Assembly (NCBI RefSeq): GCF_000772945.1
Contig: NZ_JPVN01000009.1
Coordinates: forward strand, 62,001-126,000
Origin: Ureibacillus manganicus DSM 26584
Lineage (GTDB): Bacteria; Bacillota; Bacilli; Bacillales_A; Planococcaceae
Length of the DNA stretch: 64,000 bases
Direction: 5' to 3'
This document shows, piece by piece, positions 1-64,000 of the stretch. The notes beneath the pieces were generated by a model. The model made no database searches, was not told the origin of the DNA, and was given only the letters and a program-made list of their open reading frames with translations. Within the stretch, counting starts at the first letter, position 1. Every line of letters begins with the position of its first letter. The position numbers were made by a program, and so were the translations under genes.

Positions 1-1386
1 GATTTTATAGTTAAAAATATAAACGATGAAATTACAATTATTTATATAGAAAATTTGATAGAAGTTCAATCGTTAAATGATAATATTATTTCAACGTTAC
101 AAAGTATTTCAGAACCGACACCACAATTAATTAAAGAGAAATTATCTCTTGCTCAAGTAGACATTTCGAATAAATTAGATGTAATCATCTATGAATTAAT
201 CGGTGGTGCTGCGTTAATCCATACGAAGGAAAATGCAGACATCGTTGTAGCGAAAATCTCAAGCTATCAATCAAGATCATTATCTGCACCTGAAAATGAA
301 TCACAAGTTATAGGTACGCAAGTAGGATTTAACGAAAATCTAACTACCAATATTTCACTTATTAGACGCTTTATTAAGAGCCCTAATTTATGTAATGAGA
401 ATTTTGAAGTAGGAGAGGACACAGTTACATCAATTTCACTTCTATATTTAAAAGGTACTGCTTCTGAAGAACAGGTGAATACAATTAGACAAAGAATCGA
501 GAGTTTAGACGTTTCTGGACTTATTGATAGTGCTATATTAGCTGAATTGATAGATGATAGTACGAAAACTGTTTTTCCGCAAATGTTGCTAACTGAGAGA
601 CCCGATAGATTTTGTGATGGATTATTATCTGGAAAAATTGGAATTATGATGAATGGTAGTTCAATGGGAATAGTGACACCAATCGCATTTATAGAGTTTT
701 TCCATAGTAAAGAAGATCAAAATTTACGATGGCAAATTGGAACGATGTTAAGGTTACTAAGATTCTCTGCTATTATTGCATCAGTATTTTTAACACCAAT
801 CTATGTAGCCGCGTTAACATATCACTACGAAATAATTTCTCATACATTAATTGTTCCTTTAAGTGAAAGTAGAGCAATTGTACCTTTCCCACCAATTTTA
901 GAGGCTCTGTTTTTAGAACTTATCATAGAACTACTGAGAGAAGCTGGTTCACGTTTACCTACAAAAGTTGGGCAAACCGTCGGGATTGTAGGGGGGATAG
1001 TAATTGGTACTGCTGCGGTTGATGCAGGTATCACAAGTAATATTTTAATTATTTTTGTTGCTTTAAGTGCTCTTGCCTCATTTACAACTCCTAATTATGT
1101 GATGGCAAATATCATTCGTTTTTTAAGATTTCCAATTATAATTTTAGCAGGAATTTGGGGCTTTTTAGGCATAATGATTGCAGTTTGTTTTTTACTTATT
1201 CACCTATTAAGATTATCGAGTTTAGGTGCCCCTTATCTTTCGCCATTATATCCACTAAGATTAAAGGATTTACCAAACAGCTTAATCAGACTCCCATTAT
1301 CTAATATAAGTAGACAAGCTGTAAACACAAGAAAAGGCGATGATGAATCTACGAATCAAGAGAACAATGAGAAGGTGAGTGAATGA
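1..1386 (+). CDS. GerA-family spore germinant receptor subunit A, 5' end outside window
   Basis: Inner-membrane subunit of a nutrient germinant receptor that, with the B and C subunits, triggers spore germination. The frame is open from base 1 (Asp-Phe-Ile-Val...), so the true start lies upstream of the window and the TTG at 55 is an internal codon; 461 residues are visible. Family hallmarks are the soluble N-terminal half with the motif NLTTNISLIRR, the TERPDR motif, and a hydrophobic C-terminal half with several membrane segments ending in a polar tail. The stop overlaps the next ATG (ATGA), as in translationally coupled gerA operons. Which germinant it senses cannot be read from the sequence. 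Family assignment is secure; the paralogue name (A, B, K type) is not. Confidence 0.95.
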   Translation, partial: DFIVKNINDEITIIYIENLIEVQSLNDNIISTLQSISEPTPQLIKEKLSLAQVDISNKLDVIIYELIGGAALIHTKENADIVVAKISSYQSRSLSAPENESQVIGTQVGFNENLTTNISLIRRFIKSPNLCNENFEVGEDTVTSISLLYLKGTASEEQVNTIRQRIESLDVSGLIDSAILAELIDDSTKTVFPQMLLTERPDRFCDGLLSGKIGIMMNGSSMGIVTPIAFIEFFHSKEDQNLRWQIGTMLRLLRFSAIIASVFLTPIYVAALTYHYEIISHTLIVPLSESRAIVPFPPILEALFLELIIELLREAGSRLPTKVGQTVGIVGGIVIGTAAVDAGITSNILIIFVALSALASFTTPNYVMANIIRFLRFPIIILAGIWGFLGIMIAVCFLLIHLLRLSSLGAPYLSPLYPLRLKDLPNSLIRLPLSNISRQAVNTRKGDDESTNQENNEKVSE

Positions 1387-2498
1387 GTCAAGCTATACAA
1401 TCGAAACAATATGAGAAGATCAACGCGTTTCTAGTTTTTTTTATCATTTGTGGATGTCAAATTGGAGTAGGAATACATGGGTTTCAACGAGTAATATATA
1501 AAGACGCAAAACAAGATGCTTGGTTGTCGGTTGTATTAAGCTTCATTCTTGCACATATCGTTGTTTTTGTAATGTTTAAAACATTAGAAAAGTTCGACAA
1601 TCTTGATATATATGGAATTCAAAGGGAAGTTTTCGGTAAAATTTTGGGAAGTTTTCTTAATTTCGTTTATGTGATTTATTGTACTTTTGCATTTTTTGCT
1701 GTTTTAAAAAATTATATTGAAGTAGTAAATACATGGGTATTTCCATATGTAAATCCTCAATTTATAGCAATTGCTATTTTGCTTTTAATAGTATACGCTG
1801 TCACAGCTGGATTTAGAGTAGTTATAGGAATCAGTTTTTTTAGTTTCTTTTTTTTGTTATGGATTCCACCTTTATTAATTTACCCATTATATTTCACAAA
1901 CATTAATTATCTATTGCCGATAATGGAGGACATAATAGGAATTTTAAAAGGGGCATATTCAATGAGTTTTACTATCGTTGGATTTGAAATTTTGAATATC
2001 GTATACCCCTATATAAAAGACAAAGAAAAGAAATCTGCGGAAAAGTACGCTCATTTCGGATTGTTATTTACCTTTTTTATTTACATTATTATTATGTTAA
2101 TTACTTTAATGTATTTTAGTGGACCTCAATTAGAAAGAGTTATATGGGCCACATTAACGATATTTAATTTAATTGAATTTCCCTTTGTTGAGAGAATCGA
2201 AATTATTACCATTTGCGCATGGTTGCTTATTATTTTACCGAATCTCTGTTTATATTTGTGGGCTGCATATCGTGGTGTATCTTCTGTATATAACTTAGAG
2301 ATTAAACGGTTTACTTGGATTTTTATTAGTATCATATTTATTATCACCTTTTTTATAAAAACAAGAACTCAAATCAATACTATGAATAATTACTTTGGAA
2401 AAATAGCATTTATAGTCGTATTTATCTATCCATTTATATTATTTATTTTTGCTTCTATAAAAAAAAGACGTAAAAAAGGGACGGGTGACACTTCATGA
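1383..2498 (+). CDS. GerAB-type germinant receptor permease subunit
   Basis: Polytopic membrane protein of 371 residues with about ten hydrophobic segments, matching the GerAB/spore permease branch of the APC transporter superfamily. In characterised receptors this subunit carries the nutrient-binding pocket. Early motif CGCQIGVGIHGFQR-like (residues about 22-36) and a basic C-terminus (KKRRKKG) are visible. The gene overlaps its upstream partner by ATGA and its own stop overlaps the start of the lipoprotein gene at 2495 in the same way, so all three are translated from one mRNA. Expression in the forespore by sigma-G is expected for the family, but the promoter lies outside the window. Confidence 0.95.
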   Translation: MSQAIQSKQYEKINAFLVFFIICGCQIGVGIHGFQRVIYKDAKQDAWLSVVLSFILAHIVVFVMFKTLEKFDNLDIYGIQREVFGKILGSFLNFVYVIYCTFAFFAVLKNYIEVVNTWVFPYVNPQFIAIAILLLIVYAVTAGFRVVIGISFFSFFFLLWIPPLLIYPLYFTNINYLLPIMEDIIGILKGAYSMSFTIVGFEILNIVYPYIKDKEKKSAEKYAHFGLLFTFFIYIIIMLITLMYFSGPQLERVIWATLTIFNLIEFPFVERIEIITICAWLLIILPNLCLYLWAAYRGVSSVYNLEIKRFTWIFISIIFIITFFIKTRTQINTMNNYFGKIAFIVVFIYPFILFIFASIKKRRKKGTGDTS

Positions 2499-3616
2499 TA
2501 AAACGACGAGTCCTTTTATATTACTTATGCATTTTCCTATTACTATTTGGTTGTGCTGATCCTAAAATTCTTGAAAGAATCAGTTTAGCTGTATTAATTG
2601 GTTATGATGTAGAAAGTGCTGATAAAGTTACTGCCACGGTAGCGCTAAGATCCGTCAATCAGGAATTACAAAGTATTGTGAGTATAGCATCCCAAACAGA
2701 TGAAACGAGTAAAGGAACAAGAATTAAAGCAAGTCTTGATAGCACTAAAAAAATTGTTGCTGGACAGGCCCGTGTAATATTGTTAGGTAGTAAACTTGCT
2801 GAAGCAGGAATAACTCAAGCTCTTCATACAACAAAAATGAATTCAGAAATGAGCAGTGGACTTTATTTTGCTATTGTAGATGGAGAGGCTGGACCACTAA
2901 TAGAACGAAAATATGAGAACATCTCTGATATTGGTCAACATATATTTTATTTGTTGGAACATAATATCGAAGAACAATACACTGTATCGTCCACTTTACA
3001 TGAAACTGTCCGCGATAGTTATTCACCGTTTATTGATTTAGCATTACCATTAATCGTTCAAGATGAGGATGATGTTCATATTAGTGGTCTTGCAATTTTT
3101 AATGGAGATAAAATGGTTGGAAAACTAGTTGGAAATGAGCCTTTTTATGTCGTATTAGTAAAGGAAAAATATAATGCAGGCTCCATCCAAGTAATAATAC
3201 CGGGTGCCCCATTAAAAAAACTATCTAATGATATACCTGATCAATTAGCAATTGCAATTGATTCAATTTTTTCAAATAGAAAAGTAAAATTAGTAAATAA
3301 AGATACTCCTGAATTTGAATTAGATATAAAAGTTGAAGGCCGAGTACTTGAAATTCATTCGAGTATTACTACAGAGGATTTTAATGTAATGGAGATTTTG
3401 GAAAAAGAAGTGGAAAAAGAATTTAAAAAGGAAATTGATAAGATTATTAAGAAAACTCAAGAGTTGAATTCCGATATATTAGGCTTTGGAGAAGTTTATA
3501 AAGCAAATGTTGGTACAAAGAATGTTGATAAAAAGAAGTGGAAAGAACTATACCCTAAAATCAAAGTAAATGCAAATATCACTGTTGAATTGTTAAGAAA
3601 TGGCGTATTTGACTAA
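2495..3616 (+). CDS. GerAC-type germinant receptor lipoprotein subunit
   Basis: Lipoprotein of 373 residues, third subunit of the receptor. The N-terminus has a hydrophobic signal followed by the lipobox LLFGC, so Cys is the lipidated residue at about position 19. The rest is a soluble three-domain GerAC-like protein: SLAVLIGYDVES near the N-terminus, a Ger(x)C middle section, and a Lys/Glu-rich C-terminal helix region. The ATG overlaps the stop of the permease gene. A strong hairpin with a T-run follows at 3667, ending the operon. Length is normal for the family. Confidence 0.94.
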   Translation: MIKRRVLLYYLCIFLLLFGCADPKILERISLAVLIGYDVESADKVTATVALRSVNQELQSIVSIASQTDETSKGTRIKASLDSTKKIVAGQARVILLGSKLAEAGITQALHTTKMNSEMSSGLYFAIVDGEAGPLIERKYENISDIGQHIFYLLEHNIEEQYTVSSTLHETVRDSYSPFIDLALPLIVQDEDDVHISGLAIFNGDKMVGKLVGNEPFYVVLVKEKYNAGSIQVIIPGAPLKKLSNDIPDQLAIAIDSIFSNRKVKLVNKDTPEFELDIKVEGRVLEIHSSITTEDFNVMEILEKEVEKEFKKEIDKIIKKTQELNSDILGFGEVYKANVGTKNVDKKKWKELYPKIKVNANITVELLRNGVFD

Positions 3617-3666
3617 TAGAAACACTTCGTTAACATTCCAAAATATATATTCAATTGTCCAATTCT

Positions 3667-3702
3667 AGAATGATTCACTTTAAGTGAAATCATTCTTTTT
3701 TT
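3667..3702 (+). terminator. Rho-independent terminator after germinant receptor operon
   Basis: AGAATGATT-CACTT pairs with AAGTGAAATCATTCT (one bulge), followed by a run of T. It separates the ger operon from the VanW-domain gene. Confidence 0.85.
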
Positions 3703-3784
3703 GAACATAAATATCCACTCATAATTTTCCTGAAATAAAGAAGAATAATGATATATTAGCTTTTTATAAAATTGAGGTAATGTA

Positions 3785-4723
3785 ATGAAAAATATTGTCT
3801 TTAAACTTAGCTTAACATTCCTAATTTGTCTTAGTGGCATTGTAATGAACATAAATTGGGTTGTGTATGCAGGAACAATTGAAAAAAAAGGGAATGCTAC
3901 ACATATTATTGATCCGAGAACAAATGAAGTAATTACAACTATCATTCCACAACCATACCATATTGAACTTGAATTTTTGGATTTTAGAAAACAAGTTCAA
4001 TTCATTGTAAAAAGAATAGCAAACGGGTCAGCGACAAAAAGTGGCTTTAATCAGACAATGATCTTAGATAGAATCGATCCCAGAACGGGGAAAATAATAA
4101 AAGGAAGACCAAAAATTACATTAAGCGAAGAAGATCTAATAGAGAAAATACTCGAACATTCCTTTACTGGTGGGAAGGTAAATGTCCCCATTAAAATTAC
4201 GGAAAGTGGTTATACCGTAGAAGAAGCTAAAACTTTAAATGAGGTAATGTTATCTTCATATACAACATACTTTAATCCCACACGACAAGGAAGAAGTAAA
4301 AATATTGAACTTTCAGCAGCATCAATTAATAACGTAATAGTAGGTAGTGGAGACATTTTTTCCTTTAATGATACTGTTGGTCCTAGAGATGTTGCATCTG
4401 GTTATCAAGAAGCACCCGAATTTTTACAAGGGAAAATTGTTATTGGTATTGGTGGTGGAATTTGTCAAACTTCTTCAACGCTATTTAATGCAATTGATAA
4501 ATTAGGAGTAGATATTATAGAGAGACATCGGCATACGCGAGATATAGGATATGTACCTAAGGGAAGGGATGCCACTGTTTCATTCGGAGGATTGGATTTT
4601 ATCTTTCAAAACACATTAGGTATACCTGTATTAATAAAAACGTATTATGGTAGAGGATCCATTACAATACAAATAAAAACTTCAAAAGAAAATGAATTTA
4701 TTTTAAGAAACTTAGAAGATTAA
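3785..4723 (+). CDS. VanW-family exported protein
   Basis: A 312-residue protein with a hydrophobic N-terminal segment (residues about 5-28) that should act as a signal or anchor. The C-terminal half (about 155-285) carries the VanW domain, with the pattern YTTYFNPTRQGR, GSGDIFSFNDTVGPR, GGGICQTSSTLFNA and a conserved RHRHTRDIGYVP stretch. VanW proteins are found beside vancomycin-resistance genes and widely in spore formers, but their biochemical activity is unknown. The ATG has GAGGTA upstream at good spacing. It follows the ger operon but has its own upstream terminator and downstream terminator, so it is a separate unit. A link to the spore or cell wall is inference from context. Confidence 0.88.
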   Translation: MKNIVFKLSLTFLICLSGIVMNINWVVYAGTIEKKGNATHIIDPRTNEVITTIIPQPYHIELEFLDFRKQVQFIVKRIANGSATKSGFNQTMILDRIDPRTGKIIKGRPKITLSEEDLIEKILEHSFTGGKVNVPIKITESGYTVEEAKTLNEVMLSSYTTYFNPTRQGRSKNIELSAASINNVIVGSGDIFSFNDTVGPRDVASGYQEAPEFLQGKIVIGIGGGICQTSSTLFNAIDKLGVDIIERHRHTRDIGYVPKGRDATVSFGGLDFIFQNTLGIPVLIKTYYGRGSITIQIKTSKENEFILRNLED

Positions 4724-4763
4724 GGATTGCCTAAAATTTTTATTGGGTAGTCCTTATTTTTTT
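4722..4763 (+). terminator. Rho-independent terminator after VanW gene
   Basis: AAGGATTGCC pairs with GGTAGTCCTT (two G-U pairs in RNA) and is followed by seven or more T. Confidence 0.8.
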
Positions 4764-4837
4764 GTAACTTAAATTCACTATAATACGCTTAAATTATGGT
4801 AAAATAAGGTTAATAACTACTATGAGGAGGTTTAGTT

Positions 4838-5554
4838 GTGAATCAACAAGACCAGATTTTACAGTTAGTTAATTGGTTAAAAAGTTCTACAAGTACCATT
4901 GTTTTAACAGGAGCTGGAATGTCCACAGAAAGTGGGATTCCTGATTTTCGTTCCCAGTCAGGATGGTGGAACAAAATAGACCCGCGCACAGTTGCAACAG
5001 TTGAAGCTTTAGAGAATCACTATGCACTATTTCATGATTTTTATAGTTATAGAATTCAGTCATTAGAAAAATACACTCCTCATGAAGGTCATTACATACT
5101 TGGGCAATGGGAAAATAAGGGGGTCCTAGACTGTGTTGCAACACAAAATGTTGATGGTTTTCACCAACTTGCCGGAAATCGAAAGGTAAATGAATTACAC
5201 GGGACAATTAAGACCATCAGATGTCATTCATGTAACCAACCTGCAACCTTATCGGAATTTCTAAATAAGGAAGTATGTAAACATTGTAGTGGAAAACTAA
5301 GACCAAATGTCGTTTTATTTGGTGAAACCTTACCTGAACATAGCTGGATGGACTCATTAAACCGTATACGACGAGCCGACTTAGTAATTGTTATAGGTAC
5401 AAGTCTTGAAATATACCCAGTTAGCCAATTACCTGTTATGACAGAAGGTAAAAAAGTTTATGTTAATTTAGATATACACGATCATGCTAGATTTGATTTA
5501 ATGATCAAAGGAAAAGCAAAAGAAATATTAAAATTGGTCAATAATATTTTATAA
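4838..5554 (+). CDS. cobB: NAD-dependent protein deacylase (sirtuin)
   Basis: Cytoplasmic sirtuin of 238 residues that removes acyl groups from lysine side chains using NAD+. The Rossmann-fold signature GAGMSTESGIPDFRS is at residues about 25-39, the TQNVDGFH motif near 105, the catalytic His in NELHG, and two zinc-binding Cys pairs (CHSC and CKHC) with normal spacing. The later GTSLEIYPV motif is also typical. The start is GTG, fixed by GAGGAGG eight bases upstream. Monocistronic, with a perfect 10-bp terminator. Symbol follows the general bacterial name; Bacillus relatives call it srtN. Confidence 0.93.
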   Translation: MNQQDQILQLVNWLKSSTSTIVLTGAGMSTESGIPDFRSQSGWWNKIDPRTVATVEALENHYALFHDFYSYRIQSLEKYTPHEGHYILGQWENKGVLDCVATQNVDGFHQLAGNRKVNELHGTIKTIRCHSCNQPATLSEFLNKEVCKHCSGKLRPNVVLFGETLPEHSWMDSLNRIRRADLVIVIGTSLEIYPVSQLPVMTEGKKVYVNLDIHDHARFDLMIKGKAKEILKLVNNIL

Positions 5555-5585
5555 TCAGCAATTGATTCAAATTGCTGATTTTTTT
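5554..5585 (+). terminator. Rho-independent terminator after sirtuin
   Basis: Perfect ATCAGCAATT/AATTGCTGAT stem, six-base loop, then a run of seven T. Confidence 0.9.
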
Positions 5586-5693
5586 AAATTTTGATTTCTT
5601 TTAATCCATCTTTCCATTAAAATATATTTTGTTATAATAATTTTCCACATTTATACTACTTATTGTAAATTCGCACTAGTAAAGAAAGAGGTT

Positions 5694-7706
5694 ATGAGAA
5701 TGAGTAAAAAGTCTCGCGATTCTCACCGCACACACAGTATTCGAACTCGATTTATGGCATGGTTTATCATTGTTTCTTTAATACCACTTCTACTCGTATC
5801 TTTTATCATTCAACGGATTAATAGCAATATAATTGTCGATAAAGAACAACAATCAATGTTAAGTATTGTTGATACAAAAGCGAAATCAGTAGACCAGTGG
5901 TTTAATGCACAACTTTCCGAGATGGAAATTGCATCTAAAAGTGACATTATGAAATCGATGGACATTGAACGAATCATTCCATATTTACAAATGCTAGAAG
6001 AACGTTCAGATGTTTTTGAGACAATGTTTGCTATAGACACAAATGGTATAGTTGTCGCACATTCAAAACCTGAAAGTATAGGATCAGACTATAGCGATCG
6101 AAGTTATGTTCCAATTGCACTAGATGGAAATTCGAACTACTCTGACGTATTAGTATCAAAAGCTACAGGTAATCGTATTGTAGTCGCAGCAACTCCAATC
6201 GAAGATGAAAATGGAAATATCGTTGGTATCCTTGCAGGTTCTGCAAACTTTGAAGTTTTAGTAGATTCCTTACTAACCGATAATAACAATAACTCTATTC
6301 AGTTAACATTAGTAGATGGTCAAGGCATTATTCAAGTTTCACCCAATGAAAAACTGGTCGGAGTATCAGTAGATGAATCGAACATAAATGAGCAATTTGC
6401 ATCGGTCTTACATAATAGTAAAAATCAAAGCGGTATCTTTAATGTTAAACATAATGATGAGAATTTCTTAATTGCTTCCACACCTATATTATCAGTAGGT
6501 TTCGGATTAAGTGTTCAAGTTCCAGAAAGTATCATTCTTTCTGCTACGAGTTCAATACAGATTACTACATATATCCTTATTGGAATAACTGCGATACTAA
6601 TCGTTATTATATCGCTTGTTATTGTCCGTAGTATTACTCGACCAATACTGTCAGTAGCTTATCGTATGAATATGATTGCTAGCGGAGATTTATCCATCAA
6701 GCCTTTAGCAGTGAAAATGAAAGATGAACTAGGTGAGTTATCAACCAACTTTAATGTTATGGTTCAAAATATTAAGCACCTCGTCTCAGAAATAAGAACA
6801 GCTTCTGAACACGTCGCAAGCTCATCAGAGGAGTTAACAGCAAGCTCAGAAGAAACAGCTCAATCTGCTGAACAAATTGCAGCTTCTATTCAAACCATTG
6901 CATCAAATTCAGAGTCACAAGCTGCTATTACTGAAGATACAAAACATGTTGTTACGGATATTTCTCAGGGGATTTCAAGAATATCTACAAATATTGAGGA
7001 AACTAATACAATTACCGAAAACGCAGTACTAGCTGCAAAAACGGGTACTAAAGTTATTGATAATTCGATCAGTCAAATGAGATTAGTAGATGAAAAGACA
7101 AATATTGCATCTGTAACTATACATGCACTAGGGAAAAAATCTACTGAAATTGGAGATATTATTTCCGTCATCACAAATATTGCAAATCAAACAAACTTAC
7201 TTGCATTAAATGCAGCTATTGAAGCAGCCCGTGCCGGAGAATATGGCAAGGGATTTGCGGTAGTTGCTGAAGAAGTTAGAAAGCTTGCTGAACAATCCAG
7301 TCAAGCATCTGGTCAAATTAGTGAATTAATTAAACAAATACAATTAGAAATTACTGCATCCATCAACGCGATCAATGAAGGTAGTTTTGCAGTGAATGAT
7401 GGGAAAGCTTTAGTAGAACAAGCAGGAGTCGAATTTGAAAAAATAGCAAAATCAATTAGCAATGTCTCTATTCAAATGCATAATATCTTAGAAGAAAGTA
7501 CAAAAATTGATGTCTATTCTAGTAAGATGGTAGAGGATATGGTTAATTTAACGGATATTACAGCTCAAGCAAAACGTAATACCCAAGAAATCGCTTATGC
7601 ATCTGCTGATCAAAATGGAACAATGGAAGAAATCGCTGCATCTGCAAATACTCTTGCTTTAATGGCAGATGAACTTAAACAAGCTGCACAAACATTTAAA
7701 CTATAA
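5694..7706 (+). CDS. Methyl-accepting chemotaxis protein with extracellular Cache-type sensor
   Basis: Transmembrane chemoreceptor of 670 residues. Order of parts: membrane segment about 20-42, extracellular double-Cache-like sensor about 45-280 (contains the pattern [16 protein letters not shown] and a second [16 protein letters not shown]), second membrane segment about 285-310, HAMP about 312-365, then a long coiled-coil signalling domain with the conserved hairpin tip [20 protein letters not shown] near 495-515. Glu/Gln-rich heptads flanking the tip are likely methylation sites. The upstream RBS is AAAGAGG. Ligand cannot be predicted. No che genes lie nearby, so it is an orphan receptor. 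Confidence 0.95.
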
Positions 7707-7721
7707 CTAAAAAGTACTTAC

Positions 7722-7763
7722 AAGGACACTTTAGAAGTAACGTTTCTAGAGTGTCCTTTTTGT
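7722..7763 (+). terminator. Rho-independent terminator after chemoreceptor
   Basis: AAGGACACTTTAGAA pairs with TTTCTAGAGTGTCCTT, followed by TTTTTG. Confidence 0.88.
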
Positions 7764-7859
7764 TTAAACATTCCATACATTTATCTATCAAATTTATTTA
7801 GAGATTGAAATGTTTTCCTTTATAATAGAGTTGTTAAATTATTTTAAGGGGACAATTGT

Positions 7860-9440
7860 ATGAGCGAACTTTGGTATGGTGGTAAAATTTACACAATGGA
7901 AAGAGAAAATGAAACAGTAGAATCCGTTTTAGTACAGGATGGGAAGATAATAGATGTAGGTAGAAAAATTGATCTAGAAAAACAAGCAGATCAAAAAATC
8001 AATTTGAACGGTGCTACTATGTATCCTGGTTTTGTAGATAGCCACCTTCACATTCTTTGGCATGGTGAAAAACTATTACGTTTAGACTTATCAAAAGCAA
8101 CATCATGTGAGGAGTTGCTAGAAATGGTTACTGAAGCATCTAAACAGTCATCCAGTGACCAGTGGCTTTTTGGCGAAGGTTGGAACGAAAACAACTTTCC
8201 TGATCGCCGAATTCCAACTATTCAAGAACTAGATGCTATTCGAAAACAACCTATTGTTTTAAATAGAGTTTGTCTTCATCAAGCATTAGTGAACACAAGT
8301 GCGCTTGAAGCTGCTGGAATTACAGAACAAACAGAAAATCCTTTTGGCGGAGAAATTGGTAGAGATCAAAACGGCAAACTTAATGGGAGACTTTTTGAAA
8401 AAGCAAAGGAACTGTTAGATTCTTCAATTCCAAAAGAAGGTGAAGCATATATTGATTATTTAGAAAATGCCATGGAGCTGGCAATTCAAGATATGCATTC
8501 AAAAGGTTTAACAGGTGCTCATTCCGAAGATTTGAGTTACTTCGGTCACTATTTAAACCCACTCACTGCGTATCAACGTGTAATCGGAAAGAAACGTCAC
8601 TTCCGTGTACATTTACTACGTCATGTAAAAGTATTTGAACAACTGATTAAAGACAATGTTGTGTACGATGATGCATTTTTAGAAGCAGGTGCAATGAAAA
8701 TATTTGCGGATGGTGCTTTAGGTGGTTCGACCGCAGCACTTTCTACACCGTATACAGATAACCCAAATAATACTGGGATGTTCATTCAAACAGATGAACA
8801 ACTAGAAGATTATGTACGACTTGCGCGGAAATATCATTCAGCTGTAGCTATTCATACAATTGGGGATGCTGCAGCAGAACAGATGATACGAGCAATTGAA
8901 AAGTATCCAGTTCCATATGGACAACGAGACCGACTTATTCATGCATGTGTACTGAGAGAAGATTTAGTTGAACGTCTAAAAAAACTCCCAATTATTTTAG
9001 ATATACAACCAGCGTTTGTATCTTCTGATTTCCCTTGGGTAATGGAACGTCTAGGTAATGACCGATTGGAATGGGCATATGCATGGAGAAAATTGATTGA
9101 TAGCGGCTTAATTTGCGCATTTGGAACAGACACGCCTATAGAAGATGTAGATCCACTAAAAACAATTTATGCTGCAGTTGAACGTAAAAAAGTTAGTGAT
9201 ACGCATAATGGGTACTTACCAGAAGAAAAACTATCTCGTTTCGAGGCAATACAGCTTTACACTTTAGGTAGTGCTAAAGCAATTTGCAAAGAGCACGAGA
9301 GAGGTTTAATAAAACCAGGTTATGATGCTGATTTTTCTATCTTTGACCGCGATTTACTTGATGGTTCTTCAGAGGATATGTTAAAGGCAACAACGCTTAA
9401 AACCGTTGTTGCAGGTGAAATTGTATACAGTATAGATTAA
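7860..9440 (+). CDS. YtcJ-like amidohydrolase
   Basis: Putative metal-dependent hydrolase of 526 residues from the amidohydrolase_3/YtcJ group. The metal-binding motif PGFVDSHLH is at about residues 55-63, followed later by MKIFADGALGG (about 280), AIHTIGDAA (about 340) and GTDTPIEDVDPL (about 425), the usual ligand positions in this superfamily. The C-terminal beta-domain re-forms with the N-terminal strands (LWYGGKIYTM). ATG start with AAGGGGAC upstream. Substrates of this group are mostly unknown (amides, N-acyl compounds), so no specific reaction is proposed. Monocistronic. Confidence 0.88.
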   Translation: MSELWYGGKIYTMERENETVESVLVQDGKIIDVGRKIDLEKQADQKINLNGATMYPGFVDSHLHILWHGEKLLRLDLSKATSCEELLEMVTEASKQSSSDQWLFGEGWNENNFPDRRIPTIQELDAIRKQPIVLNRVCLHQALVNTSALEAAGITEQTENPFGGEIGRDQNGKLNGRLFEKAKELLDSSIPKEGEAYIDYLENAMELAIQDMHSKGLTGAHSEDLSYFGHYLNPLTAYQRVIGKKRHFRVHLLRHVKVFEQLIKDNVVYDDAFLEAGAMKIFADGALGGSTAALSTPYTDNPNNTGMFIQTDEQLEDYVRLARKYHSAVAIHTIGDAAAEQMIRAIEKYPVPYGQRDRLIHACVLREDLVERLKKLPIILDIQPAFVSSDFPWVMERLGNDRLEWAYAWRKLIDSGLICAFGTDTPIEDVDPLKTIYAAVERKKVSDTHNGYLPEEKLSRFEAIQLYTLGSAKAICKEHERGLIKPGYDADFSIFDRDLLDGSSEDMLKATTLKTVVAGEIVYSID

Positions 9441-9444
9441 ATAT

Positions 9445-9484
9445 AAAAAAACCCCGAGAAGTTCTTATCTTCTCGGGGTTTATT
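9445..9484. terminator. Bidirectional terminator between amidohydrolase and SDR gene
   Basis: AAACCCCGAGAAG pairs perfectly with CTTCTCGGGGTTT. An A-run precedes and T follows, so it can stop transcription from both converging genes. Confidence 0.9.
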
Positions 9485-9498
9485 CTACGGGTTATTAT

Positions 9499-10401
9499 TT
9501 AAAACTTGTAGTTAACACCACATAAGTTCTCCGATACTTGCCATAAATTATGGGCAACATTTTTATCATACATTTTTTTTAACGTACTCAATTCGGATGG
9601 TGTGTTACTTTTATTTTTTGATGGACCAATAAATTCGCCACCTAATAAAGAACTACTAGTCGCGGCATACAAGACTGTAAGGGGGAATTTATGTTTCTCT
9701 TTATCTTTTACTTCATCATTAGATGTTGACTTTGAAGATTTTACTTTGCTACGTGCAGAATCAACTTTTTTACTATCTGTTGGGGTTTGGCAACATACAC
9801 TAATAGTTTGGATGTTATATTCTTTAAATTTTTCATCTAAATGTTTTGCAAATAGCAAATTAGCAAGTTTACTTTGAGTGTAAAATTTATCTGGTTGATA
9901 ATTTTTGGAACCTTTAAAATGACCAAAAGACAATTTTGTTTTACCTGAGAGTTTGTCTCCTATAGTTATCACTCGTGAATTTGGTGTAATCTTAAGTAAA
10001 TCAAGTAATAACCCTGTTAAAGCAAAGTGACCTAAAAAATTCACTCCAAAATGAGACTCAAATCCTTCCTTTGTCTTTCTTTGTTGCACTGAATGAATAC
10101 TTTCATTAAGTATCAAAATGGATAACGTTCGATAATTGGTCTTATATTCCTTCGCAAATTCATGGATAGATTCTAATTCATTTAAATCTAGGTACATAAC
10201 ATCTACTTTTGCATCTGGAAAAACTGAAAGAATTTTTTCTTGTATTGATTTTCCTTTATGAAAATCAGAAACCGCAAGAATAACTGTTGCACCATTTTCT
10301 GCAAATGCTAGTGAAGTTTCATAACCAATTCCTTTATGTGCCCCTGTAATAACGACTGTTTTCCCAGATTGTTGAGTCATGTCTTCTTTAGTCCAAGACA
10401 A
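9499..10401 (-). CDS. Divergent short-chain dehydrogenase/reductase-like protein
   Basis: About 300 residues with a classical SDR Rossmann fold. The NAD(P) motif TGAHKGIG and the catalytic YTQSK (YxxxK) are present. Two usual signatures are altered: the NNAG stretch reads LNES, and the catalytic-Ser strand reads VITIGDKLSG, so the canonical SS/S position is not obvious. A Lys/Ser-rich low-complexity insert (SARSKVKSSKSTS) precedes the C-terminus. It resembles retinol-dehydrogenase/WWOX-like bacterial SDRs. Start: a longer GTG at 10410 overlaps the Shine-Dalgarno AAGGAG, whereas TTG at 10401 sits eight bases after it, so TTG is preferred. Activity is uncertain. Confidence 0.75.
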   Translation of the reverse strand: MSWTKEDMTQQSGKTVVITGAHKGIGYETSLAFAENGATVILAVSDFHKGKSIQEKILSVFPDAKVDVMYLDLNELESIHEFAKEYKTNYRTLSILILNESIHSVQQRKTKEGFESHFGVNFLGHFALTGLLLDLLKITPNSRVITIGDKLSGKTKLSFGHFKGSKNYQPDKFYTQSKLANLLFAKHLDEKFKEYNIQTISVCCQTPTDSKKVDSARSKVKSSKSTSNDEVKDKEKHKFPLTVLYAATSSSLLGGEFIGPSKNKSNTPSELSTLKKMYDKNVAHNLWQVSENLCGVNYKF

Positions 10402-10633
10402 TAGCTGCACTCCTTTTTAGTTAAATACGCCTTTTAACAAGACAAACATAGTTGTTAAAAAGTAGCTTACTAAAACTATATGCGTCGAATTATAAAGAAT
10501 TATAGAATTTTAAAATTCAATTAAATTACTTTCATGAATTAATGTAGAAAAAACGCTGTTTATGTAATTCGTTCAGATTAGTGATAAAATAAAACATAGA
10601 TTACTTTCGAAAGTATTAGAAAGGGTGTTTAAT

Positions 10634-11014
10634 ATGAGTGTTACAAACAGCTTTGTTGATATGCTAGTAAAACAAGCACGTACAATTCTTAATACGATGA
10701 AGGACTTAAAATGGGTTGCTGGTAAAAAAGGAAGCAATCGTGGTGCATTAATTGAGCGTTTCACTGCAAATTCTCATTCGTTTAACGTATATACATATGC
10801 AAATGAAGATGTGAAGCAATATACCGAAGTGCAACTCTTTAAAGAAAATATAATACTATTTTCAAAGGAATTTGATGTGGCACGTTTTGATTTCGATGGG
10901 GAAGTCAATGTAGATCGTGTTCAAACAATTTATGAACAAGTATTAAATTCCTATAATGAAATGGTTATCTCACTAGGATTTGATAAAGAAGTCGTAAATG
11001 TGAAGAATTTTTAA
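10634..11014 (+). CDS. Conserved small protein of unknown function
   Basis: A 126-residue cytoplasmic protein without a signal or membrane segment. I do not recognise a named domain. The first half is helical and basic (MLVKQARTILNTMKDLKW, GKKGSNRGALIERF), the second half mixed alpha/beta and acidic. ATG at 10634 has AAAGGG upstream at proper spacing; an in-frame GTG nine bases earlier overlaps that site and is rejected. It is divergent from the SDR gene and convergent with the HesB-like gene. Nothing points to a function. Confidence 0.8.
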   Translation: MSVTNSFVDMLVKQARTILNTMKDLKWVAGKKGSNRGALIERFTANSHSFNVYTYANEDVKQYTEVQLFKENIILFSKEFDVARFDFDGEVNVDRVQTIYEQVLNSYNEMVISLGFDKEVVNVKNF

Positions 11015-11021
11015 ATTTAAA

Positions 11022-11062
11022 AAGGAACTGTTTTGAATGTAGTACATTCAAGACAATTCCGC
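11022..11062. terminator. Long inverted repeat between convergent genes
   Basis: GGAACTGTTTTGAATGTA pairs with TACATTCAAGACAATTCC with one mismatch and one G-U pair. The following T-run is weak on the plus strand. Likely a shared terminator, but less certain than the others. Confidence 0.55.
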
Positions 11063-11093
11063 ACTTTTAATGTCTAAACCTTGCATTTGTATT

Positions 11094-11390
11094 TTAGTTT
11101 GACTTTTTATATTCATACGCTAGTTCGTCTAGTTTAGAATTTACAATTACATGTAAGTCATGGTCATTAAAAAACCATATATCATCTCTTTCAATATAGA
11201 AATGAACGCCTTGAACAGTTGTTACAACCCCTACATCAAGTGGTGTTTCACGGTTCATTCCAAGGGAAAATGCCTCGTGAAAGGGTGATGATCCACCATA
11301 CCTTGCATAAAAACGGATATAATCTCCAGGCTCAATATCCATTTCTTTTTTAAACCAATCAAGTGCTTCGTCAGTTATAACAATCTTCAA
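11094..11390 (-). CDS. HesB/IscA-like protein of the YneR group
   Basis: A 98-residue protein matching the Fe-S biogenesis (HesB-like) fold as found in Bacillus YneR: ITDEALDWFKKEMDIEPGD near the N-terminus and RFYARYGGSSPFHEAFSLG in the middle. The three Cys of true A-type Fe-S carriers are absent, so it is not a canonical IscA. Start: TTG at 11390 gives the family-typical Met-Lys-Ile start and lies about ten bases after GAAAGG; an ATG at 11399 is too close to that site. It lies about 40 bases downstream of plsY and is probably cotranscribed with it. Role unknown. Confidence 0.8.
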   Translation of the reverse strand: MKIVITDEALDWFKKEMDIEPGDYIRFYARYGGSSPFHEAFSLGMNRETPLDVGVVTTVQGVHFYIERDDIWFFNDHDLHVIVNSKLDELAYEYKKSN

Positions 11391-11433
11391 CGTGACCATT
11401 CCTTTCAAAGAGAACAATTTCAAAAGAACGACA

Positions 11434-12036
11434 CTAAATCCATTTAACTTTTGGCTCAGTACCTTCTTTTATTCGTTTAATATTTGCGCGGTGACGATAG
11501 AAAATAAATGCAGCCAATATAGCTACAACAATAAACAATGCATAATCGCCAGTAACAATCCAGTAAATAGTACTGTATACTAGACCAACAACAGCGACAG
11601 CCATTGACGAAAAACTAACCATTTTTGTAATTTTTAAAGCAATAAAAAATCCTACAATTAACACTATAAAAAATGGCCATGTATAACCTAATAACACACC
11701 ACCTGAAGTAGCAACGGCTTTTCCACCTCGGAACCCTGCAAAAATAGGAAACATGTGACCAATTACTGCAATTCCTCCAAGTATTAGTGGATGAATTGTT
11801 GACTCAGAAAAATACGGAATCAAAGGTAATAATACCGCTGCTGTTCCTTTTAAAATATCAATTGATGTGACAATAATTCCTGCTTTTTTCCCTAAAACAC
11901 GAAATGAATTCGTACCACCTAAATTTCCGCTACCATGTTCGCGGATATCGGTTTTATAAAAGATTTTTCCAATCCATAAACCGGACGGAATGGAGCCAAG
12001 TAAATAAGCACAAATTATTACTATTGCATTTACCAT
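11434..12036 (-). CDS. plsY: Acyl-phosphate:glycerol-3-phosphate acyltransferase
   Basis: Integral membrane enzyme of 200 residues that transfers an acyl group from acyl-phosphate to sn-glycerol-3-phosphate, the first step of membrane phospholipid synthesis in Firmicutes. PlsY motifs are clear: [11 protein letters not shown] at about residues 14-24, the [16 protein letters not shown] loop, and [12 protein letters not shown] further on. Five to seven hydrophobic segments, normal length. RBS GAAAGGA. It lies back to back with parE, the standard arrangement in many Bacillales. Confidence 0.97.
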
Positions 12037-16954
<4,918 letters not shown>

Positions 16955-17012
16955 AAGGAAATATTTATATATTTTCTAAATCCCAAATATATGTTCCCAT
17001 GATTATATTATG

Positions 17013-17068
17013 AAAAGAATGGACTCCTTAAAATACTGACTTTAAGGTAGTTCATTCTTTTTCTTTTT
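17013..17068 (+). terminator. Rho-independent terminator after parC
   Basis: AAGAATGGACTCCTTAAA pairs with TTTAAGGTAGTTCATTCTT with minor bulges, followed by TTTTCTTTTT. Confidence 0.85.
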
Positions 17069-17145
17069 ATATTAATAGTTGTTGATAAATAGTGAGAATC
17101 ATACTAACATAGAATCATTCGACGGTTAATGGAGGATTATGAAAA

Positions 17146-18060
17146 ATGGTGTTGAATGACCGCAGCAAGGGGATATTCTTAGTTTTGACCGCAGCTATGT
17201 TTTGGGGAGTTTCTGGAACTGTATCCCAATACTTATTTCAAACTTTACAAATAAGTACGGAATGGTTAACAACTGTCCGATTATTATCAGCTGGATTACT
17301 GTTAATACTGATTGCTTATAAAAAAGAAGGAAATAGAATCTTTGATATTTGGCGTCAAAAGGCTGATATACTAGCTATTATTATTTTTGGAGTCATTGGA
17401 ATGATAGGTGTTCAATATACATATTTAGCCGCTATTACGCATTCTAATGCCGCAACTGCTACAATTCTTCAATACCTAGGTCCTGTATTAGTAACAAGTT
17501 ATTACATTCTAATAGCTAAAAGAAAACCATCTATGAAGGAAATAGCTGCAGTTTTCTTTGCTATGCTGGGGACATTTTTACTTGTTACACATGGCAATAT
17601 TGAAAGTTTAGCTATCTCTGTTGAAGGTTTTGTATGGGGAATTCTTTCTGCTTTTGGCCTTGCTTTTTATACCATACAACCTATTAAACTATTACAAAGA
17701 TGGGGTTCCCTAATCGTAGTAGGTTGGGGAATGATTATTGGTGGATTTGTATTTAGCTTTGTTCATCCACCATGGATGTTTCAAGGCGAATGGTATTTTT
17801 CAACGAACTTCGCTTTTTTATTTGTTGTTATTTGTGGAACCGTAATAGCATTTTATTGTTATTTACAAAGTTTAAAATACTTAACTGCATCTGAAACAAG
17901 TTTACTAGCTTGTGCAGAACCTCTTTCAGCGGTAATAACAACAGTAATCTTTTTAGGAGTAACGTTTGGTTGGATAGATTGGATCGGCACATTATGTATA
18001 TTAGCTACCATCTTTATATTATCAAATAAGAAAAAACAGAAAAATGTTACTGAAAATTAG
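17146..18060 (+). CDS. EamA/DMT-superfamily transporter
   Basis: Membrane protein of 304 residues with ten hydrophobic segments arranged as two EamA repeats (about 10-140 and 155-295). The first repeat starts GIFLVLTAAMFWGVSGT, typical of drug/metabolite exporters such as YdcZ/RhaT/YwfM-like carriers. ATG at 17146 follows GGAGG by ten bases. Substrate unknown. Monocistronic with a strong shared terminator downstream. Confidence 0.88.
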   Translation: MVLNDRSKGIFLVLTAAMFWGVSGTVSQYLFQTLQISTEWLTTVRLLSAGLLLILIAYKKEGNRIFDIWRQKADILAIIIFGVIGMIGVQYTYLAAITHSNAATATILQYLGPVLVTSYYILIAKRKPSMKEIAAVFFAMLGTFLLVTHGNIESLAISVEGFVWGILSAFGLAFYTIQPIKLLQRWGSLIVVGWGMIIGGFVFSFVHPPWMFQGEWYFSTNFAFLFVVICGTVIAFYCYLQSLKYLTASETSLLACAEPLSAVITTVIFLGVTFGWIDWIGTLCILATIFILSNKKKQKNVTEN

Positions 18061-18086
18061 TCAAAAAACAGTAGGGAACAACAAGC

Positions 18087-18118
18087 AAAAAACCTCGAGT
18101 TATTAACTCGAGGTTTTA
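18087..18118. terminator. Bidirectional terminator between EamA gene and symporter
   Basis: AAAACCTCGAGTT pairs perfectly with AACTCGAGGTTTT around a short loop; A-rich before and T after. Confidence 0.9.
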
Positions 18119-18121
18119 CTA

Positions 18122-19666
18122 TTAGTGTGAAACATCTTGTACTGAAATACCAGTTTGAGCTTTTACTTCAACTTCACGGTATTTAGCTTCATCCACTTCT
18201 TTAGAAAGTAATGTTCCAATAACTCCACCTAAGAATCCAAGTGGTACAGAAATAATTGCTGGGTTAGTTAAGAACACTAATGGATCACCAACAAAGATTG
18301 CTTTACCAGCAACTGGATTCCAAACGTTTGGAGAAAGTGCTACTAGGACTAACGCTGAGATTAAACCTGTTAAAGTAGCAGTAACTGCACCATTTGCATT
18401 GAAACGCTTCCAATAGATTGTATAAATAATAACAGGTAAGTTTGCAGAAGCAGCAATACAGAACGCTAATGATACTAAGAATGCAACGTTTAATGTTTGA
18501 GCTCCTAAAGCTAATAGAATCGAAACTACAGAAATAATTAATGATCCTACACGAGCAGCAACCACTTGCTCTTTTTCAGAAATTTTGCCTTTTTTAATAA
18601 TTTGGCCATAAATATCATGTGATAATGCAGATGCACCTGAAAGTACTAAACCTGCTACAACCGCTAAGATTGTTGCGAATGCAACCGCAGATACGAATGA
18701 GAATAATAAGTCTCCACCAAGTGCTTCAGCTAGAAGTGGGGCAGCCATATTACCTGCAGGGTTTGCAGCAACAATTTCAGCTGAACCTACAAACGCAGCA
18801 GCTCCGAATCCTAAGAAAATTGTTAATACGTAGAATAAACCTACGATCCAAGTTGCCCAAATAACTGAAGAACGAGCTGTTTTTGCGTCTTTTACAGTGA
18901 AGAAACGCATTAAAATGTGTGGAAGACCAGCTGTTCCTAGTACTAAAGCAAGTAACATGGAAATTGTATCAATTCCGTTAGAATATTTTAAACCTGGGTT
19001 TAAATATGCTTGTCCATGCTCAGTCACAGTAGTCATTGTTTCAAACATAAATAAGATATTAAAGTTAAATTTCGCTAATACAAGGATTGAAATAATAATT
19101 GTACCGAACATTAAAAGAACGGCTTTAATAATTTGTACCCATGATGTAGCTGTCATACCACCGAATAATACGTAGATTGTCATCATAACCCCTACGATTA
19201 AAACAGAAACCCAGTATTCAAGACCGAATAATAATTGAATAAGTGCGCCTGCACCAACAAGTTGTGCAATCATGTAAAATAATACGATAACTATTGAACT
19301 TAGAGCAGCAGCTCCGCGAACTTTCGATACATTAAATCGAGCTGTAATCATATCAGCTAAAGTAAATTTACCAAGGTTACGTAATGGTTCAGCAACAATG
19401 TATAATACAACTAAATATGCTGTTAAATAACCTAGAGAGAAGTAGAAACCATCAAATCCAGTTAATGCAACCGCACCCGCGATCCCTAAGAATGACGCTG
19501 CAGATAAATAGTCTCCACCAATAGCTAGTCCGTTTTGCCAGCCTTTTAGACCTCCACCTGCTGTATAAAAATCCGTTGCAGTGCTCGTTCTTTTTGATGC
19601 CCACCAAGTAATGTATAAAGTAATACCCACAATTCCTAAGAACATTGTAATCGCTATTGGACTCAT
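18122..19666 (-). CDS. actP: Sodium:solute symporter, cation/acetate symporter type
   Basis: Solute:sodium symporter family protein of 514 residues with about 13 membrane segments. Early ITWWASKRTSTATDFYTAGGG and GLAIGGDYLSAASFLGIAG motifs are those of ActP/YwcA-type carboxylate importers (acetate, pyruvate or related short-chain acids). The ATG overlaps the stop of the DUF485 gene and is preceded by GGAGGTGC. The pair DUF485-symporter is the usual arrangement. Exact substrate is inferred from family only. Confidence 0.9.
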   Translation of the reverse strand: MSPIAITMFLGIVGITLYITWWASKRTSTATDFYTAGGGLKGWQNGLAIGGDYLSAASFLGIAGAVALTGFDGFYFSLGYLTAYLVVLYIVAEPLRNLGKFTLADMITARFNVSKVRGAAALSSIVIVLFYMIAQLVGAGALIQLLFGLEYWVSVLIVGVMMTIYVLFGGMTATSWVQIIKAVLLMFGTIIISILVLAKFNFNILFMFETMTTVTEHGQAYLNPGLKYSNGIDTISMLLALVLGTAGLPHILMRFFTVKDAKTARSSVIWATWIVGLFYVLTIFLGFGAAAFVGSAEIVAANPAGNMAAPLLAEALGGDLLFSFVSAVAFATILAVVAGLVLSGASALSHDIYGQIIKKGKISEKEQVVAARVGSLIISVVSILLALGAQTLNVAFLVSLAFCIAASANLPVIIYTIYWKRFNANGAVTATLTGLISALVLVALSPNVWNPVAGKAIFVGDPLVFLTNPAIISVPLGFLGGVIGTLLSKEVDEAKYREVEVKAQTGISVQDVSH

Positions 19667-19986
19667 TTACGAGCACCTCCTTCATATTCACTAATTACAT
19701 CTGCCGCATCCTTATCAAAGCCGGTAGCTTTAGATACGTAGAAGTGGGCAAGACCCCATACCATTATGAATAATCCAGCAGAGTATAGCCAAACCCATGT
19801 AATTTCACCAATTGCTTTTTGGTGTAGTAAGTTTGTGTAGGAAGTTAAAACAGGTAATAGCATATAAACTGTAAAGAAGATTACCGCTACTGTCCAAAGA
19901 AATTTATTTTTCTTTTTTGTTAGCTTCTTAAACGATTCCAATTCGGCAATTTTGTCATAATCGATCACTTTTTGTTCTTTCGCCAT
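19663..19986 (-). CDS. DUF485 membrane protein, symporter partner
   Basis: A 107-residue protein with two membrane helices (about residues 32-52 and 65-85), matching the DUF485 (YjcH/YwcB) family that almost always precedes an ActP-type symporter. Start: ATG at 19986 gives Met-Ala-Lys and lies six bases after GGGGGT; an earlier ATG at 19992 abuts that site. It is likely an accessory subunit of the carrier, but the molecular role is not established. Confidence 0.87.
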   Translation of the reverse strand: MAKEQKVIDYDKIAELESFKKLTKKKNKFLWTVAVIFFTVYMLLPVLTSYTNLLHQKAIGEITWVWLYSAGLFIMVWGLAHFYVSKATGFDKDAADVISEYEGGARK

Positions 19987-20590
19987 GAACATACCCCCAA
20001 TTTTGAATAAATTTGCTGCTTTATGTTTGTAAAATTCTAGTTAATAGACTTTACAATTTCCATTTTATTTACTTGTTCACAAAATTGCAATAGTTTTTAA
20101 GAAAATAAATTTAAAAAATATATTTAAAAATGAGTTTTTAAGAGAATTATAGGATATAAACGATAATATTTAGTCATTCAAACAAGGGAAAGTCAGTATT
20201 TACGCTATGTACGAGGTAGAAAAATGAAGCATAATTAAGTATTGACTTAGAAGAAAATAGCTCACAAGTTAAAGAAAATCCTAAAATTTTATTTTTGTGA
20301 AAATGTAATTAAGGGAATAAGTATTATATTTTGATATAGAACAAAAGGAAAAAATTCATTGAAATTGGAAATAATAAAAGTTACAGTGACAAGTTGTAAT
20401 TAACATAAAAGTTCAAAACTTATCGGAATTTGTTATAATTTTAAATTTATCATTGATCCAATAATAAATTAATAAAAACTAGATTATTGGACTAAATAAT
20501 CGGTTCCGTCTCAATATTAAGAGTATTCTTATTGCATGAGATTTAACTTTTGATAATTTATATTATGTCAACTAGAAAAATTTAAAGTTA
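19987..20590. other. 600-base AT-rich gap without genes
   Basis: No open frame with a usable start and RBS on either strand. It must contain the promoter of the DUF485-symporter operon near 20000-20110. An imperfectly understood inverted repeat TCCAATAAT...ATTATTGGA lies at 20457-20491. Base composition is poorer in G+C than the flanking genes. Confidence 0.5.
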
Positions 20591-20627
20591 AAGGGAATGA
20601 AATTAGTTATGATTTTCATTCCCTTTT
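20591..20627 (-). terminator. Hairpin at 3' end of LAGLIDADG gene
   Basis: AAGGGAATGAAA pairs with TTTCATTCCCTT; the stem overlaps the last codons of the gene. On the minus strand the hairpin is followed by T-rich sequence. Confidence 0.7.
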
Positions 20628-21769
20628 AAATATTGGTTCATGCCATATTCGATTATTTCATTTAACTTCATGTTATTTGCGTTTTTGTAAAGTTTCATTC
20701 TTTCTACTAATTCTTTGTCAAATGTAGTTCGAAATTCTACTCGATCTTTTGGTTTCATTTGTTCACTTTTAATTTTGATACTTGTATTGATTAATTGATT
20801 AATAATTGGTTCTATTAAATAATTAATTTTCGTATTATTTGCATTTGCTACATCTCTTAATTCGTTTATAAGTGTATTACTAACATACGTTTTAATTGAT
20901 TTTCTATTGTTATTAACATGAATGATTTCATTATTTTCTATTATCCATGCTTTGACTTTCCGTTTATCATCAGCGATAAATGGATCCTCAGAATGTTGAG
21001 ATAAATATAATCTTTTGTAGATAATAAAATTGTCATATATACTTACATTCTTATAAATAATATTTGAAAGATAGATTACCTTATTTTTACCAGCAATGAC
21101 AACTCTATAAATTTTTGTTTCATGCTCACTTATAAAGCTTCTAATTTTCGGATTTAAATTCCAATTACTAAAAACTTTTAATAATCCTTGAGCAAAACCA
21201 TAACTTGCGGTTGTTATGATAACGTAATATCCATGTTTATCAACGTTTCCATCCCCATCAATCACCCCTCTTATAAACGAGGGCAAAAATTCATCTGGAA
21301 CACATGGAAATGGTAATGACAATGATTTATTATTTGTTATCCCTAAAGCCTCTAAATCTTTCTTAATCTCTCGAGAATTGATTAATAATGTTGGCGTAGT
21401 TCTAGTTTTAGCGGATACTGCTAAGACAAAATCTGCATCCATTAGTTTAGCAATTACTTTTAATATTCTTTTATCTTTTTGAGAAAATGTAATTGAGTGA
21501 ACAGATTTATTTACAGTTCCATCTGTTACAAATAATCCTAAAACCCAAGCCATATCGTGAGACCAAACTTTAAAGAAATCTTCGTTTACCTTATGTTTTC
21601 TAGGTTGACCTGAAGATTGCTCTCGAATTGCCTTTATACCGTGTTTATTTCTTATATAGCTTACTCCAGCAGGTGTAATTCCTACCTTTTCGGCAATATC
21701 TTTCACTGCCATACCACTTAAGTACATTTCTATGATCATTTCATCAGTTATATCTTTTTTTCTAGCCAT
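20603..21769 (-). CDS. Free-standing LAGLIDADG homing-endonuclease-like protein with HTH and two RHH-like segments
   Basis: A 388-residue DNA-binding protein. Residues about 5-46 form a helix-turn-helix (IIEMYLSGMAVKDIAEKVG, ITPAGVSYIRNKHGI). Residues about 70-260 carry two LAGLIDADG-type motifs, VLGLFVTDGTV (76-86) and FIRGVIDGDGN (166-176), with the key acidic residues D83 and D173 kept, so a single-chain nuclease core is plausible. The C-terminus holds two ribbon-helix-helix-like segments (about 289-328 and 343-381) sharing the pattern NANN-K-N--IE---NQ, which suggests an internal duplication. Start: ATG at 21769, nine bases after AAGGAG. It sits alone in AT-rich sequence, not inside an intron or intein. 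Whether it cuts DNA or acts as a regulator is unknown. Confidence 0.85.
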   Translation of the reverse strand: MARKKDITDEMIIEMYLSGMAVKDIAEKVGITPAGVSYIRNKHGIKAIREQSSGQPRKHKVNEDFFKVWSHDMAWVLGLFVTDGTVNKSVHSITFSQKDKRILKVIAKLMDADFVLAVSAKTRTTPTLLINSREIKKDLEALGITNNKSLSLPFPCVPDEFLPSFIRGVIDGDGNVDKHGYYVIITTASYGFAQGLLKVFSNWNLNPKIRSFISEHETKIYRVVIAGKNKVIYLSNIIYKNVSIYDNFIIYKRLYLSQHSEDPFIADDKRKVKAWIIENNEIIHVNNNRKSIKTYVSNTLINELRDVANANNTKINYLIEPIINQLINTSIKIKSEQMKPKDRVEFRTTFDKELVERMKLYKNANNMKLNEIIEYGMNQYLKGNENHN

Positions 21770-22050
21770 ATACAACTGCTCCTTAATTAAATAATTATTT
21801 AATAGAGAAATGGAAAATATATGTTAATCCCATTATAAGAACACCTGTTCCTTTTATCAAATATTATGTTTTATTTTTTACATGATATATCGATTTTTAA
21901 AATTAAATTAACGCATATTTATACAAATATCTACAATAATATTACATTTTCGTCAACACGGTTTACATAAATTCTAATATCATGTATTGTTTTAATAACA
22001 TTTGGAGATATATTTATTTTTGGTATTTCAAGTTATTTTGTATATTTATT
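21770..22050. other. AT-rich spacer upstream of LAGLIDADG gene
   Basis: About 280 bases, very AT-rich. I see no gene with an RBS; a short hydrophobic plus-strand frame near 21972-22069 has no start codon and was rejected. Confidence 0.45.
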
Positions 22051-22086
22051 TAAAAATAAAAAGCATTAACCCTAATAGATTAACGC
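22050..22086 (-). terminator. Rho-independent terminator after DUF4181-like gene
   Basis: On the minus strand GCGTTAA pairs with TTAATGC, followed by TTTTTATTTTT. Confidence 0.75.
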
Positions 22087-22106
22087 CCGCGCAATTCTAT
22101 AAAAAA

Positions 22107-22544
22107 TTAAATTAGTCCAAAAAAGTTATTCATAATTAGTACAAATAATAATAACAACAACACTACAAAAAATCCTAATTGAATCAATGTAGAAATATAA
22201 ACTTTTTTATTTTCTACGTATTTCCACTCCATAAATGCTTGTAATAAATCAACTATTACAATAAAGACAATCAATATATTCCACGTTTCTAAAAACCATA
22301 ATGTCTCACTAGGCTCTCTATGGATATTCACAAATGTACCTATTACAATAAAGATAATAAATGTTATTCGAATTGCCCATTCAATTTTCTTATGTCGATC
22401 ATTTACATGCTGATATGAAAAGAGGCTTTTCTTTTTAACACCTAACCACCTACTCACGACTTCGTTAATAATGATGATCAAAATTAAAAAACTAGCTATC
22501 GAAATAATCAGTACCAACAAAAAATTATTACCCATCCCATACAT
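22107..22544 (-). CDS. DUF4181-like small membrane protein
   Basis: A 145-residue protein with four hydrophobic segments (about 5-28, 53-72, 82-100, 120-142). Segment order and the motif INEVVSRWLGVKKKSLFSYQHVNDRHKK resemble the Bacillales DUF4181 family, whose function is unknown. Start: ATG at 22544 follows AAAGAGGTGA; the longer frame reaching 22628 runs into the upstream nucleotidyltransferase gene and lacks an RBS. It ends with its own terminator and lies 37 bases after the nucleotidyltransferase stop, so the two may be cotranscribed. Confidence 0.75.
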   Translation of the reverse strand: MYGMGNNFLLVLIISIASFLILIIIINEVVSRWLGVKKKSLFSYQHVNDRHKKIEWAIRITFIIFIVIGTFVNIHREPSETLWFLETWNILIVFIVIVDLLQAFMEWKYVENKKVYISTLIQLGFFVVLLLLLFVLIMNNFFGLI

Positions 22545-22581
22545 TCTATTCTCACCTCTTTTAAAGATTGAAAAATAGACA

Positions 22582-23301
22582 CTACTCTTCCTTCCCAATT
22601 GAAAAACCATCAAATAACCGACCACCATAAGGTTTTAATACTTCATCAGCTAATTGAGTAATTGGATTCTTGTCACCTATTTTGTAGAAAGTATCAAACG
22701 CTTCAACAAAATCATTTGCAAACTCTTCATTATAATCCCTTAAAGTTCGATATACCCATTTAGAAGCACCAATCCACTTACGATTCGTTCTTAATACAAA
22801 CTCACTAAGTATTTCAGCAAGAGTATTTGCAATAAATAGTTCCTCCGCTCGAATGGAACACCCTATAAAATCATTCAATACATCCGTAATAAAATAACGT
22901 TTTAACTGGATAGTTTCCTCTGACCATTCTTCTGGACCGCGCTTTAACAAATCACTTGCCTCATTTTTAATGATTTGAACAAATCCCTCATCTTTAAGAA
23001 CAATTCCTTCTGAAATCATCCTTGGCAATGATGGCCGTGCTCTTTTTGCATCCATTTCAAAATATTGCTTATAACTAGTTAAGTTATGTACAAAGGCCTC
23101 TATAGCCCACCCATAGCATAGAAGTGATTCTCGATAGGATCCTTTTAGATTGTTATCAAAAATGACAATATCTAAATCAGACGTGTTTGTTGCTTCACCG
23201 CGCACAACACTTCCAGCTAATAATGCACCTTGACAATTTGGATAATGCTCCTTAGTAAATCGATGTGCCGCATCGATTGCTGACAATCTAAAGTTATTCA
23301 A
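22582..23301 (-). CDS. Nucleotidyltransferase-fold protein
   Basis: A 239-residue protein with the polymerase-beta-type nucleotidyltransferase motif GSVVRGEATNTSDLDIVIF at about residues 31-49, which contains the GS and the D-x-D metal ligands. The remainder is helical. Close relatives are annotated as nucleotidyltransferase-domain proteins, some as aminoglycoside adenylyltransferase-like, but substrate is unknown. Start: TTG at 23301, nine bases after GGGGAG. No obvious partner (such as HEPN) that would suggest a MNT/HEPN toxin pair, although the C-terminal helical region could itself be HEPN-like; that is speculation. Confidence 0.82.
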   Translation of the reverse strand: MNNFRLSAIDAAHRFTKEHYPNCQGALLAGSVVRGEATNTSDLDIVIFDNNLKGSYRESLLCYGWAIEAFVHNLTSYKQYFEMDAKRARPSLPRMISEGIVLKDEGFVQIIKNEASDLLKRGPEEWSEETIQLKRYFITDVLNDFIGCSIRAEELFIANTLAEILSEFVLRTNRKWIGASKWVYRTLRDYNEEFANDFVEAFDTFYKIGDKNPITQLADEVLKPYGGRLFDGFSIGKEE

Positions 23302-23460
23302 CTTCAGTCACTCCCCTATATTTATGAATTAAATATATTCCTTTTGAACTGATTCATCCAATAATTGTAATATATTATTTAATTTAACAATAGTAAGCTA
23401 TAATACATATAGAAAATGTGCAGCTAAAATATTCAATTTTATTATATTTAGGGGGTTCTT

Positions 23461-24426
23461 ATGGATATAAAAGGTGTGAAAATAACAAAGGAAATTTTAG
23501 ATCATTGGATTCAAAAAGTTACTCCAATGTATGACCTGTTTTTCTTTACAGATGAGAACAAGTCGTTAATTGATCATTTTGACTCGAATATACTAGTAAT
23601 GACCGCGAAGGATTTTTATCAAGATGATTACTTTAATGATTTTGATACATTTAATAGCTATCAATCCTGGCAAATAAGTAAAGAAGTAACTTACGTATGC
23701 ATCGCACACCCAGAAAGTATCAGCAGATTAGAAACAAATGTTCGCAACAGAGTATTTCGTATTCAAAAAGAGGTTAATAGTGGACTAGTTTACAATTGGA
23801 ATATTGTTTCTAATCATATTGAAGATATACAATCCCCTTTACAGAAGGAGTCTATTAACCAGTTACTCTCATTATATAGATTCGATTTTGAGACTAATCA
23901 ATATCTTATCCTACAAAATTCATTATGGATCAAGTTAAATCTTGAATTGAAATACGCCTTTTTAAGCTACATTGCAACTAATTTTGTGCATGAAGTTGAC
24001 TTAAACAGTGATCGAAAATTAAGTTTCATAAAAGAATATCCGCATATTGCGCCATTCTTTAATACATTCTCCGACAATAACGGTGCAAACTGCTTAGCTG
24101 CAACACTTGCAGCTTCAAGTGGAAGTAATTCAGATACAAAGTGGCTAATTACAAAATGGGTAAGCCAGTATAGTTTCTTATATAATTTAAAATCTAATGG
24201 TTATACTTTAAAATCCGAAACGCTCATTGAACTATCTCCTAAAGATGTTCTTGTCTGGAGAGATGGCAATGATAAAGTACTACATGCCACTTACTACTTA
24301 GGAGATGGCTATTTTTTCAATAAACATGGTCAGAGTTTTATTAATCCATGGCAAATTATCACATTGGACAATTTACTAGAAATTTGGGGAAAAGATCGAA
24401 TTAATGTTTATAGACAAATGTATTAA
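23461..24426 (+). CDS. Unknown protein with possible papain-like C-terminal domain
   Basis: A 321-residue cytoplasmic protein without recognised family. The N-terminal 200 residues are mixed and rich in aromatic and acidic residues. The C-terminal 115 residues carry NGANCLAATLAAS (Cys211), KDVLVWRDG and VLHATYYLGDGYFFNKHGQ (His275, His289), an arrangement like the Cys-His pair of NlpC/P60 or CHAP papain-like hydrolases, where Cys starts a helix and His follows on a strand. No signal peptide is seen, so an intracellular role is implied. ATG preceded by GGGGG. It is transcribed alone and ends in a strong terminator. Confidence 0.75.
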   Translation: MDIKGVKITKEILDHWIQKVTPMYDLFFFTDENKSLIDHFDSNILVMTAKDFYQDDYFNDFDTFNSYQSWQISKEVTYVCIAHPESISRLETNVRNRVFRIQKEVNSGLVYNWNIVSNHIEDIQSPLQKESINQLLSLYRFDFETNQYLILQNSLWIKLNLELKYAFLSYIATNFVHEVDLNSDRKLSFIKEYPHIAPFFNTFSDNNGANCLAATLAASSGSNSDTKWLITKWVSQYSFLYNLKSNGYTLKSETLIELSPKDVLVWRDGNDKVLHATYYLGDGYFFNKHGQSFINPWQIITLDNLLEIWGKDRINVYRQMY

Positions 24427-24443
24427 ATAGTAGATGATTTAAT

Positions 24444-24477
24444 AAAACACGCTAGTATTGTTTCCTAGCGTGTTTTA
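24444..24477. terminator. Bidirectional terminator after unknown protein and methyltransferase
   Basis: AAAACACGCTAG pairs perfectly with CTAGCGTGTTTT. It overlaps the stop region of the converging methyltransferase gene. Confidence 0.88.
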
Positions 24478-25247
24478 GATTTAGTTTTCTTACATACATA
24501 AATCATTTCATAGCTATCATTCGTTAATGGAGTTTTGTTCCAATCACTATATAGATGTAGGATTTTAAAACCATTATTGAACAAAATTCTCTCCATTTCT
24601 TTCGGAAATACATATCTCAAACGTATGTTCGTTTTCGTCTCTTTAATAAGATCACCATTTAAATTTCTGTATTTCCTAATGGTAGTATAATGTTGGATTT
24701 GGTTTAATGAATCATAATTACTTAATGTAAAAACATCGACTGTAATTTGAGTATCATTATCAATGTAAGATCGCCAATATTCTTCTGTAGGTGGCTGTAG
24801 TAGTTCCTCCGCGCTTGGAAACCTTGTTCCAAATATAAATACCCCTTCATCATCTAGATGTTTATATACAGAGGAAATGAATCTATCTTGTGCTTCATTC
24901 GTTAAGAAATGTTGAAATGAATTACCTACTGAGTAAATGAGTTTACTTATTGTATTTATGTTCATATTTGTACAATCTTGTTCAATCCACTCAACTTGCA
25001 AAAGGTTATTAGATGATTTACTTTTTGCTTCCTCTAACATCCCTTTATGAATGTCTACGCCAATTAGCTTGTAACCTTCTTTGGCCAAAGGAATTGTTAT
25101 TCTACCCGTACCACAGGCCACATCGATTATTGGTCCTCCCATTTTGGATGCCCATTCTAAAAGAAATGGTAACTCTGCCAGATATGATTCATTTTCTTTA
25201 TCGTACAATATAGGATCGTTATATTCTTCTGAATTATCTAATACCAT
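24465..25247 (-). CDS. Class I SAM-dependent methyltransferase
   Basis: A 260-residue protein with a Rossmann-like SAM-binding fold. Motif I IIDVACGTGR is at about residues 40-49, motif II LIGVDIHKGML at about 58-68, and WIEQDC follows. This is the UbiE/methyltransf_25 type. ATG start with GGGGGG upstream. The acceptor substrate cannot be inferred. The 3' end lies within the shared terminator. Confidence 0.85.
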   Translation of the reverse strand: MVLDNSEEYNDPILYDKENESYLAELPFLLEWASKMGGPIIDVACGTGRITIPLAKEGYKLIGVDIHKGMLEEAKSKSSNNLLQVEWIEQDCTNMNINTISKLIYSVGNSFQHFLTNEAQDRFISSVYKHLDDEGVFIFGTRFPSAEELLQPPTEEYWRSYIDNDTQITVDVFTLSNYDSLNQIQHYTTIRKYRNLNGDLIKETKTNIRLRYVFPKEMERILFNNGFKILHLYSDWNKTPLTNDSYEMIYVCKKTKSKTR

Positions 25248-25343
25248 TAAGTATAGTCCCCCCTTTTCTTATATTCTATCAAATTATTTGGAGACAAATT
25301 GGCAATCATACTTTATTCTATTAAAGAATAGGAGGAATAATTA

Positions 25344-25967
25344 GTGGAACCTTTATTTCATGGAATTGTACTTGCTTTTGGGTTAATTCTACCTTTAGGA
25401 GTACAAAATGTTTTTATTTTCAACCAAGGAGCAACTCACAAAAAATTTTCTAACGCTCTACCGGCAGTAATAACAGCCGGAATCTGCGATACAATTCTAA
25501 TTACGTTGGCCGTAGCAGGAGTTTCATTAATAATATTAAGTTTTGGATGGCTTCATACGTTTATGTATTTGTTAGGATTTCTCTTTTTACTATATATGGG
25601 GTGGCTTATGTGGAAAGAAACACCTGAAGTTAAAGATCAAAATTCTACCCCGTTTACCACAAAAAAACAAATTTTATTTGCAGCGTCTGTTTCCCTATTA
25701 AATCCACATGCCATCTTAGACACAATCGGAGTAATTGGAACGAGCTCTTTAGTCTACACAGATTATGAAAAATGGATTTTCACAATCGCATGTGTTGGAG
25801 TTTCTTGGATTTGGTTCTTTTCACTTGCTATTGCAGGGAAAAAGGTTGGTCAAATCGATAGAAATGGAAACTTATTAAAACGTATGAATCAAATTTCTGC
25901 AGTGATCATCTGGCTAATGGCGATTTATATGTTGTATCAGTTAATGCTATCTGTAGATTTAATATAA
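25344..25967 (+). CDS. LysE/ArgO-family amino-acid exporter
   Basis: Membrane protein of 207 residues with six hydrophobic segments. The N-terminus GIVLAFGLILPLGVQNVFIFNQGA matches the LysE/ArgO branch (PxGxQN motif), which exports basic amino acids. A second conserved part SLLNPHAILDTIGVIG is also present. Start: GTG at 25344, eight bases after GGAGG. Lysine or arginine export is a reasonable inference, and the window also holds a lysine-riboswitch importer at 50-53 kb, but no direct regulatory link is visible. Confidence 0.88.
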   Translation: MEPLFHGIVLAFGLILPLGVQNVFIFNQGATHKKFSNALPAVITAGICDTILITLAVAGVSLIILSFGWLHTFMYLLGFLFLLYMGWLMWKETPEVKDQNSTPFTTKKQILFAASVSLLNPHAILDTIGVIGTSSLVYTDYEKWIFTIACVGVSWIWFFSLAIAGKKVGQIDRNGNLLKRMNQISAVIIWLMAIYMLYQLMLSVDLI

Positions 25968-26006
25968 TTAATATCAAATAGATACATAAAAATCGAGAAA
26001 AGTAGA

Positions 26007-26048
26007 AAACTGTGACATTTAATTCTTTTAACGCAAATGTCACAGTTT
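26007..26048 (-). terminator. Terminator after 54-residue membrane peptide gene
   Basis: Perfect 14-bp stem AAACTGTGACATTT/AAATGTCACAGTTT. On the minus strand it is followed by TTTTCTACTTTTC, so it most likely ends the small gene at 26061. Confidence 0.75.
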
Positions 26049-26060
26049 GCCATGGTTCTA

Positions 26061-26225
26061 CTAAGCTCCTTCAGTTATCTGTCTCTTTCGGTATAAATCA
26101 AATACAATTCCACAAAAACCGATTGCTAAAATAAATATGCTATAGATATTTATTTTTCCTGAAAATATGTAAAAACAACCGATTCCTGCAACTATATAAC
26201 TTAAAGAAAGTAAAAATTGCTTCAA
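26061..26225 (-). CDS. 54-residue hydrophobic membrane peptide
   Basis: Short gene found by reading the minus strand. TTG start at 26225 lies eight bases after GGAGGG. The product (begins MKQFLLSLSYIVAG, ends LYRKRQITEGA) has two predicted membrane helices (about residues 4-21 and 27-45) and a basic tail. It stops with TAG at 26061 and is followed by a 14-bp terminator hairpin. No family recognised. It lies just upstream of the LysE gene's 3' end on the opposite strand, and downstream of the ABC transporter operon, which has its own terminator. Confidence 0.7.
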   Translation of the reverse strand: MKQFLLSLSYIVAGIGCFYIFSGKINIYSIFILAIGFCGIVFDLYRKRQITEGA

Positions 26226-26259
26226 AGTAGGTCACCCTCCTCAATATAATCCTACTATA

Positions 26260-26299
26260 AAAAAATAAAAAGAGCACAGTTTGTCTTTAACTGTACTCT
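26260..26299 (-). terminator. Terminator after ABC transporter operon
   Basis: On the minus strand AGAGTACAGTT pairs with AACTGTGCTCT (one G-U pair), followed by TTTTTATTTTTTT. Confidence 0.82.
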
Positions 26300-26312
26300 C
26301 AAATATACTTTT

Positions 26313-27224
26313 CTATTTGCCCCCTAGGTAATACATAGAATACATATCATTTAAGGTAACATTTCCAAAACTAAAGTCGGTTTGGTTATTTTCTTTAAGG
26401 AATACAACTATTTCTGCTAATTGCTCTACATTAAAATCAGTTACATCAATTAATGATATTCCATTAGCTAATGACTGTATATTCGTTTCTGGAAATTCAT
26501 TTAAAAACTTGTTATTCACTTCATCTGCCATTTCTCTTACCCGAACTGTTGTAATTTCATTTTTTCCAAAGCCACTAGACACATCTGACACGTTTATTAA
26601 TTGGCCATGTTTAAACAGGAAAATTCGATCAGAAATCGATTCTAAGTTTTCAAGCAAATGTGATGCGACGATGATGATCTTACCTTCTTCTTTTTTCTTA
26701 AGTAGAATTTTAGAAATAATATCAACATTATTAGGATCTAACCCATTCATCACTTCGTCCATCAACATGATCGGTGTATTAGAAACAATCTGCATAGCAA
26801 AACAAAGTCGTTGTCTCATCCCTAATGAGTATGTCCCAGTTTTCTTCTTTACATAGGACTCCATATTTAGTGCATTAATTGTACTTTCTATTAAACTCGG
26901 ATCACTATGCCACATAGAACAATAAATTCTTAAATGCTCTATACCTGAAAGATGATTATATAAATCACTCTGATCTGGCATCATAGATACAATCTGGTGA
27001 ATTTTTACTTCGTTCTTTTTACTTGTATATTGTAAATTTTCATTCACAACAACAGTTCCTTTGCTTGGTTTAACATAGTTCATAATTACATTCATTAATG
27101 TTGACTTCCCTGTTCCGTTTGGGGCAACTAAACCGATTATTTCACCAGGATAGAATGTCTCATTAATATCTTTTAATATATTTCTACCAGAAAATTGAAC
27201 ATTAATATTTTTCAATTCAAGCAT
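26313..27224 (-). CDS. ABC transporter ATP-binding protein
   Basis: ATPase of 303 residues in the CcmA/YtrB-type ABC-2 subfamily. Walker A APNGTGKSTLMN at about residues 34-45, the signature YSLGMRQRL near 137, Walker B MLMDEVMNGLD near 156, and the switch His in ASHLLE. ATG preceded by GGGGGAT. It is the last gene of a three-gene operon behind two membrane subunits, so the complex is probably an exporter or membrane-remodelling ABC transporter. Substrate unknown. Confidence 0.92.
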   Translation of the reverse strand: MLELKNINVQFSGRNILKDINETFYPGEIIGLVAPNGTGKSTLMNVIMNYVKPSKGTVVVNENLQYTSKKNEVKIHQIVSMMPDQSDLYNHLSGIEHLRIYCSMWHSDPSLIESTINALNMESYVKKKTGTYSLGMRQRLCFAMQIVSNTPIMLMDEVMNGLDPNNVDIISKILLKKKEEGKIIIVASHLLENLESISDRIFLFKHGQLINVSDVSSGFGKNEITTVRVREMADEVNNKFLNEFPETNIQSLANGISLIDVTDFNVEQLAEIVVFLKENNQTDFSFGNVTLNDMYSMYYLGGK

Positions 27225-27238
27225 GTCAAATCCCCCTA

Positions 27239-28450
27239 CTAAATTAATTTATATCTCTTAATCTTGCTAATAATAAATATGAACACTACTAATACAAGCG
27301 AACTTATTCCCATCACTATTAGACCATTATTTAGTATCAATTGTGAGGAACCATAAATATAGTTACGGTAACCAGAAAGTATTTGGCCAACTTGGACATA
27401 ATTTGTTGGGTACAGCTCAACCTCGTGCCAATAACCGATTCCTCTTTTGAAATAGAAAACTTCGTTTGTTATAAATACTGCACCTACTACTAAATTGGCA
27501 AACTCATTTTTAATGACCATACTACTAAGCAAAATCAACGAGATTAAGAAGATAAAAATTAGAGCGATCAACATAAAATTTTCTAATAAATAATGTCCCA
27601 TTGGAATATTTACAAAATCCCCTTTTAGGAAGATAGCTACATCTTCACCCAACGTGTAAATTGGAACCGGTAAGTTGAAATCACCGAAACCGTAATTTAT
27701 ACCTATGAAAATCAATCCTATTGATAGTGGTAAAACCATTCCAATACTACCGATTAATGCAACAAACCCTTTTACAACAACTTTTTTCCAATCTGAAATA
27801 GGAAAACCTTTTAAAATTGTTGGATTCAATCGATCTTTTAGTACAATATCAACTGTTAAAAAGATACAACCAATCATTAAAATAAGAGGTAAATACGATT
27901 CAAGTAATCTTTGCACTGTTTGCAAAGCAGTTCTTTCTTCAAACACATTTAACGATAACTCAGATTTACCTTCTGCATATCCTTTATAGCGACTTGCAGA
28001 ATATAAATAACCGTAATAACCATCATCTTCAGCATATAAATTGCCATGGGAATAGTAGCCAGGGCTATATGAGAAAAAATCACTATTATACGTAAAATTA
28101 TTCGAGTAAACATACCAGCCAGAAGTTGCCTCAGAATACTTAATATAATCACCTGTATTTAATGCATCTAGGCGATCCTTTTCTAGTCGGTTCCACTCAG
28201 GGTAAATAGCTAGTCCAAATCCAGCCATACCTGAAAAACGATCTGGATTATCCCTGAACTCTGACAGAAAGGCTTCCCTTACTAAGTATCTCGATTCGAT
28301 TTCCCTAGCATCTACTCTTTCAATGGGTTTATAAGATGGTGCCATCTCAAAAGCATAGAAACATGCAAGGAAAAGTAAAATGACATAAACTGCTATATTC
28401 TTTTTATTTCTTATAAATTGTGTAAGTTCAAATTTAAAATATGCCCACAT
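27239..28450 (-). CDS. ABC-2-like transporter membrane subunit (second)
   Basis: A 403-residue membrane protein. Architecture: one N-terminal helix (about 18-36), a large extracellular loop of about 140 residues rich in Tyr/Ser/Gly (SDFFSYSPGYYSHGNLYAE region), then five or six helices. This is the ABC2_membrane_3-like layout of bacitracin/lantibiotic-type and YtrC-like transporters. The start (Met-Trp-Ala) follows AGGAGG. 12 bases separate it from the upstream permease gene. The two permeases share organisation and the FPISDWKKVVVKG/YPIPFDQYVTAKG element, so they are paralogues forming a heterodimer. Confidence 0.85.
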   Translation of the reverse strand: MWAYFKFELTQFIRNKKNIAVYVILLFLACFYAFEMAPSYKPIERVDAREIESRYLVREAFLSEFRDNPDRFSGMAGFGLAIYPEWNRLEKDRLDALNTGDYIKYSEATSGWYVYSNNFTYNSDFFSYSPGYYSHGNLYAEDDGYYGYLYSASRYKGYAEGKSELSLNVFEERTALQTVQRLLESYLPLILMIGCIFLTVDIVLKDRLNPTILKGFPISDWKKVVVKGFVALIGSIGMVLPLSIGLIFIGINYGFGDFNLPVPIYTLGEDVAIFLKGDFVNIPMGHYLLENFMLIALIFIFLISLILLSSMVIKNEFANLVVGAVFITNEVFYFKRGIGYWHEVELYPTNYVQVGQILSGYRNYIYGSSQLILNNGLIVMGISSLVLVVFIFIISKIKRYKLI

Positions 28451-28462
28451 ACACGATTCCTC

Positions 28463-29581
28463 CTAAACTCTTCTAAGTTTCCCTGTTGTTAAAAACAACT
28501 TGATGACTATCCCCATAAGCACGATACTAATTACAATCGATAGAAGCCCAAAAGTTATGTCTAATTCAACAGGATGGGGAAGATCAAGACTTTTCCCACT
28601 TAAAAGGTTTGCAAAATTCATATAGTTAAACGGATTAAACGGTAATAGGCTAATTATCCTTGGGTACAATATTGGGAACGCGTATAAGAATAATTGGACA
28701 AACAATGTTAAATACATATTCTTTAAAAGAACGTTTAAAATGATAGATAATAAAATGACAAATATGCCTATACAAAACATATACAAAAGACAGACACCTA
28801 TATACTGAGCAATTGAATAGATTTCGTAATTCCCATCGAATACAGCAATCGGATAGGATGCATCTCCTAAACCTCTTAAATAAATTAATGGTAAACTACA
28901 TAAAAATAACTCCAATATAAATACTACAATAATTAACATGGTAGATATCCCTTTTGCAGTTACATATTGATCAAAAGGAATAGGATACCCTTTAATTAAT
29001 GAAGTATGTCTGAAATCATCAATCATAATTCCACTTGTAAATAATGCTAAGAAAACAAACCAAACAGATCCAAGTATTCCAAATAAGAAAATTAGAAATT
29101 GATAGAATGATAATGAATCTGTAAAAATAGGAAACTCTAATTCTTTCAAATGATCATAGAATAATGTCTCCAATACATTTTGTGTTTGAGTAGGTAAATA
29201 GACAGCCACTTCTTCATAACCATCTAGTTTGAACGCTTCATCTCTTAATTTCGCAAGGTCGATGGCAGTGTCTACAAACATATCTGGGCGATTCATGTTC
29301 GTTGCTGCTCTTTGTAGGGCAACTAACCTTTTTTGTTGGACTATATTTTGATAGATTTCACTACTACCGCCTTCTTTGGTTGCGTCCATGACTTGGAATT
29401 GACTAACGGCAGATTCTAGGTTTTGAAATTCACTCGTCTTTTTAATGACTAAATTTCCTACATCCTCATTCTCCATATAGATTGCCAATCCAAATACGAA
29501 TAGAGCGACAAATAGAAATGCAAATATATTCTTTTTACTTGTTTTCTCAATAATAAAATTGGTTTTTAACAACTTCCACAT
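28463..29581 (-). CDS. ABC-2-like transporter membrane subunit (first)
   Basis: A 372-residue membrane protein starting Met-Trp-Lys with the same plan as its downstream neighbour: N-terminal helix at about 20-37, an extracellular loop of about 130 residues with coiled-coil character, then six helices. ATG follows GCAGGAGG by six bases. First gene of the operon; about 500 bases separate it from the divergent secreted-protein gene. No regulator gene is adjacent, unlike the YtrA-type operons. Confidence 0.85.
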   Translation of the reverse strand: MWKLLKTNFIIEKTSKKNIFAFLFVALFVFGLAIYMENEDVGNLVIKKTSEFQNLESAVSQFQVMDATKEGGSSEIYQNIVQQKRLVALQRAATNMNRPDMFVDTAIDLAKLRDEAFKLDGYEEVAVYLPTQTQNVLETLFYDHLKELEFPIFTDSLSFYQFLIFLFGILGSVWFVFLALFTSGIMIDDFRHTSLIKGYPIPFDQYVTAKGISTMLIIVVFILELFLCSLPLIYLRGLGDASYPIAVFDGNYEIYSIAQYIGVCLLYMFCIGIFVILLSIILNVLLKNMYLTLFVQLFLYAFPILYPRIISLLPFNPFNYMNFANLLSGKSLDLPHPVELDITFGLLSIVISIVLMGIVIKLFLTTGKLRRV

Positions 29582-30004
29582 AGTCAGCCTCCTGCTATCA
29601 AATTGAAAAAATACTAAAAATAGAGTTTGAATTTAAATGAATCTTCGAATGCCAACCTTGCTATGTAAAAACACAAAGTCCCAACCAAAACTTGGCAATA
29701 AATAAGTCGTATGTAATTGGAAAAAGTTACATAATTATTTAAATTTCAGACATTTATTTATTACTATTTTAGTATTTCTTCTATGAAACTCATGATATTT
29801 AACAACTTAAACAATTATAATATTGTCGGTGATGTATGGAAAGGTAAATGTCGCAAAAATTTGAAATTTCTGTTTTTTGTTTACAACTTTATTTTTCTTC
29901 TATAACAATTCACTCAACCTATGAAATGAGAAAATAGAAAGAGTTAATAACTTCCTTCCCCAATTTCCCACGCTTAAGAAAAAAACTAAAAAAATTTCAA
30001 TACG
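29582..30004. other. Intergenic region between ABC operon and sigma-I locus
   Basis: About 420 AT-rich bases between divergent transcription units. No gene with an RBS seen. The promoter of the ABC operon should lie near 29600-29700 but I could not pick one with confidence. Confidence 0.45.
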
Positions 30005-30033
30005 ACCCCCACAAAAAATTCTTCCATTCCGAA
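30005..30033 (+). promoter_or_regulatory. Candidate sigma-I promoter
   Basis: ACCCCC at 30005-30010 followed by an A-rich stretch, then CGAA at 30030-30033. These are the two elements described for sigma-I promoters in Bacillus (C-rich -35, CGAA -10). The spacer is 19 bases, which should be checked against known cases. It lies 55 bases before the secreted protein gene and in the same locus as sigI-rsgI. Confidence 0.6.
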
Positions 30034-30041
30034 TAATAAAG

Positions 30042-30061
30042 TGTCCAAGTAAAAATGGACA
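30042..30061 (+). repeat. 5' leader hairpin of secreted-protein mRNA
   Basis: TGTCCA and TGGACA form a 6-bp stem with an 8-base loop. If transcription starts about 30040 the hairpin would sit at the very 5' end of the mRNA, where it could stabilise the transcript. Confidence 0.45.
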
Positions 30062-30088
30062 AAAAAATATAACCTGAGGTGACTTATT

Positions 30089-30835
30089 ATGAAATTAAAG
30101 AAAACAACTGCTGCTCTTTTAGTAGCCGGATTAACAATTGCAGGATCTAGCTATGCGTGGGCAAACGAAACAGTATTCAATTCTGAAGATGAGCAAAAGG
30201 AAGCTTCAGCAGAAGTAACTACTGCATCTGAAATCGAGTCAGTAGTAACAATTGACTCTACTGAGAACGAATCTGATGAAACTACTTCAAATACAGAGTT
30301 AAATGAAGACACAACTAAAAATGAAGATATTTCTAAAGAAGAATCTACTGAAAATGAAAATAATGAAGTAGCTAAAGAGACTAATAATACAACAAACGAA
30401 GACGAAAAAAATGAGTCTTCAGAAAATGATTTCCCTGAAATCCCAGAGGGCTATACAGCAGGTAATCTTGTTGCACTGAAACAAGCCTACGAAAATGCTG
30501 GTAATGAAAATGCAAAAAACGCAATTTTAAAAAATGCTCATAAAGCAATTGCAAAATTTGAAGCTAAACATGGAACAAAAGAGGTTGAAACTAAGGCTGA
30601 AGTTGAAGTGAATTTAGAACTAATTGGGGTTAAAAAACCTGGTGAAACGATAATCCAACCAATCATTAATGAAAATGTAAAAGAACAAGAAACTGCAGTA
30701 TCTACTAAAGAAACTACAGCAAAATCAGAAACTAAATTATCTACAAAAGAACAACAAAAAGCAGACAAAAAAGCTCATAAAGAACAACAGAAAGAAGAAA
30801 AGAAAGCTTCAAAAGAAAATAAAGGTAAAGAATAA
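30089..30835 (+). CDS. Secreted acidic protein upstream of sigI
   Basis: A 248-residue exported protein. Signal peptide residues 1-25 with cleavage after AWA. Residues 26-110 are a low-complexity Glu/Thr/Asn/Ser tail. Residues about 115-165 form a short folded, helical section (LKQAYENAGNENAKNAILK and KAIAKFEAKHG) that resembles the DUF5667-type helical domain. The end (about 215-248) is Lys/Glu/Gln-rich and probably helical. ATG follows GAGGTGA. It lies 168 bases ahead of sigI with no clear terminator between, so read-through into sigI-rsgI is possible. Function unknown; a wall-associated sigma-I target is an inference. Confidence 0.75.
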   Translation: MKLKKTTAALLVAGLTIAGSSYAWANETVFNSEDEQKEASAEVTTASEIESVVTIDSTENESDETTSNTELNEDTTKNEDISKEESTENENNEVAKETNNTTNEDEKNESSENDFPEIPEGYTAGNLVALKQAYENAGNENAKNAILKNAHKAIAKFEAKHGTKEVETKAEVEVNLELIGVKKPGETIIQPIINENVKEQETAVSTKETTAKSETKLSTKEQQKADKKAHKEQQKEEKKASKENKGKE

Positions 30836-31003
30836 AACTATTTAAACAATATAATAACTTTAAGTAACTTACTAAAATATCTATTTTACAAAATTAACTA
30901 ACTAACATTAAATAATTATTTCAAGAAGGTTAAATCCCTTTTCATTTTCCACAATTCCATATACAATCAGAGGCATTGGAAATTTGAGAACGGAGGTTAC
31001 AAA

Positions 31004-31747
31004 ATGCTTTTGTCAATTATTCAAGGAATTTTTAAGTCAAAATTAAATATGACAGAACTTGCTATCAAGGCAAAAGCAGGCAATGAGGAGGTTATGAATG
31101 ACCTCCTTTTTGCTAGTAAACCATTTATGAAAAAAACAGCATCATTCATTTGTAAAAGGCCCATTGATGAGCACGATGAAGAATTCAGTGTAACTATACT
31201 TGGGTTTCATGAAGCTGTCATGGCTTATGATCCGGAAGAAAGTGCTTCATTTCATACATTTGCCCATCTAATTATTAAAAGAAGATTAGTTGACTTTATT
31301 CGCAAAGAAGCTTCTAGAAAAGAGCAGCTATTGTCCTTTGATATTAACGAAGAAGATTCTTCTGAGCAACATTTTATGTTTAACGAAAAATCAATCAATA
31401 CATATAAAGAAAAGCAACAAACAGCTTCAAGGAAAGAAGAAATTTTACTATATAGTGAAATGTTAGCTCAGTTCAATCTAACCTTTGAAGATTTAACAAA
31501 GTCTTCCCCAAAACATGTAGATGCGCGGAAAACTGCCTTTCAAATTGCACAAATTGTAGCGGAACACAAAAGTTTCTATGAATTTTTGTTAAAAAATAAA
31601 AAATTGCCTTTAAAAGAAATTGAATCTTTGGTACAGGTTTCTAGAAAAACACTAGAACGCCAACGGAAATATATCATCGCCGTCGTTTTGTTATTAAACA
31701 GTGACTTAAGCTTTATGAAAGATTATGTAAAAGGAGAAATCATATAA
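31004..31747 (+). CDS. sigI: RNA polymerase sigma factor I
   Basis: Alternative sigma factor of the SigI family (heat and cell-wall stress in Bacillus; polysaccharide sensing in Clostridium). 247 residues. Region 2 is visible in PFMKKTASFICKRPIDEHDEEFSVTILGFHEAV and FHTFAHLIIKRRLVDFIRKEA, and the C-terminal HTH in LPLKEIESLVQVSRKTLERQRKYI. ATG follows GGAGG. Its TAA overlaps the rsgI ATG (TAATG), so the pair is translationally coupled. Confidence 0.95.
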   Translation: MLLSIIQGIFKSKLNMTELAIKAKAGNEEVMNDLLFASKPFMKKTASFICKRPIDEHDEEFSVTILGFHEAVMAYDPEESASFHTFAHLIIKRRLVDFIRKEASRKEQLLSFDINEEDSSEQHFMFNEKSINTYKEKQQTASRKEEILLYSEMLAQFNLTFEDLTKSSPKHVDARKTAFQIAQIVAEHKSFYEFLLKNKKLPLKEIESLVQVSRKTLERQRKYIIAVVLLLNSDLSFMKDYVKGEII

Positions 31748-32649
31748 TGAATACATATAAAGGTATCGTTTGTGAAATTAATAAAAACTATATGATTTTT
31801 TTAACGGCAGATGGTGAATTTCTACGTGGCATTCCAAAAGTAGCAAACCCACAAATCGGTGATGAAGTACTATTTCAATTACTAACTGCCACTCCCCTTC
31901 CTAAAAAGAAAATGAAGTCTTTCATAATTGGTCCAGCCTTAGCTGTAGCTGCATTTTTGATATTCTTTATTACGACCTTCTTCCCTACTACAAATAGTGC
32001 ATATGCATATGTACAAGTTGGGACTGACCTTGAGCTTGGAATTGATGAGGAAGGTACTGTAATTTCTGTAAAACAGATCAATCCTAATGAAAGTTACGTA
32101 CCTGAAGATTTAAAACTAGAGGGTGTATCTATAGATCTCGCATTAACTAAAGTCATAAATGAAGTCGTAACAAATCAAGAAGATATTCTAATTTCAACTA
32201 AATTCATTGATGAAACTCCATCGAAAACGAAGGACAAAATTATTAATGCTGTTAATGAAGTACAAAATAAGAAGAAAAATCTACAAAAATTACAACAAAA
32301 CATAGAAAAAAATCCTAAAGGTAACCAAGAGTCAAATTCTAATAAACAAAACAAGATAAACGAACAAAATCAGAACAATCCAAATAATTCTAACAGGGAT
32401 AAAAATAATTCATCAGAAAACAAAGATCAAACTAAACCGAACCAACTTCAAAACAATAACGGAAAACAAAACGGCAACAAACAGGAAAATAACAATAATA
32501 ATAATAATAATAATCAGAATGCTGAAAATGGGAAAAATAACAACAATAACAATAATCAAAACGAAAACAATAACAATAAACAAAATCAAGGTAATAAAAA
32601 CAACAATAGCGAAAGCAAAGTAAAGTCGAATAAAGAAAACGAAAATTAA
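31747..32649 (+). CDS. rsgI: Anti-sigma-I factor with Asn-rich exported tail
   Basis: Membrane anti-sigma factor of 300 residues. The cytoplasmic RsgI N-domain spans 1-50 (YKGIVCEINKNYMIFLTADGEF), the membrane helix about 58-79, and the extracellular part begins AYAYVQVGTDLELGID. At the place where family members usually have Asn-Pro-Ser this protein reads Gly-Thr-Asp (residues 92-94); an Asn-Pro occurs about 20 residues further (112-113). The tail from about 185 is Asn/Gln/Lys low complexity with poly-Asn runs encoded by AAT/AAC repeats. Coupled to sigI. Confidence 0.92.
   Translation: MNTYKGIVCEINKNYMIFLTADGEFLRGIPKVANPQIGDEVLFQLLTATPLPKKKMKSFIIGPALAVAAFLIFFITTFFPTTNSAYAYVQVGTDLELGIDEEGTVISVKQINPNESYVPEDLKLEGVSIDLALTKVINEVVTNQEDILISTKFIDETPSKTKDKIINAVNEVQNKKKNLQKLQQNIEKNPKGNQESNSNKQNKINEQNQNNPNNSNRDKNNSSENKDQTKPNQLQNNNGKQNGNKQENNNNNNNNNQNAENGKNNNNNNNQNENNNNKQNQGNKNNNSESKVKSNKENEN
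32488..32515 (+). repeat. AAT/AAC trinucleotide repeat in rsgI
   Basis: A run of nine or so AAT/AAC codons encodes a poly-Asn stretch; a second Asn-rich run lies at 32535-32582. Length changes in multiples of three would keep the frame. Confidence 0.7.
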
Positions 32650-32654
32650 TAATG

Positions 32655-32684
32655 AAACAGGTGGCGATTGTCACCTGTTTTTAT
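32655..32684 (+). terminator. Rho-independent terminator after rsgI
   Basis: AAACAGGTG pairs with CACCTGTTT, followed by TTTTTATT. Confidence 0.85.
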
Positions 32685-32894
32685 TAATATTCTTTATCAC
32701 TTAGGCATATGTAACAATACCTTTACAAATTTACATCATATACTAATTAACCGATTTATTTTATAATAATAACATTATGTCAACTAATATGAGTTAATTG
32801 CTACTACTTAACCCTATCTTTCTTATAAATTCAATAGCTTTTCACTATAGTTTTTAAGTAAAAAGTATATAATAGTCATAAATGGAGGTATCAA

Positions 32895-34286
32895 ATGTTA
32901 AAAATTAAAAATATCGAGTTTATAAAAGCGGTTTATGATGATTCCCTATCACATAATATATTTTCAATCGCGAATATACAATTTTCAAATTATCCTCCAA
33001 TCAATGGTGCGCTATTATATTGGAAAAAAAATAATAATACTCAATCTGAGTACACTTCTGAAGGCGATTATAAATTTTATTATGATATGGCAAATGGTAA
33101 GTATTTTGCATCGGTTAAGTTCCCGAAAAACGTAAAATTAACTAGAGATCAAAAGCAAGAATTAGCTTTTATCTTGTTAGATGAAAGAGGTTCAATAGGT
33201 TCATATAGTTTAAAAACCCATAGGAATCGTAAAAATTCGTTTAACCCAAAAAAATCTTTAGAGAAACTAATTTTTCCTGAATCTTTTGATGTGAAATCAA
33301 TACCTTCATATGTTGGGCCTATTATTGATGAAAAAGATATGAATCTATTAACAAAGACCAACCCAGATTACACGAAGAAATTCATTGAAGATTATTGTTA
33401 TTTTAGATATCAATTAGTTCGACTACATCCTACTGACTTTGAAGACTATTTAGAATACGTCGACTTTTCTTATGTTTGCTATGCATGTGATCAATTGTCA
33501 GAGAAGTATTTAATCCACAATATCAATCAAGTAGACTTTTCAACTTTACAATATAATTATCCGGTTCTTTCAAGGTTATCTGCATCATTTAAAAATTACA
33601 TGATACTTGAATTAAAACGTCAAAATGCTAAAATCAATCAACACTTTGAACACGAGATTGATACATTTATAGAAGATGAAACATACTTCAGTGAATATGG
33701 TTATATTGATTTGATGGATGAAGATGATGATATTGAAGAAGAAGAAATTGAATTTCAATTTTTCGAATTTGATCGAGGACAATATAAATGGTATGGTAGT
33801 GAGCATTTAGTCAAAGGGATCCCTTCCTTTAGAAGTCAAGTGTATGATGACTTAGGGTTTAAAAATCCAACCAACAAAGAAATGGATCATCTCATGAAAT
33901 CCTATACTCTTGAACAAATAAACTTATTAAGTGCTGTTTTGGAGCCCCATTGGTTACATAGATTCCGTGAAATTATTGATTGGAAAGCGGCATGTTTATA
34001 CAATCCATATTTAACAGATGATTTTCTATCTGCACATTTGAATTATGTACAATTTGAAGAGCTTGGTCAAAATCTTTGGTGCGAAGTTACAGAAGAATTC
34101 ATAGAAAAATACATGAATCGATTTAATCATACTAAGCCTGTACCTTTAATTATTAGACATCTTACCGAAGAAATTTATTTAAATCATAAGGATACGTTAA
34201 AAGTAGATAGTGACCTTCTCTACCAATATTATCAATCTGTTGGAGATGAAGAATACGAAAAAATACAAAGTCTTTTAGAAGACTAA
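32895..34286 (+). CDS. Unknown 463-residue protein with helical repeat-like C-terminus
   Basis: Large cytoplasmic protein without signal or membrane segments and without a family I recognise. Residues 1-120 look beta-rich (IANIQFSNYPPINGALLYWKK region). The middle contains an acidic run (DEDDDIEEEEIEF at about 274-286). From about 345 on, a repeated helical pattern appears: LTDDFLSAHLNYVQFEELGQN followed by VTEEFIEKYMNRFNHTKPVP and LTEEIYLNHKDTLKVD, similar to short helical units of about 20-25 residues that begin (L/V)T-(D/E)(D/E)(F/I). ATG with GGAGG. Separate transcription unit with a 19-bp terminator. Function unknown. Confidence 0.75.
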   Translation: MLKIKNIEFIKAVYDDSLSHNIFSIANIQFSNYPPINGALLYWKKNNNTQSEYTSEGDYKFYYDMANGKYFASVKFPKNVKLTRDQKQELAFILLDERGSIGSYSLKTHRNRKNSFNPKKSLEKLIFPESFDVKSIPSYVGPIIDEKDMNLLTKTNPDYTKKFIEDYCYFRYQLVRLHPTDFEDYLEYVDFSYVCYACDQLSEKYLIHNINQVDFSTLQYNYPVLSRLSASFKNYMILELKRQNAKINQHFEHEIDTFIEDETYFSEYGYIDLMDEDDDIEEEEIEFQFFEFDRGQYKWYGSEHLVKGIPSFRSQVYDDLGFKNPTNKEMDHLMKSYTLEQINLLSAVLEPHWLHRFREIIDWKAACLYNPYLTDDFLSAHLNYVQFEELGQNLWCEVTEEFIEKYMNRFNHTKPVPLIIRHLTEEIYLNHKDTLKVDSDLLYQYYQSVGDEEYEKIQSLLED

Positions 34287-34338
34287 AAAGGGTTGCCCCT
34301 TAAGTGTAATTACATTACCTTAAGGGGCAACCCTTTTA
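34285..34338. terminator. Bidirectional terminator with 19-bp stem
   Basis: The left arm 34285-34304 and right arm 34319-34337 (AAAGGGTTGCCCCTTAAG and its complement) pair without mismatch. It serves both converging genes. Confidence 0.93.
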
Positions 34339-36042
34339 TTATCCAGCAATTTCTTCTAATTTTTTTGAAAAATCACTAGCTGTTAAAGGTTTACTAAATA
34401 GATATCCTTGTACATATTCACAGTTATGTTCTTTTAAAATTTCTAACTCAAGTTCACTTTCTACTCCTTCTGCTACAACAGCAAGATTGAGTGCATGGGC
34501 AAGTGTAATAATTGCTGCAACTAAAGCAATTCCCGATTTACCATCTTGCATATTTACTATGAAAGAACGGTCAATTTTTAATGCATCAACCGGAAATTCT
34601 TTTAAGTAACCAAGTGAACTATAGCCAGTTCCAAAATCATCTACTGCGATAGTTATACCAAGCTCTTTAATACTTTTCATTTTCTCTATAAGCTGTTTAT
34701 TATAATCCATCATACTCATTTCAGTAATTTCAATTTCTAAATTAGTTGGATCGACTTTTGTTTCAGTAATGATACTTTGTAAACGGTTGATGAAATTCGC
34801 CTCTTGAAAATGTATCGGTGAAATATTAATGGCAACTTTTAAATTCACATTATATAGTTGTTTCCAACGATTTATTTGTAAGGAGGCATTTTTTAATACC
34901 CATTCTCCAATTTCACTAATTAAACCACAATCTTCAGCGAAAGGAATAAATTGATCTGGTGGAATAAATCCTAATTCAGGATCCTTCCATCTTAATAGAG
35001 CTTCCATTCCAACCATTTCATTAGTGCGTATATCTATTTTTGGCTGATAATATATTTCCAACCTGTCTTCTTTAATCGCTTGAAATAATTTCGACTCAAA
35101 CATTAAACCTTTATCGTTTAAGCCTTTCATTTTTAATTGATAAATAGAGTATTGATTTCCTTTACTCTTCTTAGCACTATACAAAGCCATATCGGCACTT
35201 ACTAACAATTCTTCAACTTCATTTCCGTGATCAGGAAATATACTAATTCCCATACTTACACTTGAGAAGAAATCATAATTAGAAAAGTGAAAAGGCTTCT
35301 TAAAAACACCAATTATATTTTCAGACATTTGTTCAATTTTGGAAGTGTCATTTAGTATATAGACGAACTCATCCCCATTTAATCGAAAGAATGATTTACC
35401 TTGCTCATCAATCGCTTTTAATCTATCTGCAACTTCCACTAAAAATAAATCACCTACGTTATGACCGAGCGAATCATTTACATGACGGAATCGATTCAGG
35501 TCTAAATAAAATAAAGCAAATTTTGAATCGTCTTTTTTACTTTGCTCTATTTTGCGTTTTAATGTTTGAGATAAGTTTCGTCGATTTGGTAATCCAGTTA
35601 AATCATCGTGGTTTGCGTAATGACTAATGATTGTAATATTTTTTTGCGCAGTAATATCGGTTCTAATAGATATATATTGGTATGGCTTCGCTTTTTCATT
35701 TAGAAAAGGAACAATCGATGTTTTAACCCAGTATATTGATCCGTCCTTTGCACGGTTGCAAATTTCCCCTTGCCAAATCTGCCCTGAACCGATAGTTTTC
35801 CACATCTCTTTAAAAAATGATTTTGGATGGTATCCAGAATTTAGTATCCGGTGATTTTGTCCAAGCAGTTCTTCCCGTGGATATTTTGAAATTTCACAAA
35901 AAAGATCATTTACTTCTGTTATATTTCCTTTTGCATCTGTTACAGCTAATATAGCTGATTTATCTAGTGCTGATTTAATATCTTTTAATTCTTCATATTT
36001 TAATTGTCGTTGTTTGGTTGAAACATCCTCTAAATTGATCAA
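34339..36042 (-). CDS. PAS-GGDEF-EAL cyclic-di-GMP turnover protein
   Basis: Soluble 567-residue protein: PAS domain about 20-130 ([22 protein letters not shown]), GGDEF domain about 145-300, EAL domain about 310-560. The GGDEF site reads LNGDEF, so the first Gly is replaced by Asn and cyclase activity is doubtful. The EAL site is intact (GMEALLRW, and [13 protein letters not shown] with the metal-binding acids), so it is most likely a cyclic-di-GMP phosphodiesterase with a regulatory GGDEF domain. Start: TTG at 36042, seven bases after GGAGAGG; the upstream ATG at 36123 has no RBS and would add 27 residues of poor quality. Confidence 0.9.
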
Positions 36043-36211
36043 TTGAGAACCTCTCCATTCTAGAGTTGTGAGAAGCTTAGTTGGTTTGAAAGTTGTTTGT
36101 CTGTTAGTTATATTTGTAATCATATTATATTATTAGACACTAGTTTACAATATACGACACAAGATTGTGATTTAAAACAATAAAATTTTGGTAAATTTTA
36201 TACTAAATTAA

Positions 36212-36252
36212 CAAAAAACCTTACTAATCTATAACACATATTAGTAAGGTTT
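36212..36252 (-). terminator. Terminator after 46-residue peptide gene
   Basis: AAACCTTACTAAT pairs perfectly with ATTAGTAAGGTTT; on the minus strand it is followed by TTTTTTG. Confidence 0.85.
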
Positions 36253-36277
36253 AATAAATTTCTATTGGATTTTAAGT

Positions 36278-36418
36278 TTAAGCTTCAGCTCGCTTATTAT
36301 ATGCGTCTAACTGTTGTTGAGAGAGATTTAGAATATAATAGTAATAATTTATTGGTTCAACACCAAATTCTTCACATTTAAATACGTAGTAGTCATAGCC
36401 ATCTTTATAATTTGTCAT
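36278..36418 (-). CDS. 46-residue Tyr-rich peptide
   Basis: Small gene read directly from the minus strand: ATG at 36418 preceded by AGGGGATGAG, stop TAA at 36278. The product is soluble with a run of Tyr (MTNYKDGYDYYVFKCEEF near the start, NYYYYILNLSQQQLDAYNK later). A strong terminator follows, which supports it being a real gene. No family recognised. Confidence 0.72.
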   Translation of the reverse strand: MTNYKDGYDYYVFKCEEFGVEPINYYYYILNLSQQQLDAYNKRAEA

Positions 36419-36520
36419 TTAACTCATCCCCTAACGATTCTGTATTATAACAGTTTTAATTTTGTAAATTTAATATAGTACAGAGTTTAAGTGATGTCAA
36501 TAGGACTTTTCTGAAAAATT

Positions 36521-36560
36521 AAAAAAAGATGCCACCCCAACAACGTTGAGATAGCATCTT
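36521..36560 (-). terminator. Terminator after yqeY
   Basis: On the minus strand AAGATGC pairs with GCATCTT as the base of a longer imperfect stem, followed by TTTTTTT. Confidence 0.82.
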
Positions 36561-36566
36561 ATCAGA

Positions 36567-36992
36567 TTAAATTAGTGACTTTACAACTTTTGAAATCGTA
36601 GCACCATCCGCTTTTCCTGAGAGAAGTGGTTTTGCAATTTTCATAGCATCACCCATATTCATACCTTTAATGACTCCAGCTTCAGTTAGGATCTGAACAA
36701 TTTCATCTTCTGATAATTGTTTTGGTAAAAAGTTAGATAAAATCGATAGTTTAGTTTCTTCTTTTTCAATTAAATCCGTGCGGTTTGCTTGCTTTGCACC
36801 ATCTAGTGATTGATTTGTTTGCTTTATTTCTCGATTTACAATTGCAAATTCTTCTTCTTGGGTTAATTCCGCGCCTTTTTCCTTTTCAGCATTATCAAGT
36901 GCTGCTTTTAATAAGGTTAAAACACCTTTTGCTAGAGTATCTTTATCTTTCATTGCTTGTTTTAGTTGATCAAAAACTTGTGTTTTTAACAT
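36567..36992 (-). CDS. yqeY: GatB/YqeY-domain protein
   Basis: A 141-residue soluble protein matching the stand-alone GatB/YqeY family: VFDQLKQAMKDKDTLAKGVLTLLKAAL at the start, LPKQLSEDEI in the middle and GDAMKIAKPLLSGKADGATIS at the end. The domain resembles the tRNA-binding tail of the amidotransferase GatB, and free YqeY proteins are thought to bind tRNA, but their role is not settled. ATG follows AGGAG. Usually found downstream of rpsU in Bacillales; here it is not next to rpsU. Confidence 0.93.
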   Translation of the reverse strand: MLKTQVFDQLKQAMKDKDTLAKGVLTLLKAALDNAEKEKGAELTQEEEFAIVNREIKQTNQSLDGAKQANRTDLIEKEETKLSILSNFLPKQLSEDEIVQILTEAGVIKGMNMGDAMKIAKPLLSGKADGATISKVVKSLI

Positions 36993-37125
36993 TTTGTGTA
37001 CTCCTTATAAAAGTAATCTATTTTTATCTATTCTTTCCAACAATCATTGTAAAGTTTCACTTTAATTCATGCAATATTAATGGTATATTCTTATACTCAA
37101 TTAATTAGCACTAATGCTCAATACT

Positions 37126-37986
37126 TTAATTGTTTAAAAATTGTTTTAATTCATCCATTTTTTCTATCGCGTGTTTATACCCAAATTCATAATTTTTGCG
37201 CATGACATTGACGTCTTTTTCAAGGCTCTGTATTGCTTGCTCGGGTCTGAATACGAAAACTTTTCCTTGTTCTTCTAATTTTTCGATATAACGAATAGTT
37301 TCATTATAACGTATGACACGTCTTTTCATTGTTTCTACTAACTTTGGATATCGTGTACTTAACAATTTCATAGTAAATTTACTTTGACGGTCTGTATGTT
37401 TACGGTATCCTTTAGGTCTTGTTAGAATAAGTACGTGTTTCTCAAAGCCATCGGATTCTGCTTTATTAATGGGAATCGGTTCTGCTAGTCCACCATCAAA
37501 ATAAGCTTCTTCTTCTAATTTTATTTCTGGAAACATTACCGGGATTGCACATGTTGCACGTAATAGTGTACAACTTCTATCCATTTCCAATGCATTTTTA
37601 TATTCAACTTGACCTGTTTTTGCATTTGTTACCCCAAATTGAACAGATCCCTCATAAGACTTAAACTTTTCCCAATCAAATAAATTTAACTGGTTTGGAA
37701 TTACGTCATATGCGAAATTTAAGCCAAATAAACTTCTTTCCTTAATGAAATTTCGAAAACCCATATAACGTTTATCGTGACGATAATCTGCTATTACCCT
37801 GAAGGTACGTTCTTTTTGTTCTGATATATAAGAACATGCACTAATTGCTCCAGCTGAAACTCCAAGAATATACGGCATCATAATTTCATGATCTAAAAAT
37901 GCATCTAATATACCTGCAGTATAAACAGTGCGAAAGGATCCTCCTTCTAAGATTAAACTCGTATCTTTTACATTTAATAGTTGCAT
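37126..37986 (-). CDS. Patatin-like phospholipase
   Basis: A 286-residue cytoplasmic lipid acyl hydrolase of the RssA/YjjU type. Glycine-rich oxyanion loop LILEGGSFRTVYTAGILDAF at about residues 11-30, nucleophile elbow GVSAG (Ser about 44) and catalytic Asp in YFDGGLAEPIPI (about 163). The Ser-Asp dyad is complete. ATG follows GAGGGTAT by eight bases. Substrate not known. Confidence 0.92.
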   Translation of the reverse strand: MQLLNVKDTSLILEGGSFRTVYTAGILDAFLDHEIMMPYILGVSAGAISACSYISEQKERTFRVIADYRHDKRYMGFRNFIKERSLFGLNFAYDVIPNQLNLFDWEKFKSYEGSVQFGVTNAKTGQVEYKNALEMDRSCTLLRATCAIPVMFPEIKLEEEAYFDGGLAEPIPINKAESDGFEKHVLILTRPKGYRKHTDRQSKFTMKLLSTRYPKLVETMKRRVIRYNETIRYIEKLEEQGKVFVFRPEQAIQSLEKDVNVMRKNYEFGYKHAIEKMDELKQFLNN

Positions 37987-38035
37987 TTATATACCCTCAT
38001 TCATTCATAATTGTAACTATAATATTACTATACTA

Positions 38036-38191
38036 TTACCATTCTATGGGAAGTAAAGTTTTGATTGAGTCAAAATTAATGTATATAAAATAAATCAAAA
38101 CAACAATTAGTGCTAATGAAAGTAATTTTTTTGTTAACTTCCATAAAATAATAATTCCTAATACTAATAATATAATTACAAGATAATCCAT
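38036..38191 (-). CDS. 51-residue membrane peptide
   Basis: Two hydrophobic segments (residues 3-16 and 21-37, in MDYLVIILLVLGIIILWKLTKK) and a short soluble tail. ATG at 38191 lies after GGGGGAG; the longer open frame from 38242 has no RBS. No named family recognised; short predicted two-helix membrane proteins of this kind are common in Bacillales. Located between the patatin and aminotransferase genes on the minus strand. Confidence 0.72.
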   Translation of the reverse strand: MDYLVIILLVLGIIILWKLTKKLLSLALIVVLIYFIYINFDSIKTLLPIEW

Positions 38192-38346
38192 AAGTTTCTC
38201 CCCCAATTTTTTGCGATATTCCATTCCTTTATTATTATACAAATGACATATGTACTTATTCCAATATGATACTAGATTTGCATTTAAAGAGTTATATCTT
38301 ATGTTAAAATTAAATATAAAATAGTTAGTTTTAAGGAGTGGAATCT

Positions 38347-39513
38347 ATGAAAATAATCCCATCAAAGAAAATGTCCTTGTATAAACCCGCAATTTTTTCA
38401 GAACTTAAGGCATTCGCCAAAAAGCAACAGCAAGATAATGGAATAGAACTTGTTGATTTGAGCTTAGGTAGCCCTGATATTCCTCCACATGAAATGTTAC
38501 GTGAACACATGGCAAAATTAAGCTTGCTACCTACATCATATGGCTATACATTGTCTGCATCCACTCAGTTTAAAGAAGCTGTAGCTAGATACTATAAAAG
38601 AGTAAATGGTGTTGATTTGGACCCACAAAGTGAAGTAATTCAAACGATTGGATCTCAAGAAGGTCTTGTGCATTTACCAGTTGCATTTTGTGATCCTGGA
38701 GATATTGTGCTAACAACAAATCCTTCATACGTTGCCTATGATGCAGGAATTAAACTAGCAGGTGCAACAAGCTATTACATACCACTTGATGAAGAAAGAG
38801 GCTTTGTTCCAAATTTAAATGCAATCCCCGAAACTATTGCAGAGAAAGCAAAGCTATTGATAATAAATATGCCTGGTAATCCAGTTCCTGCTTTACCATC
38901 GATTGAATACTTTACTGAAGTAGTAGAGTTCGCAAAAAAATATAATATTATCGTCTTACATGATGCAGCTTATTCAGAGTTCTACTTTACAGGTGACCGT
39001 CCTGTTTCATTCTTAGCAGCACCTGGAGCTAAAGAGGTCGGTTTAGAAATTAACTCGCTTTCCAAAAGCTTTAGTTTAGCAGGTGCTCGTGTTGCTTACA
39101 TCGTTGGAAATGCAGAAATGATAAATATTATTGGCCAGCTAAAGTCAAATCTAGATTTTGGTATTTTTGACCCTATTCAAGCGACTGCTGCTCTTGCATT
39201 AGACAACGCAGAAGAAATAACAAAAAATCTACGTACTATTTTCGCAGAACGCCATCATGTACTTACAGAAGGTATAAAGGATCTTGGATGGGATGTTGTT
39301 CCGTCAGATGGGGGTATGTTTGTTTGGGCTAAATATCCATATAACATGGATAGTGTTTCATTTGCTTTTAAAGTCATTGAGCAAGTAGGTGTCGTCATGG
39401 TACCAGGAACAGAATTCGGGACTGAAGGTGAAGGTTACGTACGATTAGCATTAGTGCAACCAGTTGAACAACTCGAAAAGGCTTTAGTAAAATTAAAATC
39501 ACTTTCCATATAA
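38347..39513 (+). CDS. PLP-dependent class I/II aminotransferase
   Basis: A 388-residue fold-type I aminotransferase. Motifs: DLSLGSPDIPPH near 41, YGYTLSASTQFKEAV near 80, INMPGNPVPALP (Asn contacting PLP) near 180, DAAYSEFYF (Asp/Tyr) near 210, and SLSKSFSLAGARVAY with the Schiff-base Lys near 240. It resembles LL-diaminopimelate/aspartate-type transaminases (DapL/MtnE group), but the amino donor cannot be fixed. Start: ATG at 38347, eight bases after AAGGAG; the earlier GTG at 38338 overlaps that site. Confidence 0.9.
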   Translation: MKIIPSKKMSLYKPAIFSELKAFAKKQQQDNGIELVDLSLGSPDIPPHEMLREHMAKLSLLPTSYGYTLSASTQFKEAVARYYKRVNGVDLDPQSEVIQTIGSQEGLVHLPVAFCDPGDIVLTTNPSYVAYDAGIKLAGATSYYIPLDEERGFVPNLNAIPETIAEKAKLLIINMPGNPVPALPSIEYFTEVVEFAKKYNIIVLHDAAYSEFYFTGDRPVSFLAAPGAKEVGLEINSLSKSFSLAGARVAYIVGNAEMINIIGQLKSNLDFGIFDPIQATAALALDNAEEITKNLRTIFAERHHVLTEGIKDLGWDVVPSDGGMFVWAKYPYNMDSVSFAFKVIEQVGVVMVPGTEFGTEGEGYVRLALVQPVEQLEKALVKLKSLSI

Positions 39514-39516
39514 TCC

Positions 39517-39562
39517 AAAAAAACTGGATGCGTCACGATGAGTGTGAACATCCAGTTTTTTT
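39517..39562. terminator. Bidirectional terminator after aminotransferase and AI-2E gene
   Basis: AAAAACTGGATG pairs with CATCCAGTTTTT and is flanked by A-run and T-run. It serves both converging units. Confidence 0.9.
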
Positions 39563-39568
39563 CATAAT

Positions 39569-40804
39569 TTAAACTTCAAATTTTTTCGTCGGATCATTCT
39601 CAAACCGGTTATACCGTCTTTTTAGCAATCGGTACACATGTGTTACAACTACTTTTAAAATTGCATATCCTGGTATCCCAAGAATAACCCCCGCTACACC
39701 AAATAGCGACCCAGCTGTTAATAGCACAAATATTATTGTAATTGGGTGGATAGATAAGGATTTCCCCATAATATTAGGTGTTATCAGTTTTCCTTCGACT
39801 AGTTGTACAATCGTCCATACAATAACTAAATATACTAACATTAATGGAGAATTTACTAATGCAATGATTATTGCTGGGGTTATTGCAATTGCAGGACCTA
39901 AGTATGGAACCACACTTGTAATCATCGCTAAGAAGCCTAATACAAAGGCATAATCTAAACCAATAATGAGGAATCCAATCGTCATCATTGCGCCGATACA
40001 AATAGAAACTAATATTTGACCTTGAATATATGAACTAACTTGCTTGTCCACTTCTCTCATTACTTGGCTTACTTCATCTCTTGCGCGGGGTGGCAAAATC
40101 TTCAAAATAAATTTTGGTAGCCCTTCACCCTCATATAATAAATAAAATAATATAAACGGCACTGTTACAAGTGATAGTAAGATGCCTGTTAATGTGGAAA
40201 GGAATCCAGTAATGCCTGAAGCAACACTTTTTGCAACATTTGTAAAAGTTCCTTGGACTGTTGAAGCTACATTATGAGTAATATCCGTAATAACCTTGTC
40301 GTAATCAAAGTTATACTCTCTAAATAAATCATTGAAACTTGAATTATTTAAAAATGAAACGATATTTTGAGTAACTGCCATAAAGTAAATAGGAAATTCT
40401 TCTATTAAATTTTTAAATTGATCCCTTAAAAATGGATAAACGGCTACTACTAGTAAAGTAATTAGCCCTATGACAATTAAATATAGAATAAAAATTGCCC
40501 AAACTCTCGGTACCTTCCAATTTACTAATATACGTAAAAAAGGTCTTAATAAATAATAGGCGATCACTGCAAGAACACCGGGTAAAATGACTACTTGAAA
40601 TAAAACTTGAAACGGGTAAAAGATGAAGGATATTTTATCATACACAAAAATTACGCATCCAAGCAATAATACGGCAATCAGTGTAAATAATAGATTCTTC
40701 CCGCCTAAAAAACCAATAAATTTAGTAGAAAAAAATAAAGATTTTTCTTTTGAAAGATCATTTCCACTCTCTTTTTCTTTTTCTCTTTCTCTTTCTCTTT
40801 CCAA
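39569..40804 (-). CDS. AI-2E family membrane permease
   Basis: Membrane protein of about 411 residues of the AI-2E transporter (YdbI/PerM/TqsA) family, with seven or eight membrane helices and the long extracytoplasmic helical stretch after the third. Conserved late motifs are GLDYAFVLGFLAMITSVVPYLGPAI and LTAGSLFGVAGVILGIP. The N-terminus is a charged tail EREREREKEKESG encoded by a hexanucleotide repeat. Start: TTG at 40804 after GAGGTGG. Transport direction and substrate not known for this member. Confidence 0.87.
   Translation of the reverse strand: MEREREREKEKESGNDLSKEKSLFFSTKFIGFLGGKNLLFTLIAVLLLGCVIFVYDKISFIFYPFQVLFQVVILPGVLAVIAYYLLRPFLRILVNWKVPRVWAIFILYLIVIGLITLLVVAVYPFLRDQFKNLIEEFPIYFMAVTQNIVSFLNNSSFNDLFREYNFDYDKVITDITHNVASTVQGTFTNVAKSVASGITGFLSTLTGILLSLVTVPFILFYLLYEGEGLPKFILKILPPRARDEVSQVMREVDKQVSSYIQGQILVSICIGAMMTIGFLIIGLDYAFVLGFLAMITSVVPYLGPAIAITPAIIIALVNSPLMLVYLVIVWTIVQLVEGKLITPNIMGKSLSIHPITIIFVLLTAGSLFGVAGVILGIPGYAILKVVVTHVYRLLKRRYNRFENDPTKKFEV
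40768..40801 (-). repeat. GAGAAA hexanucleotide repeat in start of AI-2E gene
   Basis: Four to five copies of GAGAAA (minus strand) with minor change, coding for Glu-Arg and Glu-Lys pairs right after the start codon. Unit length six keeps the frame if copies are gained or lost. Confidence 0.75.
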
Positions 40805-40872
40805 AAAACCACCTCACAAAACAATTCAAATATAATTCTATTTTAGCACTTCAATCCATTTTGATTAAATAT

Positions 40873-41829
40873 TTACTTACTATCTAAATTAATAAATTCA
40901 TGTAAATGCTGTTTATTTATTTCTTTATCGATTACTATAACAGAACCTGCATGACTGTAATCTCTATAACTAAATGTTCCTTCAACAGGTATTGTCATCT
41001 TCTCGATTTCTACAGTTCCTTTCATGGCAACCGAGAGAACTGTATTAATTTCTTCAGATGTTGTCAAATCAGTGGCAATATATCCTTGTAAAGCACCTAC
41101 CAACCTAGGTAACTTCAATATATTTTTGGGTGATAACATTTCATCTTTAATTGCATCTATTACTTTTTGTTGACGTTCAACTCGGCCAAAGTCTCCTGCT
41201 TCATCGTGTCTAAACCTTGCATAGCCTAATAGTTCTTTCCCATTAAGTTTATGTACCCCCTGTGTTAGAGACACGTCAATGAATGCAGACATATCTTTTT
41301 CTACGTCTATTTCAATTCCATCAGGTGCAATAATATCAATTAAAGATTCAAAACTTTTAAAATCAATGACAACATAATGATGAATTGGTATGTCAAACAT
41401 TGTGGCCATCGTATCTTTTAAAAGCTGTACACCGCCTAGGAAATAAGCAGTATTTAACTTATAGGATTGGTAGCCTGGAATCTCAGCATAAATATCTCTC
41501 ATGAAGGAGATTAGTTTTATTTCGTTGTTTGAATGATTTCTAGACAGCACCATCATTGTATCTGATCTTGATTTTTCCTCCCCACGACTATCTACCCCGA
41601 TGATTAAATAGTTTGTAATATTATTTGTCGGTTCATCTGCAACAAAGTCTTGAACTGGTATTTTTGATTCTTCTGCAATATTTACTCCTGCCCTAAACTC
41701 AAAAATGATATATACGGCAAATAAAAGAAGAATGATAAATAATGAAAGAAGAATAATTCTACCCTTTTTTAACTTCTGTTTTTGATTTTTTCTAGAACTT
41801 CTTGTTTCATGAAGTTGATTTTCTTCCAT
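40873..41829 (-). CDS. LytR-CpsA-Psr family wall-polymer ligase
   Basis: A 318-residue membrane-anchored enzyme that attaches wall teichoic acid or similar polymers to peptidoglycan. N-terminal basic region, one membrane helix about 27-48, then the LCP domain: NYLIIGVDSRGEEKSRSDTMM, SFMRDIYAEIPGYQSYKLNTAY and the C-terminal GYARFRHDEAGDFGRVERQQ motif with the conserved Arg/Asp residues that bind the polyprenyl-phosphate substrate. ATG after GGGGGTTCCT. Monocistronic; multiple paralogues are usual in Bacillales. Confidence 0.95.
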   Translation of the reverse strand: MEENQLHETRSSRKNQKQKLKKGRIILLSLFIILLLFAVYIIFEFRAGVNIAEESKIPVQDFVADEPTNNITNYLIIGVDSRGEEKSRSDTMMVLSRNHSNNEIKLISFMRDIYAEIPGYQSYKLNTAYFLGGVQLLKDTMATMFDIPIHHYVVIDFKSFESLIDIIAPDGIEIDVEKDMSAFIDVSLTQGVHKLNGKELLGYARFRHDEAGDFGRVERQQKVIDAIKDEMLSPKNILKLPRLVGALQGYIATDLTTSEEINTVLSVAMKGTVEIEKMTIPVEGTFSYRDYSHAGSVIVIDKEINKQHLHEFINLDSK

Positions 41830-41977
41830 AGGAACCCCCCATTATTCAAGTACAACTCTTATATCTTTTAGTTTTAAGTGATTTATACTATTATCTATTT
41901 ATGAGATTTGTCTTTTATAACTCTCAAATTTAGGATGATACAAATCTAGTTGTTTTAATCATAGAGGAGGAAATATT

Positions 41978-42493
41978 TTGGAAAAAGCAACGTTTGCAGG
42001 TGGATGTTTTTGGTGTATGGTTAAACCATTTGTTGAATGGGACGGCATACATAAAGTGACTTCTGGCTACATGGGCGGTACTCTTAAAAATCCAACATAT
42101 GAACAAGTAAAAACAGGTGAATCTGGTCATTTAGAAGTCGTTGAGATTGAATTTGACCCTTCAGTTTTCCCTTACGACAAATTATTAGAGATCTTCTGGA
42201 TGCAAATTGACCCAACTGATGATGGGGGTCAATTCCACGACCGCGGAGAACAATACAAAACAGCTATATTTTACTATAATGAAGATCAAAAACTAATTGC
42301 AGAAAAATCTAAGAAAAACCTCGCAGAAAGTAATCGATTTAATAAACCTATTGTAACAGAAATTCTAAAAGCAAGTGAATTTTACCCTGCAGAAGATTAT
42401 CATCAAGACTACTATAAAAAAGAGGCTGAACATTATCAAGAAGATCGTAAACGTTCAGGTCGGGATGAATTCATCCAAAATCACTGGGAGTAA
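41978..42493 (+). CDS. msrA: Peptide methionine-S-sulfoxide reductase
   Basis: A 171-residue MsrA that reduces methionine-S-oxide. The GCFWC motif (Cys11 as the catalytic residue) is at residues 9-13 and the FYYNEDQ, YHQDYY segment follows. No C-terminal MsrB fusion. Start is TTG at 41978, fixed by GGAGG 11 bases upstream. Resolving Cys: Cys14 of FWCM is the second Cys; no further Cys in the C-terminal part is visible, so the recycling route may rely on a thioredoxin-type donor. Confidence 0.96.
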
Positions 42494-42500
42494 AATAATA

Positions 42501-42534
42501 AGCGACCATTGAAATATCCCAATGGTCGCTTTTT
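42501..42534 (+). terminator. Rho-independent terminator after msrA
   Basis: AGCGACCATTG pairs with CAATGGTCGCT, followed by TTTTT. Confidence 0.9.
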
Positions 42535-42551
42535 CATAGTGATTCATATAG

Positions 42552-42580
42552 TTTTATTTCTTAACGCTCCATGATATAAT
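42552..42580 (+). promoter_or_regulatory. Candidate sigma-A promoter of ABC-F gene
   Basis: Extended -10 TGATATAAT ending at 42580 (TATAAT 42575-42580) with an AT-rich -35 region. Transcription would start about 42587. Confidence 0.55.
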
Positions 42581-42603
42581 AGTAATTATGTGTATATAAA
42601 GGA

Positions 42604-42626
42604 TTCCCCATTATTTGGGGATTTTT
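42604..42626 (+). terminator. Leader terminator/attenuator before ABC-F gene
   Basis: TCCCCA-TTATT-TGGGGA stem followed by TTTTT, only about 20 bases after the predicted transcription start and 38 bases before the ABC-F start codon. msrA already has its own terminator, so this one looks like an attenuator in the ABC-F leader. Confidence 0.5.
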
Positions 42627-42651
42627 ATGCTATGAATATAATTTATTTTAA

Positions 42652-44268
<1,617 letters not shown>

Positions 44269-44280
44269 ATTTTAAATACT

Positions 44281-44318
44281 AAACGGTAGGTTTCAACTTA
44301 GAACCCTACCGTTTTTTT
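44281..44318 (+). terminator. Rho-independent terminator after ABC-F gene
   Basis: AAACGGTAGG pairs with CCTACCGTTT, then TTTTT. Confidence 0.9.
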
Positions 44319-44434
44319 ATTCAACAATACTTATTAGTTTACATAATAATATTATATATAATTTTTATTTTTCTGAATGGTATCAATATTTTTGTCGAAT
44401 ATTAGAAATAGTAATATATAAGGAGGAATTCTCA

Positions 44435-45151
44435 ATGAAATATATACTAATAATAATTTGTTCTCTGTTCTTTTTATCAGCATGCGCTACAGCACAAAGC
44501 CCATCTGATAAAGAAAATAATATACAAGAAGAACAGGTAAATGAAAACATAAAAGAATCCAAAGATGAAAGTCAAGGTGAAAAAAAGGAAGAACAACAGG
44601 GTTCTGTTGATGAAGATATTGATTATACTAAATTCTTTATGCCAGATAATTCAACATCCTACTTTTTAGGTGAAGGTAATGAATACGCAACCTTTAATGT
44701 CCATACAAAGTGGTTATCTGATCGATTTGTTGCTCTAGTTGAAAACAATGGTGGCGCGGTTATGTTAAGAATTTATAAAGTAATGGATGAATTTAACAAA
44801 ATCGATAAAATATACGATGAAATGATTGAAGATCTGCCCAATAATGTCCAATATCCTTCAGTAGACGAACTTAATAGTCTACCTGCAATTGAAACGTACT
44901 TAAATGGCCCAATTGAAGTTGGAACAACTATTGGAAAATGGAAAATTACTGAAGTTGATATGACACTTGATACACCATACCAAACATTTGAACATGTGTT
45001 TGTACTTGAGGAAACATCAGAGAACTATATTAATCGGAAATACTTTGCTTTTGGTTATGGAGAGATTAAGCGAGAGTCAATTATGCATAACGAAGGTGCA
45101 GAAGATTTTATTGTGACTTCAACATTAGAAAACATTGAAACTGCAAAGTAA
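44435..45151 (+). CDS. Unknown lipoprotein
   Basis: A 238-residue exported lipoprotein: signal residues 1-17 and lipobox LSAC (Cys at about 17). A Glu/Lys/Gln-rich linker (20-58) leads to a folded domain that I do not recognise (FFMPDNSTSYFLGEGNEYATF near 62-82; ends with a beta-rich part). Several small lipoproteins of this type in Bacillales have no known role. ATG after AAGGAGG. Separate unit. Confidence 0.8.
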   Translation: MKYILIIICSLFFLSACATAQSPSDKENNIQEEQVNENIKESKDESQGEKKEEQQGSVDEDIDYTKFFMPDNSTSYFLGEGNEYATFNVHTKWLSDRFVALVENNGGAVMLRIYKVMDEFNKIDKIYDEMIEDLPNNVQYPSVDELNSLPAIETYLNGPIEVGTTIGKWKITEVDMTLDTPYQTFEHVFVLEETSENYINRKYFAFGYGEIKRESIMHNEGAEDFIVTSTLENIETAK

Positions 45152-45172
45152 TATCAACTTCCCTATTAAGAA

Positions 45173-45204
45173 AATTAAAAGAGGCATTCATAAATGAATG
45201 CCTC
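45173..45204 (-). terminator. Terminator between lipoprotein and cold-shock gene
   Basis: GAGGCATTC pairs with GAATGCCTC. On the minus strand it is followed by TTTTAATTTT; it may also slow transcription from the plus strand. Confidence 0.8.
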
Positions 45205-45238
45205 AGAATTAACGATTATAATTTTAATTTATTAAAAA

Positions 45239-45439
45239 TTAAAGTTTTACAACGTTAGCAGCTTGTGGTCCGCGGTTGCCGTCTACAACTTCGAATTCCA
45301 CTTTTTGACCTTCGTCAAGAGTTTTGAAACCTTCACCTTGGATTGCAGAGAAGTGTACGAATACGTCATTTTCTCCTTCAACTTCGATGAATCCGAAACC
45401 TTTTTCTGAATTAAACCATTTTACTGTACCTTGTTTCAT
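45239..45439 (-). CDS. csp: Cold-shock protein, Csp family
   Basis: A 66-residue single-stranded nucleic acid chaperone. RNP1 (KGFGFIEV) and RNP2 (VFVHF) motifs are intact: residues [19 protein letters not shown] and [10 protein letters not shown]. Normal length for the CspB/CspD family. ATG preceded by TTGGAGG in a long leader. The sigma-A promoter and long leader are listed separately. Its paralogue number in the genome is not known from here. Confidence 0.97.
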
Positions 45440-45591
45440 TTAAAAAAACCTCCAAAAAAAATTAAAGTTAACAATAAATCCACCATTTTCAGTATAAAAA
45501 AAATCACACACTACTTAGAGTACCGACATAACACCGATCACTCTTTTGTAATATGTGAATCATTTATATCCGGTCAAGCAATTTTATTGTT
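45440..45591 (-). promoter_or_regulatory. Long 5' leader of cold-shock mRNA
   Basis: About 150 transcribed bases lie between the predicted start point (near 45591) and the csp start codon. Such long leaders carry the temperature-dependent structure of csp mRNAs. The exact fold was not computed. Confidence 0.65.
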
Positions 45592-45597
45592 AATTTC

Positions 45598-45625
45598 ATT
45601 ATACCATCATTTTACACCTTGTCAA
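45598..45625 (-). promoter_or_regulatory. Sigma-A promoter of csp gene
   Basis: Perfect TTGACA (45620-45625) and TATAAT (45598-45603) on the minus strand with a 16-base spacer. Confidence 0.85.
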
Positions 45626-45687
45626 ACGGATTTATTCAAAATTGTAGTAAATTTTCAATTATTTCTGTAAATTGAATAAAATTTTAC

Positions 45688-45963
45688 TCATTCTTTTTCA
45701 ATTATGATCCCATGATAAATTTGAGCATCATCTTCACACGCTTCACAATATTCGCGTTCCTCATGTGTCCAGAAAGCATAGTACTTTTGATTTTTTATAT
45801 TTTCATAAGGGAACTTTTTCCTAAATTGCCCAAGTTTTTCTGCTAGAGCATTCTCAAACACTTCTTCAGCTTCAAATTCTTCAATAGAAACAATATAATC
45901 TTGCCATCCATCAAATTGCCACCAAGGCTCATAATCGGCTTTCATGTAAATGATTTTAAACAT
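45688..45963 (-). CDS. DUF1033 family protein
   Basis: A 91-residue acidic protein. The N-terminal signature MKADYEPWWQFDGWQ and later YYAFWTHEEREYCEACEDDAQIYHG match the DUF1033 family found in Bacillales, with a conserved Cys pair (C-E-A-C). Function unknown. ATG with GGAAGGATC upstream. It lies divergent from xpaC. Confidence 0.85.
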   Translation of the reverse strand: MFKIIYMKADYEPWWQFDGWQDYIVSIEEFEAEEVFENALAEKLGQFRKKFPYENIKNQKYYAFWTHEEREYCEACEDDAQIYHGIIIEKE

Positions 45964-46277
45964 ATTTATTTGATCCTTCCTTTTTTCAATAAACAGTGCT
46001 GAATTAAATTAAAATTATACTAACTGTTTTTTATACAATATTTTTGATAGAATATTGTTAATAAATTTAAACCATTTTTCTGTAAATTGCTCGTATTTTG
46101 AACTGACAATTTGAGATTACAAAGATTTTGACTGTTTAATGTTAATCAGCCTTCAGTATCATTCCATCTTTACAGTAATTCACACCGGAGTTTATTAGTT
46201 AGGGACTATCAAGACATACTATGATAAAAGCTAAAACAAATGATGTAACATATATTATGATAAGAATGGAAGCAGAT
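45964..46277. other. Intergenic region between DUF1033 gene and xpaC
   Basis: About 310 bases without an open frame that has an RBS. The xpaC promoter candidate lies at its end; the rest is AT-rich with no recognised structure. Confidence 0.45.
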
Positions 46278-46306
46278 TGAAACTTTTTCTTTCAAAAAAA
46301 CGTATA
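46278..46306 (+). promoter_or_regulatory. Candidate ECF (sigma-W-type) promoter of xpaC-telA
   Basis: TGAAAC at 46278-46283 and CGTATA at 46301-46306 with a 17-base A/T-rich spacer, close to the sigma-W consensus (TGAAAC, about 16 bases, CGTA). Located 29 bases before xpaC. Confidence 0.65.
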
Positions 46307-46334
46307 TAAGCATATAAAGTAAGGAGGTACGAGT

Positions 46335-46985
46335 ATGTTAGGAGCAATGAATTTTATTACAAGACACGCATTTAACTTTTTAATTAGTTTAACTGTTTTT
46401 GTATTAACAGTACTAAACTTCGATTTGGGTATCTTTATCGTGCCGATGATTACTATTTTGACATATTATGTTAGTAATAAATCGATTAAATTTATACAAA
46501 AGTCCAAGAAAAGCAAAGAGCTTGGATTAACCCGTTCTGAATTAAGCCATATCGAAAAACAGTTAAAATTAGCAAGAGGTAATATTTTTTCGTTAACTCA
46601 ACAATATATTAAAGTTCGATCAATTACTTCATTTAAAATTTTAAACGACATGACTAAATTGGCTCGAAGAATTTTAAATATAGTACAAACAAGTCCATCT
46701 AAGTTTTATTCTGTACAGGATTTCTTTTATTCCCATTTACCATCCGCTGTTGAATTGACGAGTAAGTATACTTTACTTACCCAGCAACAATTAAAGGATA
46801 TGGAAATTCAACTTGCTTTAGAAGATACACGAAAAACTTTGAAAGATTTGCATGGAACAATGGAAAGTGATTTAAAAATGGCTTTAGAATCAGATTTAGA
46901 ACATTTAAAAATGGAAATCGATTATGCAAAATTATCAAATGACAAAAACCGTAAACAAATTAATTTTAGAGGTGACATTGAATGA
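46335..46985 (+). CDS. xpaC: XpaC-like membrane protein
   Basis: A 216-residue protein with two membrane helices near the N-terminus (about 10-32 and 36-50) and a long helical, charged C-terminal part. It matches the 5-bromo-4-chloroindolyl-phosphate hydrolysis (XpaC) family that is almost always beside telA/yaaN. The name is historical; no catalytic residues are evident. ATG follows AAGGAGG. Its stop overlaps the telA start (ATGA). Confidence 0.88.
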   Translation: MLGAMNFITRHAFNFLISLTVFVLTVLNFDLGIFIVPMITILTYYVSNKSIKFIQKSKKSKELGLTRSELSHIEKQLKLARGNIFSLTQQYIKVRSITSFKILNDMTKLARRILNIVQTSPSKFYSVQDFFYSHLPSAVELTSKYTLLTQQQLKDMEIQLALEDTRKTLKDLHGTMESDLKMALESDLEHLKMEIDYAKLSNDKNRKQINFRGDIE

Positions 46986-48097
46986 CATTGGAAAAGAGCT
47001 CAAATCATAATTCTAGAGTGAATAGTACGAGCTCTTTTTTTGATGGTTCAAACGAGGAGGTAATTTCGAAGGAAAATACACCAACACTCTTCACCTCTCT
47101 ATCAGAAGAAAATCAAAAAAACGCATTGTATATTGCCAGTACTATTGATGTATCACAATACAACTCTGTACTTCAGTTCGGTGTTGAAGCACAACATAAA
47201 TTGAAACATTTTACGAATAATTTACTTGTTCAAGTTCAACGAAACGATACTTCTCCAATACGCGAAGTACTTTTTAAATTAATGGAACAACTTGAAAAGA
47301 TAGATCCTGATACATTATTAGAAAATAATAAAGGCTTCTTTTCAAAATTATTTAATCGGTCGAAAACTACAATTCAAGAACAAATATCACATTATAAAAG
47401 GTTAAGCGTTCAAATAGATCGATTAAGTATTCAATTGTTACATTCTCAAAAAGGATTATTATCGGATATAAATATGCTAGAGGAATTGTATAGATTAAAC
47501 GAGGAATATTATCATAATATCAATATTTTTATTGCTGCAGGTCAGCTAAAAAAGCAAGATATGATGACAAACCAGCTTCCAAAGTTACAAAATGAAGCTA
47601 TCGAAAAGAATGATCTAATTAGTAAACAGAGGCTAAACGATTTTATGCAAGCTATTGAGTGGTTAGATAAACGGATCTATGATCTGCAATTATCCCGTGA
47701 AATTGCCATACAATCTGCCCCACAAATTCGGCTTATTCAACAAACTAATCGATTATTAGTCGAAAAAATTCAAACATCTGTTTTAACAACTATTCCTTTA
47801 TGGCAAACTCAAATTTCAATCCTTGTAAATATTAATAACCAACGACGTATTAATATGACTGGACAGAAATTGATGGACGTTTCTGATGATATGATTCGTA
47901 AAAATGCAAGAATGCTTGAAGCGACTGCAAAAGAGTCCAGAAGACATAAGTCAATTACTCATACTGATATCGATGCATTTAAACAAACACAATTACAACT
48001 AATTGAATCGATTGAAGAAACATTAAGAGTTCAAGCTGAAAGTAATGTTCAACATGCAGAAATTGAAGCGAAAATGGAGCTACTTACACATAAGTAG
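46982..48097 (+). CDS. telA: TelA-family toxic anion resistance protein
   Basis: A 371-residue soluble, almost wholly helical protein of the TelA/YaaN family. Conserved stretches are ALYIASTIDVSQYNSVLQFGVEAQ near the start, LFNRSKTTIQEQISHYKRLS and QLPKLQNEAIEKNDLIS. Despite the family name (tellurite resistance), members are generally envelope-stress genes; their chemistry is not known. Overlaps xpaC by ATGA. Probably transcribed from the sigma-W-like promoter at 46278. Confidence 0.92.
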   Translation: MTLEKSSNHNSRVNSTSSFFDGSNEEVISKENTPTLFTSLSEENQKNALYIASTIDVSQYNSVLQFGVEAQHKLKHFTNNLLVQVQRNDTSPIREVLFKLMEQLEKIDPDTLLENNKGFFSKLFNRSKTTIQEQISHYKRLSVQIDRLSIQLLHSQKGLLSDINMLEELYRLNEEYYHNINIFIAAGQLKKQDMMTNQLPKLQNEAIEKNDLISKQRLNDFMQAIEWLDKRIYDLQLSREIAIQSAPQIRLIQQTNRLLVEKIQTSVLTTIPLWQTQISILVNINNQRRINMTGQKLMDVSDDMIRKNARMLEATAKESRRHKSITHTDIDAFKQTQLQLIESIEETLRVQAESNVQHAEIEAKMELLTHK

Positions 48098-48108
48098 AAC
48101 AAAAACAA

Positions 48109-48149
48109 AAAACACGACTGAGCCTTTTGGCAATTAGTCGTGTTTTTTT
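48109..48149. terminator. Bidirectional terminator after telA
   Basis: AAAACACGACT pairs with AGTCGTGTTTT, followed by T-run; A-rich before. Confidence 0.87.
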
Positions 48150-48152
48150 AAT

Positions 48153-48359
48153 TTACTCAGCAGAATCAAAATAATCTTTATAATATCCGCCAACTTTTCC
48201 AGTATTGTCTACTACGAAGATAAATTCTTCTGTTTCATTTTTCACTTCATATTCTTTACCAACTGTTAAAACGTTTGATACTAGATACTTTTCAGCGTTC
48301 GTATTAACACATTTTACTTTTCTAATTGTTGGTGCATCTTTCCATTTTAAATTTAACAT
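48153..48359 (-). CDS. DUF6501-like small protein
   Basis: A 68-residue protein, MLNLKWKDAPTIRKVKCV at the start, ending GYYKDYFDSAE. The pattern matches a small Bacillales family that I believe is DUF6501; SH3-like beta strands are likely. ATG follows GTGAGGT. No function known. Confidence 0.75.
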   Translation of the reverse strand: MLNLKWKDAPTIRKVKCVNTNAEKYLVSNVLTVGKEYEVKNETEEFIFVVDNTGKVGGYYKDYFDSAE

Positions 48360-48506
48360 AAAATTTACCTCACTTTAACTTTTCACAAATATAATTCTAT
48401 TTCATATTTTATCCGATTTCCACTAATTTGTGAAATTATATCTAGTCGATTCTATTTGAAACGGTATTTTTTTCATGTTACCATTAACAAAAAGAGGTGT
48501 TTACGT

Positions 48507-48614
48507 ATGTCTTTTGGCGGGTCTTTTAGTACCATACCAACATGGTTTTATATTGTTGCATTTATATTTGCAATTGGATTTATCATTGTTTCAGAATGGA
48601 ACTCTAGAAGTTAA
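48507..48614 (+). CDS. 35-residue membrane peptide
   Basis: Short gene found by eye. ATG at 48507 follows AAGAGGTG by seven bases, stop TAA at 48612-48614. The product begins MSFGGSFSTIPTW and has one membrane helix (about 12-29), ending in SEWNSRS. Convergent with the ECF-partner gene. No homologue recognised, but RBS and hydrophobic profile are convincing. Confidence 0.65.
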   Translation: MSFGGSFSTIPTWFYIVAFIFAIGFIIVSEWNSRS

Positions 48615-48640
48615 GGACGTTTCTACATAAAATATCCTTA

Positions 48641-49570
48641 TTATAGATTGATTATAATATTGCATAATATACATATGAAAAAAATTGTTGAAATAATCAA
48701 ACTGTAGAAATTTGCTTTACGATCACCGTATTTTTTTTCAAGATAAATAATAAATAACCCGATCATCAGGAATACTAACAAAATCCAAAAATAATGAATC
48801 ACCAATTTGTAAAGGCCAATTAATACTGTAAAAATAATCAAAGAAGTTAGTAAACCATAATAGATATATTTTACCGCACTATTTTTTTCAAAATAATTTA
48901 ATTTCCTTATGAGATACATTCTCTTGATAATTGAATCTGAAATTGCTCGACCAATAGCTAATGCTAAAAAAATGAATAAACTCCATGACGATGGTGAGTA
49001 AGTAAATGACCCATAAAATGCAAATCTCGTCTCGTTATCAGCTAGCTTACTATCAATGGAATACCATTGTTTTGTATCAATATTATAAAAAGTATGCTCA
49101 TCAAACATCTTAAAGTGCTCGGTTTTTCCATTATCATACTTAAATAATAATTCAATAATAATTGAATCATGTATATAAGGTCTCGGATCTTCTATCTCCA
49201 TAGGTTCCAATAAATCCATATACTTTTCAAAGTGCTCTAATACATGTAAATCGTTAATGGCAATAACATTACTATATAAACTTGATGGTTTCACTTTCGT
49301 TTCTTCAAAATCTGTATCTCTAACAAAATAGATTGCTTGTAATGTCGCCTGTTCATGAGCAGTTTGTATAGGTAACGTTTCATTTTGACCAATCCCAATA
49401 AGTATAAAGAGCAACCATAAAACTGCTGCAGTAACTAGACCCATCACAAGAGATTTCTCTCTATTTGTTTTCCTCATTTTCTTGTCGATAGTTTCCCAAG
49501 TATTTTTTTCCTTAATTTCACTTCGTGGAAGTTCGTTTAGTTCGTTCCAAATGGATCTCTCGTTATTCAT
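48641..49570 (-). CDS. Membrane protein partner of ECF sigma factor, putative anti-sigma
   Basis: A 309-residue membrane protein. The N-terminal 40 residues are charged and cytoplasmic (NERSIWNELNELPRSEIKE), then a helix about 43-63, a soluble extracellular part of about 140 residues, and four further helices. It begins eight bases inside the 3' end of the sigma gene, the usual place of an anti-sigma factor, but it lacks the zinc-binding HxxxCxxC motif of ZAS-type anti-sigmas. Start: ATG at 49570 with GGAAGGGGG upstream; two in-frame TTG codons precede it. Role as anti-sigma is inference from position. Confidence 0.75.
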   Translation of the reverse strand: MNNERSIWNELNELPRSEIKEKNTWETIDKKMRKTNREKSLVMGLVTAAVLWLLFILIGIGQNETLPIQTAHEQATLQAIYFVRDTDFEETKVKPSSLYSNVIAINDLHVLEHFEKYMDLLEPMEIEDPRPYIHDSIIIELLFKYDNGKTEHFKMFDEHTFYNIDTKQWYSIDSKLADNETRFAFYGSFTYSPSSWSLFIFLALAIGRAISDSIIKRMYLIRKLNYFEKNSAVKYIYYGLLTSLIIFTVLIGLYKLVIHYFWILLVFLMIGLFIIYLEKKYGDRKANFYSLIISTIFFICILCNIIINL

Positions 49571-50054
49571 CTTCAACAACCCCCTTCCATAGTTCTTTTA
49601 AATTCCTTATCGCCGCTCTTTGTGTATTTTTTACTTTATCTACACTCCAGCCTAAAATTGTTGCAGTTTGCTCTATAGAAAGTTCTTCAATTTTCCTTAG
49701 GATCAGTACTTCTCTATGTGGCAGTTTTAATTTTGATAGGGCATCAAATAGCTCTTTTCTTTCCTCATTATGTAAAATATAGTTCATAGCTGTATCTGGC
49801 TCACTTAAATCATATTTTTTTAGAAATGGTAGAAAGCTTATCACTTTTTTACGTCTAAAATAATCGTAAACAATGTTTCTTGCAATTTTTCGTAGCCATG
49901 TTAAGTCACTTGATTATCTTCGGAAATCATGAAGATTTTTGTATGCTTTTAAAAATGTATCTTGCATTAAATCTTCTGCTAGTTGTTCATCTTGCACAAG
50001 ATAAAATATATATTTATAAATGGTTCGATTATGTTCTAAATATAACTTCTGCAC
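49563..50054 (-). pseudogene. ECF-type sigma factor interrupted by in-frame TAA
   Basis: Read from GTG at 50054 (AAGGGGG upstream), the minus strand codes for 162 residues of a sigma-70 ECF protein with one internal stop. Region 2.1-2.2 is present before it (YKYIFYLVQDEQLAEDLMQD, then LKAYKNLHDFRR), codon 47 is TAA (49914-49916), and the frame continues SSDLTWLRKIARNIVYDYFRRKK. Region 4 is intact downstream (LKLPHREVLILRKIEELSIEQ and the HTH WSVDKVKNTQRAAIRNLKEL). Family members usually have an acidic residue at this site, for example FRGES, so a GAA-to-TAA change is the likely lesion. Without suppression only a region-4 fragment could be made. Confidence 0.88.
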
Positions 50055-50078
50055 AGAAATCCCCCTTTCCTAATACTA

Positions 50079-50106
50079 TAGACGAACAACTTCCAAAAAA
50101 GTGTAA
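50079..50106 (-). promoter_or_regulatory. Candidate ECF promoter of sigma locus
   Basis: On the minus strand TTACAC (50101-50106), 16 bases, then CGTCTA (50079-50084). The -10 is typical of Bacillus ECF sigmas (sigma-M, -X, -V class); the -35 matches TGAAAC at four of six. It lies 25 bases before the sigma GTG, suggesting autoregulation. Confidence 0.6.
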
Positions 50107-50109
50107 ATA

Positions 50110-50152
50110 AAAATAAAAAAAGACAAATCCCTAATAAATTGGAACTTGTCTT
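50110..50152 (-). terminator. Terminator after amino-acid ABC operon
   Basis: On the minus strand AAGACAAGTTCC pairs with GGATTTGTCTT (one mismatch), followed by TTTTTTTATTTTT. Confidence 0.85.
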
Positions 50153-50162
50153 CAAACTTGTA

Positions 50163-50897
50163 TTATTTTAATGTACGTTTTAAAAATTCCTTTGTTCGAT
50201 CATGAACTGGATTTACGAGTACTTGACTTGGTGGTCCTTCCTCAACAATTACCCCTTTATCCATGAAAACGATACGGTCCGCCACTTCTTTTGCGAACTC
50301 CATTTCATGAGTTACGATTAACATCGTATTCCCTTCATCTGCAAGTCTACGCATGACTTTTAAAACTTCCCCAACCATTTCAGGGTCTAATGCTGAAGTT
50401 GGTTCGTCAAATAACATAACATCTGGATCCATCGATAGTGCACGTGCTATCGCTACACGTTGCTTTTGACCACCAGATAACTGACTCGGTTTTGCATTAA
50501 TATATTTATCCATACCTACAATTTCTAAAAATTTTAATGCATTCTTTTCAGCTTCTTGTTTCGAACGTTTTAACACCTTTTGTTGTCCAACTACACAGTT
50601 TTTTAATACATTATGGTTATTAAATAAGTTAAAGCTTTGGAATACCATACCTAAATGTGTTCTGTGCTTGCTAACATCATGATCTTTATCTAAAATGTTT
50701 TCGCCATTATAAATTATTTCACCGCCAGTTGGTGTTTCTAGTAAATTAATACAACGTAGTAAAGTAGATTTTCCCGAACCCGATGATCCAATTAAACAAA
50801 CTACTTCACCTTTGGCAACTGAGAAGTTAACATCACGTAATACTTCATGATTTCCAAATGATTTGTTTAAATGTCTAATATCTATTACTTTTTCCAT
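50163..50897 (-). CDS. Amino-acid ABC importer ATP-binding protein
   Basis: A 244-residue ATPase of the polar-amino-acid (GlnQ/ArtP) subfamily. Walker [13 protein letters not shown] at about 36-47, signature [10 protein letters not shown] near 139, Walker [12 protein letters not shown] near 160, and switch His in VTHEME. ATG follows AAGGAGG. Third gene of the operon with the membrane subunit 13 bases upstream. The lysine riboswitch in the leader implies lysine as substrate. Confidence 0.95.
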
Positions 50898-50910
50898 TTG
50901 TTACTCCTCC

Positions 50911-51636
50911 TTACGCGCTCTTTTTATCTGATTGAAAATTATAGTCTTTTGGACCATCAAGTTTCTTCTCAAATAAACGTAATAATTGTGAAGCAGTGAG
51001 CGTCATAATTAGATACATCACACAGGCAATTAAATATGAATCTGCAGTTTTATAGTTAATACTTGCAATCGTTTTAGTAACAAAGAACAACTCTGTAACA
51101 CTAATTACACTTAATACAGCAGAGTCTTTTATGTTCATTATCAATTGATTTCCAGTAGCAGGTAGTATATTTCGGATTACTTGAGGTAATATAATGTGAA
51201 CCATTGTTTGGAAATGATTCATACCAATAGCTTCCGCAGCTTCATATTGACCTTTTTCAATAGATACAATACCACCTCGAACATATTCAGCCATATATGC
51301 ACCTGTATTTAATGAAACTACTAAAATAGCAGCTAAAAATCGGTCCATTACAAAACCATAAGCAGCAATACCATAGAATACAACCATCGCTTGTACAATC
51401 ATTGGTGTACCACGGAAGATTTCTACATAAACCGATAATATGAAGTTAACGATTTTTAATAAAAATGATTTAAAGGATTTTTTACGTAATGGGATAGTAT
51501 GCATTACTCCAATAAATAATCCGATAAGAGCACCAATAATTGTACTAAAAATTGCTATTAACAGTGTAATATAGGCACCTTTTAAATAATTTGGCCAGTT
51601 TTGTTCTAATATTGAGAGTATAGACTCTAAACTCAT
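50911..51636 (-). CDS. Amino-acid ABC importer permease
   Basis: A 241-residue HEAT/HisM-type permease with five membrane segments. The EAA loop EYVRGGIVSIEKGQYEAAEAIGMN is the ATPase docking site. N-terminus MSLESILSILEQNWPNYLKGAYITL is typical. Start: ATG at 51636 right after AGGAGG with seven-base spacing; a longer open frame to 51678 overlaps the intercistronic hairpin and has no RBS. Only one permease gene, so the transporter is probably a homodimer. Confidence 0.93.
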   Translation of the reverse strand: MSLESILSILEQNWPNYLKGAYITLLIAIFSTIIGALIGLFIGVMHTIPLRKKSFKSFLLKIVNFILSVYVEIFRGTPMIVQAMVVFYGIAAYGFVMDRFLAAILVVSLNTGAYMAEYVRGGIVSIEKGQYEAAEAIGMNHFQTMVHIILPQVIRNILPATGNQLIMNIKDSAVLSVISVTELFFVTKTIASINYKTADSYLIACVMYLIMTLTASQLLRLFEKKLDGPKDYNFQSDKKSA

Positions 51637-51673
51637 AAATATCCTCCTAACAACATACTGTTGTATTAAAGTG

Positions 51674-51703
51674 GACACTGACTATCATTTGATAGTCAGT
51701 GTC
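51674..51703 (-). repeat. Intercistronic 14-bp perfect hairpin
   Basis: GACACTGACTATCA and its exact complement with two bases between. It lies between the binding-protein gene and the permease gene. No T-run follows on the minus strand, so it is probably an RNA-stabilising or attenuating hairpin and not a full terminator. Confidence 0.8.
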
Positions 51704-51721
51704 TTGTTAAATGTTTAGTTT

Positions 51722-52555
51722 TTATTTTGGTTGATTTTGAATAGCCGTGTCCATTAGTTGTTGTCTTTCTTCTTCTGAAATGTCAGCTAACGCAGCATTA
51801 ATTTTTTCTAAATTTGCATCACCTTTACGAAGACCAATTGCAACAGCAGCATCTGCTTCGCTAATTTCAAAACCATCTTCTAATTCAATAAATGTAAATT
51901 TAGAGTTTGCAGAAGTAGAAGAAATTGCTTCAGGTCTTTCTGCCACATAAGCATCAATTACTCCAGTGTCTAGAGCAACACGCATTTCTGTAAAGTTATT
52001 CATAGCTACTTCTTTTTGTACATTTGGGATTTGGTCAATCACGTTATAATTTGTTGTACCTAACTGAGAAGTAACCTTTGCACCTGCAAAATCAGCTAAT
52101 GTTTTTGCATTTGCATATTGGCTGTCTGCTTTTGTTACAATTACAAATTCGCTTAAATAGTAATTATCAGAGAAATCAATAGCTTGTTTTCGTTCATCAG
52201 TTGGACTCATACCTGCGATAACTCCATCGATTACATTTGTTTGTAATGCTGGAATTAATCCGTCCCAATCAGTTTTCACAATAACTAATTCTTTACCTAA
52301 AGCTTCAGCAACACGTTTAGCAATCTCAACGTCATATCCACCAGCATATTCATCAGAACCTTCAATTTTCACAGCACCATTTGAATCATCATTTTGTGTC
52401 CAGTTAAATGGAGGGTAACCTGCTTCTAAACCAACTTTGAATACTTCTTTTCCTTCACTTGTTTCTTTCGATGATCCTTCTTCAGCAGAACCACACGCAG
52501 CTAAAACTAGAATTGCAAAAAGTGTAGTAAACATAAACAGTAGATTTTTTTTCAT
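51722..52555 (-). CDS. Amino-acid ABC importer substrate-binding lipoprotein
   Basis: A 277-residue family-3 solute-binding protein. Signal and lipobox LAAC (Cys about 21), then the PBPb core: KVGLEAGYPPFNW, GYDVEIAKRVAEALGKE, DWDGLIPALQTNVIDGVIAGMS and DFSDNYYLSEF. This subtype binds polar or basic amino acids. First gene of the operon, directly after the riboswitch terminator; RBS AGGAGAG. Lysine is the likely ligand because of the L box. The intercistronic hairpin downstream would allow more binding protein than permease. Confidence 0.93.
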   Translation of the reverse strand: MKKNLLFMFTTLFAILVLAACGSAEEGSSKETSEGKEVFKVGLEAGYPPFNWTQNDDSNGAVKIEGSDEYAGGYDVEIAKRVAEALGKELVIVKTDWDGLIPALQTNVIDGVIAGMSPTDERKQAIDFSDNYYLSEFVIVTKADSQYANAKTLADFAGAKVTSQLGTTNYNVIDQIPNVQKEVAMNNFTEMRVALDTGVIDAYVAERPEAISSTSANSKFTFIELEDGFEISEADAAVAIGLRKGDANLEKINAALADISEEERQQLMDTAIQNQPK

Positions 52556-52594
52556 ACTTTTTCTCTCCTTTTTATATATTTATAGGTATATATG

Positions 52595-52622
52595 AAAAAA
52601 CGACCTAGAAGATTCTAGGTCG
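52595..52622 (-). terminator. Riboswitch expression-platform terminator
   Basis: CGACCTAGAA/TTCTAGGTCG perfect stem followed on the minus strand by TTTTTT. It lies between the aptamer and the binding-protein gene, so lysine binding should favour this terminator. Confidence 0.88.
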
Positions 52623-52644
52623 CGTGTATGTAATATACCCTAAT

Positions 52645-52870
52645 CCTCAGTTATTCCCGTTTAGAGATAGCACAACTCAAGTACGTTGGGAAACTATACT
52701 TGAGACAGTCCTGCAGTTATTCACTGCAGACCCAGCATAAAGCATTGAGCTTACTTTACACTTCGGCGATATCTCCTTCTTTTTCATTTCATCGTTTGCT
52801 CGAACTCTATGAAAAACTAATAAATATCGCGCCTCTACCTCACATGTAAATAAGTGAGGTTACTATTAAA
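52645..52870 (-). ncRNA. Lysine riboswitch (L box)
   Basis: On the minus strand the conserved L-box elements occur in order: GTGAGGTAGAGGCGCGA (52831-52846 region), GGAGATATCGCCGAAG, GCTGGGTCTGCAG with ACTGCAGGACTGTC, and GAGTTGTGCTATCTC. These match the known lysine aptamer of lysC/yvsH leaders. It sits between a sigma-A promoter and a terminator ahead of an amino-acid ABC importer, an OFF switch by transcription termination. Confidence 0.93.
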
Positions 52871-52881
52871 TTGATACCCTA

Positions 52882-52910
52882 ATATTACGCTAGTGTAAAC
52901 ATAATGTCAA
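52882..52910 (-). promoter_or_regulatory. Sigma-A promoter of lysine-riboswitch operon
   Basis: On the minus strand TTGACA (52905-52910), 17 bases, TAATAT (52882-52887). Transcription would start near 52875, just before the aptamer. Confidence 0.8.
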
Positions 52911-53008
52911 TATAATTTGTCAAAAAACTATCTTAAATGTCAGAATAGTATATTGTTAGAATATTCCCACTAGTTAAATTATACGTATTCATTGTATTTG
53001 AAATTACG

Positions 53009-53041
53009 ATAAAAGCTCTAGCGAATATGTTCGCTAGAGCT
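53009..53041 (-). terminator. Terminator after odhB
   Basis: AGCTCTAGCGAA pairs perfectly with TTCGCTAGAGCT; on the minus strand followed by TTTTATC. Confidence 0.85.
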
Positions 53042-53050
53042 CGGAATTTA

Positions 53051-54301
53051 TTATGAATTTAATAAAAGATCTTCTGGATTTTCAATTAATTCTTTTACTG
53101 TTTTTAAGAAGCCAACTGAATCTTTACCATCAATGATTCTGTGGTCATATGATAATGCAACATACATCATTGGGCGGATTTGTACTTCACCGTTAACAGC
53201 AACTGGACGGTTTACAATTGAGTGCATTCCTAGAATACCAGCTTGTGTACCGTTCATAATTGGTGTAGACATTAATGAACCAAATACACCACCATTTGTA
53301 ATAGTGAATGATCCACCTGCCATATCGTTAAGTCCTAATTTTTTGTCGCGAGCTTTTTTAGCTAAGTTTGCGATATCTTTTTCAATTTCAGCAAAGTTTT
53401 TGCTATTAGCATCACGAACAACAGGTACTACTAAACCTTCTTCTGTTGATACTGCAATACCGATATCAAAGAAGTTATTTAAATGAATTTCATCGCCAAC
53501 GATTTGTGCGTTAACGTATGGATATTTTTTAAGTGCTGCTACTACAGCTTTCGTGAAGAATGACATGAAACCTAATTTAATATCGTTTGATTTTACGAAT
53601 TCTTCTTGTTTACGTTTACGTAATGCCATAATATTTGTCATGTCAATTTCGTTAAATGTAGTTAACATTGCCGTAGATTGCTTAACTTCTAATAAACGTT
53701 TTGCAATCGTTTGACGACGACTCATTTTTTCGATTGTTACACGATCAGATTGAGCTGCTGGTGTAAACACTACTGGACCATTTGTTGTAGCTACAGGAGC
53801 TGCAACTTGTGCAGCTACTGGTGCTGTTCCGTGAGCTGCAACGTCTTGAACTCTTACGCGACCTTGTGGGTCAACTGGTGAAATTGCATTTAAGTCAATG
53901 CCTTTTTCACGAGCTAATTTACGTGCTGCTGGTGAAGCTACTACACGGTCATTAGAAGTTTCTTCAACTACAGGTGCAGCTACAGGTGTAGCAGGTTGTG
54001 CAGCAATAACTGGTGCTGGTGCTTCTGCAGGTTGAGCTACAGCTTGTGGAGCTGGTGCAGCTCCCTCACCTGCTTCAACAACTGCAATTACTTGCCCTAC
54101 TAAAACTGTATCGCCTTCTTCAGCAAGAACTTGAGTTAAAATACCTGCTTCTTCAGAGATTATTTCAGCATTTACTTTATCTGTTTCTAATTCAACGATG
54201 AACTCGCCTTTTTCAACGCGATCTCCAACTTTTTTTACCCATTGGGCAATTGTTCCTTCTGTAATCGATTCTGCTAATTCAGGGACTTTAATTTCAGCCA
54301 C
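53051..54301 (-). CDS. odhB: 2-oxoglutarate dehydrogenase E2 (dihydrolipoyl succinyltransferase)
   Basis: E2 core of the 2-oxoglutarate dehydrogenase complex of the TCA cycle, 416 residues. Lipoyl domain at 1-78 with the lipoylated Lys in [11 protein letters not shown], an Ala/Pro-rich linker, peripheral subunit-binding domain ([20 protein letters not shown]) at about 120-155, and the acyltransferase domain from about 185 with active-site [11 protein letters not shown] near 390. Start: GTG at 54301, eight bases after GGAGG, giving the family-typical Met-Ala-Glu-Ile; the two upstream ATG codons overlap the RBS or lie before it. Confidence 0.96.
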
Positions 54302-54322
54302 TTTCATATCCTCCTTTAATTT

Positions 54323-54349
54323 CATGTATGTTCAACTAAAACATACATG
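54323..54349 (-). repeat. Intercistronic hairpin between odhA and odhB
   Basis: CATGTATGTT and AACATACATG form a 10-bp stem with a 7-base loop in the 70-base gap between odhA and odhB. No T-run follows, so it may modulate the ratio of the two products. Confidence 0.6.
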
Positions 54350-54395
54350 CTTCACTACTAATAATAGCAGTAAAACTATCTTTTATATCATTTAC

Positions 54396-57203
54396 TTACG
54401 CGAAAGCGTCTTCAATTACTTTAGCTTGAGCTATTTTATGTGAATCTGCGTCACCTTCAGATGTTGATGACATTTCTGGACGACCTACATATTTAACTTT
54501 TTTGCCTTCCGCTAAATCTAATAAATATTCTAATGCATACTTCCAAGGACCTTGGTTTTTAGGTTCTTCTTGTACCCAACGAATTTCTTTTGCATTCGGG
54601 TATCTAGAAATAATTTCAGATAATTTTTCTGAAGGGAATGGATATAATTGTTCCACACGTAAGATGTGAGTATTTTCAAAGCCTTCCCCGTCTTTTACAT
54701 GTTCAGCCAAGTCGATTGTTACACGCCCTGAACCAATTAAAATACGCTCAACCTTTTTAGCGTTTTTACCTAATCCTGGTTGCTCAATTACTTCTTGGAA
54801 TGCACCTTCAGATAGATCTTCAATAGATGCCGCTGCTAAAGGATGGCGAAGTAATGATTTTGGTGTACCAACAACTAAAGGACGAATTGCATCCGTTTCT
54901 AACATTTTTGCTTGTCGACGTAATAAGTGGAAGTAGTTCCCTGCATTTGAACAGTTTGCAACAATCCAGTTGTTTTCAGCAGATGATTGTAAATAACGTT
55001 CGATACGTGCTGAAGAGTGTTCAGGACCTTGACCTTCCATACCAGTTGGTAACAGAATTACTAATCCTGTTTTTTGTCCCCATTTAGAACGCGCAGCAGA
55101 GATGAAATTATCAAACATAACTTGTGCCATATTTGCAAAGTCACCGAATTGACCTTCCCAAAGTGTTAAAGACTTGTTATGTTCTAAATTATAACCATAT
55201 TCAAATCCAACAATTGCAGTTTCTGTTAATGGTGAATTATGCACTGCAAATGTAGCTTTTGAACCTGAAATGTTGTGTAATGGTACAAACTCAGCACCAC
55301 TGTTTTTATCGTGCAATACTAAATGGCGTTGTGAGAATGTTCCACGCTCTGCATCTTGACCAGTAATTCGAATTGGGTTTCCGTCACGTAAAGTTGCTGC
55401 AAATGCTAACGTTTCAGCATGACCCCAATCAATTTTACCAGTTTCAACTGCTTCTACTCGTTTATTTAAAATTTTAGCTAGTTTACTTTGTGGTTCAAAG
55501 TTTTCTGGCCAACCTAATAATTCATTATTTATTTGAAGTAAATCTTCTTTTGGTACCGATGTATTAAATGCAGGAATGCTGTTTTTCACTGCATCTGGCA
55601 TTTCGATATCTAAATGATGACCTTTTTCTTCGCCAACTTGTTTCACGTGGTCATAAGAAGCTTGCATTACACCATAGATTTCTTGATCTAGTTTTGCTAC
55701 ATCCTCAGCTGTAACGATACCTTCATTTGTTAATTTTTCACCGTATAGAGCACGAACAGTTGGATGTTTAGAAACGATTAGGTATGTTAATGGATTCGTA
55801 ACAGTTGGATCATCCGTTTCATTATGACCAAAACGACGATAGCCGATTAAATCAATTAGAATATCTTTTCCAAAAATTTGGCGATATTCAAATGCAAATC
55901 TTGCTACATTTGTTACTGCTTCTGGATCATCAGCATTTACGTGAACAACTGGTATTCCATATCCTTTAGCTACGTCAGAAGAATATCGTGTTGAACGAGA
56001 ATCATAGTGTTCAGTTGTAAATCCAATCATATTGTTTGAAATAATATGAACAGATCCACCTGTACTGAATCCTTTCGTATTTGCATAGTTGAAAGTTTCT
56101 TGAACGATACCTTCACCAGCAAACGCAGCATCACCATGAACTAGAACAGCAAGAGCTTTCTTCGGATCATAAGTAGGATATCCAGGTTTTGATGTATCTT
56201 CTTGTGCTGCACGAGTAGAACCTGTCACAACAGGGCTTACAACTTCTAAGTGTGAAGGGTTATAAGCTAGTTTTACTTTTAAGCCAGATTTTTTTGTATG
56301 TGTAGCACCCATATGGTACTTCACGTCACCCGTCCAACCTTTAGTAATTTCTAAAGAACCATCTTCCGGTAAGAAATAATCATTTGGTACATGGGCAAAG
56401 TCCGCAAACATCATGTCATAAGGTTTGTTTACAACGTGTGTTAGTACATTTAAACGTCCACGGTGTGCCATACCGATTTGAAGTTGATTCATTTTTTCTT
56501 CATCAGCTAATTTCACTAACTCATCAAATAAAATGACTAATGTATCTAGTCCTTCAATTGAAAATCGCTTTTGACCGACAAATGTTTTATGAATGAATTT
56601 TTCAAAGTCTTCAATTCTTGTTAATCTTTCTAAAATTGCCTTTTTTTCTTCAGTTGTTAAGTTTTGTTTTAATGAACCTGATTCAATTTTTGATTGAATC
56701 CAGTCGCGTTCGTTTTTATCATCAACGTGAGAATATTCGAAACCGATTTTATCAGTATAAATTGAACGTAAAAATTCAATTGCTTGTTTCCCATTGGAAA
56801 CGTTTACAGGCGTAATCGTAAAGAAAAGTGAAGCAGGCATTGCGCTTAAATCTGCATCAGTTAGACCATAGTAATTCAAATCTATTTTAGTAGTATCTAA
56901 TTTACGATCCTTTAATGGATATAAATCAGCAGCTAAATGACCATAAGAACGAATTGCATCTGCTAATTGTACAGCTGCAAATACCTTTGTCATGTTACCA
57001 GGTTGAGCGCTAACACCCTCTGTAGCAACATAACCTTCTTCTTCCACAATAGGAGCACCAAATTGTTGGAATAATGCTATTAATTCTGGATCAACTTCTT
57101 CAGGTGATTGTAGGTACAAATCATATTGTTCCATTACATAACCTAAGTTTGGACCTGAGAATGCTGACCAAGGAGAACCAACAGCTAAAACATTGTTCGA
57201 CAT
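54396..57203 (-). CDS. odhA: 2-oxoglutarate dehydrogenase E1
   Basis: Thiamine-pyrophosphate-dependent E1 of the 2-oxoglutarate dehydrogenase complex, 935 residues. The N-terminus has SAFSGPNLGYVMEQYDLY, and further motifs are GMAHRGRLNVLTHV, GDAAFAGEGIVQET (the GDG-type TPP site), and GHNETDDPTVTNPL. Full length for the family. Start: ATG at 57203 after TTGGAGG; an in-frame ATG at 57227 precedes the RBS. Cotranscribed with odhB; the E3 gene is not in this window. Confidence 0.97.
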   Translation of the reverse strand: MSNNVLAVGSPWSAFSGPNLGYVMEQYDLYLQSPEEVDPELIALFQQFGAPIVEEEGYVATEGVSAQPGNMTKVFAAVQLADAIRSYGHLAADLYPLKDRKLDTTKIDLNYYGLTDADLSAMPASLFFTITPVNVSNGKQAIEFLRSIYTDKIGFEYSHVDDKNERDWIQSKIESGSLKQNLTTEEKKAILERLTRIEDFEKFIHKTFVGQKRFSIEGLDTLVILFDELVKLADEEKMNQLQIGMAHRGRLNVLTHVVNKPYDMMFADFAHVPNDYFLPEDGSLEITKGWTGDVKYHMGATHTKKSGLKVKLAYNPSHLEVVSPVVTGSTRAAQEDTSKPGYPTYDPKKALAVLVHGDAAFAGEGIVQETFNYANTKGFSTGGSVHIISNNMIGFTTEHYDSRSTRYSSDVAKGYGIPVVHVNADDPEAVTNVARFAFEYRQIFGKDILIDLIGYRRFGHNETDDPTVTNPLTYLIVSKHPTVRALYGEKLTNEGIVTAEDVAKLDQEIYGVMQASYDHVKQVGEEKGHHLDIEMPDAVKNSIPAFNTSVPKEDLLQINNELLGWPENFEPQSKLAKILNKRVEAVETGKIDWGHAETLAFAATLRDGNPIRITGQDAERGTFSQRHLVLHDKNSGAEFVPLHNISGSKATFAVHNSPLTETAIVGFEYGYNLEHNKSLTLWEGQFGDFANMAQVMFDNFISAARSKWGQKTGLVILLPTGMEGQGPEHSSARIERYLQSSAENNWIVANCSNAGNYFHLLRRQAKMLETDAIRPLVVGTPKSLLRHPLAAASIEDLSEGAFQEVIEQPGLGKNAKKVERILIGSGRVTIDLAEHVKDGEGFENTHILRVEQLYPFPSEKLSEIISRYPNAKEIRWVQEEPKNQGPWKYALEYLLDLAEGKKVKYVGRPEMSSTSEGDADSHKIAQAKVIEDAFA

Positions 57204-57454
57204 GAGAATAACCTCCAAATTTGCCACATGGCAGTTCCTTGTTTCATTTTAGTTATAACAAATTTCACCATGTTTCACCAATCGATTTTTTCAATCAATT
57301 TGATATCCAAAAGGAATTGTTTAACATGATGAACGTTATTTTTCAATTCAATCTTACTACTCTACACAAAAAATACAACTCTTTTTAAATAAAAAGGCAA
57401 TATTATTTAATTATTCCAAGAAAAAGGTACATGTTAATTAAGAAGATTCTAAAA

Positions 57455-58849
57455 TTAGAGAGGAATACGTAATGTAAATATTGTTCCCACCTCTATTTTA
57501 CTTGAAACCTCTATTTCTATGTTATATTTTTCAGCTAGCATTTTCGTTATACTTAACCCTAATCCAGTCCCACCTCCAGTATATTCTCGAGAATCGTCAA
57601 CACGATAAAATCGATCGAATATTCTATGGATATTTTCCTGTTCGATACCTATTCCATTATCTTTAATGGTAATAAAAATATTTTCAGATAAATAATGTAC
57701 TTTCACTTCTATAAGTGGTTTTTTAACGTTATATCGTATGCCATTTTCCATTACATTGCGAACAATTTGTGCAAGTGCATTATCAGTTATTGGTGCAGGT
57801 TTTTCTTCACCAATAGATTGAATTAAAATTTCAGCACCTTCGTGAATTACTTGAAGTTCAGTTTTTACTGAGCTCAAAACTCTTTCCACATTTGCAAGTG
57901 CATATTCATCTCGTTTTCCCCTTCGAGCTAAATCAAGCAGTTCTTCTATCATTTTTTTCATTCTTTGCACTTCTAAAATGGATGTTGTCAAAGACTCTTC
58001 TAACACATCTGGGTCTTCCTTCCCCCACCTCTTAATTAAGGATAAGTGACCTTCTATTGCTTGAATTGGCGTACGTAATTCGTGTGATGCATCAGAAACA
58101 AATTGTTGTTGTTTATCAAAAGATTGTTGTAATTCTTCCATCATTGAAAGATATATCTTTAGTAGATCACCAATCTCATCATCTGCTTTATAGTTAAATT
58201 GAATGGGTTCATCAAAACCCTTTTCCTTTACAGTAATCATCGAGTCGCGTAGATCTTCTAACGGCCTCATCAATAAATTTGACAAATAAGAACTTATTAA
58301 TCCTGCAATAAAAATTGCACCAATACCCGCTATTAACATCACTGTTAGCATATATTTCATCATTGAATTAAAAGTGGCCAGTGGGTGAACTAATTGCATA
58401 TATCCATGGAATACACCGATCTGAACAACACGGCTAACGACAATCACACTTTCTCCGTTCACAGTTTCGTTTGATACAGCAGTATTTAATAATTCCTCTA
58501 ATGTAAGCTGAACTTTGGCTGCTGGCGACTGATCATTAATCCTTAATACTTCATAGCCATCCATATTAAAGATGCGTACAGTCTGATTTTGGTTAATAAT
58601 TGACTTCATTAAACCTGTATTATTTTGTAATTCCCTTAAACTCATCGAATTACTTTGTGTATCAAAAAAAGTCGATAAATCATCTACTGTACGAATTGCA
58701 TTTGTTTGTTCATTATTATATAACCACGTGTGCAAGGCAAAATAGATCACTGTACAAATTGCTGCGTAGCTAATGAATAAGACTAGAGCTGTTAATAATG
58801 TCCATTTCTTTTTTAATGAAAGGTTCATAAAGTACTTTATAAATTTCAT
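57455..58849 (-). CDS. arlS: Sensor histidine kinase, ArlS/YkoH-like
   Basis: Membrane sensor kinase of 464 residues. Two membrane helices (about 14-40 and 165-188) flank an extracellular sensor of about 125 residues. HAMP about 190-240, then the phospho-acceptor motif [17 protein letters not shown] (His about 254), and the ATPase with N box ([13 protein letters not shown]), G1 (DNGIGI) and G2 (GGTGLGLSI). The [19 protein letters not shown] stretch is ArlS-like. ATG overlaps the regulator's stop. In Staphylococcus ArlRS controls adhesion and autolysis; here the targets are unknown. Confidence 0.88.
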
Positions 58850-59520
58850 TCCCTCACCACATAACCAACACCGCGCACCGTTTCAATAATTTGTTCTTCA
58901 TCAGTTTTTAATTTTGAACGAAGGTGTCGAATATAGACATCTACTACATTCGTTTCTACTTCAGATTCATATCCCCAGACAGATTGTAAAATCATCTCCC
59001 TAGTACAAACTCTGTTTTTATTTTCACATAATAATTTCAGTAAATCATACTCAGTTTTGGTTAATTCAAGCTTGTTATTCCTAAAATACACTTCATATGA
59101 ACTAGGTTTAATAAGAACTTCACGCACTTGGATTATATGTTCATTATCATCATTTGTTTTCACTCGTCGTAAGATTGAACGAATTCTAGCAAGTAACTCT
59201 TCTATTGCAAATGGTTTTACAATATAATCATCTGCTCCTGCATCTAAACCAGCAACTCTATCCATTACTTCATCACGAGCAGTTAGTAAAATAATTGGTA
59301 CATCTGACATGGCTCGAACTCTTCTACATACCTCGATACCATTAAGTTTTGGTAACATGACATCTAGTAGTATGCAATCATATTTATCCGTCAACGCCTT
59401 GTCCAACCCATCTCTACCTTCAAATGCAACTGTTACATCAAACTGTTCATGTCGCAATTCAAGTTCTATAAAACGGGAGATTGTTTTTTCATCCTCCACT
59501 ACAAGTATTTTTCTAGTCAA
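58846..59520 (-). CDS. arlR: Response regulator, ArlR-like OmpR family
   Basis: A 224-residue response regulator. Receiver domain with phosphorylated Asp in CILLDVMLP (about 52) and Lys in [12 protein letters not shown], linker, then winged-helix DNA-binding domain with [16 protein letters not shown] and [13 protein letters not shown]. Start: TTG at 59520, eight bases after GGAAGG; the longer GTG at 59529 overlaps the RBS. Coupled to the kinase gene by four-base overlap. Confidence 0.92.
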
Positions 59521-59570
59521 AGTATTCACCTTCCATCTAGATAAGGATTTCTACCTACATATAATAGAAT

Positions 59571-59606
59571 GAGCCACATTTTTAAGTTTAACTTAAAATG
59601 TGACTC
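59571..59606 (-). terminator. Hairpin between dapF and the two-component operon
   Basis: GAGCCACATTTTTAAGTT pairs with AACTTAAAATGTGACTC. T-run is weak on the minus strand; likely the dapF terminator but uncertain. Confidence 0.55.
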
Positions 59607-59628
59607 TTTTACATTTTGAACTCTTGAG

Positions 59629-60594
59629 TTAAGAAAGGAAAGATGCCGTTACTTTTCTAACCTCATTGATACAATCTTCATAAAGTAATTGCTCATGAGT
59701 ATACTCTTTACTTTTCAGTTTGTACTGATCTTCTTTTATTTCGAAAACATAACTAGCAATAATTGTCGCATTCCCAATTAAAGTTAACTCATAATCGCCA
59801 TTATTTTCGAATACTCTACATTTCACAAAACCGCCAGGATTAAAAACAGTAATCGTATCGCCTTCTACTATATGATTCATTTTTGCTACTAAAGCAGATG
59901 CTGTCATAGCTGTACCACAAGCGTTTGTAAATCCAACTCCACGTTCAAAAGTTCGGACAAAAATTGTGTCACTTTTCATAGGAAATGCATAACTTACGTT
60001 TATGCCATCAGCACAATAGTCATTTGGTCCATTTAAGGATCTGGCTAATATTGATTGGTGAGTATTACTTGCAATATGTGACTCGTCGACTATTCCTATT
60101 AAATGCGGATTAGGTACTGAAACAGCTGTAAATTTTATATCGGGTGAAAATTCTTCAATAATCTGATGTTGAATTTCAGTTTCATCTTTATAAATCATAG
60201 GTAGACTAGTTAATCTAAAAGACACGGGTGAAATTTCTACTGCATATGTGGGAATTGTACCAAAAATAGGTTCTTCTTTTTTAACTTTTAAATTCGCTTT
60301 CATAGTCTCGATGATTGCTTCATCTTTTCCTGTTTTTTCACAAACATGTCTTGCAACACAACGTAAACCATTTCCACACATTGATGCTTCAGAACCATCA
60401 GCATTTATCACTCTCATTTTTGCATCTGCTTTTTTAGAAGGTAAAACGAGCAATAATCCGTCTGCTCCACCTTCATTTCCCTCATTGCATAGCCATTTTG
60501 TTAAACTTGCCCAATCAAATTCCATTTCATTATCTGTTTCATATAAATAAAAAGTATTTCCAGAACCATGCACTTTAAAAAACGTTCTTTCCAT
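59629..60594 (-). CDS. dapF: Diaminopimelate epimerase with C-terminal extension
   Basis: PLP-independent epimerase (LL- to meso-diaminopimelate) in lysine and peptidoglycan synthesis. 321 residues. The two catalytic Cys are in ASMCGNGLRC (about 73-82) and FTNACGTAMT (about 235-244). The domain normally ends about 40 residues earlier; the tail (IKEDQYKLKSKEYTHEQLLYEDCINEV region) is extra. Start: ATG at 60594, eight bases after GAGGAG; the GTG at 60603 is rejected. Whether the enzyme is the housekeeping copy cannot be decided here. Confidence 0.9.
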   Translation of the reverse strand: MERTFFKVHGSGNTFYLYETDNEMEFDWASLTKWLCNEGNEGGADGLLLVLPSKKADAKMRVINADGSEASMCGNGLRCVARHVCEKTGKDEAIIETMKANLKVKKEEPIFGTIPTYAVEISPVSFRLTSLPMIYKDETEIQHQIIEEFSPDIKFTAVSVPNPHLIGIVDESHIASNTHQSILARSLNGPNDYCADGINVSYAFPMKSDTIFVRTFERGVGFTNACGTAMTASALVAKMNHIVEGDTITVFNPGGFVKCRVFENNGDYELTLIGNATIIASYVFEIKEDQYKLKSKEYTHEQLLYEDCINEVRKVTASFLS

Positions 60595-60995
60595 ACAACA
60601 CACTCCTCAAAATAAGATTCTTCTATCATAATGTTAGAAAATTACAGAATCAACTTATTTTTTATAAAAATTTGTTCTTAACATAGTTTACATCCGTTAA
60701 CAAAGATTTCACATTTTTTTAGCTAAATTCCTATTGCAATAGAATATTTTTTTATTATATGATACTTCTACAAATCACTTATTTTAGCTTATTAATAATT
60801 AGTTATTAGGTAAGCAAAATAAGGACTTCATTTCTCCAATTATGGATTGAAATGAAACATGTAAATGAAGATAGAAACTCTAGGGAAACGATGGAGGATG
60901 ATTCTGCCATAGTTTAACGCCTAGTTTTTTTTAGGTTATTTTTATTGACTGTTGCCCAAAGATTATTAGCAACAATCCTAAAAGGAGGCGTAAGA
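60595..60995. other. Intergenic leader between dapF and acetyltransferase gene
   Basis: About 400 bases. No gene found. The part 60880-60950 is more GC-rich and partly self-complementary (GGAGGATGATTCTGCCAT, then CCTAGTTTTTTTTAGG). I could not match it to a known riboswitch class. Confidence 0.45.
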
Positions 60996-61544
60996 ATGTT
61001 AAAACACCGTGATCTTTCAGAAACAAACGAACTATATCAATTAATGAGTCATCCTTCAGTTTTTCCATATGTTCGTCAGAAGGCTACTTCAGCTGAGGAG
61101 TATTTGTTTATGACGAAACAACTAATTGAAGAAGAACAATTAGGTTTGACGATTTCCCGAACAATCATAGACAATTATGGTCAACCGATTGGAACAATAA
61201 ACTTATATGATATTGAAGATGGAGCTGGATTTTTAGGAACGTGGATTGGTATTCCATTTCAAGGTATGGGTTATAACCAAACTGCAAAGAAAGAGTTCTT
61301 AACTGAACTTTTCTTTCAACATAATATTCACACGGTATTTTTAAGAATTAGAAAAGGAAACGAAAAATCAAAACGCGCCTCCTTGAAATTGCCGTATATT
61401 ATAGACGCAAGTGAAACTCATCAAGCACTTTACAATGAGATTAATGCCGGTGAGGTAAAATTTGATTTATTTAGAATTCCAAAAGATCTATTCTACTTAG
61501 TAACAGCCCATGAAATGAACGAAGAAGAAGAACAAGCAATGTAG
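60996..61544 (+). CDS. GNAT family N-acetyltransferase
   Basis: A 182-residue RimJ/RimL-type acetyltransferase. The acetyl-CoA-binding stretch LGTWIGIPFQGMGYNQTAKKEFL fits motif A in shifted form (QGMGYN), and TIISRT-type beta strands precede it. A short acidic end (HEMNEEEEQAM). Start: ATG at 60996, eight bases after AAAGGAGG; the longer frame beginning at 60945 has no RBS. Substrate unknown. Confidence 0.85.
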   Translation: MLKHRDLSETNELYQLMSHPSVFPYVRQKATSAEEYLFMTKQLIEEEQLGLTISRTIIDNYGQPIGTINLYDIEDGAGFLGTWIGIPFQGMGYNQTAKKEFLTELFFQHNIHTVFLRIRKGNEKSKRASLKLPYIIDASETHQALYNEINAGEVKFDLFRIPKDLFYLVTAHEMNEEEEQAM

Positions 61545-61554
61545 AATAAATAAT

Positions 61555-61598
61555 AAAAGGGGTGTACTGAAAGTTTAACTTTCAATACACCCCTTTTA
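61555..61598. terminator. Bidirectional terminator between acetyltransferase gene and murG
   Basis: AAAAGGGGTGTAcTGAAAG and its complement form a long stem (one bulge), then TTTT. Serves both converging genes. Confidence 0.92.
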
Positions 61599-61603
61599 AA
61601 TAC

Positions 61604-62680
61604 TTATTTTTCGAACTTTACTATTAACTTAACCATTTCGTCAGGTGTTTTTGGACTTTCTGCGACTGTCATAGATTGAATCATTTTTGGTTTTTGCTCT
61701 ACAAGTCTTTTAATGGACTTTAGAAAAGTATTTTTTGTTAATTCTTCTTCTTCTAAAACTAAAGCGAAGCCTTGTTTTTCAAAGATTTTTGCATTTAATA
61801 TTTGGTCACCACGACTTTTAGTTGCAGATAATGGTATGAGCAACATTGGCTTTTTTAAAGCTAAAAATTCGAAAATCGAATTAGATCCTGCACGAGAAAC
61901 AATAAAATCAGACAATTGTAGTAAATCAGGAAGTTCATTTGTTACATAATCAAATTGTTTGTAGCCTTTTAAACTACTTAGTGTTTGATCAACATTTCCT
62001 TTACCACATAAGTGAATAATGTTAAATTCAACAAGTAATTCTGGTAGATTGCTTCGTAGAGCTTCATTAACGACTACCGATCCTAAACTCCCCCCCATGA
62101 CTAGGAGAACTGGTTTATCGTTATCAAATCCACAAATTCGAAGTGCAGTACTTTTTTTACCTCTAAACAATTCTTGCCTAACAATTGACCCTGTACAAGT
62201 TGCTTTTTCACTAGGTAAATATTTTAGTGTATCTTCAAAAATTGTAAATATATGCGAAGCGAATGGTAGTGCAATTTTATTTGCTAACCCAGGAGTTACA
62301 TCCGATTCATGAATAACTACTGGGATTTTCGCCATTTTTGCTGCAATTACGACTGGGACAGATACAAATCCCCCTTTTGAAAAAATTATCGTTGGCTTAA
62401 TTTTCCGAATAATAGACGAAGCTTGCATAATTCCTGCCATTACTTTAAAGGGATCTGTAAAATTCTTCATTGAAAAATATCTACGAAGTTTTCCACTTGA
62501 TATACCGTGGTATGGAATTTCAGGAAAACTCCCAGTAATTAGTTCTTTTTCAATTCCATCTTGTGACCCTATATAGTGTACATTATAACCCTCTTTAAGC
62601 AATGAGGGGATGATGGCTTGATTTAACGAAACATGACCGGCTGTTCCGCCACCAGTTAATATAATTGATTTTTGTTTCAC
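61604..62680 (-). CDS. murG: Stand-alone MurG-type N-acetylglucosaminyl transferase
   Basis: Membrane-associated glycosyltransferase of 358 residues that adds GlcNAc to lipid I to make lipid II. The N-terminal GGGTAGHV motif (residues 10-17, with the His common to MurG), IFSKGGFVSVPVVIAA (about 98-113), and HESDVTPGLANK motif, followed by the donor-binding C-domain with GGSLGSVVVNEAL and LSDFIVSRAGSNSIFEFLAL. It sits outside any division/wall cluster and beside dapF and a CAP protein, so it may be a second murG. RBS region: AGGAGAA. Bacillus cereus-group species carry two copies. Confidence 0.9.
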   Translation of the reverse strand: MKQKSIILTGGGTAGHVSLNQAIIPSLLKEGYNVHYIGSQDGIEKELITGSFPEIPYHGISSGKLRRYFSMKNFTDPFKVMAGIMQASSIIRKIKPTIIFSKGGFVSVPVVIAAKMAKIPVVIHESDVTPGLANKIALPFASHIFTIFEDTLKYLPSEKATCTGSIVRQELFRGKKSTALRICGFDNDKPVLLVMGGSLGSVVVNEALRSNLPELLVEFNIIHLCGKGNVDQTLSSLKGYKQFDYVTNELPDLLQLSDFIVSRAGSNSIFEFLALKKPMLLIPLSATKSRGDQILNAKIFEKQGFALVLEEEELTKNTFLKSIKRLVEQKPKMIQSMTVAESPKTPDEMVKLIVKFEK

Positions 62681-62856
62681 AGTTATTCTCCTATCTAAGT
62701 AAAACTTGACGATATCACAAGGATAAAAACAGATGTTGATTTATTAATTTTCATTATTGTTATCTATGCAACGAACATTCCGTAAATGATGCAACTATCA
62801 ATCAGATTTTAACATATATATGGTATGTATAAATAGGGCAAGATTTCAAAGTACAT

Positions 62857-62890
62857 AAGAAAAGCCCAACAAGTCAGGAACTTGAGGGCA
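62857..62890 (-). terminator. Terminator after CAP-domain gene
   Basis: On the minus strand GCCCTCAAGT pairs with ACTTGTTGGGC (one mismatch), followed by TTTTC. Confidence 0.72.
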
Positions 62891-62900
62891 AGTAAGAACC

Positions 62901-63896
62901 TTATAATTGAATAAATTGTTGTGTCCAGTAATATCCACTCTCTACGAATCCTACACCAATATGAGTGTAACTAGGATTCAAAATGTTTTGTCGGTGACCA
63001 GGTGATGCCATCCAAGCTTGAACAACTTGTTGTGGTGTTCTTTGCCCTTGAGCAATGTTTTCACCCGCTGCACGATATGAAATACCTGCTGCTTTTATTT
63101 GGTCAAATGGACTACCATAAGTTGGACTTGTATGTGAGAAGTAATTATTATTTGACATATCAACTGATTTTGCCTCTGCCACATTCATTAATGGTGAATG
63201 AATTTCTAAAGGTGCTAGACCTGCTTTGGAACGTTCAACGTTTGTTAACTCTACTACTTGTCGCTCAAAGTTGGACACAGCCGCACTTTCACTTGTTGGC
63301 TCGGTTGGTTTTGATACTTGTTCTTGCTTTGTATTTGTTTGTTGGTTATTTGATGGTGTTTGATAGTAATTTGAATTATTTTGTTTTGGTTGTTCGTTTT
63401 GTTGTACGGGTGCTTTAGTTGTTGTGTTTTGTTTAGGTGTTACATCAGTCTTAGCTGTTTCTGTTTGCTTAGGCGTTACATTAGGTTTAGCTTCTGTTTT
63501 CGGTGCTGCTGAAGTTTTAACTTCAGCTTTTTCTTTTTCTATAACATTCGAATTCTCGTTGGTAGATTGGTATTTTGAAACAATACTCGTTACCTCAATT
63601 TTATGTAATGCTAGATTCACAACCTGCTCTAGTTCTATATTTAACAGTCGCTCTAACGTGTTTTTAGTCATCGTTAATTTTTTATTAAAACTTTCATATT
63701 GGTTGCCTTCACTAGCCGATAAGTTTTCAATAGAATTTACTATAAATTCTTCATATTGATCTAAATTCACCGCTTGGGCATTAAATAAAAAGGATTCGTT
63801 TATAGCCAAATTATTAGTTGCCGAAGCGGCGTTTGCAGTAGGGATTTGTGTTGCAAATAATGCTAATGCACAAAATGGGATAAATATTTTTTTCAT
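62901..63896 (-). CDS. Secreted CAP-domain protein (YkwD-like)
   Basis: A 331-residue exported protein. Signal peptide residues 1-23 with AxA (ANA). A helical region follows, then a Thr/Pro/Gln/Lys-rich linker (about 130-205) and a C-terminal CAP/SCP domain (about 207-331): VVELTNVERSKAGLAPLEI, FSHTSPTYGSPFDQIKAAG, GENIAQGQRTPQQVVQAW, and SPGHRQNILNP. This is the bacterial YkwD/SCP-like family; some copies are spore-coat or wall proteins. ATG preceded by AGGAGG. Near the right edge of the window. Confidence 0.93.
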   Translation of the reverse strand: MKKIFIPFCALALFATQIPTANAASATNNLAINESFLFNAQAVNLDQYEEFIVNSIENLSASEGNQYESFNKKLTMTKNTLERLLNIELEQVVNLALHKIEVTSIVSKYQSTNENSNVIEKEKAEVKTSAAPKTEAKPNVTPKQTETAKTDVTPKQNTTTKAPVQQNEQPKQNNSNYYQTPSNNQQTNTKQEQVSKPTEPTSESAAVSNFERQVVELTNVERSKAGLAPLEIHSPLMNVAEAKSVDMSNNNYFSHTSPTYGSPFDQIKAAGISYRAAGENIAQGQRTPQQVVQAWMASPGHRQNILNPSYTHIGVGFVESGYYWTQQFIQL

Positions 63897-64000
63897 TTTG
63901 TACTCCTCCTTTCATATACCAATCATAAACCAGAATTTTTGTCATAATTGGTCCAATATTTGGAGGAAGTTACAATTTAACAATATATAATTGATTTCAA

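Follow-up and report, generated by a model that had tools for sequence, protein, structure and literature searches.

A probable resident LAGLIDADG endonuclease gene of Ureibacillus manganicus with a predicted ribbon-helix-helix module and a putative SOS-type promoter

Nucleases and DNA-binding proteins comparable to the locus

Homing endonucleases are generally regarded as selfish genes whose expression is constitutive or timed by a phage. Among those most like the protein described here are the phage and plasmid endonucleases of PHROG 4645, which likewise place an N-terminal helix-turn-helix (HTH) before a LAGLIDADG core with two motifs. The gene under study lies in a 64,000-nucleotide stretch of Ureibacillus manganicus DSM 26584 (contig NZ_JPVN01000009.1, positions 62,001 to 126,000), here called the window. 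The PHROG 4645 relatives inspected mostly adjoin DNA polymerase genes and have no SOS-type box upstream (0 of 6), whereas the window gene is chromosomal, stands without an Rfam intron and carries a tandem ribbon-helix-helix (RHH) module, here RHH2. Searches with the nuclease retrieved 64 phage and plasmid records, all of them distant relatives, with none of the 57 in the phage set and none of the 7 in the plasmid set covering 80% of the query, and two scans of IMG/VR viral contigs found no relative at the sensitivity used. Five of the six phage and plasmid relatives inspected are located beside or between DNA polymerase genes and one is near a group I intron. On a Jeotgalibacillus plasmid (L193, 514-877), a group I intron (RF00028, E 4e-14) sits beside an HTH-LAGLIDADG gene between DNA polymerase genes.

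Regulated and free-standing homing nucleases are both on record, I-TevI being self-regulated and the T4 seg and mob enzymes free-standing; these are, however, phage GIY-YIG or HNH nucleases that depend on phage promoters or their own operator, and no host LexA box appears to be described for them (PMC2988022). Host LexA boxes of the same type as the one described below occur at mobile-element genes in SPbeta and GIL01 (PMC8270828, PMC4551915). Unlike the window gene, the LexA-boxed genes of these two elements are phage genes. To our knowledge, none of the genes listed in the SPbeta box table encodes a LAGLIDADG nuclease. WhiA (DUF199) also combines a LAGLIDADG fold with an HTH, and its structure (3hyi) is a fold match to the window protein. 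WhiA has lost nuclease function, and regulators of its type have lost the LAGLIDADG catalytic acids, whereas the catalytic aspartates are invariant among the aligned intact relatives of the window protein.

For the C-terminal module, the nearest comparison is with single-chain tandem RHH proteins such as F-plasmid TraY, DndE and AvtR, which share with it two beta-alpha-alpha repeats per chain (TM up to 0.67 to F relaxosome chains). F TraY is described as a monomer that holds the whole RHH dimer fold (PMC12117103), and DndE as two RHH domains (PMC10853773). The F relaxosome chains are nevertheless only 10-12% identical to the window RHH2, and the RHH pair described here, unlike them, adjoins or is fused to a nuclease. 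Among the matches listed in the open literature, which leaves most subscription journals outside, there was no paper on a LexA-controlled LAGLIDADG nuclease and none on a fusion of a homing endonuclease with an RHH protein.

Architecture of the gene and its relatives

The features of the gene, all on the minus strand, are as follows.

20603-21769, minus: HTH-LAGLIDADG-RHH2 fusion gene, 388 aa, ATG at 21769, stop codon at 20603-20605
21629-21769, minus: N-terminal HTH, residues 1-47 (three helices, 9-42)
21035-21574, minus: LAGLIDADG core, residues 66-245
21521-21523, minus: codon of motif 1 aspartate D83
21251-21253, minus: codon of motif 2 aspartate D173
20612-20923, minus: RHH2 module, predicted to be single-chain, residues 283-386 (first repeat about 289-328, second about 343-385)
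20590-20626, minus: terminator-like hairpin spanning the stop codon (-15.4 kcal/mol, z -3.8)

An earlier reading of this DNA made from the letters alone (the sequence-only reading) had described an open reading frame of this extent with an N-terminal HTH, a two-motif LAGLIDADG core retaining D83 and D173, and two RHH-like C-terminal tails. We confirmed the reading frame, for which an alternative TTG start exists at 21775, two codons upstream of the ATG. Its core is recognized by Pfam LAGLIDADG_3 in two stretches (E 1.1e-16) and, together with the HTH, by the PHROG 4645 profile "endonuclease" over residues 6-245 (E 5.9e-35). D83 and D173 are invariant in all 33 intact relatives aligned, as are the flanking residues in T82-D83-G84 and D171-G172-D173-G174. 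The HTH itself retrieved only weak profile matches (HTH_7 and others, below the cut-off), and its assignment draws on the PHROG 4645 span and on the predicted structure. In the C-terminus, PHROG 3180 "Arc-like repressor" matched two stretches (best 287-329, E 5.7e-9) and PDB entry 2kel matched residues 335-383 (E 0.0012). The two repeats align to each other with a score of 61, against a maximum of 43 in 500 shuffles, and both contain the pattern NANN-K-N--IE---NQ that had been noticed previously.

The predicted structures bear out the HTH and RHH2, though not the details of the core. The full-length AlphaFold2 model, built from 10 sequences, has a mean pLDDT of 59.7 and a poor core, and shows the three HTH helices at residues 9-42 (pLDDT blocks 83-87) and, at 289-385, a beta-alpha-alpha unit occurring twice (pLDDT blocks about 84-90, linker about 62). 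The core was predicted with low confidence (many blocks below 50), with the element order alpha-b-b-alpha-b-b-alpha found twice; when this full-length model was searched with Foldseek, the first seven matches were nonetheless LAGLIDADG enzymes, with WhiA (3hyi) the eighth. A separate model of the C-terminal 119 aa (7 sequences) again gave two beta-alpha-alpha repeats, with mean pLDDT 82.7 and pTM 0.73. The best Foldseek matches of RHH2 were chains of the F relaxosome (TM 0.54-0.67, probability 0.84-1.00, but weak E-values of 0.015 to 0.92), which we read as TraY from the description of that protein in PMC12117103; a permuted single-chain Arc was also among the best. The two repeats are thus predicted to form one single-chain RHH pair resembling F-plasmid TraY.

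This changes the count of modules. The repeats and their shared pattern are real, as the sequence-only reading proposed, but they are predicted to make one RHH2 unit and not two tails, so the core is accompanied by two extra DNA-binding modules and not three. That reading also took free-standing homing endonucleases to consist normally of the core only; since PHROG 4645 covers residues 6-245, HTH plus core is an ordinary phage pairing, with the RHH pair as the addition. No intron was found, as expected from that reading: in the surrounding 4.2 kb (window 19106-23269) no Rfam family scored up to its gathering threshold. Nor does any larger host ORF surround the gene as would an intein host.

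Matches to the 388-aa protein, the own genome included in each case, were found in 20 of 61 genomes drawn as relatives, 129 of 261 of the family and 24 of 398 drawn from the class. We tabulated 41 nuclease-bearing and 25 RHH-only loci, which are the loci fetched and not all matches of the 129 genomes; G046 and G009, distant nucleases with no partner, were left out of the 41, and all these loci are related by descent, making the counts non-independent. In many relatives the nuclease is about 260 aa long, and its gene is overlapped, or followed at a distance of tens of bases, by a separate tandem-RHH gene of ~124 aa whose product mostly starts with M-W-K; elsewhere nuclease and RHH2 share one ORF, like the window gene. 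The nuclease is intact at 33 of the 41 loci and broken at 8, and 5 of these 8 keep an open RHH2 ORF of at least 105 aa. Of the intact loci, 12 were scored as fused and 20 as separate, and G006, whose fusion the RHH query missed, is fused by alignment. The window RHH2 corresponds to a partner protein whose gene, in many relatives, lies immediately downstream of the nuclease gene. RHH2 also occurs with no nuclease match, at 25 loci, of which G016 is a fragment.

That the window gene might have left a separate RHH remnant behind it was considered and rejected, none being present in about 600 bp downstream at E 0.05. G002, scored as separate, has both forms: behind its fused nuclease-RHH2 gene lies another RHH2 gene that stands alone and is very divergent (L024, 8205-9694). 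In the near-identical genomes G236 and G237 (L169, L177), one has a single fused ORF, and the other has a stop close to where nuclease and RHH2 join; this is a recent switch of form. At least five fused/split changes are needed on the nuclease tree, while an AU test did not reject one clade for ten fused rows (p 0.40). Some branches of the RHH tree are very long (3.9 for the stand-alone G002, 2.56 for the fused G000, the window genome, and 2.42 for the fused G017, against a median of 0.17), so placements in it are unsafe. In two nucleases of other families, G429 and G446, a C-terminal HTH (HTH_28, HTH_23) stands in place of RHH2, which suggests that the C-terminal DNA-binding modules may be exchangeable among these nucleases. 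Both proteins (L203, 3055-4008 and L205, 3065-4018) have an HTH at either end of the LAGLIDADG core, and their genes a full-score SOS-type box and -10 element.

An SOS-type box in the nuclease promoter

The most informative feature of the locus, an SOS-type promoter box, was missed by the sequence-only reading. It lies upstream of the gene within a promoter with the following elements.

21855-21860, minus: -35-like element TTGATA, 17-bp spacer to the -10
21839-21850, minus: LexA/DinR-type box GAACAGGTGTTC, inside the spacer
21832-21837, minus: -10 element TATAAT, one base after the box

The box is a core match to the Bacillota SOS box CGAAC(n)4GTTCG (PMC4551915), with the outer C and G of the 14-mer unmatched, as they also are in most boxes of the table in PMC8270828, where the Bacillus LexA/DinR consensus is given as CGAACATATGTTCG (Table 1). 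Comparable boxes are present in the same genome at lexA (CGAACTTATGTTTG and CGAATGTTTGTTCG), recA (CGAAAATATGTTCG) and a Y-family polymerase (GAACAAATGTTC). Among the described examples, LexA binds the yorB box aGAACActTGTTCc with a Kd of 12 nM and the yolC promoter, which has two boxes and contains aGAACAaAcGTTCt, with a Kd of 3.9 nM (PMC8270828); the yorB and yolC 12-mers also occur at the G018 and Rossellomorea loci. Elsewhere in G000 (contig C11 near 176320, L096), a Y-family DNA polymerase (impB/mucB/samB) is separated from a divergent 121-aa ORF by a stretch with two LexA-type boxes about 100 bp apart, at 1321-1332 and 1429-1440. The window gene has, in addition, a perfect 18-bp palindrome ATTAAATAATTATTTAAT (window 21786-21803) downstream of its promoter and ahead of its start codon, which could be an operator or a chance occurrence in AT-rich DNA.

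To compare promoters, we scored GAACN4GTTY followed 0-3 bases on by TATAAT, with a maximum of 14. A score of at least 13 was reached at 29 of the 41 nuclease loci (at least 12 at 36 of 41), at 3 of the 543 regions upstream of other genes at these loci, and at 5 of the 25 RHH-only loci. The motif was first seen on 15 of the 41 loci, 14 of which pass, making the 15 of 26 that reach 13 among the remaining loci the fairer figure. Four further cassettes (G130, G254, G192 and G230) all reach 13 or 14. The 12 nuclease loci below 13 are G242, G253, G250 and the copy in strain JMAK1 (10-11), seven loci with a score of 12, and G004, whose 10 is not a proper score because its 5' end and start are lost. 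G294, a cassette in another family, scores 10, counted from an extrapolated start.

The box is also found at nucleases with no RHH partner. The RHH-less nucleases of other families, G429, G446, G580 and G612, all have the full score of 14, and a search of the G429 family, which matched 7 of 80 genomes, yielded five new loci (G684-G687 and G689), each scoring 14, 31-36% identical to the window nuclease and having no RHH match in its flanks of about 1.5 kb each. Of 15 relatives that lack a partner, nine score 9-11 (G162, G342, G539, G212, G229b, G228b, G009, G046 and G329), partner-less G390 has the 12-mer with no TATAAT (score 11), and in partner-less G230b the box occurs only at -270. Genome-wide, exact GAACN4GTTC is not enriched, with 30 sites as compared to 35 for the reversed control. 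RHH2 as the owner of the promoter box was rejected, with scores below 13 at 20 of the 25 RHH-only loci and the box present at RHH-less nucleases; the box goes with the nuclease rather than with RHH2. One RHH-only locus, G018 (L036, near 9636-9753), keeps an SOS-type box with TATAAT 117 bp upstream of its RHH gene, and a short stretch between the two resembles, by eye, the C-terminus of the nuclease; this locus looks like a nuclease deletion.

Inheritance of the locus and possible readings

Two neighbouring genes serve as markers of position.

19663-19992, minus: DUF485 protein, which marks the position of the locus and was present in 24 of the 25 genus genomes searched
14519-16954, plus: topoisomerase IV subunit A, which marks the broader neighbourhood and which we take to be parC from its protein sequence, as with the parC/parE names used for relatives

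The gene lies, as previously described, in a low-GC gap beside the DUF485/symporter pair, with GC of 28.6% in the gene, 32.4% in the window and 21-22% in the adjoining intergenic stretches. The genus genomes are those of Ureibacillus, with loci that include U. acetophenoni and U. galli. Of the 24 Ureibacillus genomes with DUF485, 12 have the cassette, its remains or its RHH gene upstream of the DUF485/symporter pair and no more than a few genes away from it, a patchy presence; in G008 the cassette is on a contig other than that of the pair, and G010 and G023 are available as short contigs only. Many loci in other genera of the family are near parC/parE or share upstream genes with such loci, and the shared neighbours lead us to infer that the loci near the symporter pair and those near parC/parE represent one ancestral neighbourhood with rearrangements. 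Copies outside the family (Rossellomorea, Siminovitchia, Peribacillus and strain JMAK1) have neither the symporter pair nor parC within 8 kb.

An empty-site comparison showing ordinary vertical descent had been named in the sequence-only reading as evidence against a selfish insert, and the results fall partly on that side. In G006, the nearest relative of G000, the gene is in the same place, with a nuclease dS of 1.24 where near neighbours have 0.46-1.53, but across the genus its presence is patchy. Nuclease dS is also like that of the neighbours in the pairs G259/G219, G250/G252 and G236/G237, so in four sister pairs no recent gain was caught, and these values suggest that the window gene may have been inherited vertically since its nearest species. 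In G255/G256 the nuclease dS of 1.07 is above that of the neighbours (0.54-0.88), yet an AU test did not reject these nucleases as sisters (p 0.27). Nuclease and ParC distances are weakly correlated (14 genomes, rho 0.19, a value reached by 56 of 999 permutations). As for constraint, nuclease dN/dS is 0.10-0.31 in 19 of the 20 least diverged pairs listed, several with near-saturated dS; the near-identical pair G236/G237 has 1.18, from few changes. RHH-only genes have dN/dS of 0.03-0.07 in 7 of the 10 pairs listed and 0.10-0.21 in the other three.

We consider it probable that the window gene encodes a resident, SOS-inducible, site-specific LAGLIDADG endonuclease that descends from homing endonucleases and has an RHH module as an accessory part. 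LexA bound to the box in the promoter spacer would keep the gene off; upon DNA damage, RecA would trigger LexA self-cleavage and the nuclease would be expressed. The two-motif core, whose activity is suggested by fold and catalytic residues, would then cut a long DNA site, to which it would be guided by the N-terminal HTH and, in the window protein, by the TraY/Arc-type single-chain RHH pair. With RHH2 fused, the choice of DNA site, or a damping of the nuclease, may be carried in cis. The nuclease is related to the homing endonucleases in or beside phage and plasmid DNA polymerase genes, and appears to behave as a chromosomal gene, vertical between sister species and often decaying. A "re-purposed or self-regulated selfish element", as the locus had been called, is partly correct: DNA-binding modules are indeed fused to an apparently intact core and the nearest phage and plasmid relatives are homing-endonuclease-like, but the promoter favours a LexA/SOS-type box over self-regulation, and the RHH part, a single module, corresponds to a neighbouring gene of the relatives.

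A somewhat unlikely alternative is that the gene is simply a selfish, free-standing homing endonuclease that spreads by intronless homing, cutting those alleles of its neighbourhood that lack the cassette, while the SOS box does no more than time expression to recombination-proficient cells. The patchy presence near a single symporter pair in 12 of 24 genomes would be expected of it, as would the 8 of 41 loci with a broken nuclease (5 with RHH2 open), the RHH-only loci with a promoter left behind (in G018 even with the nuclease-like stretch), the copies outside the family away from both markers, the relatives in DNA polymerase genes and the weak correlation with ParC. Against it stands the synonymous age of the nuclease, equal to that of its neighbours in the four sister pairs, and even the higher dS of G255/G256 leaves the two nucleases as possible sisters. 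Patchiness and decay favour cutting that serves the gene, and vertical inheritance and constraint favour cutting that serves the cell. If RHH2 instead restrained the nuclease in a toxin-antitoxin-like pair and stayed on as an orphan antidote after nuclease loss, the constrained RHH2 genes standing alone at 25 loci would find an explanation, and RHH proteins do act as antitoxins in known systems. We regard such a pair as improbable, since open nuclease ORFs occur with no convincing RHH2 in G390 (57% identity) and in G429, G446, G580 and G612 (32-35%), the latter four having no RHH match and G390 a single one (E 0.008 among 61 queries), more than 1 kb away on the other strand; moreover, the RHH gene follows the nuclease, and fusion in several lineages would tie antidote to toxin one to one.

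Two further readings would make the protein a regulator of some kind. In the first, the protein represses its own gene, as I-TevI does, an established precedent (PMC2988022); the box would then be an operator to which its HTH or RHH2 binds and would only look like a LexA box. Its position in the promoter is what an autorepressor's operator would have, and its distribution is compatible with an operator of the nuclease's own HTH. The box is, however, present at nucleases of 31-36% identity with no RHH match, scores below 13 at 20 of the 25 RHH-only loci, and equals boxes that LexA binds in vitro (PMC8270828). Host LexA is preferred over RHH2 autorepression because the box goes with the nuclease and not with RHH2, and we give autorepression by either module a low probability. 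Lower still is that of a WhiA-like regulator in which the LAGLIDADG core now acts as a DNA-binding scaffold with no cleavage; the several DNA-binding units in one chain and the match to WhiA (3hyi) would suit such a protein, but both catalytic aspartates and the flanking motif residues are invariant in 33 of 33 intact copies. With the aspartates kept, a damage-timed nuclease, homing-type or partly domesticated, is more likely than a pure regulator, and together the data suggest that a cutter which was once selfish has come under the control of the cell's response to DNA damage.

Of more interest than the number of modules is the SOS-type promoter, which recurs in several families. We tentatively propose, with less confidence than for the window gene itself, that at least four families of the class Bacilli (f1, f14, f58 and f59) may have chromosomal LAGLIDADG nucleases that have left the intron lifestyle and become LexA-repressed SOS effectors making a programmed cut on DNA damage, with exchangeable C-terminal modules (RHH2 separate, RHH2 fused or, as in G429 and G446, a second HTH). 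If so, these would be an undescribed class. A LexA-type switch on LAGLIDADG nucleases of different bacterial families would raise the question of whether the SOS response has taken over site-specific cutters or selfish cutters fire when the recombination machinery is up. The neighbours of box-bearing nucleases in other families pointed to no obvious common pathway among the 7 proteins scanned, which are an MFS protein, a UvrD-like helicase (twice), a DJ-1/PfpI protein (twice), a sulphur transporter and a GDPD protein. The split, fused, decayed and partner-only loci provide a natural series for a nuclease gaining a new DNA-binding module.

Beside the cassette in the window lies a group of accessory genes (22107-25247), for which clustering gave no counterpart at the corresponding position in G006, the nearest relative. 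They encode a DUF4181 protein, a nucleotidyltransferase, a 321-aa family-less protein and a SAM methyltransferase.
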